Shown piece by piece: positions 1 through 64,000 of a stretch of DNA of 64,000 nucleotides. Below the pieces are notes generated by a model that ran no database searches, had not been told where the DNA came from, and worked only from the letters and a program-made list of their open reading frames with translations. The stretch comes from Limnephilus marmoratus (Eukaryota; Arthropoda; Insecta; Trichoptera; Limnephilidae). Each line of letters opens with the position of its first letter. Positions within the stretch are counted from its first letter, which is position 1. A program made the position numbers and the translations under genes. The stretch is taken from contig OU862909.1 in assembly GCA_917880885.1 (NCBI GenBank), forward strand, positions 30,750,405 through 30,814,404, written 5' to 3'.

Positions 1-3000
1 AAAATTCAACTTATAAAACAATATTTTCCGCCCTAGATTCCCCTTATAAAAGAAACGTCAAAGGAAGGTTTAAAAAACGTGAAATCCCTAGAGGTGCAGG
101 TAGAATCGTGTATATTCTGAGATCTTCTGTAATCAGGGGCAGTCAAAGGCTAGTCACTGGTCAGTCGTGAAAGGGGTGGCCGTGACACGGGCCTCTAATA
201 TTATACTGGATCCCAATAGGTGTAAAGCGACTGTAATGCGTCAGGAGACCCGACCAGCGGAACGCCTGGTGACGAATACTAATGGATAGCTGGAAGCGAG
301 CTTCTACCAAACTAGGACCAGATACATAAAGCAAAGTCAAGCCGTACCGTGACTCTAAGATGACCGCAGACGGCAGATTGATAATAGTGTGACAATTGTA
401 AAGAGGTCACTTTATCACAATTGAATAACGATTCGAATTCTTGCATCCTTTAAAGAAGATATTATTATCAACTAATTTTATTCCCTCCTATCATCTTTTT
501 TAGTTGTACCTAATAATATATAATGACAGATAATCGTGTATTGAATAATCTAATAGTATACGCTTGGCATTCATGCGAATTGAGAATCTTTGTACGTATC
601 TACACGATTATTGGAGTTACGGAGTGTTTGGCGTATTCACCTAACGAAGAATTACCTGAATAACGTAACTTCTTGTCGTGGTATCATAAGATTGCGCATT
701 GCGTGGCTGTATGACATTTATTACGTCAATTTGAATACTATATTATATACAATACCTAGAATTATAATGTTATTAAAACATTTATACACATGTAGGTATG
801 TAATCTTAGAATCCTTGACACTACTGTTACAAAGTTACCTACTTACCCAACAAGCGTACGGCAATTATTGATCTGCAAGGTGTAATTGCAGCGAAGTGGA
901 TACATTATACGCCAGGTACCACATACCTATTAGAATTACGCAAATAGTAAACCTGCGCGAGTACCTACTAAAGCAATCTCTGATCACAAGTCAAACTGTG
1001 AGTGTTTTCCGTCAGCAGATGAAACAAGATAAGATTGTAAAGAAACACGCGATCTGTAAAGCTATTTACTATTTAAACAATCCAATAAAGACCCTCCTCT
1101 ATGTTGGATCTGCTAATTCTGTAGCCCCCGGTTTAGTATACAAATACCTTAATTTGGGTCGAACGAACTCGGGTGGTTTGCAAAGTGAGCGTGATAACAA
1201 ACACGAAAAGTAAAATCAACCGATATCCGGGGAGGCGACTGGAGGAAAATGCAAAACGATAATAGCAATCGAATCACGAATGTAATCTATGCCATTGCGG
1301 TGAGGATGCAGAGGGGTCGTGATAGTTGGAAATGTGCGAGGGCGAACTACCCCCGCCCCCGGCCAAACAACCCGGCACGAGAAAAAAGACACCGCGCACA
1401 AATGAATATTTACACAAGGCGTGCGTAGAATCGCAGAATTGTGATACAAATGTATTTTTACTTCGTGGTTTCGGATTGTTTGGATTGGTTGTTCCGTCAG
1501 GATCCTTTCAAAGTCGTTGATGCTACCGTAATGCTGGTATTCAATTGGTGATGCCGAGAGTAATTTTAAGGCAAAGGCATTGTTTGGGTCCGTATCCCGA
1601 AGGGCTTAGTCCCGTGACTGGAATGCCAGGAGCCGGGACTAGAATAGCTGTTTCAGAATACATCCTGCAAACAGACAACAGTCGACCAAAATGAATCCGA
1701 ATGTACGAGTATAAAAGTTTAAATTCTACTTACCTACATTGTCTTCCGATTCTAAGTAGCAAAACTATTCTTGAAAACATGAATAAACCACGGCCATGGG
1801 CCGTAACACAAACGCAGACTCCAAAATGATTCGTCATTACAAATTTTAATTTAGAGCATGTTCAGAAAGACTACAAAAAAGGTCAACCAAATTCGACAGA
1901 AAAGAATCAAAATAATATAATGTATTTTAAAATAATTGTAAACCAACTGAAACTGAAAATCAAGTACCTATCTAACGAATTTATGATGTAAATAAAATTT
2001 CACGTTGAAAACGCAGATCTTTAGAGTTAAGCACTTACTTCTAAGATGAAATACTTAAGGGGTTTATAAAGCTCGAGAGCAATTTCGGCATTATTTACGA
2101 GTTTGATTAAAACTTGAAGGAATACTTGAAAGGAGAAGGAGATGGAGTTGACATATTAATGCTATAATAATAATAATAATCTAGTAATTCATTAAAAAAA
2201 TACTACAGATTCAGGTAACACTTCTAAGACCAAACTGATTGTAATTCGGACATCCACTTATGCACGTACTCGTATTCGTATTTCTAATAAAGCTCGAAGA
2301 ATTGGCTTGGTGAAGTAGAAGAGAAGGTACGAGTACAATATATTATTATAGAAATAGATATTGGATTGGAATTTCTTATTCGTTCATCTCTCGAGATGAT
2401 TTAGTTTTGGTTTGGGATTAAGGTCAAGTGATTCGGAGGAGTTCAGAAATAAGTATTGTTTTAATCAAGTTGAAGGAAAAATTTGCAAAAAACAAATAAA
2501 ATTTGTAGATATTATGAAAAAAATATGATTACGCAGTAAACATCGTATGATATATAGTTTTTTTATTATTCGTTAAAAATATCAAAATAATTTTCATTGA
2601 TAAAAAAAACGATACGGGGGAGGGGAAATGATCAATACAGCTGGAGTGAAGTGAGCGTACCCAAAACGTTATATGATGTTGGAATTTTTTTCTGAAATCT
2701 TCTATGAAAATAATATATTTAAATTCTGTGGTTGGGTAAGAATGACCGTTCTCGTATTCAAATTCCTCAATTTAATTTGGTAGATGTCATAACCCGGTGG
2801 CTGTATGCGGTATAAGACTGTACGTGCAGAATGTAAGGGGAAACGTCTTTGGACCACTCGACATAGAAAGGGCAGAGAAAAGTCCAATAAAAAGTAAAGT
2901 AGACACTGAATAAGATTAGCATTTTATACGGGAGGAAAATTGGAACGACGACTGTGTAAACAAAAGTAGGAAAAGAAACGGATATGTTTACATTCATATT

Positions 3001-3828
3001 AAGATAGCTCGGAGGAAGTTTTTCATTCGCGACTCTTCCGTTCATTTCCTCATTCTAATTGTAAGTTTTCGAATTGTTTATAATTCAGATTTTATTCTGA
3101 AAAGAGCCAATACAGAATATAAGATACATTAGCATTAAGAAATATTAAAAGTAAATGCATGATTTTTATTATCACGATATGATACTTTTCGACTTATTTT
3201 GATAGTGACCATGCATGCAAACTAAGGACTGTGAAAACTTTTAGGTTTTATAATATTTTTTGTGATAACATAAAGTGATAATAAATATGTGTGTCTTCAG
3301 CCATTGCTCTTTTGCAAGGCTTTACATTAATACCATATACTCGTATTGCCAGATACATCTAGTTAGATCAAACATGTTAGCGTGATTCAAAGACATATTC
3401 ACTTTGCTACACACATCTTTTCGTTTGGAACACAGTTGCCAGTTGCCAGGGCCAGTTGTGTGTGGGAGTGGATAGCTAGGTCTGCTGTACGAGTAGAGTT
3501 TCTACAGTGAGGCTTCTACCTACTTCAAGAACTCCATTCACACGAGCATTCTACAAGACAAACAGAGGACGATCACAACATACCGACGATAGCGTGCATA
3601 CAGGAAAAACACGAGTGTATAAGTATTAAAATATATACATTTATCAGGTCCCAACATTGAATTAAAGCGGGTTAGCGGAAACAAGGTGAAATGTACCGAC
3701 ACAGCGTATCTGTGTTATCTGAGTAGGGGGTATTTTTCACAAGACAATGCTCCAAGGAAAACTGCCACGAGTCGTGGGATGGTGGTGAGGCAGGGGGAGG
3801 GGGTGGAGGTCGGGAGGACGGGACTCAC
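1..3828. other. Non-coding stretch downstream of the last visible exon
   Basis: This lies 3' of the alternative exon at 3829-3916 on the minus strand and is probably intron of the same gene. I looked on the minus strand for the segment expected next in an RluA protein (VHPCGR-like, then the HRLDR catalytic motif) and did not see it. Short ATG-initiated ORFs at 590-871 and 896-1213 resemble no family I know and have no flanking gene signals. A short TAATAATAATAAT run sits near 2165. Nothing else is recognisable. Confidence 0.6.
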
Positions 3829-3916
3829 CGGCAGAGAGCATGGTTTGTCTAATACGACCAGTTCGTCATCCACGTGAATCAGTTTGACCCTGTCGGCGAG
3901 TACTGGAGTCTCGTGC
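3829..3916 (-). CDS. RPUSD2: RPUSD2-like pseudouridine synthase, alternative exon B (internal coding exon)
   Basis: This 88-bp internal exon has acceptor AG at 3918-3917 after a pyrimidine-rich stretch, and donor GTGAGT starting at 3828. Joined to the AG that ends the exon at 24225, it reads RHETPVLADRV, then LIHVDDELVVLDKPCSLP. In RluA/RPUSD2-type pseudouridine synthases this is the start of the catalytic domain: the (V/I)(V/L)DKP strand-loop that precedes HPCGR and the catalytic Asp motif. Entry is phase 2 and exit phase 0, identical to the exon at 6751-6838. The two share 13 of 30 residues (R, H, E, P, V, H, D, V, V, K, P, S, P), and most other changes are conservative (D/E, I/L/V). It is the more divergent of the pair. 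Intact splice sites and frame argue against a dead duplicate. Mutually exclusive use is inferred from phase and length; it has not been observed in transcripts. Confidence 0.87.
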
Positions 3917-4747
3917 CTTCGTGATGTCGGTATACCAGGAGCACAAGATAGAAACAGAAAAAAATCCAAATAAAAGTCATCGCAATTAGCGACAGGACAG
4001 ACAGCGCCTGGCTGCTAGTGGCTAATGTGACAATGCCACTGGTACTGGCACCTGCAAGCAACCTAGAACGGGAACATATCTACAGAGGACAAATCGCTGA
4101 TCGTGTGTTGTGTATGTGTATTTATGGTCGGAAAATGAGCGTCTGCCCGTTTGAAGCATTGCTCGGGTAAAATGAAATTACTTTTGATTAATCTGAATAC
4201 TTTTCATGCTTAAGGGATGAATAAATATAATAGACAATACAAATAAAAATAATAACATGAAAATGTGAACTCCGAGGACTGCTTAGTAAAACTGAGACAG
4301 TGAAATATACAGGATTTATATTATCAATGTGATATTATGATGGTTGCATGCACCATTCCTTACTACACAAGGGATGTCAAACATATTCAGTTCACACGAA
4401 ACGTTTTTAAAATAAAGATTGATCTACATAAAACAGCGCGAAGTCGGAAAACTTCCGCAGAAGCTTGTCAAGTGAAGGAAATCAAATTAGTGAGGGGAAA
4501 TAGAAATAGCGTACCAACGTAAATGGTAGTTATATAGTCTCCAGATATAGTCTCGGTATATAGTCTCCAGATATCACTGTATCAGTCAATTAGCTAAACC
4601 CAGCATGTTGTTTACGAGGTAAGTCACGAAAGGACGAATAAAGACATTCAAAATAAAACAGAACATATAACAACAAAGAAAAAGAAGACAAAAAACATTG
4701 TTTTCACTGTCTGAAGGTCGGCGTAAAAAACATTTATTTATATATTT

Positions 4748-4945
4748 GACCGGTCAGTGGTTGAGTGGGCATAGCGCTTGGGTCCCACCCGAACGTCGCG
4801 TGTTCGATTCCTCGGCTGGCTAAGTCCTCCATCACAACACACATTTTCGGCTTTCTGTGGTGGTAGTAGGAGATTTTCAAACATTGTTGGGTTATTCGTA
4901 ACCCGGGAATGTTTGTCTTTCTTTAAAAAAATGTATATATTTATT
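4748..4945 (+). mobile_element. tRNA-derived SINE (family distinct from SINE-A)
   Basis: The head carries an A-box-like TGGTTGAGTGGGCATAGCGC and a B-box-like GTGTTCGATTCCTC about 35 bp apart, as in a tRNA gene. A tRNA-unrelated body of about 110 bp and an A-rich 3' tail follow. I saw only one copy in this window. No intact cloverleaf is obvious, so it is a SINE head and not a functional tRNA. Confidence 0.7.
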
Positions 4946-5301
4946 AATTTAAAACAAAATAGTCCACACCACATGGTGAATACGCGAAAAGTTTATGGAA
5001 GGAAACGTTTCACAACTTGTATAAAATACCCCGTTGGAATCAAGCTTTTCTAGGAATTTAAACCCTCGCGTGTGTAAAACATATTATTTAACCTCTGATT
5101 TATCTGATTGATAAAGAATACACATAATTCTTCTTCGTGGAAGACTTTAAAAACTAAGCTTACGTGCAAAGGTAACCCAACGAGATCTTATTTCTGCTCG
5201 CGACGAATGAGTTATTGTTCTGTTTTGAATAGTGGAATTTCGCCATCTTTCACTTTGGGATAAACATAAAGATAAAGAATTGAGTGCAGTTTACACGCGG
5301 T

Positions 5302-5543
5302 AGAAGTGAAACTTTACCAAAACAATCTCAACCAATACTTGAAAAGTGAGGTCATAATCAAAGCGATCAATGAGCGCAGACCAGCGTAATTTCCGTTTCA
5401 TATCTCAACCAACAGGAGCCTTTAAAAGTGACATCATAATCAAAGCGGTCAATGGGCGCAGTTGATGCGTCGCAGGTGCAGTAATCGTCATTTCCGTTTC
5501 ATCCGAAATCCAAATCATAGCGGGGCTATAGAAGTTTCACTTC
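5302..5543. mobile_element. MITE with GAAGTGAAACTT-type terminal inverted repeats
   Basis: The left end reads AGAAGTGAAACTTTA and the right end reads its inverse, TAGAAGTTTCACTTC. Internally a 77-bp segment beginning TCTCAACCA is duplicated in tandem (about 5326 and 5403), each copy carrying AATCAAAGCG and TTTCCGTTTCAT. Related sequence occurs inverted at 11757-11850. An element with similar ends is at 15847-16056. Confidence 0.6.
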
Positions 5544-6750
5544 AAAAACGACAGAAATATATGGAGGTGTGATATCGAAGTCTTTGTGATAATTCAAAAC
5601 TTATACCGTTTATAGTTCAGGAGGGCCGACTTGTGTAACGAAGGTTCAAGCGTCTAAATGTCAAAAGTTTGCATAAACTGTCTACCCCACCAAGTACTCC
5701 TACCGTGCGGCGCGCGGCGGTGAGAGGATATTCACAGTAGGTACAACCGGGTGGCAGTTAACAGGGAGGGAATATTCTTCAAGGTATTCTGATTGTCAAC
5801 TAAACAATAGAGAAACTGTGAAGAGATGTGAGGAGCACAATAAGAGGGAGGGTAACAGTAACGGGTAAGGGTTGAAAACGCAACACGTAAACTTGATGCA
5901 CCCTTCGCACACGTCAGATCCGGAGTCCAGAAGTGGAGAAAAGGAATCTTGACGTGATTAATCTCTGACACGATAGCGTTAAAATGGGAGCAAAGTAAAA
6001 GTGGTTCTACTTCCATACCGAATCTGATTTACTACAAAAGCCCTGACTCCAACACTTGGAAGAGAAAAGTTCCATCGAACACCCCCCGTGATACAGTCTA
6101 TAAGCTCCCTATAAATATAAAACCTTAAATATGAATTTCCTCCGACGGAAGTATTGATATCCAAGAACGCGAATATGCTTTTTACATAATCGAAAACTGG
6201 CGTGATACGTTATATTGACAGGAACAAGTGATTAAATGGTTTTTGAACGATTATTGACGGGGAAGAAACGGGCACGGCAAAGAAAGTTTTACAAGGGTTA
6301 ACCAAATGGAAGATATTAACATCATAATACATATCATAAGTTGTTGTGCTCGGCCATCGATTGAGTAAATCGATACCTTTTCAATTTTATACAAAATATT
6401 TTTTTTATCTATTTAACGCATTGAATCCACCTCTCAAGTTTAAAATAATCGATTGCTACTAAAACGATATAGAAATGATGCTACTTAATAATAATTTTAA
6501 ATTTCAAGGTATAAATTTGAGTGATGTTTCGTAACGGAGTATAAATACCAATTTATAAGCGATAACAATAACATAAAATGTACCTATACACATGCTGTTA
6601 GTAAATACAGATCTACAATGGACGAAGGTTGAGGTTAGTATTGGTCATGCACAAGATACAGGAGAACAGAACAGAACACAGAATAGAGAGGGCCGTGTGT
6701 GCACACGTGGTATAGCGTGGAAGCTGATGGCGGTCTCATAAGCCACTTAC

Positions 6751-6838
6751 GGGGATGGATGCTGGTTTGTTGACGACCACAATATCCTCGTCCATGTGAA
6801 CCACGGTGATTGGTTGGCAGGTCACCGGAACCTCGTGT
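6751..6838 (-). CDS. RPUSD2: RPUSD2-like pseudouridine synthase, alternative exon A (internal coding exon)
   Basis: This 88-bp internal exon has acceptor TGCAG ending at 6839 and donor GTAAGT starting at 6750. Spliced to the exon ending at 24225, it reads RHEVPVTCQPITVV, then HMDEDIVVVNKPASIP. It is the closer match to the canonical RPUSD2/RluA segment in which RHEPPV leads into the DxDIVVVxKP strand and SIPVHP. Family knowledge: these enzymes convert uridine to pseudouridine in RNA, and this segment packs near the active site just before the HRLDR motif carrying the catalytic aspartate. Entry phase 2 and exit phase 0 match exon B exactly. Reading on from A into B puts B out of frame and meets TGA at exon B bases 49-51, so one transcript cannot usefully carry both. 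Confidence 0.92.
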
Positions 6839-8750
6839 CTGCAATCCAACGCACAATTAGCAAACCGGACATGGGTTAAGGAAGTGGACTCGGTAAGGTC
6901 AATGTTCCACCGTCCGGGACAAGGTGCGATGAAAACAAACATATCGTATGTAGGATGGTTAGGTTAGGTTCAATTGTCAAGGAAAACAGGACGATGGTGA
7001 AAATATGTATTAAGATAACTCGATTAATAATAGAAAGGAATGACTGCATTCGCAGCCTAAGTCACTAATACGATTAAACTAAAGATCGAAAAAACAAAAA
7101 TATACAAATTGTTAAAGAAGTCCATACATAAAATTGTGATAGTTCAGAAAACGGGGACATGTATAAAATGGGGGGGAAAAAAACTTTGAAACGATGGAAG
7201 ACAGCTGGGAATAAATCCCCACGATGTAGTAAATTATTTTGGCAAGGAGTTTACAATACAAGTTAACAGGGAGAAATCGTGATAGTGAGTAGGTGGCTGG
7301 CCTACACGCCTTCGACCCACTGAGGAGAAATGTGACGGGGTTACTTGGGGGGTGGTTTTACTTACTAAATGCATTACTACTGATCGATTTTCTTGCTCCG
7401 TGAGGGAAACATCATATAGTGAAGTTTGATAGGGTGGAGAAACAAATTACTTAGGTGGCATGAAATATTTAGAATATAACAGTAGACAAACAAGGATATT
7501 TTCATAAAATAATAATAATTTAATTTTGGTTTGTATTTTCAATACCCACATTATTTATAACACTGTTAAGAGAAATAGGTTAAGGTAGCAGCATACATAT
7601 ATATTAAAATAAATAGTTTTGGAAGAAAAATGTTAAAATATACAAGAACATTGTCCACACAATATTACAGGGAGAATATTTTATAACAACAAAAAAACCA
7701 GGCGGAATGAGTAAAATAATAAAGAGATTTCAATAAAATGTCTGGTGTTGGGAGATTATCCGAAGCCTTTGATATACACAAGAACTTGAACGCCAGAACA
7801 AGTAGATGATAATATAAGAAGTAAATACATTTTTAAAATCAGTGTTTAAAATAGTGATGAGTATTGAAAACCAGACTTAGTAAATGTACACCTCAAAGTT
7901 AGTTTTATACATACCTAATAAGAATAACATTGATTTACAAACAAGGTCATAATAATAATATTAAATGTTTAAAAACACGCTCTATTGAATAGTTTTTTGT
8001 GTAGAATACATAATGAAGAATGACATAATAAGTTGATTCCTTGTAGATAATGGATAGGGAAAGCGTACTCAAACATTTCAGCAAAAGGTAAAAGCTCTTT
8101 AAAGTCAACAAACGTAGAAGTGATCGGGCACAGATAGGCACCACGAATAAAAGAATGTACTCACCGGGGGGTAGTTTGGATACACGTACGAATGCGTGAT
8201 CGCTTCATACGCGTGGCCGCAGTTTTACTCGCATCATCTGGCAGAGCTGCTCCTGGCTCAGGCACCCGCCCCCGCCCCCGCCTGAAGTTGGGCTCAGACG
8301 TGTCCGAAATAATAAATAATCGACTAACTCACCTCTGAGCGCCGCGCAGATTCCACAACACAGGACTCGTATCTTCCGAACTTTTCCCTTTCACTAACTT
8401 TGCATTGTGCGGAAGTTATCTCGATTTGCAGGCCAACGTCAGATCTCATTTATTAACACAGATATTATGGTAAAAAAACCTTTAATGATTGCGGTTCTTC
8501 TTATGTGGTATGGTGCGAGGCAAAGGGAAAATCAAGTTCTGAAGAGCGATTCTGTATCTTTCGTAGATACGGAAACGATTTCATACGTAATCGACTGTTA
8601 AATTTGTGTGCTTTTCTATGGCTGTCAATTGCTTTTTTAATGGGTATCGTAGACAGATACCAGACAGCTTCATTACTTTGCAATGAATGGTACCTGCATA
8701 TTACCACAGAATACAACTTAAATACAACAATATACCCTAAAATATATTCA

Positions 8751-8965
8751 GAATCTTAACGATGTAAGTAAAGAAGCCGTGTATACAAATTGCGACTCGC
8801 GACCCGTGTATTAGACGGAATTACTGTCGAATTTGCCGTATCAAAGAAAAGTAGAAGAAGAAAAATAATGTGGGAATCTTAACAACGTAAGTGAAGAAAG
8901 CGTGTGAACAAATATACGCCGCGGCACGGCGTATTGGACGAACGTACGGTCAAATTCACCTTAGC
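8751..8965. repeat. Imperfect tandem duplication, about 120-bp period
   Basis: GAATCTTAACGATGTAAGTA with its following sequence (AAGAAGCCGTGT, GTATTAGACGGA, GTCGAATTTGCC) recurs about 120 bp later as GAATCTTAACAACGTAAGTG (AAGAAAGCGTGT, GTATTGGACGAA, GTCAAATTCACC). Only two units are seen. Confidence 0.6.
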
Positions 8966-9194
8966 AGGCCTGGAGAATGGACCTTTCCGCCGCGTTCATT
9001 TTAATTCATTCTGAAGAACGTGTTACAAATATTTAAAATGTGTCTCCATGTTGTCCTCCCGAAGTTATTAATTCATCGTCTAGAAAAATAAAATCTGGTG
9101 CTTACCGCTAACTTTATAGATGAAAAACGGGTTATAAAGTTTTAAAATCGTTGTACATAAAATATATTAATGGTAAAGGTACAGTTAGCTAGCC

Positions 9195-9338
9195 TGGGAA
9201 CGTCCTCAAAGACATATCCATCTTGGAGCTTCCAAACTGGAGAGAGCTGGCACAAAACCGAGATGAGTGGAGGAAGACTCTTGAGGAGGCCAAGACCCAC
9301 CAGGGGTTGTAGAGCCAATAGTGATGATGATGATGACA
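9195..9338 (+). mobile_element. 3' end of a truncated non-LTR retrotransposon
   Basis: Reading forward, the last codons give NWRELAQNRDEWRKTLEEAK then THQGL and a stop at about 9310. This is a C-terminal signature of lepidopteran RT-encoding LINEs. It is followed by a GATGATGATGATGA microsatellite tail, as expected for target-primed insertion. Only the 3' end is present. Confidence 0.6.
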
Positions 9339-10142
9339 GTTTTTATTAATTTAAAATTTAAACAACTCGCATCCCTTATGCGGCAGGGAAATAAAAAAGT
9401 AATTATAGTTACGAATTTGCCGGAAACGATTAAACGTTGTGTACCGCCTTAAAACGTACATTAAATTAATAAACGATGGTGTATACTTGCAGTAATTCGT
9501 GTTTTAAACTATCTAAACTAAAATATGAGACAGCTGAAATCCCTGAAATCTGGCATTGCTCAACGTCACCCACGGAAAAAGCAAATAACAGCCATAGAAA
9601 ATCACACAATTTGACAGTCGATTACGAACGAAATCGATTCTGTACCTTTTGTAGTTACAGAATCGCATGGCAGGACTAATTAATCGGAGTAATACACATT
9701 AATTAATCATTCCAATAAACACAACCAAAGTAATTCAATGAAATACAGATCGCTAGGGGATAAACGCTGGAAAAAGAAACTTGTAACACAATGTTAAAAT
9801 CAAAACAAAGTCGCAAGTAAAAGAAAAGCGGGTGAAACGGTACAGAAGTAATTAACGAAGAACTCCCTGTATCTGTAATTCACGGGGAGTGGATACTTAC
9901 CTATTCATTAGAAGGGAGTACAGAGGTACTAATGTACTAATGGGATGCCAACAGTTACTTACCTGCTATTTGCTGTAATGGCGACCTGCTTTAATCCATT
10001 ATTTGTGTCTGACAAACTTTAGGCCATTAATACTTGTATCAGTTTAGGTCGGAAAGCGATAGTCGTTGGAAGTAAATTGACAAAAACTATTAGTGTTGTA
10101 TACAAAAAAAAATTGTTTTTATAAACGTTGCATAAAACATTT

Positions 10143-10275
10143 TGGGAGACGGATGTGGGTACCGCCCCCGGGGAACCATTTATTGGATAACCAACACCTC
10201 TGCTGCATGTCACCTTAAGTGGTTCGGTGACTTAACAGGGGTGCCTGGGTTCATGGGGTGAAGTTTGTCCAAGAA
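10143..10275 (+). mobile_element. SINE-B copy, 5' part only
   Basis: This carries the family start (GGTACCGCC, ATTGGATAACCAACACCTC, GGTTCATGGGGTG) and stops after the first ~130 bp. A fuller copy in the same orientation begins 17 bp later, so this is a partial tandem arrangement. Confidence 0.75.
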
Positions 10276-10291
10276 ATTTTCAAATCTTACC

Positions 10292-10621
10292 TGCGGGAAT
10301 GGGTACCGCCGCCCCGGGAACCTTTATTGGATAACCAACACCTCTGCCATAGGTCACCCCAAGTGGCTCGCTACGTTTGGTGATTTAGTAGGGGTGCCCG
10401 GGTTCATGGGGTGAGGTTTGTCTAGGTCTTGGAGGCGGATGACCAGGACATACTGAACCCCAGATTCCTACCCACCCCTCAAACCCTTTTCCTTCCCAGA
10501 ACTCTTCTTTCCTTCCCTTCCTTAAAAAAACCCCTCCACACAGCATCCCCAAAGATGACATAGGTCCCGAGGGAAATTATTTTCCTCAGGGCCTCCTGTG
10601 TGGAGCTCATGTAAAAAAAAA
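10292..10621 (+). mobile_element. SINE-B copy, full length
   Basis: This is a typical family member. The head is GGGAATGGGTACCGCCGCCC, followed by ATTGGATAACCAACACCTC, a central GGCGGATGACCAGGACATAC segment and a pyrimidine-rich block. The tail runs CTCCACACAGCATCC to CTCCTGTGTGGAGCTCATG and ends in an A run. Length is about 330 bp. The final 80 bp equal the 3' end of the LINE at 43107-44785. Confidence 0.85.
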
Positions 10622-10769
10622 TAATATAGATTTATGAATATCACAAGACAAAAAATCTCTCGAAAAAGTCGAATGAAAATCATTTGAAAAAATTAACGAA
10701 TTTATAAAAAAAATCACTTGTTATAATTAGATGGGTCGTATTAATCGGTCGATATCAGCTAGGGAGCTT

Positions 10770-11212
10770 ACGGTTAAACGTCACGTACGTTATAATCTAC
10801 GCATTCACAGATGGCGCAAATTAAATTATTTTAGGTTTTTAACACTTTTTGCACGTTACCCTTTAAAATCTTGAGGTGAATTAATTGTTTGCGCCCGTAC
10901 ATATTTAATATGAATATAAATAAATAGTTTTGTCCATAAACAAACCCAAATCTTTCAAGAAAGGCTGATAAATACAATATTGGATTGAGTCACCGATACA
11001 AAATTGAATTTTTCAGCCTCTCTTGAAAGATGTGGGTTTGTTTATGGACAAAATTATTTATTTATATTCATATTAAATATGTACGGGTGCAAACATTTAA
11101 TTTACCTTAATATTTTAAAGCGTAACGTGCAAAAAGTATTAAAAACCTAAAATAATTTAATTGGCGCCATCTGTGAATGTATAGATTATAACGTACGTGA
11201 CGTTTAACGATT
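10770..11212. mobile_element. Foldback element: ~200-bp arms, 42-bp spacer
   Basis: The arms 10770-10969 and 11012-11212 are near-perfect inverted copies. GTCACGTACGTTATAATCTA, CAGATGGCGC, CGTACATATTTAATATGAAT, CCATAAACAAACCC and TCTTTCAAGA all reappear inverted in mirrored order. No ORF is present. A diverged single arm lies at 57955-58115. The transcript of such an element would form a long hairpin. Confidence 0.85.
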
Positions 11213-11756
11213 AAATTGTGCAGCCAACAGCAAATTATTTTCTGCGTAAAACTGATTTTTAAATAAAAAATCAATCAGTAAAAATAAAGTTTTTCTACCA
11301 CAATACATCTATTTTTAAATGTCTTTTAAAACTTGAAATTTTTTATTTGGTTTAAATAAGGATTGAACTTTCCTACCCAGGAACAAGAGTCAACTCAAGA
11401 GACAACTCTACCAATCGAGTCGAATCCCAACCGTATAAGACCGACATTTTTTACTGCTGTAATGTCATCGAATTTCAGAGACGTGTGTGCATGATTGCAA
11501 TCAAAAGTTGATAGAATGCATTGTCATAGACAACTTGTCTATCTGCTAAATTCCACTTCCAAGATTCCAATTGATTCATATATTCATTCAAATAAACCAA
11601 AAAATTGAAATTAAAATAGATTTATTTTAAATAAGAAGTATCGTCCAACATCTAACTGAGCAAGAATCTCTCGGACAAATCGGGGTTATTCAGTAAAAAA
11701 AAAATCAAAAAAGTATTACGATTACTCACTAAGAAGACAGAATTAAGTTCTTAGGA

Positions 11757-11850
11757 AGTCTTTTGAAGTGAAACTTCTTTAACCCCGTTAGAGATATAAA
11801 ACGGAAACGACGATAGGTCTGCGCTCATTGGCCGCTTTGTATTTTTACGG
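11757..11850 (-). mobile_element. Fragment of the GAAGTGAAACTT MITE family
   Basis: It begins GAAGTGAAACTTC and carries ACGGAAACGACGATAG and GCGCTCATTGGCCGCTTTG, the inverse of the right half of the MITE at 5302-5543. Only one end is seen. Confidence 0.5.
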
Positions 11851-11963
11851 GTCATAGGAATATAATGCGTAAATTCGCACCTCGCCGAGCTCGTCCCATA
11901 GCGCAGCAGTATAGTGCGTCGCAAATCTCAGCGGCCAGAGAAATCCAGCGGACGGAGGTACGA

Positions 11964-12297
11964 TTTTTTTTTTTACATGAGCTCCACACAGGAGGCCCAG
12001 AGGAAAATAATTTCCCTCAGGGCCTATGTCATCTTTGGGGATGCTGTGTGGAGGGTTTTTTTAAGGAAAGGAAGGATAGGCGAGTTCTGGGAAGGAAAAG
12101 GGTTTAATGGGTGGGTAGGAATATGGAGTTCAGTGTGTCCAGGTCATCCGCCTCCAAGACCTAGACAAACCTCACCCCATGGACCCGGGCACCCCTGCTA
12201 AATCACCAAACGTAGCGAACCACTTGGGGTGACCTGTGGCAGAGGTGTTGGTTATCCAATAAAGGTTCCCGGGGCGGCGGTACCCATTCCCGCCTCC
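11964..12297 (-). mobile_element. SINE-B copy, full length
   Basis: This is the reverse complement of the family: a T run, CATGAGCTCCACACAGGAGG, GGATGCTGTGTGGAG, CCAATAAAGGTTCCC, ending GGTACCCATTCCCGCCTCC. The two nested hairpins of the 3' tail are intact. Confidence 0.85.
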
Positions 12298-12446
12298 TAA
12301 ATTGTAATACGAAATCCAAAAAAATAAACATTTTTGTTTTTGTAAATCAATATCCAATCTTCAAACCACTTTAAAATAAACAGGCAAAAGAAAGTAACAT
12401 CTAGCGACTTACTAGTTTCACTTCTATCGCGCGTGAATTACACTCT

Positions 12447-12969
12447 ATTTTTTTTTAAATTAACTCCACACCGGAGGCCCTGAAGAAAATAATTTCCCTC
12501 AGGGTGTATGTCATCTTAGGGGATGCTGGGTGGAGGGGTTTTAAGGAAAGGATGAATAGGAAGTTCTGCGAAGGAAATAGGTATGAGAGTGGATAAGAAT
12601 TTGGGGTCAGAGGTCAGAGGGTCCAGGAGTGACGGACGTATGAATCCATCCCTTCAACTGCTGTGCAAGGCGATGGGCCGAGGGATTCGGGCTGGAGAGG
12701 TCAAAAAGACTGCCTCAACCAGTCTCTTACGATCCGGCCCGCCACTCAGTAGGTGGGCAAAAGCATTTGCCGTAAAGACCTCTTCAACTAGTCTCTCGAT
12801 CCGGCCCGCCACGCAGCAGATGGGAAGACACATCGTCCGCCAAGACCTTGACAAATCTCACCCCATGAACCCGGGCACCCCTGTTAAGCCACCAAACGTA
12901 GCAAACCACTTGGGGTGACCTATGGCAGAGGTGTTGGTTATCCAATAAAAGGTCCCCGGAGCAGTGGTA
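12447..12969 (-). mobile_element. SINE-B copy, long variant
   Basis: Both ends match the family (T run with AACTCCACACCGGAGG, and GTTATCCAATAAAAGGTCCC). An extra central segment of about 190 bp includes GACGGACGTATGAATCCATC, GCAAGGCGATGGGCCGAG and a twice-repeated CGATCCGGCCCGCCAC. The same extra block is present at 14788-15113, 18786-19210 and, diverged, at 62150-62532. This suggests a longer ancestral form and a deleted short form. Confidence 0.8.
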
Positions 12970-13690
12970 AATTAAGTTTTAAGAGTTCTTAGTAGGTAAT
13001 CGTTGAATAAGAAAAAAAGGATATATATATTTTTTAAATTGAGGGTAAATTAATTACAATACCCGATAATGTAATCACCAACGCTAAAAGAAATGTCTCA
13101 TGGAAAATTATATCCATTACGGAACAATGAAAAAGGCACAAAACAAAGCGGTGGCATTGAAAAGTTTCCCGTTCTGACGAAGTTGTCTGTGTGTGTGTTG
13201 GGGAAATGGTTTACCTGCGCTAATTCCCATCAGCGTAATCCAGTCAGTGTACTCGGGACAGATTTACATAAAGCCCTCACGGAGAGACATGCTTCCCTAT
13301 CTGTTTGAACAGACAGCAGATACTGTGAAATGTGACGAGCTTAAATTATCTGTCACATAAAAAAGTTCATTATTGAAAAGCTCGGTACACAAGGCACCAT
13401 GAATATTTAAAAAAAATTAGATTTAAACTAACAGAAACAAAGATTGCCGACTAAAATGTGCTTCATTGATGTTAAACATATCGATATTCAGAGTGATTCT
13501 ATTTAACAACAAGACAGCTCTCCGACTGGCATGACCATTGGCAAGTTAGTTCTGCAAGCCGGGAGATAAAACAGTCTATGCTGTCGGTGACGGAGATAAC
13601 CATCGGGAACATAGAAATTAATGCACTCCATGGCAGTCGAGTTTTCGAACCATCCACGAATTAGTCTGAAGAATTGTGTTACAATAAAAT
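12970..13690. other. No recognisable feature
   Basis: AT-rich intronic sequence. A 71-codon ORF at 13093-13308 has no recognisable motif. Confidence 0.5.
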
Positions 13691-14510
13691 AAAATAAACT
13701 AAAAGTGAATGTAAACAAAACTAAATTTATGAATATTGGAAAACGAGTAACGCAAACAAAAAAAAAACATATTGATAGACGGTGAGGTTTTGAAAGAAGT
13801 ATTTGAAATTAAATATTTGGGAGTAATAATTGACCACAAATTGACTTTCGCTCAAAATACAAAACAAATTATTAAAAAGATTGCCAAAAAAATTTCGCTG
13901 TTGGGAAGAATAAGAAGATTCCTAGACACAGTCTCCAGTAAAAATGTGTACAACGCAATCATTGTACCACACATAAATTACTGTAGCAGAATTCTAATCT
14001 TAGCCAACGACGGATTAATGAAACAAATGACAATTCTACAAAACAGTTAAGAACTGTAGAAACAGAACTATATTGAAGAAAAATAGGTACACTTCAGTCA
14101 AGAAAATGTTGAAGGAGTTAAATATCTTGTCATTTAAACAAATTATTTACATCAATAGATACTATATTATTAATCCATAAAATAATCAATGGCCATACGT
14201 CTATTGAATTCATAACAAAAATTGATAAACTACAAAGCAAACATACACATGAGACGAGGAAAAGAAATGAACTAAGACTCCCCTTCAGAAAAAAAAACAC
14301 AGAGTCAAAAGTAATTGATGTACAGAGCGTTGAAGATATTTGGAGAATTACCAGAAGAAATAAAATTGGAAGAGAGCATAAAGGCATTTAAAATAAAATT
14401 GCGAAGATATGTGACTGATTTTGTGTAGATGTATTATTTTAAGTGTATGTATATACATATAAGGATTGTATTAGGACAATAAAATACCGCAATAAACAAT
14501 AAACAATGAG
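13690..14510 (+). pseudogene. 3' part of a Jockey-like LINE reverse transcriptase ORF, decayed
   Basis: The frame at 13772-14050 gives FEIKYLGVIIDHKLTF, a KKI-rich stretch and NAIIVPHINYCSRIL, the RT thumb and post-RT region of non-LTR retrotransposons. Past a stop and several frameshifts, recognisable pieces continue: MLKELNILSFKQIIYIN, ELRLPFRKKN, and at about 14330-14425 IFGELPEEIKLEESIKAF then KIKLRRYVTDFV and a stop. An AATAAA-rich 3' UTR ends near 14510. Multiple lesions make it non-functional. Confidence 0.75.
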
Positions 14511-14524
14511 CATATCCCTTCTGA

Positions 14525-14782
14525 CCTGTAGATGGTTCATACCGAGCATGCCCAATAGAAAGTCGGTAGGCTAGAGCCGCGGGTAGTAGCCATATTCCCT
14601 CAGAGAAATCTCAGAAATTTCTTCTGAATCTTCTCCAAAATGAGGGAATCCTTCACTTGGTGCGGGCTCCTAACCACCGACCCACTCTCAAGCCTACACC
14701 TAACCAAAGTATTGTATAGTACTGTGAGAACCAGGGTATCTCTGAAATTTCTCGCAGTGCGTAGGACAAAAACCAACATTCA
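14525..14782 (-). pseudogene. LINE reverse transcriptase C-terminal fragment, frameshifted
   Basis: On the minus strand one frame reads LVLTVLYNTLVRCRLESGSV then RSPHQVKDSLILEKIQKKFL, a hallmark of the post-RT region of arthropod LINEs. After a one-base shift it continues REYGYYPRL and LLGMLGMNHLQVR. It lies head to head with a plus-strand LINE fragment ending at 14510 and directly abuts a SINE-B copy. Confidence 0.72.
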
Positions 14783-14787
14783 ACACA

Positions 14788-15113
14788 ATAGGTGGGTAGG
14801 AATCTGGGGGTTAATGTGTCCATTGTAGATATGAAATCCGTCCCTCCCACTGCGACGCAAGGCGATGGATCGAGATAGACCGGCTGGAGAAGTTTAGGTT
14901 TGGTCTTCCTCAACCAGTCTCTCCCGATCCGGCCCGCAACGCAGCAGATGGGCAAACGCTTTCGCTGCTAAGATCTAGACACCAGATGCTATAAATCTGG
15001 GCAGCCCTGAAAAGTCACCAAACGTAGCGAACCACTTGGGGTGTCCTATGGCAGGGGTGTTGGGAATCCAATAAATGGTTCCCGAGCGGCGGTACTCATA
15101 CCGGCCTCCCAAA
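14788..15113 (-). mobile_element. SINE-B copy, long variant lacking the 3' tail
   Basis: It carries GGTGGGTAGGAATCTGGG, GCAAGGCGATGGATCGAG, CCCGATCCGGCCCGC, AACCACTTGGGGTG and the 5' end GGTACTCATACCGGCCTCCC. The hairpin tail is missing, so either the element is truncated or the LINE fragment to its left was joined later. Confidence 0.75.
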
Positions 15114-15146
15114 CTGTTTTATTATTATATATTCGAATTATAAATA

Positions 15147-15786
15147 CTGTACTGTGCTAATTAATAACAAAAGTGTAGAATTAGAAAAAATAATATATTA
15201 TATTCTTTATTGACGAAAAAAATACAGAACCAATTACAATTAATTTTTTTTAATACGAAGTGTGTCCTACATTAACTTTTATAACTTCTTGTACACGGTT
15301 TGGCATAGAATCAACAATTTTTTTTACAATTTTCTGATATTTGCGTATCTCTAAATTACTGCCTCAATCAGCTTCGTTTTTGTTGTGCTTGTCTTGCTTT
15401 AACTATAGACGTTGATCGAAGATAGATATAGATAGCCCACCGATTTTCAATTGGATTAGGATCCGGAAAGTTACCTGGCTATTCAACGTATGTAATTATT
15501 TTGTCTTTGAAGTATTAACAATCTTTGTGCGTTTTTAAAGAGAAATATTCATCTTTAAAAATAAGAAACAAAAAGCTTTAGTTAAGTTTACCTCTGCAAA
15601 AAACTAAAAAAATAATTCTAAAAAATTACAAAATTTAACGCACCTGTAGCTTGGTGTGTCTCGTAACTCGCTGAATGATAGAACACAAACACAAAATGGC
15701 CGCTATTACAATATGCTACATACAACTGCAAGAAAAAGTGTAATTGTGCTAATTATCATGTGTTCACATTAATTCGCACAGTACTG
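15147..15786 (-). mobile_element. Deleted Tc1-like transposon
   Basis: The ends are inverted repeats (CTGTACTGTGC on the left, CAGTACTGTGC on the inverted right), each flanked by TA (15145-15146 and 15787-15788), the expected target duplication for Tc1/mariner. On the minus strand, PGNFPDPNPIENRWA is the catalytic-E region of Tc1 transposases, and VDSMPNRVQEVIKVNVGHTS with a stop is the C-terminus. At 640 bp, about half of the usual 1.3 kb, with frame breaks and no N-terminal domain, it is dead. Confidence 0.82.
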
Positions 15787-15846
15787 TAAACCCTCAACAG
15801 AAACTAAACATAAACAAAAAAACGAGTGTGCTTTAGACCACACGAC

Positions 15847-16056
15847 TGAAGTAAAATTTCACTAACTTATATCTCCCTCTCAACTTCCGTTCGCCTCGCC
15901 CGACCGTTCGCCTCGCCCAATCACACTTTTCGTAACGCTCTCGTCACGCATTCACCAGCTTACTCCCCAAGTCAAGCGTGCGTAAAATTCCGACCGTTCG
16001 CCTCGCCCGATCATACTTTTCGTAACGCGTGCGTGCGTAAAGAAGTTTTACTTCAA
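15847..16056. mobile_element. MITE with TGAAGTAAAA-type ends
   Basis: The left end TGAAGTAAAATTTCACT and the right end AGAAGTTTTACTTCA are inverted. The interior repeats TTCGCCTCGCCCGA and ACTTTTCGTAACGC. The ends resemble those of the MITE at 5302-5543. Confidence 0.55.
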
Positions 16057-17350
16057 TAAAAGCTGAAACAATAAATGCTTGCCAAATTATTGGGCCTCTC
16101 AGAAACGATTCCGTCGCAGAGTCGTCATAAAGGCAACGTATTTGTAGATAGCTCGAACAACAATATTGTGAGTGGATCCAAAATATTATGATTACATAGA
16201 AAAGGCAACGCAAAAGAAAAGCAATTTGTAGTTCTAGGAATGACCGTACAGTTCAAAAAAAAAAACTCGGTAATTTTTTATTGTCAGCCAAAAATAGAAA
16301 CACGTATTAATAATGAAATTTGGAGTTCCAACGCGGCGGGACCCTTTTCAGCAAATTGAGGCAAGTTTGACAAGCGACCTGTCACATAAACTCCGATCGC
16401 TAGAGACGAACTAAAGCGCCCCAGTTCCATTGTCGCATTAGCAGATACACGGACTGGTTTGTCTAATATGTCCGCGTCCGGGTTAAGTAATGGAGCATAG
16501 AGTAGGGAGACCTGGCTATAGAACTTTATGAAACCTCGGCGGTTTTACCACTTATATTAGTGTGTGGAAGATGGTGACCTCACGAGGGACGCTCGATAAA
16601 ATTTTACACATTTGATGATGAAGTAATCAAAATTGAGTGGGGTGCGAACCGTACTTACCTAACTTCACGCTTTTGTTCTCGGTCAGAAATAGACGCGTAC
16701 AAAACATGCGATGGGGAATTTTCATTATTTTATTGTATGTACATACCTATAACCGTACAATAGAAAATGATTTATGTACCTACTTTAACGAGCTAAATAA
16801 GTACTTACTCGATTTCATTGATCTATCTATATAAATACAAAAATCAAAATATATTTGCTTCAACGAGTTTGTATGTGAGTCGTCTTTGCATCGCCATGCT
16901 AGGAAATGTTTGAAACTTTCAAAATACCATCTTTCCACCCTCGCGAAGGTTTCTGGATTGTTTCAACCACATGATAATACATCTGAAAAGTTTTTTAAAT
17001 CATTACAAAAACTCTTACGAAACTGTCAAAAATGTCACAATTTGTGAATGACATTTTGCAAACCATCGATTGTTAAATCAAAATTCAATTTTCGAATAAA
17101 TTCTTTAAATTAATGAATTTAATCGAAGTACTTACTTACCTATGGTACTAATCAAAATAGAATACTTTGAATCTCATAAAAAAAATATTTATTTTAAATG
17201 GGTAAGGTGTGTTAGGTACCAAATATGATTGATTGTTCTTATAATATACAAAAATGAACGTTAGTAATATATGAAAAATGAAAATTTGAAAAAAAATTGC
17301 AATAGGTGACACGCGAGCCGTTTGAAAATATGAATGTACCGAAACTGACT
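16057..17350. other. No recognisable feature
   Basis: Intronic sequence with several short unrelated ORFs and no family motifs. Confidence 0.5.
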
Positions 17351-17357
17351 CCAGATA

Positions 17358-17530
17358 CTAATATCTACAGCCTGTATGTCGGAGGAATATCTACAGCTCA
17401 TATGTTGAACTAATATCTACGAACTTCAGAGTGTTGACTAATATCTACAGAGCTAAGGTCGGACGAATATCTATGACGGTCCCAGTGTTGACTAATATCT
17501 ACAGAGCGTAGGTTGGACTAATCAGCTAAA
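17358..17530 (+). repeat. Minisatellite, alternating 26/28-bp units (block 1)
   Basis: The core CTAATATCTAC (or GAATATCTAC) starts at 17358, 17384, 17410, 17438, 17464, 17492 and, decayed, 17518, so spacings are mostly 26 and 28 alternately. The higher-order unit is therefore a 54-bp dimer. Spacers are weakly conserved (ACAGAGC.. and ..GTGTTGA). Confidence 0.8.
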
Positions 17531-17661
17531 TGTGTCCAATAGTCGATATTAGGGATTTTTACATACATACTTACATAAATTAAGTTTTTTAAACCACATA
17601 CGAAATATTACGTTATTCCAATATGCTATACATAATTGGAAATCCAACCTCTGCCAGTGCT

Positions 17662-17847
17662 GTAGATATTCGTCAACACTTTGGTGCTCATAGATATTAG
17701 TCAGCAGTTTGAGCTGTAGATATTCGTCAACACTTTGGTTCTCGTAGATATTAGTCAACAGTTTGAGCTGTAGATATTCGTCAACACTTTGGTTCTCATA
17801 GATATCAGTTCGACTTTTTCAGTTTTTGGAATTCCTGTAGATATTAG
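17662..17847 (-). repeat. Minisatellite, alternating 28/26-bp units (block 2, inverted)
   Basis: The inverse core GTAGATATTCG/GTAGATATTAG starts at 17662, 17690, 17716, 17744, 17770, 17798 and 17837 (spacings 28, 26, 28, 26, 28, 39). It is the same 54-bp dimer as block 1 in opposite orientation, 130 bp away. Spacers are far more uniform here (TCAACACTTTGGTTCTC, TCAACAGTTTGAGCT). Confidence 0.8.
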
Positions 17848-18403
17848 TAGACGCCTCCCCGAAACTGAATATATAAAACGCGGGAAAGGGGAGGGAATCG
17901 CGGAAGGAAGTTCGCGGGAGAGGGGAGAGGGAAGGCGGGGAGGGTGAAGGGGAACGAGTCGAATGGGAAAGGACATGCCAGGAGAAACAATTTCTTCATT
18001 ATGTGGCATTGCAACTACATGCCGGGAACTCGCTAGTAAGTAATAAAACACGATATAAATTTGATTGCACTAAAAACGATCCTGGTGATATTATTTTAGG
18101 TATTTGAAAAATGATTTGATGCTTACCAACAGTGGCATCGCATATTTAAATCAATTATTTTTTATACTTCTATTATTTGTCAATTATTATGTAAATGTAG
18201 TGAATTCCAATGGTGATTGTGATGTACTCGGCAGCGCGGTAAATGCACGCGAGTGCTCCCTATTCAACAACTGGCACCCGATTTAGTAAGGCTAATTGTC
18301 CCGTTTATCCGGCGGCAGACGCCAACAGATGAAGTGCCGTCTGTTTAGCAGATACACTGTCCGTTTACCAGGACACCGGGCACCGGGCAGCGGGCACGGG
18401 AAT
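17848..18403. other. No recognisable feature
   Basis: A purine-rich GGGAGAGGGGAGAGGGAAGG patch lies around 17880-17960. Otherwise this is unremarkable intronic DNA. Confidence 0.5.
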
Positions 18404-18441
18404 CCGGACACCGGACACCGGACACCGGACACCGGACACCG
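18404..18441 (+). repeat. CCGGACA heptamer array
   Basis: Five and a half direct copies of CCGGACA, preceded by degenerate CCGGGCA units from about 18377. Confidence 0.9.
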
Positions 18442-18785
18442 CCGGGTACTTCATGCGACGCGGGAATAATATTTTCGATGGTAATGATATTCTGCGGGGA
18501 GGGAATTAATGGAGGCAGGGAATGAGTTGACAGTCGGCAAAATATAACGGGTGACAGTTTCTCATATATAAAATGTCAATCCTTCAAAAGTAACACTGAT
18601 TTGTCAAATATTATGCAATTACGCGAAGCTCCAATTCTCGGTGAACTAAAATCGACAAACTTACATAATAATCACGTTTTTTTATTGCGTTATAGGTACT
18701 CATCACACTCTAAACATAGTCTATCGGAATAATATTATTATACAAGGTACAAACGACATTAAAAAAAATCATTTGGATAAATAAT

Positions 18786-19210
18786 TAACCAACACCTCTG
18801 CCTTAGGTCACCCCTGGTGGTTCACTACGTTTGGTGACTTAGCAGGGGTGGCCGGGTTCATGGGGTGAGCTTTGTCCCTTTGTCCGGGTCTTGACGGCAA
18901 AACAGTCTGCCCACCAGCTGCAGGGCAGGCCGAATCGGGAGAGAATGATTGAAGGAGTCCCTTTGACTTCTCCAGCAGGACTCTCTCGGAACATCGCCTT
19001 GCACCGCAGTGGAAGGGATGGATGCATACGTCCGTCACTCCTGGACATACTGACCCCCAGATTCCTATCCACCCCTAATACCCCTTCCCTTCCCAAAACT
19101 TCCTCTCCTTCCTTTCCTAAATCACCCTCCATACAGCATCCCCAGAGATGACAAAGGTCCTAAATTATTTTCCTCAGGGCCTCCTGTGTGGGGCTAATGA
19201 AAAAAAATTG
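18786..19210 (+). mobile_element. SINE-B copy, long variant
   Basis: This starts within the family at AACCAACACCTCTGCC. It has the long central block (GGATGCATACGTCCGTCACT) and ends CTCCTGTGTGGGGCTAATG plus A run. The inner hairpin is damaged by a short deletion (GGTCCTAAATTATTTTCCTC). Confidence 0.8.
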
Positions 19211-22200
19211 TAAAATGATGCAAGCATAATCAATAAAAGTAGAATCAATGGTATATCTTTCTAAATTACGACGGATAAAGTAAATATCAATACTGTCTCG
19301 TGAGTGGAAGATGAATGCCGTAAATATGCATCCGAGGAAAAAATATTACAAGAAATCTGATTTATCTGAAATATTTAGCCTTCAAAATATCGTAAGTCAT
19401 TAGTTCTTCCAATTTAAACAACAATGCTTGTTAATACAATGCTGGGTACTGGGTAGTAAGTATTAAGTACACCCGTAAGATGTGACTAATGTTCCGGGAA
19501 AGCGGTGTCTAGTGTTGGTTGTAATGCCCTGAAAAGGCTCCACCCCACGCCCGCTTCCATACTCGCCCGATACTCTGATTGGCGGACTTCCGATTGTCGT
19601 TAAACCGTTAGAGTTAGACTATTGTTGTGCTAGGGGTGTATTCATGGCGAAAAGGCTTCGGCGATACGAGATATAAAAATCCAACTGAGCTTTATTTTGT
19701 GGTTCAATGGCTTATGAAACGCTCGATATAATGACATATTGTATTATTTTTTAAGAGAACTGGAAAATGACACCGCTTTATTGTGTAAAAACCATAGAAC
19801 GTACCAAAATTTTAGTTCATTTTTTGTTTGTTTAACAACTTTATTTGACGCACGGACCACCAAAAATTTTACAATTAGATGTGCAAAATTGAAACTTTAT
19901 ATTATTTAAGGAGTGTTTAAAGTTAAGTTTCTAACGGTTTAAAATATAGCCATAAGCAAGCGTATACTTTTTTGATAATTTGCAAAACATTTATTTCATT
20001 GGATAAATACATATATTATATGTATTACAATCGCAACTTTCAAAAGCCCTCATGCAAATTTGCCAATTCGTACATCCGTCATGTTCAAGTAGGGACCTGA
20101 CCATCGAAATGTCAAGTACAGGGGTTGTGCATTGAAAATATACTAGTTTTACATTCAACCTGTATTATTTTATAATGAAATTGACGCATTACTCCTACAT
20201 ACATTTCATGAATTCGCGACATACGATCTCAAAAACCATCCCGGTGAAGTAAAGCTACAAACCAAAAACCATCCTATTCGTCAGCACTTAAATTAAAAGG
20301 CTCTTTAACAGTACGGACAATATCACTTCAATTGAGAACTCTTTTGGATAGATTTATTAAAACGGAGCTCATAAAATATGCGTCGGTCGGTGGAACACTT
20401 AGCTGACATTATATTCTCGTCATGTTTCACGGGGTTTGAGGGATGTGTTTAGACAAGTGGCGGGGGGGGGGGGGGAGAGGAAAGGGGGTGGGAGGTTCAC
20501 TTTGGAATTATTGCCTGTCAGTGGAAACCATTTAGAGGGAACCCCGAGATAGTCAATATCCTAATTCAGCTGTATTTTGTTGGCGAAAGCCATTACCCAT
20601 TCAGCACTATTGTAATATAAGTTACAGAATGTACGATAAATTCATGTGAAAATATGAGATAGTAAATATAGGCTTCATGAAAACGACAAATTACACGATA
20701 AAGCATAGTTTCATATAAAAAAAACTTTATGTAAACTCTTTTTTAACTTTGTATGGCTGGGATTATAATAACGTTAGGAATAAAATAATAAAAGTTGACT
20801 AATATCCGATAACGCGCATACGAAAAAGGGCAGAAGTTGACAGATTTTGTATTTTTTGTGATAATCCATTAGGACTACGGCATCCCCATTTCTTTGGAAT
20901 AAGGCCGTCAAAAGATGGGTAGAGGAAGATTGGGAAGTACCTAGCTGATCAGATGTGAACATAAGATTATTTAAATTATCTTTGTGAAAATAACACAAAT
21001 GTTAATAGAACAAGTATTTTAAATAAAAATTCGATCTAAATTTAAAGTTAATACAAAACAACTAAATCTGAAAGGTAATAAAAATACGTAAGGGTAGAAA
21101 CTGAAAAACAATGGTAATCGTAATAGACTAACATCATTAATGGATAAGGGGAAGGTAGGTACCCATATTTAGACTAGAAATGTGGCACATTTGGGGCAGA
21201 TATTAAGGTCGGCTTATTAAAGTTTATCTGTCACTGTCACAAGTAATACGCTACAGACACAGGGCGGCTTGGGCAGCTTGGGCGGCTAGCGGCGGACGGC
21301 TTCCCGTGTCTTGCCGCCCTCAATAGCGTTTCCGCCCTTCAGTCAGAATGATAAACCGCGTAAACGTCGCTCACAAGCCCATGCGTGCGGATGAAAAGTG
21401 CCCGTGATTTGGAATTGATTGTAAAACTAATGTGCTTTTTAATTGCAGTTAATTATAAATTGGGTGTGGAAATTTCACGATGAATTATTAAGTGAACGTA
21501 AGAACACATCTAATGTATTTCGTAATATTCATCATTAAAATGATAAAATCTTTAAATATTCCACAAAGCTCGTATTTTAATAACTTTTAAATAAAATCTA
21601 TTGCGACATCAGTCCATTCAAAATAGATCAAGATTATTTTGTTGCGAAAGTAAACTGTGGAAATTTTCCGCGTATTAATAATTTTGTAAAAAAAAAGGTT
21701 TTTTTAAAGTGAACAAAAATGATAACTGTGTTATTGAAAAACCAAAAAAGTGGAAACAAATAATGATGATAAAATCGTATTCCGAAACATAAAAACCCGA
21801 AAATCCCTAAAAAACGACGGGATTTCAATAACCCACTGCAGCATACTGAATAAACCCGCGCAATGGGTATACAATGCGTAGTTTTATTGAAAAGCCTTGA
21901 CAACTTGATGCGAATTTGATGAAACTTTTGACCGATAAAAAATGTATTAAATCACGGCAGATGACGCCAAATTTGTATTGAAAACGAACGAATACAAATA
22001 ATAATGTACATTTTTCGAAAAGTGAAATGAATAAATTCTCGACGGATGGCGTTTTTATTATTAAAAAGCAGTGTTGCGTAATTTAAGCCATATTGAAAAG
22101 ATGGCGAAATCCTGGGAGACCGAGAGCTTTTGTTTTGAGAAAATGTTGACGTAGAAATGGAGTGAATCCTTTTAGCTACGTTCAAATCATACATTTATTT

Positions 22201-22350
22201 TCTTCATTATTTTAAATTATTTAATTTCATACGAAAATATTAATAGTTGGATAATTTGTGAAGCACCATTTTAGTGAAAAGTCTTTTAAAGAGTAATATG
22301 GTAGATAGGTAGGTATTACGAACACAAAAATTTGATTCATGCCCGTACAA
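19211..22350. other. No gene or repeat recognised
   Basis: AT-rich intronic sequence. The only local oddities are a run of 14 G at 20462-20475 in a purine-rich tract and a GC-rich patch near 21245-21330. Confidence 0.5.
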
Positions 22351-22357
22351 CTTTTAT

Positions 22358-22750
22358 TTTTTTGCCTCAGCTGCTCCTGTTTGGAACCAGTAAGACTATG
22401 GCGTCCCCAATTGGGGTAGGTTGCGAGGTTGAAGGTAGTGGGAAGGGGGAGGGGAAGGATATGGGGAAGAGGAAGGCGGGAAAGTACCTGGCTATTCAGA
22501 TCTGGTCACCAAACACGGCTAAAGCCATTTCAAGCAACGTTTCAATTCTGAATAGTGGTCTTACTCCAGGGCGATACTGAGAGTATCTTCCATTCCGGAA
22601 TGTGCCGCAAATATACTATATATTATTTTAAATTAATTAATTGTGAAATAACACAAATTAATCAAATAAAATTTGTTTGCACACGCGGGGATTCGATCCC
22701 GCGACCTTTGAATTGGGAGTCAAGAGCCTTACCCCTCGACCACGGAGGTC
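22358..22750 (-). mobile_element. SINE-A (tRNA-derived) copy
   Basis: Read on the minus strand it begins with a tRNA-like head: GACCTCCGTGGTCGAGGGGT (A box) and GGGATCGAATCCCCGCGTG (B box). The family body follows (TTGATTAATTTGTGTTATTT, GCTTGAAATGGCTTTAGCCG, TGGTGACCAGATCTGAATAG). It ends in a T-rich/A-rich tail on the left side. Confidence 0.85.
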
Positions 22751-23560
22751 TTCAAATTAATTAATACTCAATTATCAAAATACACGCTTATTTTTATGTA
22801 ATTTACAGTGTTTCAGCAAAAAGATTAGGTACATATTACTATTAAGTATGCTTAACCAGAGAAAGACCGCAATTTTTAATCGATCAGAGATAGCATCTTA
22901 TGCCGTCGTGAAAGAAAAATATTTCCTTTAAAAATACATACACCTACTCCATTATGAAAGAAGGGATGATAATATTATACGACCAAGTATATTGAAGATG
23001 CCATCGTGTAACATGCTACAAGATGCTTATTGTCCCTGACAAATCTTCCGACGAAAGACCAGAGTCAATTGATTGATAGTCGTCATCAACCAATCAACAC
23101 GATTGACCCCGTCTCATCAAACAATCGAGATATCAGATTGGTCGACAATAGCGCGACTTAACACGACAATCAAGCCACATCGAGATGGCAGCCACAACAA
23201 AGGGATCATTGTAAAATATTCGTACGTGGTACTTTAGAAGCTATTTGTATCATTAAAAATTGAGGCAGAAATATAGGATGATTGTAACTACAGAACTGTA
23301 GAGACAGCATCAGAGCGCATCAAACATGACTTGTACTGGGTCCAACTTATCTATTTCATTGTCTATTTCATAGAAGTTGAAGTCGATTCAAATTTAGGTT
23401 TTTATCGTATAGAAAGCCTGTTCTTTTTCATAGACTCAATGATATAGAGCATAGAATAGATCAGGTGCACAGACCAAATAGGTCATCTGGTGGAATCTTA
23501 GCTTTATCGATAAAGTTCTATAACTGGATTATCAAATCTTATTTTTGGGGTTACTACAGA
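22751..23560. other. No recognisable feature
   Basis: Intronic DNA distal to the splice-junction array. No coding or repeat signal recognised. Confidence 0.5.
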
Positions 23561-24224
23561 TATTGGCATACCATAATAGAGTCTTGAGTTATTGTTGTAG
23601 ATTTAAAATATTTACCTGTTCCGTATTAGTCCAACTTTTTTGTTTGTGAGCAGGTTTAGTTATCTTCTGGTGTACAAGAACCCACGGGTAGTATATATGT
23701 ATATTTGACGATTTACCTGTGAACGGTGAATCATGCAAAAGAATCATCGTACGGGATCAACAAATGAATCGTTTAAAGGCATAGCTTGGCACAAGGGTAG
23801 TAATAATTATGTAGATCTCTACCTGTGAATGACGGGTGCAATCATCGCATATTTTATCTTTTTAGCTCCTCCTGTTAAAAAGCCATCATGAGTGAGAATG
23901 TCTGGGAATTTACCTGTGAACGATGGATGTAATGGTGTCACCAGGGTCTTCCTGGTACCAGGCTAGTATTATAGAGCACGGGTCATATTAATACCATACC
24001 TCTGAATGAAGGTTGAAAGAAAATCGTCTCAGAGAACACTGAAATTTAACGTTCAACTGCTTCTGGTATCAGGTTAGCATGAGAGAGCATGGGTTATGTA
24101 CTACCTGCAGTGAATGACGAAGGCGATGAAATCACCATTAATAGGACTCTGAAATATAACGTTCAACTGCTGTTCCCGGTATCAGGCTAGCATAAAATAG
24201 TACGGGTAAATGAGTGCAATTTAC
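23561..24224 (-). repeat. Tandem array of exon-end/5' splice-site cassettes
   Basis: Starting at the true donor of the exon at 24225-24447 and running into the intron, AG|GT junctions recur with GT at 24224, 24104, 23999, 23913, 23822, 23716 and 23615 (intervals 120, 105, 86, 91, 106, 101). Several preserve the exon end too: CCAACGTTGTGCACAG|GTAA at the real site, CCATCGTTCACAG|GTAAAT and CACCGTTCACAG|GTAAAT in the array. Unit bodies share CCCGTGCTCT and CTAGCCTGGTACCAG. The array is degenerate. Confidence 0.78.
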
Positions 24225-24447
24225 CTGTGCACAACGTTGGCCAGCAGGTCGTTGTGGCGTAGGCGGTAGTCTGGCGGCACGCGGTCGTAGTTGACGGTGA
24301 GAGTACCCGCGCGCACGCAGCGCTCGTACTCGGCGGCGGGATGCGCGCGGAACTCCCGCGCGAACACGTCCAGAATGCGCTCGCCAACCCAGCGCCCCTT
24401 CGTGAAGGTGGTGAACGTGAAGTAGTACGGGTACACCTTGCGGAGAC
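24225..24447 (-). CDS. RPUSD2: RPUSD2-like pseudouridine synthase, S4-like domain exon
   Basis: This 223-bp internal exon has acceptor TTGCAG ending at 24448 and donor GTAAAT beginning at 24224. With the G carried over from the exon at 47048 it reads GLRKVYPYYFTFTTFTKGRW, then VGERILDVFAREFRAH, CVRAGTLTVNYDRVPPDYRL and HNDLLANVVHR. This matches the S4-like RNA-binding region of RPUSD2-type RluA enzymes (YPYYF...KGRWVG...FRAHP...AG.L.VN...DY.L..ND.L...VHRHE) without gaps. Entry phase is 1 and exit phase 2. Base composition is markedly GC-rich against its intron, typical of a constrained exon. The VHR end is completed by the next exon's R and H, which both alternative exons provide. Confidence 0.94.
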
Positions 24448-26336
24448 CTGCAACAAACACAATATATATCTTTATTACGATCGAAACTAGCGGAACTACA
24501 GTAGCTCTTTTTGGAAGGCTGATGGATGTGGAGAAGGGGCAGGAAAACAAGGAAAGAGGAAAGTTGAGAAGTACTTCCACTCTACCATGCTGCATCCCGT
24601 ATGAAGCCATTCATGCAACTTCGCCACAAGGGTGGCAACTAGTTTAGTAGAAATTCTCTACAAGTTGTTTCTGTTAATCGTGTTCCATCCAGGTATGATC
24701 TAGTATGGTACCTAGATACCAGGTATGGTATCCACACCGACTTCTTCGTCCGTTAGTTTATGAGTCATATTATATTCCCCAAGAAAGATATTTTTTGTTT
24801 TGTATTTTCCATTAAATTTAACACAACACTATCTCAGTCCGGACCGTTTGCAGCGTAAAGACGTATCATAAAGTACTTATGATTTGATGTATGACTGTGA
24901 TTAACCTCACTCTAAATTAGTTGAGTTATATCCGTGGAGATAATATCACACTTGAGTAATCATCAACATCTTTAAGGCTCGCTCGAGCGGAAAGTCTAAA
25001 GCTTTAGGGCTTCTGAAGATTTCTGAGTAAATTGTTGAATGAAGCAAACTTGAATATTCAGCTACAGTAAATTATTGTAAACTCAATACCCACAAAATAT
25101 TTGTTCAGAAAAGTAAAGAATTTTTAACGTTTCGTTTTTTTCACGTTGTGAAAATATAAAACGTGGTATGAAGTAAACTACCCAAAAGAAGTTATGTAAA
25201 TTTAAGGACAGTATCTGCTGCTTGGGACTCGGGGAATGTTTAATTAACAACGTTTATTTTGGTTAAACAGTGGTTTGTTACGAAGGCCGGGGCAGTAGGT
25301 GCTATCGCGATGAATATTTGCGTTTCGGAGGTCACACAAACAGAAAAAAGGCGCTTAGAATAGAAGGACTTACAGATAACCATCGCGGACACAGCCAATT
25401 TATTAAGCCATCCCTCGGGGGTGGTACCCGCAGGATATACACTGCTTATTCGTATCGCGCTTTAAAGGTTCTCTTTCTAAAGTACCCCTGCACGAGATGG
25501 GTTGTTTAACACGGTATATCTCAACGGGGTCGGCGTATAAATAATATGTCCCTTTTTACTGTATGATTTTACCAACTCTAAGCTCGTAGATGGAGAATAT
25601 AAAACGTGGAGAGCGTTCAAAATGTCAGACTAAATAAGGCGAGTAGTAATGCTGGCGCCCCCTACTCAAATAACAAAGGTTTAACAAAAATGCCAAGGGG
25701 AAATGTTTTCACATTAAAAATGAGGATGTACCTGCAGCGAATAAGTGCGCCAGTAACAAGCGTGTAGTGGGGCAAATGACAGTTTGGTGTTGGCACTATA
25801 ACCAGCCGTATGAAATGGTTCAACGCGCGCACTGATAGTACGAAACAGCTGCAAGCTTTTGCACTGCCAATAAAAAAGTATTAATTTAAATAAAAAAAAA
25901 TAAAAAAAAGTAGTCTCACGCCGTTCGATGAAAGAAGTGGACCTTTAATTGCCGAGTTACTACGTTCGCTTTTCTAAATAGTTAATATTGTACGTTACCC
26001 TCATTTATCTTGCATTCTTCAAGGATTGTAATAGAGACGATCCCCTCAGTGCAATGACTGTACATTTTGAAAATTTGAACTGAACGGTACAAATATTTGA
26101 GGCAGCTTAAAAGGCCGGAAGTAAATTACCTCCTTGAATCCAGACTTTAGATTAAAATTCTTTCTAATTTTTTTTTCCATCTGTACTATTTATCGCTCTG
26201 TTAATTTTGCTAAGTTCTTTAAAACTTGCTTCAGAACAAACTATTCATGATTAAGTTAATAAAAAATCAACATCGTAAATACACATTCCTCTATAACTAC
26301 TTTCAAGGTACTTAAGCACTTCTGTTTTACCATACT
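24448..26336. other. Intronic, no recognisable feature
   Basis: This is the 3' end of the 22.6-kb intron, including the acceptor with a pyrimidine-poor but TTTGTTGCAG terminus. An ORF at 25270-25509 has no family motif. Confidence 0.5.
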
Positions 26337-26389
26337 AAAATTATACAAAGGGGTTAATACTAAACTTATTAACTCCTTTGTATAATTTT
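26337..26389. repeat. Short perfect-looking hairpin, 23-bp arms
   Basis: Arms 26337-26359 and 26367-26389 are inverted copies with one mismatch (ATTATACAAAGGGGTTAATA against ATTATACAAAGGAGTTAATA), separated by CTAAACT. Confidence 0.9.
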
Positions 26390-26813
26390 CATGATAATGA
26401 AACTACATACATACCTATATATTGAACCTGCTTATATTCTTAAGGCGATCCAATAGTTCAGGAAAAAATCGAAATCGGAATTTAAGAGGAGTTTAAAAAT
26501 ACTTGAGAAAAAGCTTTTGGAAAGGTTGGAAAAGGTATTTGAGATTTTTTTTAACAGGTTGATTTCGTAAAGGCCTGTAAAAAATATTAATTCCCTTTTT
26601 ACGCATTGTTTATAAGTAAAATTAAAATTAATTTCACGAAACGAAGCGACGCGGAGTAACGCGTGCATCTCCCGATCCGGCCCGAATGGGTTGTGCCCAG
26701 TGCATGGTTCTTGTGCCCATGCCATAAGGGTCACTTTAAGAATCAAAATGCGTATGCGGGCCGTATTGATTGATGTCAAAAATAACAACGAGAAAATACA
26801 AACTTTATTTTAT

Positions 26814-27150
26814 TTTGTGAAGTTCGAGCGTAAATATCATTTTTTTGCGATTATTATAAAAGAAACTAAATTTGCCATATTACACAATAAAACCAAATCC
26901 GAAAAGGGGTTTATAAATAGGAGACTTTGGACTTGAAAGTGTTTTTTATAGACCTTATACTTTATTTTTTTATAGGCTTATTAAAAGACTTATAAAAAAA
27001 ATTACCGATATTTTTAAGGGCCAAGGTGTGTTCTATACGCAGTATTTAATTGAAGCATCTATAATACTTCTAAGCCATCAAATTTTCAAAACAAAAACAT
27101 ATGATTTTGCATTATTTAGTATGGCTTCATCTTAATGTTCAGTTTATAAT
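26814..27150 (+). repeat. Left arm of a 3.8-kb inverted repeat
   Basis: GTGAAGTTC, TTGCGATTATTATAAAAGAA, ACAATAAAACCAAATCCGAA, GGCCAAGGTGTGTTCTA and GCTTCATCTTAA all recur inverted in mirrored order in 30232-30590. Identity is moderate to high with small gaps. Confidence 0.8.
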
Positions 27151-28075
27151 GTTATATACTACACGATTATAATTGTACTCCTGAATAACTTATGTATCTA
27201 TAATCATGTATCACTGCAAAAGCCTTTAAGGCGTGAATAAAAAAAAAGTATTTATTCCAACTGCAACCCACGTTTACAAAACCAAAGTAAATGTTTATCT
27301 GAATATTTTCCCACTTCACCGGTCTTTCCCTGCTAATGATATTGTTATGCCTAATTCCAATAACCTTCCTCCACTCTTACCCCTTCCCCTTCTTTCTACC
27401 CCTTCCCCTGTTATGCGTACATTTACTCCTGATGATGAGAACATTGTTCACGAAACATGTGTATAAAATAGAGTGATGCAAACAAAGTTATTTGTCTTTT
27501 AATAAAATAAATAATGCCAAGTGAAAACCTGTCAGAAGAATTTTTTTTCGAAAAATTAAAGTTCACCTTTACTTTTAAGAGGAAAAAAGGCATACAAATG
27601 ATAAAAACGGCATTATAATAATTTGAACAGTGCCAGACAAGTTTGACAAATCATACTTTATATATACATTATCCCGCGTTTAAAAATTTAATTAGGTTTT
27701 GTAGGCGTAAAAAATTAAAAAGCATTAAACAAAAAACAACTGGTAACAACAGCATCCATGTGGGTCAAAAACGGATTATACCCTTTTCCAATATGTGTAC
27801 AGCGATGTAATGGTATAAATACAATACGTGGCTTCTGTCGGCTTTGCTATCATAACAGAGGTTCTTTTAGGTCAGCCAAAATCCCAGGCTTACTTGGATT
27901 TTGCCAAATAAGTAATAATTTTTCGAAAATAAAATGAAATGAAATCTCAGTTGAAAGCTTTTTGATTTACATACGCACTACACAGAATAAGTTACGGGCC
28001 AGCCCTAAAAATGTAGTTAACAACCCTTTGTGGTCTGCCAACTCAAGCAATACTATAAAAATGATTGATCTACAA
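27151..28075. other. Spacer of the inverted repeat, with a hammerhead-like motif
   Basis: This contains the hammerhead-like sequence listed at 27429-27461 near the end of a low-complexity 77-codon ORF (27233-27466, Pro/Leu-rich) that I do not consider a gene. Nothing else was recognised. Confidence 0.45.
27429..27461 (+). ncRNA. Hammerhead-ribozyme-like core, probably inactive
   Basis: CTGATGA at 27429-27435, a hairpin with stem GAAC-ATT-GTTC and GAAA at 27452-27455 follow the hammerhead order. The cleavage triplet position reads GTG where an active ribozyme needs GTH. It matches the motif at 50184-50216 in spacing, with paired changes in stem II. Confidence 0.4.
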
Positions 28076-28304
28076 ATTCTTTGGGATGCTGTGTGGAGGT
28101 TCTTTTTAAGGAAAGGAATGTAAGGAAGTTCTGGAAAGGAAAAATGTATGAGGGATGGGTAGGAATCTGGGGTTCATTGTATTTAGGTCATACGTCGCTA
28201 AGACCTAGACAAATCTCACACCGCGAACCCGGGCACCCCTGCGAGAACCACTTGGGGTGATCTATGGTAGAGGTGTTGGTTATCCAATAAATGGTTTCCA
28301 GTGA
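28076..28304 (-). mobile_element. SINE-B copy, 3' tail lost
   Basis: GGGATGCTGTGTGGAGG, GGGTAGGAATCTGGGGTTCA, GAACCACTTGGGGTGAT and GGTTATCCAATAAATGGTTT match the reverse complement of the family. The hairpin tail beyond GGATGC is absent. Confidence 0.8.
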
Positions 28305-28439
28305 CAAAAATCTTTTTACCTTAAACTTTTAAATTCTCTGAAATACTCGTACATATCAAAAAGTCTGTAACTTGGTTCAATTTTAATTTTACTTAAACTT
28401 CCAGAATGAATTTGATATACACCTCAAAAACCGCAGTTT

Positions 28440-28920
28440 TAAATATTTGTGAAATTGGGAATTTTTAATTAATTATTTTTAAATAGGATGCCAAAAAAGT
28501 GAGGTGACAATACATTTGTGTAATAAAATGGGTATAAGTTAAAAAACGAAAGGTGAGCCATTTTTAAAACTTTTTTATGTTTGCATCCAAATTTTTATAT
28601 TTAAAAAATTATATGATTATTTTGATTTATAAAATCTGAAAGCATATTTCATCACCTTTCAAAAACTATTTTTAGTAATCGGATACGTTCAGAAATGTTC
28701 CATTTATTTGTCACCAAAAATCACCCCTCTCACTCCCCCGTCTAATTAACTATTGTATTTGTATAGAATTTTTAAGTTAGTTTTAAGTTTGCTCGTAAAT
28801 GACACGGATGTGTCGCAACCAAAGTAATGTATATTGAAAATTAAAACTCTTCAAAACAAAATATCTAAAAATTGTTACGTAGTTAATGTCCAAGAAACAC
28901 AAGAAATTGCGCAAATATTT
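28440..28920 (+). repeat. Copy of a repeat shared with 58483-59640
   Basis: Shared blocks are AAACTTTTTTATGTTTGCAT, GGATACGTTCAGAAATGTTC, TATAGAATTTTTAAGTTAG, GTTTGCTCGTAAATGACACG, a short hairpin GACAC-GGAT-GTGTC, and CAAGAAACAC. The blocks occur in a different order at 58-59 kb. Confidence 0.55.
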
Positions 28921-30231
28921 AAAAATGCCTGTTATTTCTCAAAAACTGGTATATTAGGTACTCTCAGTATCGCTACGGTGACAGACCAACATTCAGAATT
29001 TAAATAGTGAATTTTATGCAGCTAGAAATCCTTTAAAAATCTACCCGCCATTTTTATGGTTTTACTAAAATCAATCATAAACTGCTATCAAAATTTTAAA
29101 TGAGTAATATAATGCATAGATTTGCATATCGAACATATTCGAGAATAATAGCAAATGAATAGTCGGAGGGGCATCGCACCAATAGTGGATATCGATATCT
29201 CGATAGTGATGGCTAATTGAAATTCATAATAAGCCGATTGTCCGCATCATACACACTAACCGAGGCTGCTCTGCGCTGGCTATGAAATGTAATCAACACT
29301 AGCTTCATACGGACGAAGTTTAATCAAAATAAATTCCCAAATTGGCCATAGTGGACTTTAATAACAAAAAGATAAGCTTAATGAATAGAGCAGTTTGTTG
29401 ATTTGGTCGTAACAGTGTTTTTCGAATCGGAATTAATTTAATTATGAACCGAGATAAACACAGCTATTTTATGTTTATTATTCAAACAAGCAAAGTTAAA
29501 TTAATCTAAAACTAGTAGTTGTGTGAACAGTGGACCTCGCGTCCAAAAAGTATGTTTCTAATTTTATCTTATTTTAAATAAAAACATAAAATTTCCCACG
29601 AAATCACAAAAGTACTTAACCAGTCATCTTGGTTCAATATATTCGCACCTCACAATCCGGAAGCCTCAGTTTCGCGCGAAAAATAAGAAACCGTCACTTT
29701 GGATCGAGATTGTAAAGTATCTATGCAAGATAGCCTTCATATTTCACAGACAATAAGAAACATTACTTCGTTCTCTTTCTGTTTAAAAGAAAAAAAAAAC
29801 GCATGAATAAATGAGAGGAAGAGAGATATATAGCTTTTAAAATGTAAGGTCGCTCGGGACGTTTTTGGTCTTACGAAAGTATAACGCGATAACGTGTTTT
29901 AGGATGTATTTATTCCTAAACAAGCAGACGGGTTAAATATCTACCTACCTAAGTAATAAATTAAAACTACTATCACATTTGAAATATAATTTTCACTGAA
30001 CCGTTAAAACGGACACCATCTTGAAACCGGAAACGGAACATGACAAACATATTTACAGACAGATGAAATGCCAAACAGTCGAGTTAAAATAAGACTTCAG
30101 GAGCTAGGCTCAATGAAAAAAAAGAAAATATTTTTGAATGACACAGGAAAAAAATGAACAGTGTGCTCTGGTGTCATGAAGGCTGAAATTCTACATTACC
30201 TAAACCAAATATAATAATTAAGAGCTAGTGA

Positions 30232-30590
30232 GCTTAAAGCTTCATACACTTAAGATGAATCCATGCGAAATATTTCAAAATCATACAAAATCATGTATTT
30301 TTGCTTTGAAAATTTAATCGCTCAGAAGTATTATATATGCTTCAATTAAATACTGCGTGTAGAACATATCTTGGCCCTTAAAAATATAGGTATTTTTTTT
30401 TTATATAAGTCTTTTAATAAGCCTAGAAAAAATAAAGTATTAGGTCTATAAAAAACACTTTCAAGTGCAAACTCTCCTACTTTTAAACCCCTTTTCGGAT
30501 ATGGTTTTATTGTATAATGTGGCACATTCAGTTTCTTTTATAATAATCGCAAAAAAATTATAGATATTTATGTATGAACTTCACAAAAAA
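30232..30590 (-). repeat. Right arm of a 3.8-kb inverted repeat
   Basis: Inverse partner of 26814-27150: AAAATCATGTATTTTTGC, GTAGAACATATCTTGGCCC, CCCCTTTTCGGATATGGTTT, TTTATAATAATCGCAAAAAA and GAACTTCAC. Spacer DNA between the arms carries a SINE-B copy and other repeats, so either an old transposon with long ends was later invaded or two opposed copies lie close together. Confidence 0.78.
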
Positions 30591-31448
30591 AAACATGAAC
30601 TTAAGCGACGTTCTTTTACAGGAAATTAAAAAAGGCGTTACCCAACCACAAATTTCACCCTTGTGCGATTCACAGAAGGAATGAAAGCGCGTTGTATTGT
30701 CCCAGTCAGTAGTCGCCCGGAATTCAGGCCATATAGAGGTGCTTTGCTGTTCGCATGACTTTGTTCTATAAAAAAACACCGTTGTTGGCTATTGATTGGT
30801 CAACGCGAAAATCACTTGCTCCGCCCAATTTCGAATGGGTCCCGAACTAAGGGATCGTCTTAACTCCCAAACCTAAAAATGACTTGACAAAGCGCCATAT
30901 TTTTTTTTTGTAATATTAACGCCTTTCGGATTTAACATGTAATAACAGAGTATAGGTAACTTTTACATAACATAAAATACTCGTAAAAAACAGCAAGGAG
31001 TAGAAAACAGAAGTTACATGTGTAGTAACAATGCAAAAATGTGATCCTGTAAATAATAACTTCAATATTGCAAGGATGACAAAATATATTTATATTACAT
31101 ATGTAAATAACTTAACATAAAGATGAGGTATATTGAAAATGTTGGTAGTTGAGTAATAACTGCAATAAGTAAGATTTATTTCAAGTTGAGAAGATATCTA
31201 CATATCGTTGGAAATAAACATAATTTCTAATAAATCAAAAAAATTAAGAAAATCTGTAATAATATAGTAAGAATTGCCCATTCCTTCCCCACCCTTGTAG
31301 GTTGGAACCATTAAAAATTTTGAACTGATGAAAAGAAAAAAGTTTTTAAAATAAATTAATAATATTACAGGATGTAAGAGTTTATAATATTTCTATGAAC
31401 CATAAATTTAATTACTAAAATGCATTGACATAATAGGTAGAGATAGTA
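30591..31448. other. No recognisable feature
   Basis: A 73-codon ORF at 30558-30779 has no known motif. The rest is AT-rich. Confidence 0.5.
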
Positions 31449-31868
31449 TTTTTTTTTTTTTTTTTTACAGTGAATACCGCACAAGAATCTCAACTGCTCC
31501 CGTCTGGAGCCAGTGAGACTATGGCATCCCCAATTGGGGTATGTTGTGAGGCTGAAGATAGTGAGGAGGGGAAGGAGGTGGGGAAGAGGAAGGTTGGGAA
31601 GTACCTGGCTATTCAGATCTGGTCACTAAACACGGCTAAAGCCATTTTCAAGCAACGTTTCAATTCTGAATGGTGGTCTTACACCAGGGCGATACTGATA
31701 GTATCTTCCACTCTGGAACATGCCGCAAATATACTATATATTATTTTAAATGAATTAATTGTGAAATAACACAAATTAATCAAATAAAATTTATTTGCGC
31801 ATGCCGGGTTCGAACCCGCGACCTCCGGATTGTGAGTCAAGAGTCTTACCCACTGGACTACGGAGGTC
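31449..31868 (-). mobile_element. SINE-A (tRNA-derived) copy, full length
   Basis: The minus strand begins GACCTCCGTAGTCCAGTGGG (A box) and has GGGTTCGAACCCGGCATGC (B box). The ATTTGTGTTATTTCACAATT spacer and family body follow, ending in a 17-nt A run (T run at 31449-31465). It is the best-preserved copy together with 37168-37580. Confidence 0.88.
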
Positions 31869-31951
31869 GTATAATAAGTTTGTTGATGTAATTTAATAAA
31901 TACATTGTTTGAAGCCGGATATTAAAACGTGCGCGTTAAAGAACAAATGCT

Positions 31952-32950
31952 TTTTTAAACGACTTCAAAAAGGAGGAGGTTCTCAATTCGACTGTATTTT
32001 TTTTTTTTTTTTTATGTTTGTTAACTCAGAACTTTCGACTGGGTGAACCGATATTGATGATTCTTTTTTTATTTGAAAGCTGGTGCTTCCCATGTGGTCC
32101 CATTTTAATTTGATCTAGTTCTAACAATGGCATCCATGAGAAAACCATATAAGTCTTAAATTTGCATAAAGTATGTGCGCGACAAATGGACGAATAACTC
32201 AATATCAGGCTAACCGATTTCAATGATTCTTTTTTTATTGGAAAGGATGTACTTCAAGGATAGATTGATGAGAGTTTGGTTAGGTTCTGATTATCGGATC
32301 CATGACAAAGTAACGGAACTTTTCAATTCTTAGGAGCAAATTAACGAAACTCGGCCGAATCTCTTAATTTGACCCTAATGTCGTTATGGTAAAATTATGT
32401 ATGTCTCATATGAGCAGCACGTTTAGTAGATCTACCCATATTCAGACAAATTAGTGTACTTCAGATTCACTAAAAATCAAAAAATAAACAAAATTTTTAA
32501 CAAAACAAAAAAACGACTTCAAAAATGCACTAAAAAGTAAAAAAAATAATTTCGTATTCTTCTACAACTTCATAATCGACTTACTTTTTCTACTCATCAA
32601 TATGTAGGTACGATTGTTATTTTTGGAGTCGGTGTCAGCAAAGGTACCCGGCCCGGCGCGGCGTGTTTACTTGACAGCTCCCCTCACGCCGCGGCCCTGC
32701 TCTCGCCTCGTCAAGTCGCTTGTGCGACACAAGCACATCTCACCTATAACTATGTATGTAGTTACAAACCTACCATGACTGACACCGATTCCAAAAATGA
32801 CAATCGTACCTACATATTGATGAGTAGAAAAAGTAAGTCGATTATGAAGTTGTAGAAGAATACGAAATTATTTTTTTTACTTTTTAGTGCATTTTTGAAG
32901 TCGTTTTTTTGTTTTGTTAAAATTTTTGTTTATTTTATTTTTGAATCACA
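31952..32950 (+). mobile_element. ~1-kb repeat with ~170-bp inverted arms and GC-rich core (copy 1)
   Basis: A left unit begins TTTTTAAACGACTTCAAAAA then GGAGGAGGTTCTCAATTCG. From about 32464 to 32637 an arm (AAACGACTTCAAAAATGC, ATTCTTCTACAACTTCATAA, GGAGTCGGTGTCAG) is mirrored at 32776-32948, around a GC-rich core (CCGGCCCGGCGCGGCG, GCTTGTGCGACACAAGC). A reversed copy lies at 56787-57737. There is no ORF with known motifs. It is a high-copy-looking, non-autonomous element of unassigned class. Confidence 0.75.
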
Positions 32951-33285
32951 AACATTTACCGAATTCCGCGAACTTTATTATAAAGTTGTATAAATAAATA
33001 CATTTTATTGCAAAGCAGGTGTGAAGAGAATTAACGGTTATAAACACAACGGTAATTTACGCCTGAAAGATAACCTTCATCGGAAAATCCGACATTTTAA
33101 TGAACCACAGAATTTAGTGAAATTTCAATCCCGAAAGAAATGATGCAAAATATAGGGTGAACGATTTATTGTTACGTGATTACACGGCCCCAACGGCAAA
33201 TGGCGGAAAATAGGGGAATTACTTAATATCACGGCGTTTTTTAGGCTTGGCATAATTAATACATGCTTCTATAGCCTTCTACGGC

Positions 33286-33575
33286 TTCTGTGGTCGAGTG
33301 GTTAAGATCCTCTACTACGAATCCAGAAGTTTCAAATCAAGGGTTCAAATCCCGGCGTGCGCTAGCATATATTTTTTAATTAATTTATTTTTTCACAATT
33401 AATTCATTAAAAATAATATACAGCTAACTAATTACTAAGTACCTACATACGTTGCCGGGGGTTAGACACTTTCAGTAAGGCCCTGGCGAAGTAATCGATA
33501 CCATTTCAGTCATATATGAAATGGTTTTTGGCGACCAAGTCTGAATAGACAGCTATGTATGTACTTTCCCATATT
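33286..33575 (+). mobile_element. SINE-A copy, diverged
   Basis: CTTCTGTGGTCGAGTGGTTA (A box) and GGGTTCAAATCCCGGCGTG (B box) start the element. The TTTTTTCACAATTAATTCAT spacer and body fragments (GAAATGGTTTTTGGCGACCA, GTCTGAATAGACAG) follow. Confidence 0.75.
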
Positions 33576-33589
33576 CGTATTTCCCGAAG

Positions 33590-34275
33590 GATGCGGATTC
33601 AAATCCCGGCGTGCGCAAGATTTTATTTGATTAAATTGTGTTTTCTCACAAATTTAATCATTTAAAAGAATATAAGGCACGTTCCAGAATGGAAAATAAT
33701 CTCAGCATCGTGCTGGAATGGTGTAAGACCATTGAAATTTGGGAGGCGGGAATGGGTACCGCCGCCCCGGGAACCTTTATTGGATAACCAACACCTCTGC
33801 CATAGGTCACCCCAAGTGGTTCGCTACGTTTGGTGATTTAGCAGGGGTGCCCGGGTTCATGGGGTGAGGTTTGTCTAGGTCTTGGAGGCGGATGTCCAGG
33901 ACACACTAAACCCCAGATTCCTACCCATCCGTTAAACACTTTTCCTTCCCAGAACTCTCCTCTCCTTCCTTTCCCTAAAAAAAACCCCCACACAGCATCC
34001 CCAAAGATGACATAGGCCCTGAGGGAAATTATTTTCCTCAGGGCCTCCTGTGTGGAGCTCATGTAAAAAAAAAAGCATTCAGAATCGAAACGTTGCTCGA
34101 AATGGCTTTAGCCGTGTTTGGTGACCAAATCTGAAAAGCAAGGTACTTCTTCACCGTCCTCTTCACTTCCCATAACCTTCAGCCTCACAACATACTCCAA
34201 TTGAGGATGCCATAGATCTACTGTCTCCGGACGGTTGGGAACAGTTGGGACTCTTAATGAGTTATTCAAAAAAGT
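33590..34275 (+). mobile_element. SINE-A copy split by a SINE-B insertion
   Basis: The left half runs from the B box (GATTCAAATCCCGGCGTGCG) to GGTGTAAGACCATT at about 33732. The right half resumes at 34074 with CATTCAGAATCGAAACGTTG and CTTTAGCCGTGTTTGGTGAC to about 34275. In intact copies these two joints are contiguous. Confidence 0.78.
33736..34073 (+). mobile_element. SINE-B copy, full length, nested in SINE-A
   Basis: TTGGGAGGCGGGAATGGGTA opens it, then the family body and the intact double-hairpin tail, ending CTCCTGTGTGGAGCTCATG plus A run. CATT occurs at both junctions and may be part of a target duplication. Confidence 0.88.
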
Positions 34276-35079
34276 ACTTCAATTTTCCGTGCGATTTAAA
34301 TAATGAAAACTAGCAAAGAATTAATTATTTTAAAAATTCCCTGATGTCCCTGATTACAATACAAGAACGTGTCATTAAGTCTGGTCAAGCAGAAAAAGTT
34401 CTGTAGGTATGGTCCTGCCTCTGAGAGCTTCGTTATAAGTTCTCTTCTCGTTAAACGTATCGTTTATGAGAAAGAGGGAGAGGTCATAACGTAGCGATCA
34501 GCAGTTTGCCTGCCTTAACAGAAGAGTAGGTAAGATTTAACATGTTTTCGTGCTTTAAAAAGGACGTTAAATTCATACGCCTTTTCAAGCTAATTACATC
34601 ATGCATCAGATTTTCCGGGTAGGATATTATGTACACGTTTTCATGTAACAAAAGAGCTAGCACCATAATGTCTCGAATACGAAACTAGGAATTTGAATAC
34701 GCTTCTTATTCTGTAGCAAATAAAATGAAATTAGTATGGATGGTTTCTCGCGTGTAAATGTAGGTATAATAAATTGCTCAACCTTGGTAGTAAATTTTGA
34801 ACAAATATTGAAGTTATTCAATTCGAAATTCAATATATTTGCGAGTAAATTACGACGCCTCGTTACACGTCGAGTCGGTTTGGCTATACAATTAATGTGA
34901 TGAATACGCATTACACCGTTTGTCATATATGTAACATGAAAACAGAGTTACTCGTAACTAATATTACTCGTCAACGATCTGTATAATAAATAAGACATTT
35001 ATAATGATAATCCATTTTGCCTCAGGATATATTATAATACTTTAAAATAACTAGCATACAGATTTATTTGTGATAACAG
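34276..35079. other. No recognisable feature
   Basis: AT-rich intronic sequence. Confidence 0.5.
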
Positions 35080-35270
35080 ACGTTCCTAGTATCGCCCCGG
35101 TAAAATACCACTAAACGGGCTGGGAAGATTGGTTGAAATGGTATTATCCGTGTTTAATGATCAGATCTGAATAGACAGATACCTCTGAACCTTCCTCTAT
35201 CTCATCTACATTCCATCGTCACATCTTTCAGTCTTACGATAAACCCTACATTGGGATGTCACAGATCTAC
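35080..35270 (+). mobile_element. SINE-A 3' fragment, diverged
   Basis: AGTATCGCCCCGGTAAAATA, GGTTGAAATGGTATTATCCG, GATCAGATCTGAATAGACAG and CTACATTGGGATGTCACAGA correspond to the family's 3' half. The tRNA head is absent. Confidence 0.65.
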
Positions 35271-35289
35271 GTGAATTCTAAAAACCTTT

Positions 35290-35620
35290 AGGACTTTCCT
35301 CCGCGGTAGAGGGGTAAGGCTCTCGACTAGCAATCCCGACTTTCAAATCCCGATTTGCGAAAGTAAATTTTGATTGATTGAATTGTGTTATTTCACAATT
35401 AAATAATATAAGGTAGGTATATTTGAGGCACGTTTCGGAGTGGAAGATACTCTCAGTATCGAATTGAAACATTGCTTGAAATGGCTTTAGCCGTGTTTGG
35501 TGACCATATCTGAATAGCCAGGTAGTTCCCCACCTTCCTCTTCTCTCTCCAATACCTCATAACGTCTCAGTGGCCCCAAGCGGTTGGGAGCAGTTGGTAT
35601 TCTTGTGCGGTATTCATACA
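35290..35620 (+). mobile_element. SINE-A copy
   Basis: It has the head CCTCCGCGGTAGAGGGGTAA, a decayed B box (TTTCAAATCCCGATTTGCG), GAATTGTGTTATTTCACAAT, GCTTGAAATGGCTTTAGCCG and the end GTATTCTTGTGCGGTATTCA. Confidence 0.8.
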
Positions 35621-36679
35621 AAAAAATTAGATATTTATGAATAAATGTTATTGCTTTCAAATATGACCTTATAAAAGGCCCAACTGCCCGGAACCAGTGG
35701 GACTCTGATTTTACCAATTTATGGAGGGTAAGGAGATGAGAATATCTAAGTATGAGTAAAAACATTATAGTATGTATAAAATGGTTAATTTAATAATATG
35801 ACCTTGTTCAAGAACTTTCAGGTTAATTATGAAAATTAATTAATTAATTTTTAAAATTCGACGTTTCAATTACCTTCCATTCGAAATTCCGCAAAGCGGT
35901 AATCATGCAAACTAAAATATTGAGGTTGGTAGATTTCGCCCTAATTCCGGGAACTGAGATAAAACTTTTTATTTGGTTTAATATAACATGAAAGAAGCTA
36001 TACTGGAAGCTAAATAGCCCGTATTGCATTAATATAAGACCGAATTACCAACTTGATTGACCGGTTACGGCTAGCGTAGCGTAGCCCCTCCTCTACGCCG
36101 TAGCGGGGAGCATACTTTACTCGAGGGTTGGAGAAACTTAGAATTTAGATCCAGTCATTAAACTATTCAAGATGAAGTTTTGGTACTGATGGGGCTTAGA
36201 GGCTCTTTAAGGGTAACGCAACATATTATCATTTTACGCTGAACTAACTTGGTATCACCCTCAGACCGAGGAGGGGTGGATTCAGAGAATACCTACAAAG
36301 TTTACTCTTTTTGCAGAGGTTTATATTTAGCGTCTGTACAAAACTAATTTAGAAGGCAAAAGCATTTCAAAACAAATTAAAATCTTTAATATTATATTGA
36401 AAATATTTATTTTAAAGATGAGCTAAGGAAATTGCCCATTATTTCGCTTCGTAGGATATCTTTACTATGAAGTCGAAATCTGTGTTTTCCGCCCGGTATC
36501 ACTAAAGTTTGCAGTTTTTTCTGTGTGGAATTAATAAGTCAACGCAAGTATTTTAAGCTCAAGCCACTTCCATCAAAGCTATGTAAGGTGTTATCCAAGC
36601 ATGAAGTGAATACGAATCTCATTCAGGCAAACGCGCCTCTGTATAAAGGAAGCTTTGCTTGTGTTAGAATGAACGGTGG
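35621..36679. other. No recognisable feature
   Basis: AT-rich intronic DNA. A GC-rich patch GTAGCGTAGCCCCTCCTCTA lies near 36075. Confidence 0.45.
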
Positions 36680-37135
36680 TTTTACAGAGTGGTGATGCGT
36701 TGCGTTGAGGAACTGGCAGAGGAAGAAGGAAAGTAGACTGGGTGCCGTAGAAATGAAATCTCTGAGGCGTATGCGTGGTAAAACCATGCATGATTATGTT
36801 AAAATGTGAAACAAAGAATGCAAGGCTGATGTCAGCGTAATAGTAATATATCAAGAAGATGGTTTGGGCATGTAAGAGAATGAAGGAAGAAAGGAGTGTA
36901 AGGAGAATATATTATGCGAATGTGAAGACCTCGGGGACGCCCGAAGAAGACATGGCACGATTAAGTGACCCAAATACTTGATTCGGGTAGTGTCAACATA
37001 AAGAAAAATAAAAAAGGTATCTATGAGTATGGATATAAATGAGGCAAGAAGTATGTGCCAAGACAAAGTTGTTTGGCGGTCCATCTTCTATGCTTTCCCC
37101 AGCGGGGACCGACGCGCCGTGATGGTTAGTTAGTT
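36680..37135 (+). pseudogene. Decayed 3' end of a LINE ORF
   Basis: Forward-frame pieces read KLGAVEMKSLRRMRGKTMHD and, near the end, MDINEARSMCQDKVVWRSIF then YAFPSGDR, a C-terminal pattern (..EAR..C.D...WRS...A.PSG) of arthropod non-LTR retrotransposons. Stops and frameshifts lie between them. The end is a GTTAGTTAGTTAGTT run. Confidence 0.55.
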
Positions 37136-37167
37136 AGTTCAATTCTAACAGGAGCTATGGAGTTATT

Positions 37168-37580
37168 TATTTTTTTTTTTTTACAGTGAATACCGCACAA
37201 GAATCTCAACTGCTCCCGCCTGGAGCCAGTGAGACTATGGCATCCCCAATTGGGGTATGTTGTGAGGCTGAGGGTAGTGGGGAGGGGAAGGAAGGAGGTG
37301 GGGAAGAGGAAGGTTGGGAAGTACCTGGCTATTCAGATCTGGTCACCAAACATGGCTAAAGCCATTTCAAGCAACGTTTCAATTTTGAATGGTGGTCTTA
37401 CACCAGGGCGATACTGATAGTATCTTCCACTCTGGAACATGCCGCAAATATACTAAATATTATTTTAAATTAATTAATTGTGAAATAACACAAATTAATC
37501 AAATAAAATTTATTTGCGCATGCCGGGTTCGAACCTCCGGATTGTGAGTCAAGAGTCTTACCCACTGGACTACGGAGGTC
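37168..37580 (-). mobile_element. SINE-A copy, near full length
   Basis: Nearly identical in the body to 31449-31868. The B box is damaged by a short deletion: GGGTTCGAAC runs directly into CTCCGG, losing CCGCGAC. A poly(T) tract marks the tail at 37168-37182. Confidence 0.86.
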
Positions 37581-40129
37581 GGTCGGTCGTTTAAAATACA
37601 GATAATAAAAATTGACGTCAAATTGTCAGGAAATATTTTTGCACGAGTCTTGAAACTCGGGCAAATCTGGGATAAATAAATAACTACCAGTGTCGCTATA
37701 AAAAGTAATTCAGCAGTTCGAGATCTCTGCCATTATAATAAAAAAAATGCTTCTAGAAATGGAAGAAAAAAGAAATGAACCCTAAAAACATGAAACAGTT
37801 TACCATTTTGCTACGTGACTTAAAGACGGACACATCCAAAGAACGCCACACAGAGTATGTGACAAATGAATAATGAAAGATATTTCAGGAAGTATGCGAT
37901 AATGTTCATTATCCAGGTGGAATACGATAGCTGGGGTCACGATACAGTCGTAGAAAAAGCTTGTTAAACTCTTTATCGCTAACATAAATCTCCCGACACT
38001 TTCAACAAATGGTTGGCACGCTTACTGAGGCTTTCGGGCCCAAAAAGGTAATGAAGCCTACGATCCAAATCTTTATTGCATAACATCCACTACTTTGCTC
38101 TGATAAAAATGGAGAAAAATTACCATGGAAATCCATTCAAAAAAGGTAAATAACTTACAAACGGGCAGATAAGAGGGAAACATTATTCAATATTTAAGAC
38201 ATTTAAATTTGGATATTTCTTTTATTAAAACTAGTAAATTCTTAGCGAATTTGAATGTTTACATATTTATTTCAAACTGAGATGTATGACAAAAGAGTAG
38301 CAATAATTGTGCAGAGCAAGTGTATTTTCAACATTTCCTATTTGCAGAATGCTGTGAGGTCGCAGGAAGTGAGAGAGAGAAATCAGAAAAGGGACAAGTA
38401 TAGGAAGCAATCGAGAATTAAGATCTAGATAAACTAGCTAAACAGAGATTATGTCATCATAGTGAACTTTCCCAAGAGGGAATAATGGGAGGAAATTCAC
38501 TATAAGCTCTTGCACGACGTTCAAATATACCTTCTTATGGTAAATTATTCATTAACAATACAAAGCGAAAAACAACAGATTACTGCGAAAACTGAGCACA
38601 TTGGCGTGAATTCCAATGACAAAAAGTAAGACAAAAATGTAATTACGTACTTAACAAAGACAAAGGCAAGTCAATTGCCTGAATAAGGTTTCAACAAATT
38701 CCATGAATTTAGAGTAGAAAAAAACAACAATTATTTGCGACTGATAAAATCATTTTGACTTCCACATTCTGGACAAAGAAGAAAGGTATCAATAATTAGA
38801 GGCGTTGATTTTGGTACAAGAATTGTATATTTCGGAGTCTAAAGGGAAGGAATGTTGAACTTGTGATATTAAAGTTATTTAAAATCTATTTTTTAAAAAG
38901 ACAAAGACACGAAGATGAAAAAAAAAACATCGAGAAGAGACTATTGTAATTATTATTGCCAGAAGACCAAGGTTCATAATACGCGGTAGATCTACGTTCC
39001 TAATACGCGTAGGTATACATAACAGAGCCTTATCCTATTCTCATATTCGCTTTGGGGAATCTAAAGCGAAAACAAATGTGTTTGTAAGTTAATTAGGTCC
39101 AGGTCAGTAAACAGGATTCGGCACACCTGATAGCGATTTGTATCTCCGGGTAGACGCTGATTTAATATCCTACTGCCTTCTCCGGACTACTTGGGACTGT
39201 GGGGGAGTTGGGGCCTCTCGCATTTCGGAGTATCAACCCACGAATGAATAAATCGAATGTTCAATGAATACGAAGCCCATAATCAATTTATGAAATATTC
39301 CCTGATTTCTTATTAAGAGGGTTTGTAACACGATCAAAGTAATATGCTAAAAAAGAATATATACATAAGAACACAAAAGAAAAGGTAAATTTTAGCCAAG
39401 ATAAAAAAATTCAAAAAACGTGCTTGAATAAGAATATTACGAGATATTGGTGTTGTTATGAATGTTTTACGAATTCTCGTATTGCGCTACTTATTAACAT
39501 GGTCTACGTCACGTCTACGTGTCGTCGACTAGTCAGGCTGCTCTGCTCGATCCCTGGGAGATGTTACGTATTCAATATTTTAAAGACTGGAGTTAAACTC
39601 TCGCGAAAAACACTTTAATATTCCCATTTAACTTTAAGGCTCGTTTTCAAGACCAGGAGACAACATTTTCTAAGCTTATTTTGTAAACCATGAATGGCAA
39701 CTCGAAATGTTACGTGGATTATAAATTCAAATGATATTAAACGTGTAATTATAGAGACGGCAGGGTTAAAAGCAGTTCATTAAGTGTAATGAACTCGAAA
39801 TTTGTTTTTATGAAGCTTTAATTACATCTAACTTTCAGGAAAGGGGAGTTAGCTTTCCATAGGTTCGTAAAGTGCGGGATAGCTACGACCCTATATCCAT
39901 ACAAGGTTCTAACCAATATACCAACCAAGATACTAACACCGAGAAAATAAAACGTACATACTTCGGAATAATTGATTCAAGATATAAAGAAATGGATTAT
40001 AAGTATTGGACGTCACACAACTGCTAACATCTGGAAAATAGATTACAAATAGACAGAATTACCATCTCACGTATGTCCTTACCATTATTAAAGAAATTAA
40101 AATAGTAAAATCCTATATGTATAATATAA
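37581..40129. other. No recognisable feature
   Basis: 2.5 kb of AT-rich intronic DNA with only short ORFs and no repeat copy I could match within the window. Confidence 0.5.
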
Positions 40130-40411
40130 CTCCCTATATAGATTCGACAGGATTTACTACTTTATTCATCTCTTCCTTCACCTATATAATGCTCTCTTTA
40201 TGGTATTAACCCTCAATTTAAATCATCTTTCTGTTTGAATTGTATAAATCAGTATGTATCTTACCTTAAATATTCTTATATTATAATTAAATATTCTTGT
40301 ATGATACTCATTTATGTACCTCTAAACCTGTCTCAACACAGGTTTACCCTAGTGAGACAGGCATTGAATAATGTAATGTAAACATTCCTTATATAGATAA
40401 ATAAATAAATT
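40130..40411 (+). mobile_element. Possible LINE 3' tail
   Basis: A hairpin CCTGTCTCA...TGAGACAGG around 40328-40360, then GAATAATGTAATGTAAAC and an ATAAATAAATAAAT tail, is typical of LINE 3' UTRs. No coding part is present. Confidence 0.35.
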
Positions 40412-40521
40412 TAAAAAAATCTATGATATTAAACAAAGTCGTTGTAAAAATGTTAAAATATTTACATAATTTTTAGATATTACAGCAATTAAAAACAAGA
40501 TGAATGAACACAAAATGTAAT

Positions 40522-40644
40522 TAATGAAGATAATATTAGCGAAACCCAATCGAAAATCTGAAACAGAAAAATCAGAAAACGATACGGTCACATCTGGGTC
40601 TCGAACCCAGGTCATCTATCAACTTCGCTAATATTGTCTTCATT
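40522..40644 (-). mobile_element. tRNA-like element bounded by ~20-bp inverted repeats
   Basis: The ends AATGAAGATAATATTAGCGA (40522) and TCGCTAATATTGTCTTCATT (to 40644) are inverted. Inside, on the minus strand, is CCTGGGTTCGAGACCCAG, a B box in a T-arm-like hairpin. The 5' half of the tRNA-like part is missing. A longer family member is split at 43012-44898. Confidence 0.65.
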
Positions 40645-40681
40645 TACGCACCAGATTTAAATGTCCGGGTTAAATTTTCCC

Positions 40682-40682
<1 letters not shown>

Positions 40683-40772
<90 letters not shown>
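40683..40772 (+). repeat. 90-nt homopolymeric A tract
   Basis: Uninterrupted A run inside the LINE 3' UTR (T run in element orientation). The same site in the copy at 51948-52503 has 17 A, so the tract has expanded or been miscounted by sequencing. Confidence 0.95.
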
Positions 40773-40774
<2 letters not shown>

Positions 40775-40937
40775 AGGAAAAACTAAACCCTTTCATACAC
40801 TTCCCCAAATGATCATCTAGTGAATCCACGTTATGCAATTGCACTATATAAGTATTATAAATACAAAACAATACAAGAACAACATGTCAACCTACTAGAG
40901 ACCAAATGGGAATATAATTCACCGACTCCAGATATTT

Positions 40938-42800
40938 TCATATCAGAGGGTTCGGCTCTGTGGCATTTCTAATTGAACCTATAAATCCTACTGATCCCTC
41001 AATATAAATATTTAAAAAATCTTTTGTAATCCTACATGTATTTAAAATTACTGCTTTTTGCATTTTTATATACAAATTCTTTGACAAATCTAATATGTTT
41101 AAATTTTGAATCAGATTCCTAGGTATTATGCCAGTGGCCGAAATAACAAATGGTAATATTTTTATAGTCCGAGAATGCCAAATTCTTTTAATCTCATTTC
41201 CTAAATCTGTGTATTTTCTAATTTTTTCAGAAACAGTTTTTTGAATATTACAGGAATTTGGAATAGCTACATCAATGATATAAGTTATTTTTTTAATTTT
41301 GTCATGTAAAACTATATCAGGTCTATTATGACTAATTGTTCTGTCTGTTAGTATAGTTTTATCATAATATATTTTATAAAATTCATTTTCTATAAATGAA
41401 TTTGGTTCATATTCATAATAAGGTACTACATTACGGCAATCAATCAAGTTATGTTTAATTACCAAACTTTGGTGAATTATTTTTAAAACCTGATTGTGCC
41501 TAAATGTATACTCGGAAGGCGCTAATATAGAACATCCCGATATAATATGTTCTATAGTTTCGGGAAAAGCCAAACATTTTCTACATAAATCATCAATTTG
41601 ATTTATATCTTTGATTATATGCTTTCTATAATTTTTAGTATTAATGACTCTATCTTGCATTGCAAGCATAAATCCTTCTATTTCTGCGCTCAACTCTCCA
41701 ATACTCAACCATTTGTTTGACGAAAGTTTGTCAACATACGTTTGGTTGAGATAATTGAAGTGTTTTGCGTGAATAATTTTATTTGACCAGGAATCTAATA
41801 ATTCCTGGTTAGTATTTATAAGAATGTTGGCATTCTCGTCATATAAATTTAAAGGTGTAATATTTCTATCTGCCTTGCAAATTATTTTGTGCATTTCTGA
41901 GCTATTAGCTTTCCTATGGAAAAAATTTCTAAGCATTTCTACCTGATTGTGTTTCAAAGATGTTATTTTGACTACACCTCTACCTCCTAAATTTCTAGGT
42001 AAATTAATTCGTTCTATAGCTGAATTTGGATGATGGCAATTAAATTTTGTTAACGTAGTTCTAATTAATCGTTCTAAACTATCTAAATCTGTATTGGACC
42101 ATTTAATTATGCCAAATGAGTACGTTAGTAGAGGTATTGCCCAAGTATTTATTGCTTTTACTAAATTTTTAGCAGATAGATTGCATTTTAAAATTTTTCT
42201 GATCCTAGTTTGAAATTTAATCCTAATATCATTTTTAATACTAGTGTGATCTAATCTATTCGATTGCGGGTATCCTAAATATTTATAAACCTCATCCCCT
42301 TTCATACTTTGAATTTTGAAATTTCTAAATATACCCTCGTCTCCATCTACAATTTTGCCTTTCTCTATATGGATAGTTTTACATTTATCTAAACCAAAAG
42401 TCATTTTAATATCATCTGAAAAAATTTTAACTACCTTAATCATTTTCTCTAAATTTGAAAATAATTTTATATCATCCATATATAATAGATGTGAAACTAT
42501 ACTACTCTCTCTTGTATTACCCTTAATTTTTATTCCAAACTTGCTTTTAATTAACATTTTAGAAAGGGGATTCAATGCTAAGCAAAACCAAAGAGGGCTC
42601 AATGAGTCTCCTTGAAAAATCCCTCTTTTTATTGAAATGCCCGGTACTACTATTTTCTTACCTTTTAAATTAACTAGCAAATCTGTATTCCAAAAGGACA
42701 TAATATTTTTCAAAAAGCTAATTATAATTGGGTTAACTTTATATATTTTTAATATTTTGATCAGCCACGAGTGCGGGACACTATCAAAAGCTTTTTGATA
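40938..42800 (-). CDS. R4/Dong-like RT plus restriction-like endonuclease, 5'-truncated ORF
   Basis: An open frame of about 620 codons with no stop or frameshift. From the truncated end it reads YQKAFDSVPHSWL (RT motif A without its first catalytic Asp), FQGDSLSPLWF at about residue 62-72, LLYMDDIKLF with the YMDD box at about 107-110, then the RT thumb (YLGYPQ). Near the C-terminus is a zinc knuckle CRKC...EHIISGC and the endonuclease core RPDIVL...IIDVAIP of the PD-(D/E)XK type found in R2/R4 elements. The frame ends at TGA 40940-40938. It cannot be functional alone because the 5' part is missing, but its openness shows recent insertion. It has no host role. Confidence 0.9.
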   Translation of the reverse strand, partial: YQKAFDSVPHSWLIKILKIYKVNPIIISFLKNIMSFWNTDLLVNLKGKKIVVPGISIKRGIFQGDSLSPLWFCLALNPLSKMLIKSKFGIKIKGNTRESSIVSHLLYMDDIKLFSNLEKMIKVVKIFSDDIKMTFGLDKCKTIHIEKGKIVDGDEGIFRNFKIQSMKGDEVYKYLGYPQSNRLDHTSIKNDIRIKFQTRIRKILKCNLSAKNLVKAINTWAIPLLTYSFGIIKWSNTDLDSLERLIRTTLTKFNCHHPNSAIERINLPRNLGGRGVVKITSLKHNQVEMLRNFFHRKANSSEMHKIICKADRNITPLNLYDENANILINTNQELLDSWSNKIIHAKHFNYLNQTYVDKLSSNKWLSIGELSAEIEGFMLAMQDRVINTKNYRKHIIKDINQIDDLCRKCLAFPETIEHIISGCSILAPSEYTFRHNQVLKIIHQSLVIKHNLIDCRNVVPYYEYEPNSFIENEFYKIYYDKTILTDRTISHNRPDIVLHDKIKKITYIIDVAIPNSCNIQKTVSEKIRKYTDLGNEIKRIWHSRTIKILPFVISATGIIPRNLIQNLNILDLSKNLYIKMQKAVILNTCRITKDFLNIYIEGSVGFIGSIRNATEPNPLI

Positions 42801-43106
42801 ATTTTAATATTACAATTTGAGGTTTTTCTCATTAAGTTAAAAATAAAAATAAATATTCATCATAGACTTGCAGACAAGTCAATGGATGTCGCGTATTAAA
42901 TAAAAATTGATAAATTTATCCAAGACACTATCTAGATAGCATTTAGATCTGGATGAATCTTGCAATCATATTATAAAGATAAAGGTCAAAGAAATATGCG
43001 TTAAGAAAATGAAGATAATGTTGGTAGTTCTTAGTCGAAATATGATACAGTTAAAGATGACCGAATCGGGTAAGTACACTTTAGCTCAGTTGGTATAGTT
43101 CAAGTC

Positions 43107-44785
43107 AAGGCTAACTTACTAGGTAAAATGTTTGCGGATAACTCAACCCTCGATGACCAAGGTGCTGTCCCGACGTCGGTTCCTCACTGCGGTTTTCATA
43201 TGAAAAAGCTGAGGATCCGGCATCGGGAAGTACTCCATGTTTTACGAGGGCTTGATGTTAATAAAGCTAGTGGGCCCGACGGAATACCTGCCCTGGTATT
43301 GCAGAGGTGCGCTGCAGAATTAGCTCCAATTTTGACGAAGCTTTTTAAACTGTCCCTGAAGACTGGCTCTGTGCCCTCTGGTTGGAAAAAAGCGGTTATC
43401 CATCCTATTCCAAAGAAGGGTGACCGCTCCAACCCGGCCAACTACCGCCCCATAGCGATCACATCAGTTCTGTCTAAGGTGATGGAACGTGTGATCAACG
43501 ACAAACTGCTCACATACCTCGAGAAGAACAAAATTATCAACGACCGTCAATACGGATTCCGGCGGAACCGCTCGTGCGGTGATCTTCTCGCGTATGTGAC
43601 GCATGTTTGGACTGGACATCTCCAAGGCCTTTGACCGGGTTTGGCACCGAGGACTTGTCAACAAACTGCTTTCTTACGGACTTCCCGCATCCTTGTGTAC
43701 GTGGATTGCCAACTTCTTGAGGGGGAGGTCGATTCAGACGGTAGTCGATGGTTTCACCTCTTCCTCACACTCGATAAATGCTGGCGTCCCGCAGGGATCG
43801 GTTCTGTCTCCAACTTTGTTTTTGTTGCACATCAACGACCTTTTGTCATGTGCACCAATTCACTGTTATGCGGATGACAGTACAGTTCATGATAGCTTTT
43901 TGTTTGACAAGCCCCCAAAGGGCTCACAAACTCCAACAGCTCGTAGGGCTTTGAAGCAAAGAATGGACGGCTACCTCGAGAGTGTTTTCTCTTGGGGTAA
44001 AAATAATCTCGTTGAATTTAATGTTTCAAAGACCCAATCTTGTCTGATTACGTCCAAAAGGGATCGAAATGAAAATCTAGTCTCTTTCAACGGAAGCAAT
44101 CTTCCGAACAGGCCCTCCATTGATATGCTTGGTGTAACCCTAAGTGACCAGCTCAGGTATGGGGGCTCCATTGAAGCCAGAGTAAAGCTAGCCTCCCAAA
44201 AACTGGGCGTACTGTACAGGGCCCGCAGATACTTTAATAGTACACAACTGCTAACCTTGTACAAATCACAAGTACGCCCCACGGTTGAATTTGGCAGCCA
44301 CCTCTGGTCTGGAGCTCCAAAATACCTGAAAAATACCCCCGACTCTGTGCAGAAACGGGCGGTCCGTTTGATAGATTCTCCCATCTTAACAGACGGATTG
44401 CAATCTTTAGAGCACAGGCGTCGGGTGGGAATGCTATCCTTGTTCTACCGGTTTTACAATGGAAGATGCTCCGAAGAACTAGCATCATTGATCCCTTCGG
44501 CACCGGTGCATAGTCGGGAAACACGCCAAATGCGTGCCCAATGGTTGACATTTGTCACATGAGAACGAATCGTTTCTTCGACTAGTTCTTGCGTTCAACA
44601 GCTCGGCTGTGGAATGATTTGCCGGCCTCTGTGTTTCCTCCTTCCTACAACATGGGTCTCTTCAAGACCAATGTTCATTCCTTCGTCTCCTCAAAAAGAC
44701 GCTCCACACAGCATCCCAGATGACTTAGGCCCTGAGGGAAATTATTTTCCTCAGGGCCTCCTGTGTGGAGTTCATGAAAAAAAAA
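43107..44785 (+). mobile_element. Jockey/CR1-like LINE, 5'-truncated, frameshifted
   Basis: RT frame 1 (to about 43608) reads MFADNSTLDD, VNKASGPDGIPALVLQRC, WKKAVIHPIPKKGD, NYRPIAITSVLSKVMERVI and RQYGFRRNRSCGDLLAYVTH. Frame 2 (from about 43609) reads LDISKAFDRVWHRGL, NAGVPQGSVLSPTLF and HCYADDSTVHDSF (YADD box), down to about 44562. A short deletion joins YVTH to LDISKAF, so the RT is broken between its fingers and motif A. Late coding pieces (RLWNDLPASVFPPSYNMGLF) continue out of frame to about 44690, followed by the tail at 44702-44785. The 5' endonuclease is lost. Confidence 0.88.
44702..44785 (+). other. LINE 3' tail with two nested hairpins, shared with SINE-B
   Basis: The outer stem CTCCACACAG (44702-44711) pairs with CTGTGTGGAG (44761-44770). 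The inner stem GGCCCTGAGG (44728-44737) pairs with CCTCAGGGCC (44749-44758). Both are perfect 10-bp stems, followed by TTCATG and an A run. The same sequence ends the full SINE-B copies. In known LINE/SINE pairs such a tail is the reverse transcriptase recognition site. Confidence 0.85.
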
Positions 44786-44898
44786 GATGCAGTCCGGAAA
44801 GCCGAAGGTCCTGGGTTCGAGTCCCGAATGTGATCGTATCTTTTTCTGATTTTTCTGTTTCAGATTTTCTATAGAATTTTGCTAACACTGTCTTCATT

Positions 44899-47047
44899 AA
44901 TTAAATATTACAATTTGAGGTTGTACTCATTAAGTTAAAAATAAAAATGAATATAAAATGAATAAGTTTTTTTTTTATTTCGGCGTGATTGGGTGGGGTA
45001 AGCACAAAGATATTGAAATATAAGTAGATGTGCTATCTGCTGTTTTTACTATGTGGGTCTGCGCTTCCGGGTGTCGCCGATATTGTTTACCAATTGACAA
45101 ATAAACTAAAAGAACAAGTAATTAACGAATAAACCAAACGAACGTTAAACTAAATGAACGAATTCTTTCCTTATTCAAAATATATTGTTAACCAATATTA
45201 ATGCACATTTTCAAAAAATCAACGAAATGAACAAATTCTTTTTGTATGAAAACTACGCTAATTAGCGCGTAGTCCGGCGACAGTTGCGCGGACACCATAG
45301 CATATCTTTCTGTATTTGAATATCTTTGGGTAAGCAGTATGCAATACAAAACAATGCGACTATAAAACATGAACCAATACAAGTAATTGCTTCGTGGTGT
45401 ACAGGGGTACAGGGGTACAGGGGTACAGGGGTACAGGGGTACAGGGGTACAGGGGTACAGGGGTAACTATCTTGCAAATGCTGCTAATCCGTGAAAATTC
45501 AACGTTTCATAACACATGCTCGAACGATGACAATAATAAATAAATTGACAAAAACCTGAAAAATACCTTTAAGAGGACATTACCAGAGAATGCCGGAAAT
45601 ACGTCATTTTCAAAAAAGTTTTTAGACGTATTGACTCTTTTCCACAAAAAAATTTCCACAAATGAATTTCGAAAGATTGTTCTTTTATCTAGCATTCGTA
45701 TGTAATAAATTTTTAGAATTTTTTTTAATTTTTAGTTTAATAAGGTTATTCCATAGGTCGTTGGCAGATTTGTTAAATTTTCAAAAAAGTTTTTGTATTA
45801 TATACCACACCCATTTCAAATAATGTAATCATGCAGTAAAATAAATCAATACATTATCTAGCAGAGTTATGTATTAGAATTTTAATTTTAGTTTCAATAA
45901 AATCATTAAAAAATATGTACGCACATGTGTTTCTTGACGAAAATTGGTCCATTTGTGTATTTATTTGCGCACTTACAAACTAATATATTTCAGATTTTTT
46001 TAACATTCTTATTAAATTTAGAAATGATTATTATTGAAAAATGATAAATACTTATAATCAAAAAATAACTACAAAAAGTACACTATTTTAATAGTTTTAT
46101 CATCACGCCTTTCAGCATTTTGGGATGAAGGTATAAATTAAAGCTAATTTGGATTGAAATAAATTCGATATTGAGTTATAATTTAAAAAGCTGGTACGGA
46201 AAATAATTAATCTTTCTCATTGTAACCGCCCTGCACGATCGGAAGAACAACTTTCGACGAAATGTGGATTTTCGTCCGCTGGCTGGTTAAACGCTCTTAA
46301 ACGGTATTAAGCATTATTATTTATTATCTTGCTTATAAAAGCAAGATCGAACTAGAAGAAAGAAGTAAGTAGTTGGTACATTTTGCATCTTTCTTCTTTT
46401 TAATATATAAAACTAAGTCGGGTCATTTACACCATTTATAAGTCGAGAACAGCTGGACCGATTTTTATGATCTTTGATTTGTTGGATTTGTCTCCGCCCC
46501 TAATAGCAGCTTAGCTATTAAAACATTCACAAAAATTCAACAAAAAAATAATTATGAAGAAAATTCTTTTCCTCATACATTTTGAATGGAACCAATTCTC
46601 ATCTTTTGAAAGAGCTGCAGGAATATTGTGATAAGTATAATTTTAAGTAGTGAGTGAATTCCATAAATTCAAAAACGTCAAATGTTAATGCGCTGATTGT
46701 TTTGCTTTTGTCTTAAACATATAATCCTGCCCCTCTTTCTTACCCACTAAATGTCAACAGTCGAAAAAAGGACAAACGGTGAACGTATGTCTGCACCCCT
46801 CCAAAGGAAAAATACAACAATTATGAAAATGAAATGCAATTCCCATAAGTAAGTGGAAAAGTAAGAAAATCAAAAAAGATACAGTTGCGCATCAATAATT
46901 GCTTCATTGTGTAATTTTTAAATTAATAAAAAATGAATTTAATTCAGCTAATAAGTTAACACAACAGTTATTGATTTTGAGGCGGTACGAAGTTCGCCGG
47001 GTAAGGTAGTTTATTATAAAATGAAGATAGAAGTTTTGCAAACTTAC
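44899..47047. other. Intronic, AT-rich; short repeats only
   Basis: ATTACAATTTGAGG followed by CTCATTAAGTTAAAAATAAA at 44905-44945 also occurs next to the truncated end of the Dong-like LINE (42806-42860) and, diverged, at 58925. An octamer array is listed at 45399. The donor GTAAGTT of the exon 47048-47135 begins at 47047. Confidence 0.5.
45399..45465 (+). repeat. GTACAGGG octamer array
   Basis: About 8.4 perfect direct copies of GTACAGGG. On the minus strand it is translated as a CTPVPLYP repeat in an ORF of no significance. Confidence 0.95.
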
Positions 47048-47135
47048 CGTTTTCGATGTAGTATGAAGTCTCGTTATAGCGGTCATCAGTGAAGCCGGGT
47101 CTCTTCGCCTTGAGGGCCTTGGTCTCCAGCTTTGC
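47048..47135 (-). CDS. RPUSD2: RPUSD2-like pseudouridine synthase, most 5' exon in the window
   Basis: This 88-bp internal exon has acceptor CTGTTGCAG ending at 47136 after a CT-rich tract (CACTCTGTGCATCCCGTCTG), and donor GTAAGTT at 47047. It enters in phase 0 and reads AKLETKALKAKRPGFTDDRY then NETSYYIENG, where the last G is completed across the intron. KRPGF.D.RYNETSYY.ENGLRKVYPYYF is the conserved start of RPUSD2-type proteins, so the join to 24447 is gapless. A start codon is not part of it: the exon opens with an acceptor, so more N-terminal exon(s) lie upstream, probably beyond the window. The next intron is 22.6 kb. Confidence 0.88.
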
Positions 47136-50091
47136 CTGCAACAGACGGGATGCACAGAGTGAGCGATTGAAATCCAATAGGGTTTAGAAACTACCCTCTC
47201 CCCTCTCTAACGACTCCCTCCCCCTCAACTACCCAACAAGATGCCAACAGTATTAGGTACCGGCAAACTCGGCCGAGAATATAAAATTCCAGATAAATCA
47301 GGGTTGACTAACTACTAAGTTACAATAAAGCCAATTTAGCAATAAATTTTAAAATTTGACAGAATTAGGAAAGGAAGAAGTAATTTTTAAAAAGTTAGGT
47401 TAGTTAGTTAAAATTATCTATAACCGAAAGAGGAATAGAGCGCTGTAGACGATGACCGCCAATAAAAGCAAAAAACACCAACTAAAGTAGGAAAATGAAA
47501 TAAAGAAAATCAATATGAATTTCGAAGAGCAATGAGTGTACGATATTTTTTGTCAGTCCGTCTTTAGCCAACACAAATAAGCTCGATGGTTTGTCCACGA
47601 GAGAACATGAAGCTGAATGAAATATCATAATCACGCGACGCTTCTCGTGAAGAATTTCTTGCGCACGTGTAGATGAAAGTTCGATGAGGCAGACGTAGCG
47701 CCATCTGTCATTCAACAACATATGAATTTCGGTCTGTTTGAAATACGAAAGACGGTTAATTTTGTTCAAACAAAAATACTAAAATCTCGATTAAAAAATG
47801 GGAAGGTGGGGGTAGGAGGGTTAAAATTTGGGGTTATAGGTATTTTTTTATGCCAACTAAAAAAAATTTGTCAAATTAATAGTAATTTTTCTGGATAATC
47901 ACCCAGCGGTATGAAATATACATAAAAAATTTCATAAAAATCGGTCAAGCCGTTTCGGAGGAGTGCGACCACAAACACCGTGACACGAGGCTTTTATATA
48001 TAAGATTATATTGGAACAATTATAAGGCCATGGTAAAGTAATGCTTCAAGATCTGAGTATTTTAAATTTCATTCAGGGATTGACGTTGCTTAGTCTAATG
48101 GTGTTGATTGATAAGTTTTAAGAGACCTACAAAAAGAGCACTAGGAACATTCACACATAGCACGAAAAAACAATATAACTGAGTAAACAGAAGACTACGA
48201 CATTTTCTGGTAATTTGTCACATAGAAAGCCCTTTACTGTTTCGCCAGCAAATCACTCATCAATAAATTACATATCGTGAAATTTCTCCCTCTTTAGACA
48301 AGAGGTAAAAGTGTTTAATTAATAATAACATATTTACGTGGGTAAGCATCACAACGAAATAATAAAAAGCAAAAATACGCAAGTATTTTATAATATTTCG
48401 TATGGTGAAATTCAAAACACCGTCGTAGGTTTTAAAAGCTTCTTAACTTCATTTCCGGTTTTCCGGGAGGCTTCCTTCTTTTTTTACAAATAACCTGCCC
48501 TTTAAAACTATACCGCCATCGTAAAACAAACAAGGAAAACCGAACAAAGTAAGGGTGAAATTTTTTGTAACAGCAAACAAAATAAATTCGATACGAATTT
48601 ACATAATACAAGACTTAATCCGACAACTCAAACAGTCGTTATTATAAAGGCCCGGTCAGCTAATAATAATCTAACATCCGTCTGTTTCCGAAACATTAAT
48701 AAATTTATCCAATTGGGAGACGTGTTTGATAGGAGATTGATCGATATACTAAGCTCATCAGTGGTTTGGCTTCAGTCTTGCTCTGGGTATTATCCACGGA
48801 TAAATATTTATAACAGAAAGCATAAAGGGTAGCCGCCAAAACACGAATATTTGATTAACCCAATGAAAGGATTTTTGTGTAATTCTATCTATAAGATTAT
48901 AATTTTTAATTAAAATAGTACTTAGAACAAATATAACTATTTTAATTTACTTAAAAAGATGCCACAAAGCGAATTTAAAATTATTGAAGAAGAGATATCA
49001 TATTTTATTCATTGCTTTAACATTTCGAAACATAAAAGTTCAGAAAATCAAAATTATATTAAAAGGATTACGATAAATTAAACAGAAGTTAATAAAAATG
49101 AAAGAAGAAATAAATTTCACTGAGAAATAAAAATGGTGATAGTCTGAACATTAAAAAATTCTTTATTGCATGGATTTCATAAGGACTTGGAAAAAATCGT
49201 GTGGATAGATTTTTTTACTAAGATTACGAAAATGTTAGTAAAATTTTTTAGAAATGTACAGTTTTTTTTTTAAATAAATCCATTATTTGGGATCGTGACG
49301 TCACTACATGAAAATGTCCCGTCTCCGAAAATGTTCCTATTAATTTTGTAAAATTCCACACTGATTTATTTTTTTATACGGCAACACTTTGATTCCAGGC
49401 GAATTTTTGAATTTGACATTTAACGTTCACTAGATTTATTGTTTGTTCTCTGCGAACTTATCATTTGGTTTGACTTTTTGACAGATGTTATGAAGAGAAC
49501 CCCGTACATTTTATGATGTTTGTACGTGTTTTAGAGGTATAACGGTAATGGTGCTGATTTGAACAAAATCAAATTTCATAATATTCTTATTATTATTATA
49601 ATTTACATTACAAGTACAAGTATATTACATTGGATTTAGTAATATAGACGTTGAACATTTTAATGATTTATGATCAATAAGATGGATGAAGGAAAAAAAT
49701 ATTTATGAGATGTAATATTTTTGGTATGCCTCATTATTCTCCTGTGCCATTCGTGTGGAAAACATAATTTTTTAAAATGATTTTCGACTATGTAATTATC
49801 GTTTTTTCGCACCCATAAAATTATATCCCATCTTTCCAGTTTATAAAAAATGGCCTGATTTTTCGGATTGAAATTTAAAAAAAAATCGCCAGGGTTTCAA
49901 TAATACGATTAAAAAAAATACAGAATGTCTTAGAATATTTGCCTAAACCGGATTTTTTTTTCAAAAATGTGATGCAAGTGGCTAATTGGGCTATAACAGG
50001 AAATAATTTTATAAAAAAATCGAAATACAGGTTTGAATTTTGTAAACCATATTTTATTCTATGAGATCATCGCGTGAAATGAATATTCATA
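47136..50091. other. Upstream non-coding, probably intron
   Basis: No exon recognised. At 47905-48005 a repeat end typical of arthropod elements is seen (AAAAATCGGTCAAGCCGTTT, GTGACACGAGGC, then TTTATATATAAGATTA). A related CTGGACCGATTTTTATGATC occurs at about 46455. I cannot assign a class. Confidence 0.45.
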
Positions 50092-50271
50092 TATAATGAA
50101 AAACAAATAACTTAGTTTACACCACCATATAATTAACAATAATAATAGTACATCAGGACAAGTTGTCAAGTTATCAACTTGTCCTGATGAAGATAATATT
50201 GTTACTGAAACATGTCGATATTGTTAATTACATAGTGGTGTAAACTAAGTTATTTGTTTTTCATTATATTA
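50092..50271 (+). mobile_element. 180-bp palindromic element with a hammerhead-like core
   Basis: The arms 50092-50140 and 50220-50271 are inverted (TAACTTAGTTTACACCAC against GTGGTGTAAACTAAGTTA). Between them lies a perfect 15-bp hairpin (CATCAGGACAAGTTG / CAACTTGTCCTGATG) whose right half begins a hammerhead-like core. Penelope-like retroelements are known to carry hammerhead motifs near their ends, so a Penelope-derived short element is a reasonable guess. Confidence 0.7.
50184..50216 (+). ncRNA. Hammerhead-ribozyme-like motif
   Basis: CTGATGA at 50184-50190, then stem II (TAAT-ATT-GTTA with one bulge), GAAA at 50207-50210, a minimal stem III (C-AT-G with A-T closure) and cleavage triplet GTC at 50214-50216. 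Stem I can form from TTGTC before the core and GATAT after it (four pairs, one wobble), with an AAC/GTT extension. All conserved core bases are present. The very short stem III suggests activity, if any, as a dimer. This is inference from sequence only. Confidence 0.5.
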
Positions 50272-51059
50272 ATAATGATGCCACAAAGTACTTTTTGCAC
50301 AGTTTGAAGAAGCGTATTTATATTTTTGTAAAATTTTTTATTTATGGATGGCTAAAATATTGTTTTTTATAACGTCGAAGAATTTTTCAGTCGAATGAGT
50401 TTGTATTAAAATAAAGAGTGGCATTTCAAAATGTGTTATGATAATAAACCCAAGAGAAAAGTTAACGAGAATGGCTGAGAATACGAAAACGCTTCTACCT
50501 AATAATACACTGCCGAGTTTATGAATATGTGCGTAACGTATAGGCTCTGCTTTATTACTTTGAGAGTATGAGCTACATTCCCCGACCTTTGAGGAACTAC
50601 CGATGTAATGGAGGGACCTATATACAAGAATGTATGTAAGGGCAAAGGTATAATTTGGTGAAGGAGGGTGGGCTGGGGCGGGGCCACTCCCACATTACGG
50701 CTACTTCTGATGTCGAAAAGTTGTTGGTCTTTCGCGCATATTGCCGAATAAAACCATTTCATGGACGGTATAGAAATCATGGCGAACACAGGAAGCAGCG
50801 GCCACGCGCAGCTTTGTGTTATATTTTAATAAAATTTAAATTGCTTTAATGGTTACGTGCAAGAATACATGTAGGGGAAGGTTTGACAAAAAACATGCAG
50901 TGAGTTAGAACCTTAAATATCAAAACGAAAATGCCATTGTAGAAGCTTGTCGAACATTCACATAACTTTTTAAAAGATTTAAAAAAAAATCATTAAGGGC
51001 AGTGAATGACTTCACAGAGGTTGTACTGGAGATAAGATAAGATAAGTGTTACACACGTG
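50272..51059. other. No recognisable feature
   Basis: AT-rich. Overlapping short ORFs at 50499-50849 lack motifs. Confidence 0.5.
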
Positions 51060-51730
51060 AAATATGGCGATCACTCTCAGATTACTACACGATTTTACCT
51101 ACACGATGGGGCATTCAAACACTTAAAATATTGTATTTTTCATATGTTCGCAGTCATCATGAATTCGCTTCTCAAATATGGAATCCTCAATATAATATTT
51201 ATATTAAACGCATTGAAGCCATCCAAAGAAAATTTTTCCATCATTTAAATTTCAAGTTTAATGTTGGTTATCATGACATAAACAGCTTGCAGGACCTTTA
51301 TGGACTTAAATCATTAAAAATTAGAAGAGACTCCGCAGATATAATATATCTTCATAAAAATATCAATGGTTTTATTGATTGTTCGCCTCTTTTGGCTGAG
51401 ATTAATTTTAGAGTCCCATCCGTTAGAACCAGAGAAAAATCACTTTTTCATCTTCAAAAATGTTCTACTAATCTCAGACAAAATGCTTTTATATTCAGAA
51501 CATGCAATGTATTTGATAAGAATTTTAATAATATAGGCATATTCTCATGTAATTTAAGTAACTTAAAAAAATATGTCATAGCTAACATTAAATAATTTTT
51601 TGACCGTATTGCAAGTTACCATGATATTGCTGTGAATCCTTTCCAGTTACATACTTGTGATTCGACTTACTATTGTATTCACTCTGAGTTGTAGGTATGT
51701 ACAATGTACATATTATTATTATTGTTGTTG
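51060..51730 (+). pseudogene. 3' part of a Jockey-like LINE RT ORF
   Basis: The frame 51131-51595 gives FSYVRSHHEFASQIWNPQYN, IYIKRIEAIQRKFFHHLNFK, a SLKIRRDSADIIYLHKNING stretch and the end LKKYVIANIK plus stop: the post-RT region of Jockey-type LINEs. A short preceding piece (HDGAFKHLKY) is in another frame. The 3' UTR ends near TTATTATTATTG at about 51712-51730. The 5' part is absent. Confidence 0.8.
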
Positions 51731-51947
51731 TGGAGTGAGAATAGATTTCTGACTCTTGACTACTTCATGTTTTGAAATTTAGTAAGCCGATTATTATAGT
51801 TTATATTGTGTTTTTATATCTTTTTTTTTAAATAATTTTCAGGGTTATATTTTTGTTAACTTCTTACGGGTACAGGACCCTTACTTTTTTGTTTAACTTT
51901 TTAATTATAATTTTAATTATGTGAAAATCTGTTACTGGATATTATGT

Positions 51948-52503
51948 ACCAGATTTAAATGTCCGGGTTAAATTTTCCCCCAAAAAAAAAAAAAAAAAGA
52001 AGGAAAAACTAAACCCTTTCATACACTTCCCCAAATGATCATCTAGTGAATCCACGTTATGCAATTGCACTATATAAGTATTATAAATACAAAACAATAC
52101 AAGAACAACATGTCAACCCACTAGAGACCAAATGGGAATATAATTCACCGACTCCAGATATTTTCATATCAGAGGGTTCGGCTCTGTGGCATTTCTAATT
52201 GAACCTATAAATCCTACTGATCCCTCAATATAAATATTTAAAAAATCTTTTGTAATCCTACATGTATTTAAAATTACTGCTTTTTGCATTTTTATATACA
52301 AATTCTTTGACAAATCTAATATGCTTAAATTTTGAATCAGATTCCTAGGTATTATGCCAGTGGCCGAAATAACAAATGGTAATATTTTTATAGTCCGAGA
52401 ATGCCAAATTCTTTTAATCTCATTTCCTAAATCTGTGTATTTTCTAATTTTTTCAGAAACAGTTTTTTGAATATTACAGGAATTTGGAATAGCTACATCA
52501 ATT
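51948..52503 (-). mobile_element. Dong/R4-like LINE, 0.55-kb 3' copy
   Basis: This matches 40650-41280 almost base for base. The differences I see are the A tract (17 against 90) and two substitutions, at about 52118 (C for T) and 52324 (C for T). It encodes the last ~80 residues and 3' UTR of the element. The right junction enters ATTATTAATGTTATTATTAT, in keeping with the TAA-repeat preference described for Dong. Confidence 0.9.
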
Positions 52504-52717
52504 ATTAATGTTATTATTATAAGTGTAAAATATCTGTTGATTTTCCATAATAAATAAAAAAAAATATATATATATATATAGAATAAAAAATAACAAACTT
52601 GATTCTACGGTGAGGCATAAAAGCATATTTTCATGTTTTTTTATTAAGTACGTATGGTTATATTGTGTGTAACTCCAACATTAAAATAAATACGAATATT
52701 AAATCTCGATTAAAAAG

Positions 52718-54828
52718 TATTGTGTGGTCTTAGAGGATTAATACGAACCACGCTGTCTTTTGTTCTAATGCTTTGAAACCACACAAATAAGATATTTTTT
52801 TCTTGTTATTTCTTAGAAAAATATGCTGCATATTTCAACACAAATAGGTAGCAATACAGAAGTCATCGGGCATTATCGAAAACAACCCTTCGTAGATTTG
52901 AACAAAAAGGGTATTTATCTCTGACCCTATCTTATCTCCGAAAGTTTATTGTTAACTGTCCGACTGTTTTCTAATACACCTACCCTCTCCTAAAAGATAT
53001 TTATCAAAAACTCGCTCACAAGTGTGACACAAATAATATTCAACATTTCTTTCGACGCCGAGACCGCATTAGTTTTTTCAGTAATGCCACAGTCGCAAAG
53101 TGTCCTTTTCTCAAAAGAGTCTCGGAGCCCGTGTCCAAAGTTTGTAAACAAATAACAACAACTACAGCCGCAACTACACTTAAAGTTTTACCAACCTGAG
53201 GAAGGTAATCCCGAAAATGACAGTCGCTATCAAAGTGCTGAGCAAAGGCGAGTCCTCCATTAAAGCCTGCAGTGCAGAGGCATGGCGGGCCGGTGGGGCT
53301 GGTGCACCCACCACAGCTACCTCCAGTCTAATGCACTAAATGCACAAGGCACTTTTTAAGCCAAAGCGCAAACGAACTTAACTTGTTTTGAGTAATGACT
53401 TATGAATTTACAGCATTTTCAGAAAACTGAAATTTCGTAATAATTATTAATGACGAGGCACAGCGCACCACCTTTGCGTGTACATTTCATAAATACCGAA
53501 TGTAATTAAAAAGCATTGCGGCATTTTCATGGAAATTGTTTAAGTGAATGCTTAATTAATGAATTCTGTTCACTTATTTAGTAATAGAATCATTTAGTTA
53601 TGGAACAATTAAAGGAAACTATAAATACATGTTTAATTTATTGTTCTTAATTTAATGGGTTTAAACAAACTTAAATACTCACATTTAATATACAATTGTT
53701 TAACTGTACGCATGCATAATTAATTTATATAATTTCAAGTTTAATAATAATTTAAATAGTTGATGAAAAATTAATGGAAAATCTACAAATAGATATTTAC
53801 TAAGAAAAAGAAAGAATCTCTACATCTCTACATCTCTATCTCTATCTCTACATCTTCTCTACATCTCCACTCTCCACATATTATAAATTAAAGTCCCCCG
53901 CGTCGTCTGTCTGTCTGTCTGTTCGCGATAAACCCGAAAACTACTGAACGGATTTTCATGCGGTTTTCACCAATAGATAGAATGTTTCGTGAGGAAGGTT
54001 AAGATATATAATTTGTCAAGGATTTATGTAAATTGGTTGAAACATAACGATAATTGTTAGAAGTGTCGGAAAAAGTCAAGCCGCCTGGTAGCTTTCATCG
54101 AAAACGCTGCCTAATCCTTTTGGGATATAACAAAATAATGCATGGTGGGATATTCCTCTTTTATAAATCTACAAAAAAGTCCGCGAAGGCATATATATCT
54201 ATCTTTTACGGATAGCTTACTATACCCATTCTATCTTCTAAAAAAATGGTCACGTACATTGCGGTAATTGAAAAGTTATTTAGACGGAAACAGAATTAAT
54301 CCTTAATAACTTAAATACGTTAGTTACCCCAAGCATTTCATGCACATTATTATAATCTTTCACACCATCTCTACGTATTATAAATTAAAGTCCTTCGCGG
54401 CATCTGTCTGTCTCTTCGCGATAAACTCAAAGACGGTGGTGGTTTTAAAGGTTGGATAACCATCCAGTAGATGACGTTGTGTTTTATTAGCCACAGCAAC
54501 GCGTAGCCGGGTCAGCTAGTAAATAATAAGAAAGAAAAAAGAAAAATAAATAAATCTAGGCAAGTTAAATCAATGTTTTCTTATAGGATAGGAGTGGGTC
54601 GGAGATAATTACAGTAAATACGTGTTTATTATAAATCTACAATGTTGTTGCAAAACGGTTGTTTTGGATAATGCCCGATTGTGACTTTTATACGCCCACT
54701 TATTTCTGAGAAAATATGCAGCATATGTTCTCTTAGAAAAACTAATTTTATTTGTGTAGTTTCAAAGCATTAAAACAAAACACAGCGGGTTCGTATTAAT
54801 CCTCTAAGACCACACAATACACAAGCTG
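52718..54828. mobile_element. 2.1-kb element with ~190-bp terminal inverted repeats
   Basis: The left end (GTATTGTGTGGTCTTAGAGG, TAATGCTTTGAAACCACACA, AATATGCTGCATAT, CGGGCATTATCGAAAACAAC) recurs inverted at 54640-54828 (GTTGTTTTGGATAATGCCCG, ATATGCAGCATATG, TTTCAAAGCATTAAAACAAA, CCTCTAAGACCACACAATAC). There is no transposase ORF. The interior (about 53880-54525) holds a different repeat that starts twice with ATTATAAATTAAAGTCC then CTGTCTGTCT...TTCGCGATAAAC and ends TAGCCGGGTCAGCTAGT. Confidence 0.78.
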
Positions 54829-55349
54829 GGCGGCTATAAAGGCAAATAGTATGAAATTCAGGCCAGGTTCATTATGGAGTAATTAGCGTGATATTAATTC
54901 TGCAGTGCAGGGTCTGAGTTTAGAGTCTAGAGTGTAGGGTCACCTGGTCCCTATCGCGCTGCAGGGGCGATCAGTTACCCGGTAGAGGCATGTCGCATTA
55001 TGCAAGAGCGGAAGAGGAAAGTCCATTAAATACACTTTCCTCGGAATTTGCCCAAACCTTTACCCGAATTTGAAAAGCTCGTGATAAATTACGACAAGGA
55101 ATTCACGCCGCAGCCTAGTATGTTAATAACGAGTATGTTCCGCGGTAGCGGACTAATAAAACCTCAAAGAATATGCAATTGAATATAATTTGACAGGTTT
55201 ATTTGCGGGTTGGTAATGTAACTTTTGACATGGCATGCAATTATTTCGCACCCTCACTAAGTTCATTTACAAAACGGGAAAACAGTGAACTTTGTAAAAT
55301 TTTCCGTGACAGAATTAAAGAATTTCACATTATTCATTTTATTCGACGA
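54829..55349. other. No recognisable feature
   Basis: Intronic or intergenic DNA without motifs. Confidence 0.5.
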
Positions 55350-55490
55350 CCGGCGTGAAATAGGGGTAAGCCTCTTGACTGGCAATCCAAAGGTCGCGGG
55401 ATCGAACCCCGGCGTGGGCAAATAAATTTTATTTGATTAATTTGTGGTATTTATAAAAAAAAATTAAAAAGGAAATAATATAAATTGTAA
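55350..55490 (+). mobile_element. SINE-A 5' fragment
   Basis: GTAAGCCTCTTGACTGGCAA, GCGGGATCGAACCCCGGCG (B box) and AATTTTATTTGATTAATTTG identify the tRNA-like head and first spacer. The body is replaced by A-rich sequence. Confidence 0.72.
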
Positions 55491-56634
55491 ATTCGTGCTC
55501 GAGACGTAAATAGTGGTTATAAGACTAACCATATGAAAGATAATATAACAAATATTACGAAAGTTAATACATCAAATAATATTGGTTTGAAAGACGAACA
55601 AAAAATTGCTAAATAAGAATCGGATAACATTATTTTTCTACATTAATATTATACTTCTTCTCACATAGTCAATAAATAACCTACAATTACAAAAAATCAA
55701 CACTTAGTTTCAAAACATTTTTACTGTTTGAAAATAACCTCCTCCATTAATTATTTACAAATTAAAAAAAAAAAAACAAATATGTTTCGTGAGCACTAAT
55801 TCATCACGTTATTTTACCATTTCAATGTGTAAAATTGTAAGCAATCAATTTAAATTAAGTATCTAAGTACTTTTGACAGAGAAGTGATCCTTTACAGCGT
55901 TTTTTGTATAATTGCCAACAGGCTCCAACAGACCAAAAGACGAACAGGCGAAATTGTTGCAGTTTTGACTGCCGTGACAGCTTTGAAAGCTTTTGTTTTG
56001 AAAGTGCTCGACTCGAGACAACGGCAGTTGATTGCTCCAATACTGTTTTCCGGCGATACAATGGGTCGGGGAGTTGGGAGGGGAAGGAAAGACGAGGTGG
56101 AAAGAGATGAACGGATATAGTTTAGAGGCGACGAGAGGGGGAGGGGAAAGAGATTGGAAATCGTTTAAGTCGAGTTGATTTTCCGGCGCTAACGTGTTGC
56201 CGGGCCAACCGACAAACTGCATTATTAACTTCTGCCAGATTTAACAATCGGAACGAATAAATGCCATTTGACTGTCTAAATGTGTCCGCGTTGATTTGCG
56301 AACGTTAGGTTTCTTGTAAAAAGCAATGCAGAATTATTATTTTTATTGAAAATTACCTAATATCACATAGAATAGTGATTAGGCATAGTGCCCTCGAAGG
56401 GACCAGAGTAAAATATTGTTTTATGTGTAAAACACGAATATTTAGTGTTTTTATTATTTTATTTTATACAATGTTTATTTATTTGTAAGAATTAAACAGC
56501 TATATTTGATTTAATATAATATTTAACTACAAAATTGAATATACACAGGAGGTTACAAAAGATTAAGCCAAAAAACGAAATATATTATTTTATGTGTAAA
56601 ATTTTTCCCAGTAACGTTAAAAAATCTATATTTT
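55491..56634. other. No recognisable feature
   Basis: Overlapping ORFs on both strands at 55855-56222 lie in a purine-rich patch and show no family motifs. Confidence 0.45.
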
Positions 56635-56690
56635 GACGAACATATAATTATTGCAAGTTTCATTGACGAACATATAATTATTGCAATTCT
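56635..56690 (+). repeat. Direct duplication, 29-30 bp
   Basis: TGACGAACATATAATTATTG with flanks occurs twice in immediate succession. Confidence 0.9.
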
Positions 56691-56786
56691 TTCATACGAC
56701 TTTCGATTTATATTATTTTTCTTTCATTTCTAATGCTAATCTTACCAAACTCAAATAAATTTTTAATAGGCAAGCATTTCAAATAT

Positions 56787-57737
56787 TAAAATGCACTAAA
56801 AAGTAAAAAAATAATTTCGTATTCTTCTACAACTTCATAATCAACTTACTTTTTCTAATCATCAATATGTAGGTACGATTGTTACTTTTGGAATCGGTGT
56901 AAGTCAAGGTAGGTTTGTAACTACATACATAGTTAACATAGGTGTAATGTGCTTGTGTCGCACAAGCGACTTGACGAGGCGAGAGGCGAGAGCGGGGCCG
57001 CGGCGACGCGGGGAGCTGTCAAGTACTTTTGAACACGTCGGGCCGGGTACCTTTGCTGACACCGACTCCAAAAATAACAATCGTACCTACATATTGATGA
57101 TTAGAAAAAGTAAGTTGATTATGAAGTTGTAGAAGAATACGAAATAATTTTTTTACTTTTTAGTGCATTTTTTGAAGTGGTTTTTTTGTTATGTTAAAAT
57201 TTTTGTTTATTTTTTAATTTTTAGTGAATCTGAAGTATACTCACTAATTTGTCTGAATATGGATAAACCTACTAAACGTGCTGCTCATATGAGACAGACA
57301 TAATTTGACCATAGCGACGTTAGGATCAAATTAAGAGATTCGGCCGAGTTTCGTTAATTTGTCATGGATCCGATAATCAAAACCTAACTAAACTCTCATC
57401 AAATTACCCTTGAAGTACATCCTTTCCAAAAGAATCATTGAAATCGGTTGGCGTGATATTGAGTTATTCGTCCATATATCGCGCACATACTTAATGCAAA
57501 TTTAAGACTTATATAGTTTTCTCATGGATACCATTGTCGGAACTAGACCAAATTAAAATGGGACCACACGGGAAGCACCAGCTTTCAAATAAAAAAAGAA
57601 TCATCAATATCGGTTCACCCAGTCAAAAGTTCTGAGGTAACAAACATTAAAAAAAAAAAAAAAAAAAAGTAAAAAAAAAAAAATAAAAAAAATACAGTCG
57701 AATTGAGAACCTCCTCCTTTTTGAAGTCGTTTAAAAA
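56787..57737 (-). mobile_element. ~1-kb repeat with inverted arms and GC-rich core (copy 2)
   Basis: Reverse complement of 31952-32950 along its length, including the GC-rich core (GTGTCGCACAAGCGACTTGA, GGGGCCGCGGCGACGCG) and the end GAATTGAGAACCTCCTCCTT then TTTGAAGTCGTTTAAAAA. The left arm is cut shorter than in copy 1. An A-rich insertion around 57650-57690 distinguishes it. Confidence 0.78.
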
Positions 57738-57954
57738 CAATCGATGAAGTAATAGATTAGTTGCGTATTAGAATGCATTAATGTAACGATAAACGTAAAA
57801 CAATTTGTAAAACGTAAAACAATTTGATCTTCTCGTTCATAGAAAAGCGCTAATTACAACATTTGAGAAAAAAACATTTATGGCAAATATTTAGTTATGC
57901 TTTAAGGTATTATTATATTAGATTGAATCACCTCTACCATACAGAAATTGCATT

Positions 57955-58115
57955 CGTTTCTTGAAAGATTAGTGTCTTATACGGACAAAACTATTTATTG
58001 GCATTCAAATACCGTTTGTACCCATCAACAAAAAATATTCCTTCTTGTAAAAAGTGTTTTTTTTCTGTAATATTTTAATTAGCGCCATCGATGAATGCGA
58101 AGATTATTAATTCTC
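57955..58115 (+). mobile_element. Single diverged arm of the foldback family
   Basis: TTGAAAGATTAGTG, GGACAAAACTATTTATT, GCAAAAAGTG-like and TTTTAATTAGCGCCATC-GATGAATG pieces follow the order of the right arm of 10770-11212. Confidence 0.55.
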
Positions 58116-58137
58116 AAACGAAAATATGTATGTGTAT

Positions 58138-58473
58138 TTGGGAGGCGGGAATGGGTACCGCCGTCCCGGGAACCTTTATTGGATAACCAACATCTCTGCC
58201 ATAGGTCATCCCAAGTGGTTCGCTACGTTTGGTGATTTAGCAGGGGTGCCCGGGTTTATGGGGTGAGGTTTGTCTAGGTCTTGGAGGCGGATGACCAGGA
58301 CATACTGAACCCCAGATTCCTACCCACCCCTTAAACCCTTTTCCTTCCCAGAACTCTCCTCTCCTTCCTTTCCTTAAAAAAAACCCTCCACACAGCATTC
58401 TCAAAGATGACATAGGCCCTTAGGGAAATTATTTTCCTCAAGGCCTCCTGTGTGGAGCTCATGTAAAAAAAAA
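58138..58473 (+). mobile_element. SINE-B copy, full length
   Basis: From TTGGGAGGCGGGAATGGGTA to GGCCTCCTGTGTGGAGCTCA then TG plus A run. The outer tail hairpin is intact and the inner one carries mismatches (GGCCCTTAGGG, CCTCAAGGCC). Confidence 0.88.
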
Positions 58474-58482
58474 AAGTGATTT

Positions 58483-58900
58483 TTTTTTGTATTTCTTGGG
58501 CACTGACTATGTAACAATTTTGTTTTGAAAAGTTTTAATTTTCGATGTACATTTGTTACTTTAATTTAAAAAAAAAATTTGCGACCGGTTTCGACACGTC
58601 CGTATCATTAACGAGCAAACTTAAAACTAACGTAAACGATGTTTCCATGTAATTTTGACTCCTCCCACCGTCCTCCCCCTCCACCAAATTCCCCCCTCCC
58701 ACTACCCCCGCCTAATTAATTGTGTACTTGTATAGAATTTTTAAGTTAGTTTTAAGTTTGCTCGTTAATGATACGGACGTGTCGATACCGGTCGCAAAAA
58801 AAAATTTTAAATTAAAGTAACAAGTGTACATCGAAAATTAAAACTTTTCTAAACGAAAATATGTGACACAAAAAACAGTAAAGAAATACGGTCGCATTTA
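58483..58900. repeat. Inverted repeat, ~110-bp arms
   Basis: TGCGACCGGTTTCGACACGT then CCGTATCATTAACGAGCAAA in the left arm (58530-58630) is mirrored in the right arm (58745-58865: GTTTGCTCGTTAATGATACG then GACGTGTCGATACCGGTCGC). A conserved hairpin GATAC-GGAC-GTGTC sits in each arm. In the related copy near 28810 it is GACAC-GGAT-GTGTC. Confidence 0.7.
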
Positions 58901-59335
58901 GGAATTGATTATCTTAAATGATTAAACATTACAATTTGAGGTTTTTTACTCAATAAGTTATTCCACCATAAAAATTAAATAAATTGTGTTACGTTTTTGT
59001 TAAACCTTAAAGTCAATTCGTTCATTTTCGTAAACCAATTTTATATATGTATCATAGAAATCGTTGTGTCTCCCTTACTATCACAGTGAGAAATGTTGCT
59101 AGAAAGAGAAAATACGACGCTTTATATAAAAATATAAAACTTAACCACAAAAGAAATAAAATGTAGAACTTTATGAAACCAAAGTTTCGAGTTTATGAAA
59201 CTTTTCCATTTATAATTTTTACATGGAACGAAAAAAAAGTGAAATAAAATAACTTTATAATACATTTGTTTAACAAAACGTGTTCGTGTTTTTATTTATT
59301 TCGTTATCAGTAATTTTTGTTATAAAAATGGAAGA

Positions 59336-59625
59336 TGAGCGATTTTAAAACTTTTTTTTGTTTGCATGCAAAATTATATGTTTTTTTTTTCGATTTATAA
59401 AGTTTTAGTTTTTGGATAAGTTCACAATGGATTATGGATTGACCAGTAATTTTTTTAGAAAAAAAAACTTAAGATTAGCGATTTTTGAAACTATTTTATG
59501 TTCGCATACAAAAATTTTATGTTTCAAAATTTTTTTTTCTCGATGTATAAAGCGTATTTCATTCCCTTTCGAAAACTGTTTTTAGTTTTCGGATACGTTC
59601 ACAAATATTCCTGATATTATGGATT
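59336..59625 (+). repeat. Two-unit imperfect tandem duplication, ~150-bp period
   Basis: GAGCGATTTTAAAACTTTTT...GTTTGCATGCAAAATTATATG and TTAGCGATTTTTGAAACTAT...TGTTCGCATACAAAAATTTTATG are successive units, each ending with TTTAG-TTTTGGATA(A/C)GTTCACAA. A third relative is at 28545-28705. Confidence 0.6.
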
Positions 59626-60779
59626 TTATTGCAAAGTTGAAATATTTTTACCAACCGACAAAATTCACCTGATTTTTGGAGGGCTAAATGAGAATGAAAC
59701 CTAAAATCTTCCGCAGTGCAATTATCATTTTTGGAGGTTTATACATTTACATTCGTGGTAGATAGTAGATAGTAGGGTGAGTTCTGTAAATTCGTCGCTA
59801 CGCTACTTATCAAGATAAGCAGACAAATGTGTTTCACCGTTATATTCGAGTTACGAGCACCCACCTAATCGGGTGAGATTTATCTTCCTAGTAGATTCAT
59901 TCAGAAACAAGTCGAGAAAAATAGTCTCGCGAGAGCATCGAGTAATGCAACAAGTGACTAAAATAGAAGGAATGAATTTGGGGGGAAGGGGTCCCATACA
60001 GACAGATATGTGCGTACAACTTACAAACCGCTACCTCAGTTCCGAAGTGTAACAACTCAAAAAAGTGTTGGGTGATAATTAGGAAAGAAGATTTTGGGCA
60101 GGTTTAATTTTCTACTTCTACTGCCTACACCACATCTAAATTTTGCAGATTTTAATAAAATTTGCTGAAATCGATCTTGGCGCGTTTTGTCGGTGTGCAA
60201 ATTTTTTCGAACGTTCCGTTTCCGATCCAAGATGGTGGCCGTTTCAATGGTTAAGTAAAGATTCTTCTTTCAACTGTGAAATCGTCGTGTTTATTTGGAA
60301 TTTGGAACCTCTTATTCACGTTTTTTTTAAATATTATGGTCTTACTGAAGAAATTTTGAAAAAAAATATTTTCATTGAGATAGTGACGTTTCTTTGGACA
60401 AATTGTACAATTCCTTATTTGAAAAAATATTACATAAAACATAAATATGATTTATAATTAAGCAGGTAGGTATGTATGTAAATTGCTACCTACATAGAAA
60501 TCATATGATTTCAGAGAAAATTTTAGTTTCGATTTATTAAATACGAGAAAAATAGAAACATACTTTTTTGACGTGAGGTCTACTGTTCACAGATTACTAA
60601 TATTACTAGCATTTTTCTAACATTTGAGTTTTTAGAGGTTTTCACAGGATTTTCATAGTTGTTACAATTTGGATCCGTAGTTATTGCAATATTTCTGATT
60701 TAATGTGTGATGTTGATTTAGAATAATTGTTATAATACAAAACTGGTAAATATTAGAATTATATTTGGATACAGAAGAT

Positions 60780-61380
60780 ACAGCAGCGCATCTTCAATGT
60801 TTACAGAGCTAGGACTTCACGGATTCGCCGGTCTGATGAGACACCGGGTTGAAGACACATCATTGAAGCACCCACCACTGTCCCGCCCCGGTATAGGCGA
60901 CTTATTGTCGCCCCTTCGGAGCTCTCGCAAGAATCTACTTTTTTTTATAAACGACTCTACATTTAACATTTGTATAACGAATCTAGAGCTTCAATGACCC
61001 CGCATACGTTGTTAGAGGGCGGTATGCAGGCGCGCCTACAGGATTGCACTGTTATAGTCACCAGACACCGCGTCACTGGAGCCAGGATGCGGCTAATGGC
61101 TTCCGATAACACAGTGGTGATCGCAGCCTTCCAGCACCAAGCGCCACTCCTGAGCGAGCGCTGGGCCCGAGCTCACTCCAGACCACGTCCTACATTAAAA
61201 TTGATTATTTATTTTATTTCTATTATCGCTTATGTTTTTTTATTTATTTATTTAATTTTTCTTTTCTTTTCTATTTACTTTTTTTAAATTATCTGTTGTG
61301 CAATTATGTACAACTTTATGGGACGTGTGGGATTGCACTATCCTCCCCACATCCTGGAATAAACATTATTATTATTATTA
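60780..61380 (+). pseudogene. Truncated LINE 3' end
   Basis: The frame from about 60785 reads SSASSMFTELGLHGFAGLMR then HRV, resembling the terminal coding region of lepidopteran LINEs (..ASxxFxxxGxxxFxAxxRxxV..). A GC-rich stretch to 61195 carries a 105-codon ORF (60970-61287) that I cannot assign. The element ends ATCCTGGAATAAACATTATT then ATTATTATTA, a polyadenylation-like signal plus TTA repeats. Confidence 0.5.
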
Positions 61381-62149
61381 AAAATATATATATATATATA
61401 TAAATCCAAATAAATGTAATTCTAAAATAACCAACGATTACCTATTATATTTGTTACATTTTGGAACTGGTAGATGTATGGGTATTTTAAGCATTTTCTC
61501 CTAGTTAACTCAAAACTGCAAATTTTTGAGTTGTTGCCCCTTTGAACTGAGGTATCCAAACAGTCAGCGGGGAAGGACAGTACGCCGGTTGTTAAGGATG
61601 GTATGGTGGCCAACCGAAGGGATATAAAGCAGACAAGTTTATTTCGGCTGACAACTTTAGACGCACATTGGTATAAATCGCGGGGTAAACACGACCGCAC
61701 TGCGGGGAGATGGCAAGGCAAAAATACTGAGGCAAGGCATTTTAGTGGGAGCAAACGAGAGATTTAATCTTCGTAAAACGCTTCCAGAGGGATTTCAACG
61801 TGTTTGACAAGAACGAAATGAATTTAAAACATGGATTAGCCAAGGTGGTATAATATTTAACCTAACAGAACAAAACAAGAACATCATTTAATTTCAGAGG
61901 GATCAAACAAGATATTTAATCATTTTAATACTTGTAACATGTTTGACATTCATGTAAAAATGTTACGAAACAAATTTTAAAATGTCAACTCGAACTTAAT
62001 ATTAATTTCAAGGATATCCTAAAAAAAGAACATTATTAAGAACTGAAATAGAAATATGGAAATTATTCGTTTTGAATTCATAAACGAGTTTAAATATGTT
62101 TACTACCATTTAAAATCGAAATACCGATCAGATGTTTATAACGGAACAT
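61381..62149. other. No recognisable feature
   Basis: The TATATATATATATATA run at 61386-61402 is adjacent to the LINE tail. The 110-codon minus-strand ORF 61422-61754 has no motif. Confidence 0.5.
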
Positions 62150-62532
62150 TTTAACTCTTGGTCATCCCTAGCGGATCGGTTTGGTAACTTAGCAGGAGTG
62201 CTCGGGTTTTCGAAGTGAGTATGTTAAATAATCAAGGTCTTGACGGCAAATGAGTTTACCCATCTACGTGGAGGGCCGAATCGGAAAGACTAGTTGAGGG
62301 AGACCTAATGTAGACCTCTTAAGCCGGATTCTCTCGACCCATGGATTCATACGTCCATCATCCCTTGACACATTGCCCCAGGTTCCTATACACCCCTCAC
62401 ACCCTTTCCTTCCCAAACCTTCCACTCCTTCCTTTGCTTAAAAACGACCCTCCAAACAGCATCTTCAAAGATGACACAGGGATGATTTTTCAGGGCTCTC
62501 AGAGCCTCCTGTGTGGAGCTAATGTAAAAAAT
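62150..62532 (+). mobile_element. SINE-B copy, long variant, diverged
   Basis: TTGGTCATCCCTAGCGGATC, GGTAACTTAGCAGGAGTGCT, GGATTCATACGTCCATCATC, CACCCCTCACACCCTTTCCT, CCTCCAAACAGCATC and CTCCTGTGTGGAGCTAATG follow the family order with many changes: an old copy. The inner tail hairpin is degraded. Confidence 0.78.
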
Positions 62533-63639
62533 TGTATCAAATTAAATGAAAAAAAAATCCAAATCCTATTCCTAGGTGAATTATTATAACACAGGAATCG
62601 ACTAAAGTAAAAGGAACACACTCTGATGGAACTTTTGTGGATAATTGTATAAATAAAAGCTTAGACGCTGTTTCAATCCTAACTTATTGACTGGGAAAAT
62701 AATTAAAGAAAATCCGCACACAAGATGGAGTTCAAAGTTAATTTAGACGTCAAGTAAAGGGCGCCCTCGGGCTCAAATTAGAAACATATTATATTATATT
62801 ATACGTGAAATTTAATATAACGACAGTTCAAAGGTATAACTGATTAAATGGCAGTTAGTTACTCGTGCGTCAATTAATCAGTTTTACCTTTGTGCTTAGG
62901 ATAACATGTTTTCTCAATTATTGTTATAAAACTATATGAAAAACGCCTTCAAGGATGAGTGAAATTCAAATTTAGAATATATATTATTCTATCACCCGTC
63001 GCAATTGAGTAGTTGGGTGCAGCCAGCAAGGGTCACGTGTTAGGGACTCTGTCTCGTTCTAGCAGCACGGTAACAGAGGAGAGAGCGCATATCATGTGAT
63101 CCCATCACCACGCGTAGCGTAGCAGTGTGATCGAAACATATATTTTTTTGTTTTAAATTGAAAAAAATATATACGAGTATGATCGGAGAGCATAATGACA
63201 TTAATGTTTTTTACTGCAAATATGCCCAGGAATCACTGGTACTTGCTGTTACATCCTGTATAATATATTAAAAATATATTATTTTCTAAGGAACAACAAT
63301 AATAATGAGTACCTTTAAGTATTTACGCCAAGATAAAACTTTTTTTTTTTAAATCAATCATTCGTAGATCATTGTTTGAGAGCGTTTTCCATGAATAAAA
63401 TAAAATTTAAAAAAAAAAACAGCGGAGATCAGCACACATAACCTAAACAAAGATCATAATAAGAAAAAATAAATAGGTATGTGTATGTTCCAGAATAACA
63501 CCGAAATAAAACAAATTAATACACAACAAACCTTGACAAATTTGGCGAAGTAAAAAAAATAATAAACTCTCAGATTAATAATAACAGCTCGCTTCAAATC
63601 AATAATAACCCGCGATCTTTCATAGAGTTTATTATGTTT
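62533..63639. other. No recognisable feature
   Basis: AT-rich sequence up to a possible LINE tail. Confidence 0.5.
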
Positions 63640-63762
63640 GGTTGCATTTAGTTTTATCATTTAGTTGATCATTATTAATTGGTATATTTTTGGCATCCTC
63701 TTCTGTACATTATATTGGTATTAAGACTGTTTTTGTGTCTTAAATAAATAAATAATAAATAC
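63640..63762 (+). mobile_element. Possible LINE 3' tail
   Basis: TTCTGTACATTATATTGGTA then GTGTCTTAAATAAATAAATA has the AT-rich, AAAT-repeat ending of LINE 3' UTRs. No coding remnant is seen. Confidence 0.3.
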
Positions 63763-64000
63763 GTAACAAAACCATTGTTTTAATTTTAACTCTTCAGTCA
63801 TGAAATTTTCATACCTACTTCTTTCTTGGTCAACAGTTGTTTGCAGCCCACAACAACATCACCATAATGGAATATTGAACGTTGAAATTACTTTTAAACC
63901 GCCAAAAAATAAGACAAGATTGTTGTTCCATATATTTCAATTTAAAAATATAGAAAAGCAATTGAAATCTAACGAGAGAAAAATAATTCCGGACAGTAAG

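Follow-up and report, generated by a model that had tools for sequence, protein, structure and literature searches.

The window, by which we mean the whole stretch of 64,000 nt at C4:30750405-30814404 of the assembly, carries on its minus strand part of a gene that we infer, from characteristic features, to encode a pseudouridine synthase of the RPUSD2/RluA-2 type. We take HRHE..PV and VHPCGRYRHN to be the features on which this name rests, together with an earlier sequence-only reading of the same DNA. That reading had described two exons of 88 nt, here called A and B, with AG and GT borders, phases of 2 in and 0 out and related peptides, and all of these properties were recovered when the sequence was re-read. 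Our exon search was extended beyond the window, and exons e0, e3, e4, e5 and e6 are additions to the earlier gene model. The features concerned are:

Exon e0, 47048..47135, minus strand, 88 nt, phase 0 in and 1 out, AKLETKALKAKRPGFTDDRYNETSYYIEN, placed from sequence, splice sites and frame
Exon e1, 24225..24447, minus strand, 223 nt, phase 1 in and 2 out, LRKVYPYYF...LLANVVH plus the AG of a shared Arg codon
Exon A, 6751..6838, minus strand, 88 nt, phase 2 in and 0 out, peptide RHEVPVTCQPITVVHMDEDIVVVNKPASIP
A-B intron, 3917..6750, minus strand, 2834 nt, GT-AG
Exon B, 3829..3916, minus strand, 88 nt, phase 2 in and 0 out, peptide RHETPVLADRVKLIHVDDELVVLDKPCSLP
Exon e3, C4:30746967-30746859, outside the window, phase 0 in, VHPCGRYRHN...HRLDRLTSG
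Exon e4, C4:30744369-30744258, outside the window
Exon e5, C4:30733356-30733166, outside the window
Exon e6, starting at C4:30732096, outside the window

A further stretch with LVMYLHAWKYQ was seen near C4:30730745. The introns measure 22.6 kb (e0-e1), 17.4 kb (e1-A), 2.8 kb (A-B), 7.3 kb (B-e3), 2.5 kb (e3-e4) and 10.9 kb (e4-e5). Reverse-transcriptase open frames in the e0-e1 intron, at 40944-42803 on the minus strand and 43074-44559 on the plus strand (RVT_1 matches of 51.3, 34.6 and 70.4 bits), are probably LINE-type elements. Two tandem-repeat arrays about 135 bases apart occupy 17360-17809; they run in opposite orientations, and their units, of periods 26, 28 and 54, are related. No structured RNA above Rfam thresholds and no tRNA was found in the window.

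Exons A and B are each preceded by AG, followed by GT and end at a codon border. As the earlier reading had proposed, both fit the AG left by e1 at 24225, the junction codon being AGA with A and AGG with B, so that Arg is encoded either way. The next downstream exon, which that reading had left to be located, proved to be e3; it starts in phase 0, and whichever of A and B precedes it, the result is a full RluA enzyme. The joined exons e0-e1-A-e3-e4-e5 and e0-e1-B-e3-e4-e5 are both open end to end. By contrast, joint inclusion of A and B shifted the frame and met a TGA inside B, and joining e0 and e1 onward without A or B left phase 2 over and a shifted frame, bearing out in spliced frames the claim that double inclusion and double skipping each break the reading frame.

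Relatedness and copy number of the two exons

The two exons share 51 of 88 bases, and their peptides are identical at 13 of 30 positions and similar (BLOSUM62 > 0) at 23 of 30. For a measure of chance we used the 22,107 stop-free 30-codon stretches of the window, taken at all offsets on both strands. Scored against A with BLOSUM62, this background had a mean of -30 and a standard deviation of 11.4; A itself scored 159, B 88 and the third-best stretch 19. Of the 78 open candidates, A among them, that span 88 nt between AG and GT in the required phase, B scored 88 and the next one -3. When each exon was compared alone with the TIGR00005 profile, both fell on the same profile positions, 63-92, A with 29.9 bits (E 3.3e-7) and B with 16.5 bits (E 0.0039). 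A search of the whole 1.63-Gb genome with the B peptide gave two matches from two candidates scored, namely B itself and A (E 0.0156). The co-location on TIGR00005, the BLOSUM62 background and the genome search together led us to reject a chance match, and the homology noted by the earlier reading, its 13 identities now recomputed, lies far above chance by BLOSUM62. Neither a Pfam family nor a PDB sequence was matched by the short pieces e1+A and e1+B, which cover just the N-terminal edge of the domain. In a comparison of 1 kb of DNA on either side of A with that around B, no significant similarity was found (lowest E 0.15, with E 1.9 for the exons), which fits an old duplication yet gives it no positive support.

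Exon by exon, we searched the whole genome at E up to 1 with a 310-residue query of the A form (e1, A and e3-e6, with e0 left out), only the best candidates being scored. Seven matches were obtained from eight candidates, and they correspond to e1, A, B, e3, e4, e5 and e6 at one locus; among these best candidates, A/B is thus the only query exon doubled in the genome. In the same search neither e1 nor any of e3-e6 showed a second copy, and no retroposed (spliced) copy appeared. Over C4:30711000-30844404, e3 occurs once, the sole other match being weak (E 0.29), and besides B only a weak match (E 0.37) to exon A appeared. Neither e1 nor e3 has a second copy inside the A-B intron (3917..6750). 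We accordingly rejected a second gene or a partial gene duplication: among e1, A/B and e3-e6, A/B alone turned up a second time in the genome search.

A genome search with PF00849 gave three matches, to e4, to e5 and to a locus on C2. The latter (L001, G000:C2:36649432-36649722) is a PF00849 exon of 41.3 bits that reads RLDFATSGVICLGKT; by eye it is RPUSD1-like, and a reverse-transcriptase-like frame adjoins it. Searches for close relatives in bacterial genome contigs and in viral contigs gave 56 and 8 pattern matches, none of which was confirmed.

Enzymes encoded with either exon

We assembled 340-aa forms from e0, e1, A or B, and e3-e6, the gene's first and last exons not being delimited. 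On TIGR00005 the A form scored 245.3 bits and the B form 231.3 bits (cut-off 192.7), and on PF00849 they scored 117.3 and 113.0 (cut-off 26.8), so that by both cut-offs the product belongs to the RluA family with either exon. The TIGR00005 match begins at residue 48, within e1, and ahead of the catalytic domain no Pfam S4 match was found in the 340-aa forms at E<=0.001.

Among the structures considered were 1xpi, 1v9f, 2i82 and 5uba, which we take to be E. coli RluC, RluD and RluA, and RPUSD4, the species being our assumption. The A and B forms matched the RluC structure 1xpi equally (87.9 vs 88.0 bits), whereas the A form was the better match to the RluD structure 1prz (75.1 vs 65.6 bits) and to the RluA structure (72.5 vs 68.8 bits). 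The alignments of both forms with RluC, RluD, RluA and RPUSD4 start inside the A/B exon (query residues 104-133) and run on across motif I and the catalytic domain; most of them leave out the first 8-12 residues of that exon. Unlike the candidate A/B gene, each of the four enzymes is listed as a single sequence form.

We take HRLD to be the catalytic motif and KP to be motif I of RluA-family enzymes, the KP of the A/B exon presumably being the core of motif I. KP is present in both A and B, where it aligns with the KP of RluC, RluD and RluA, and HRLDRLTSG is encoded by the shared e3. The position assigned to the segment by the earlier reading, directly ahead of HRLDR, is thereby confirmed. Motif I is named in PMC7718762.

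Splice signals, constraint on B and the readings they favor

Splice sites were scored in a simple manner, from general percentages, and ranked against the minus-strand AG and GT sites of the region. The acceptors of e0, e1, e3, e4 and e5 all fell within the top 3% of AG sites, whereas those of A (top 26%) and B (top 47%) were the two weakest among the seven exons. The donors of all seven lay within the top 3.1% of GT sites, that of A being the weakest (3.1%) and that of B strong (top 0.23%). Two acceptor regions are relevant here:

A acceptor region, 6839..6860, minus strand, with a possible branch site CTAAT at 6860-6856, by eye
B acceptor region, 3917..4007, minus strand, with its AG at 3918-3917 after an AG-free stretch of 89 nt

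Close to its AG the B acceptor is poor, reading CCGACATCACGAAG. By eye, a pyrimidine run lies farther upstream, at about 3964-3937 or some 20-48 nt before the AG, and a possible branch site CTAAT at 3989-3985. Gaps of at least 90 between AGs make up 1.8% of the 6145 AG gaps, and the 89-nt AG-free stretch, combined with the upstream pyrimidine run, suggests a distant branch site for B. By eye, the octamer GCTAATTG precedes both A (6861-6854) and B (3990-3983) on the minus strand, at some 20 nt from the AG for A and some 70 nt for B; it may be a common branch-site sequence or may be shared by chance.

The restriction of weak acceptors to A and B suits a regulated splice choice. Steric blocking is an unlikely exclusivity device over 2834 nt, the distance that separates A from B, and was set aside; the introns are of the GT-AG type. 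In ten intron-intron comparisons within 400 nt of the exons, which had no control, we found helices of 10-13 pairs, none of which stood out as a paired intron element for exclusivity. Loss of frame and decay of the wrong products would be the simplest device.

To gauge constraint on B, A was mutated randomly, without selection, until it reached 51/88 DNA identity, A being taken as the ancestor for simplicity. Of 3000 runs, 1150 remained without a stop, and none was both stop-free and scored at least 88 (mean over all runs 31.5, maximum 86). Amino-acid identity gave a weaker contrast, with 156 of 3000 runs reaching at least 13 identities. The differences between A and B number 14, 6 and 16 at the first, second and third positions of 29 codons, a bias that is modest on its own, and, in a region of 35% GC, the three codon positions of B have GC fractions of 0.72, 0.28 and 0.59. 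The drift scores, the codon-position differences and the codon-position GC together argue that the B peptide has been constrained through most of its history, with which a recent loss of use would still be compatible. The old, maintained duplication proposed by the sequence-only reading is very probable.

Considering these results jointly, we regard it as likely, with good though not full confidence, that a single-copy RPUSD2/RluA-2-type gene keeps A and B as a mutually exclusive pair derived from an old tandem exon duplication, and the gene probably has the capacity to encode two enzyme versions. An internal exon of 88 nt would have been duplicated in tandem long ago, giving A and B. The pre-mRNA would join e1 to A or to B and then to e3, yielding a full enzyme either way; the choice would be regulated through the weak acceptors of the two exons, and products of double inclusion or double skipping would be removed, since their frame breaks. 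Between the two forms, 17 of 30 residues would differ in a segment that links the N-terminal part to the catalytic domain and contains motif I. Since KP occurs in A and B alike, and shared exons encode HRLD and the motifs after it, the likeliest effect would be a tuning of how RNA is held or of which RNAs are modified, and not a change of chemistry.

Other histories of B would account for part of the evidence. It could be a relic, a duplicated exon that was formerly used and is now spliced little or not at all, its acceptor having decayed; near its AG, B does have the weakest acceptor among the seven exons that were scored, and its family score is below that of A (16.5 vs 29.9 bits on TIGR00005). 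We nevertheless consider this unlikely, because B has an open frame, exact borders and a strong donor, a coding-like composition and a full-family fit, and no drift run of 3000 matched it by BLOSUM score; a recent loss of use is the one version that stays likely. Only a slim chance is given to B, or A, acting as a poison exon, in which case adding B to an A transcript would bring in a stop and lower the amount of enzyme, the homology being left from the exon's origin. The TGA that an A+B product meets inside B, and an A-B intron that at 2834 nt is long enough for joint inclusion, are in keeping with such a role; it needs no protein constraint, however, whereas the peptide of B fits the RluA profile and shows signs of constraint.

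That B is part of a second, overlapping or neighboring paralogous gene, as with Drosophila RluA-1 and RluA-2, is very improbable. The two fly genes are apparently close together, to judge from PMC7718762 and PMC9997552. This reading is largely refuted, as no second e1 or e3-e6 was found in the genome among the best candidates at E up to 1 (e0 being outside the query) and e3 is single in C4:30711000-30844404 apart from the weak match at E 0.29.

A probable mutually exclusive pair in an RNA-modification enzyme

Stand-alone pseudouridine synthases are usually taken to follow the rule of one gene, one enzyme. Mutually exclusive exons arising by tandem exon duplication are treated by Pillmann et al. 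2011 (PMC3228551), and also in PMC9741552; the criteria of the former include a length difference within 20 aa, a length of at least 15 aa and a minimum homology score of 15%. Set against these, A and B are both 88 nt long; both are GT-AG exons with phases of 2 in and 0 out, followed by e3 in phase 0; their homology score is 88/159, or 55%, if the 15% is read relative to the self score; and one copy each of the flanking e1 and e3 was found, making them internal neighbors. On these four sequence criteria A and B qualify as candidate mutually exclusive exons, the fifth criterion of that paper being transcript evidence. Known mutually exclusive exons likewise agree in length, phases, splice type, homology and shared flanks, and A and B resemble known tandem-duplicated exons in having numerous conservative changes (23 of 30 positions > 0). 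Unlike the known cases, the candidate A/B pair sits in an RNA-modification enzyme. A search of the titles and opening lines of abstracts of the papers listed, with supplements and most subscription papers outside it, found no report of mutually exclusive exons in RluA/RPUSD enzymes, and in the main text of PMC9741552 neither pseudouridine nor RPUSD occurs. The kind of arrangement is already known; an RluA/RPUSD enzyme is an unexpected host for it.

In Drosophila, according to PMC7718762 and PMC9997552, RluA-1 is found mainly in sensory neurons and RluA-2 is ubiquitous. Fly RluA-2 appears to be active on many RNA classes, 423 sites being missing in the mutant (PMC9997552). PMC7718762 mentions isoforms RluA-1 A, B and C and RluA-2 C, and a fly counterpart of the A/B exon pair among the RluA-1/RluA-2 isoforms is possible. 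RluA-1 and RluA-2 are of the same family as the A/B gene and place two related enzymes at the animal's disposal, as the A/B gene probably does; they are, however, two whole genes, whereas here the best genome candidates show a single gene in which one exon is doubled.

The A/B pair would be an exon-duplication counterpart of the fly's gene duplication. Whether exon choice at motif I goes as far as producing two synthases with different RNA targets, and thereby a tissue- or stage-dependent splicing switch of the epitranscriptome, is a tentative proposal that we hold to be rather doubtful; if true, splicing would take the role that the RluA-1/RluA-2 gene pair plays in flies. A maintained swap beside motif I would offer a natural experiment on RNA choice, with enzymes identical but for 17 residues.
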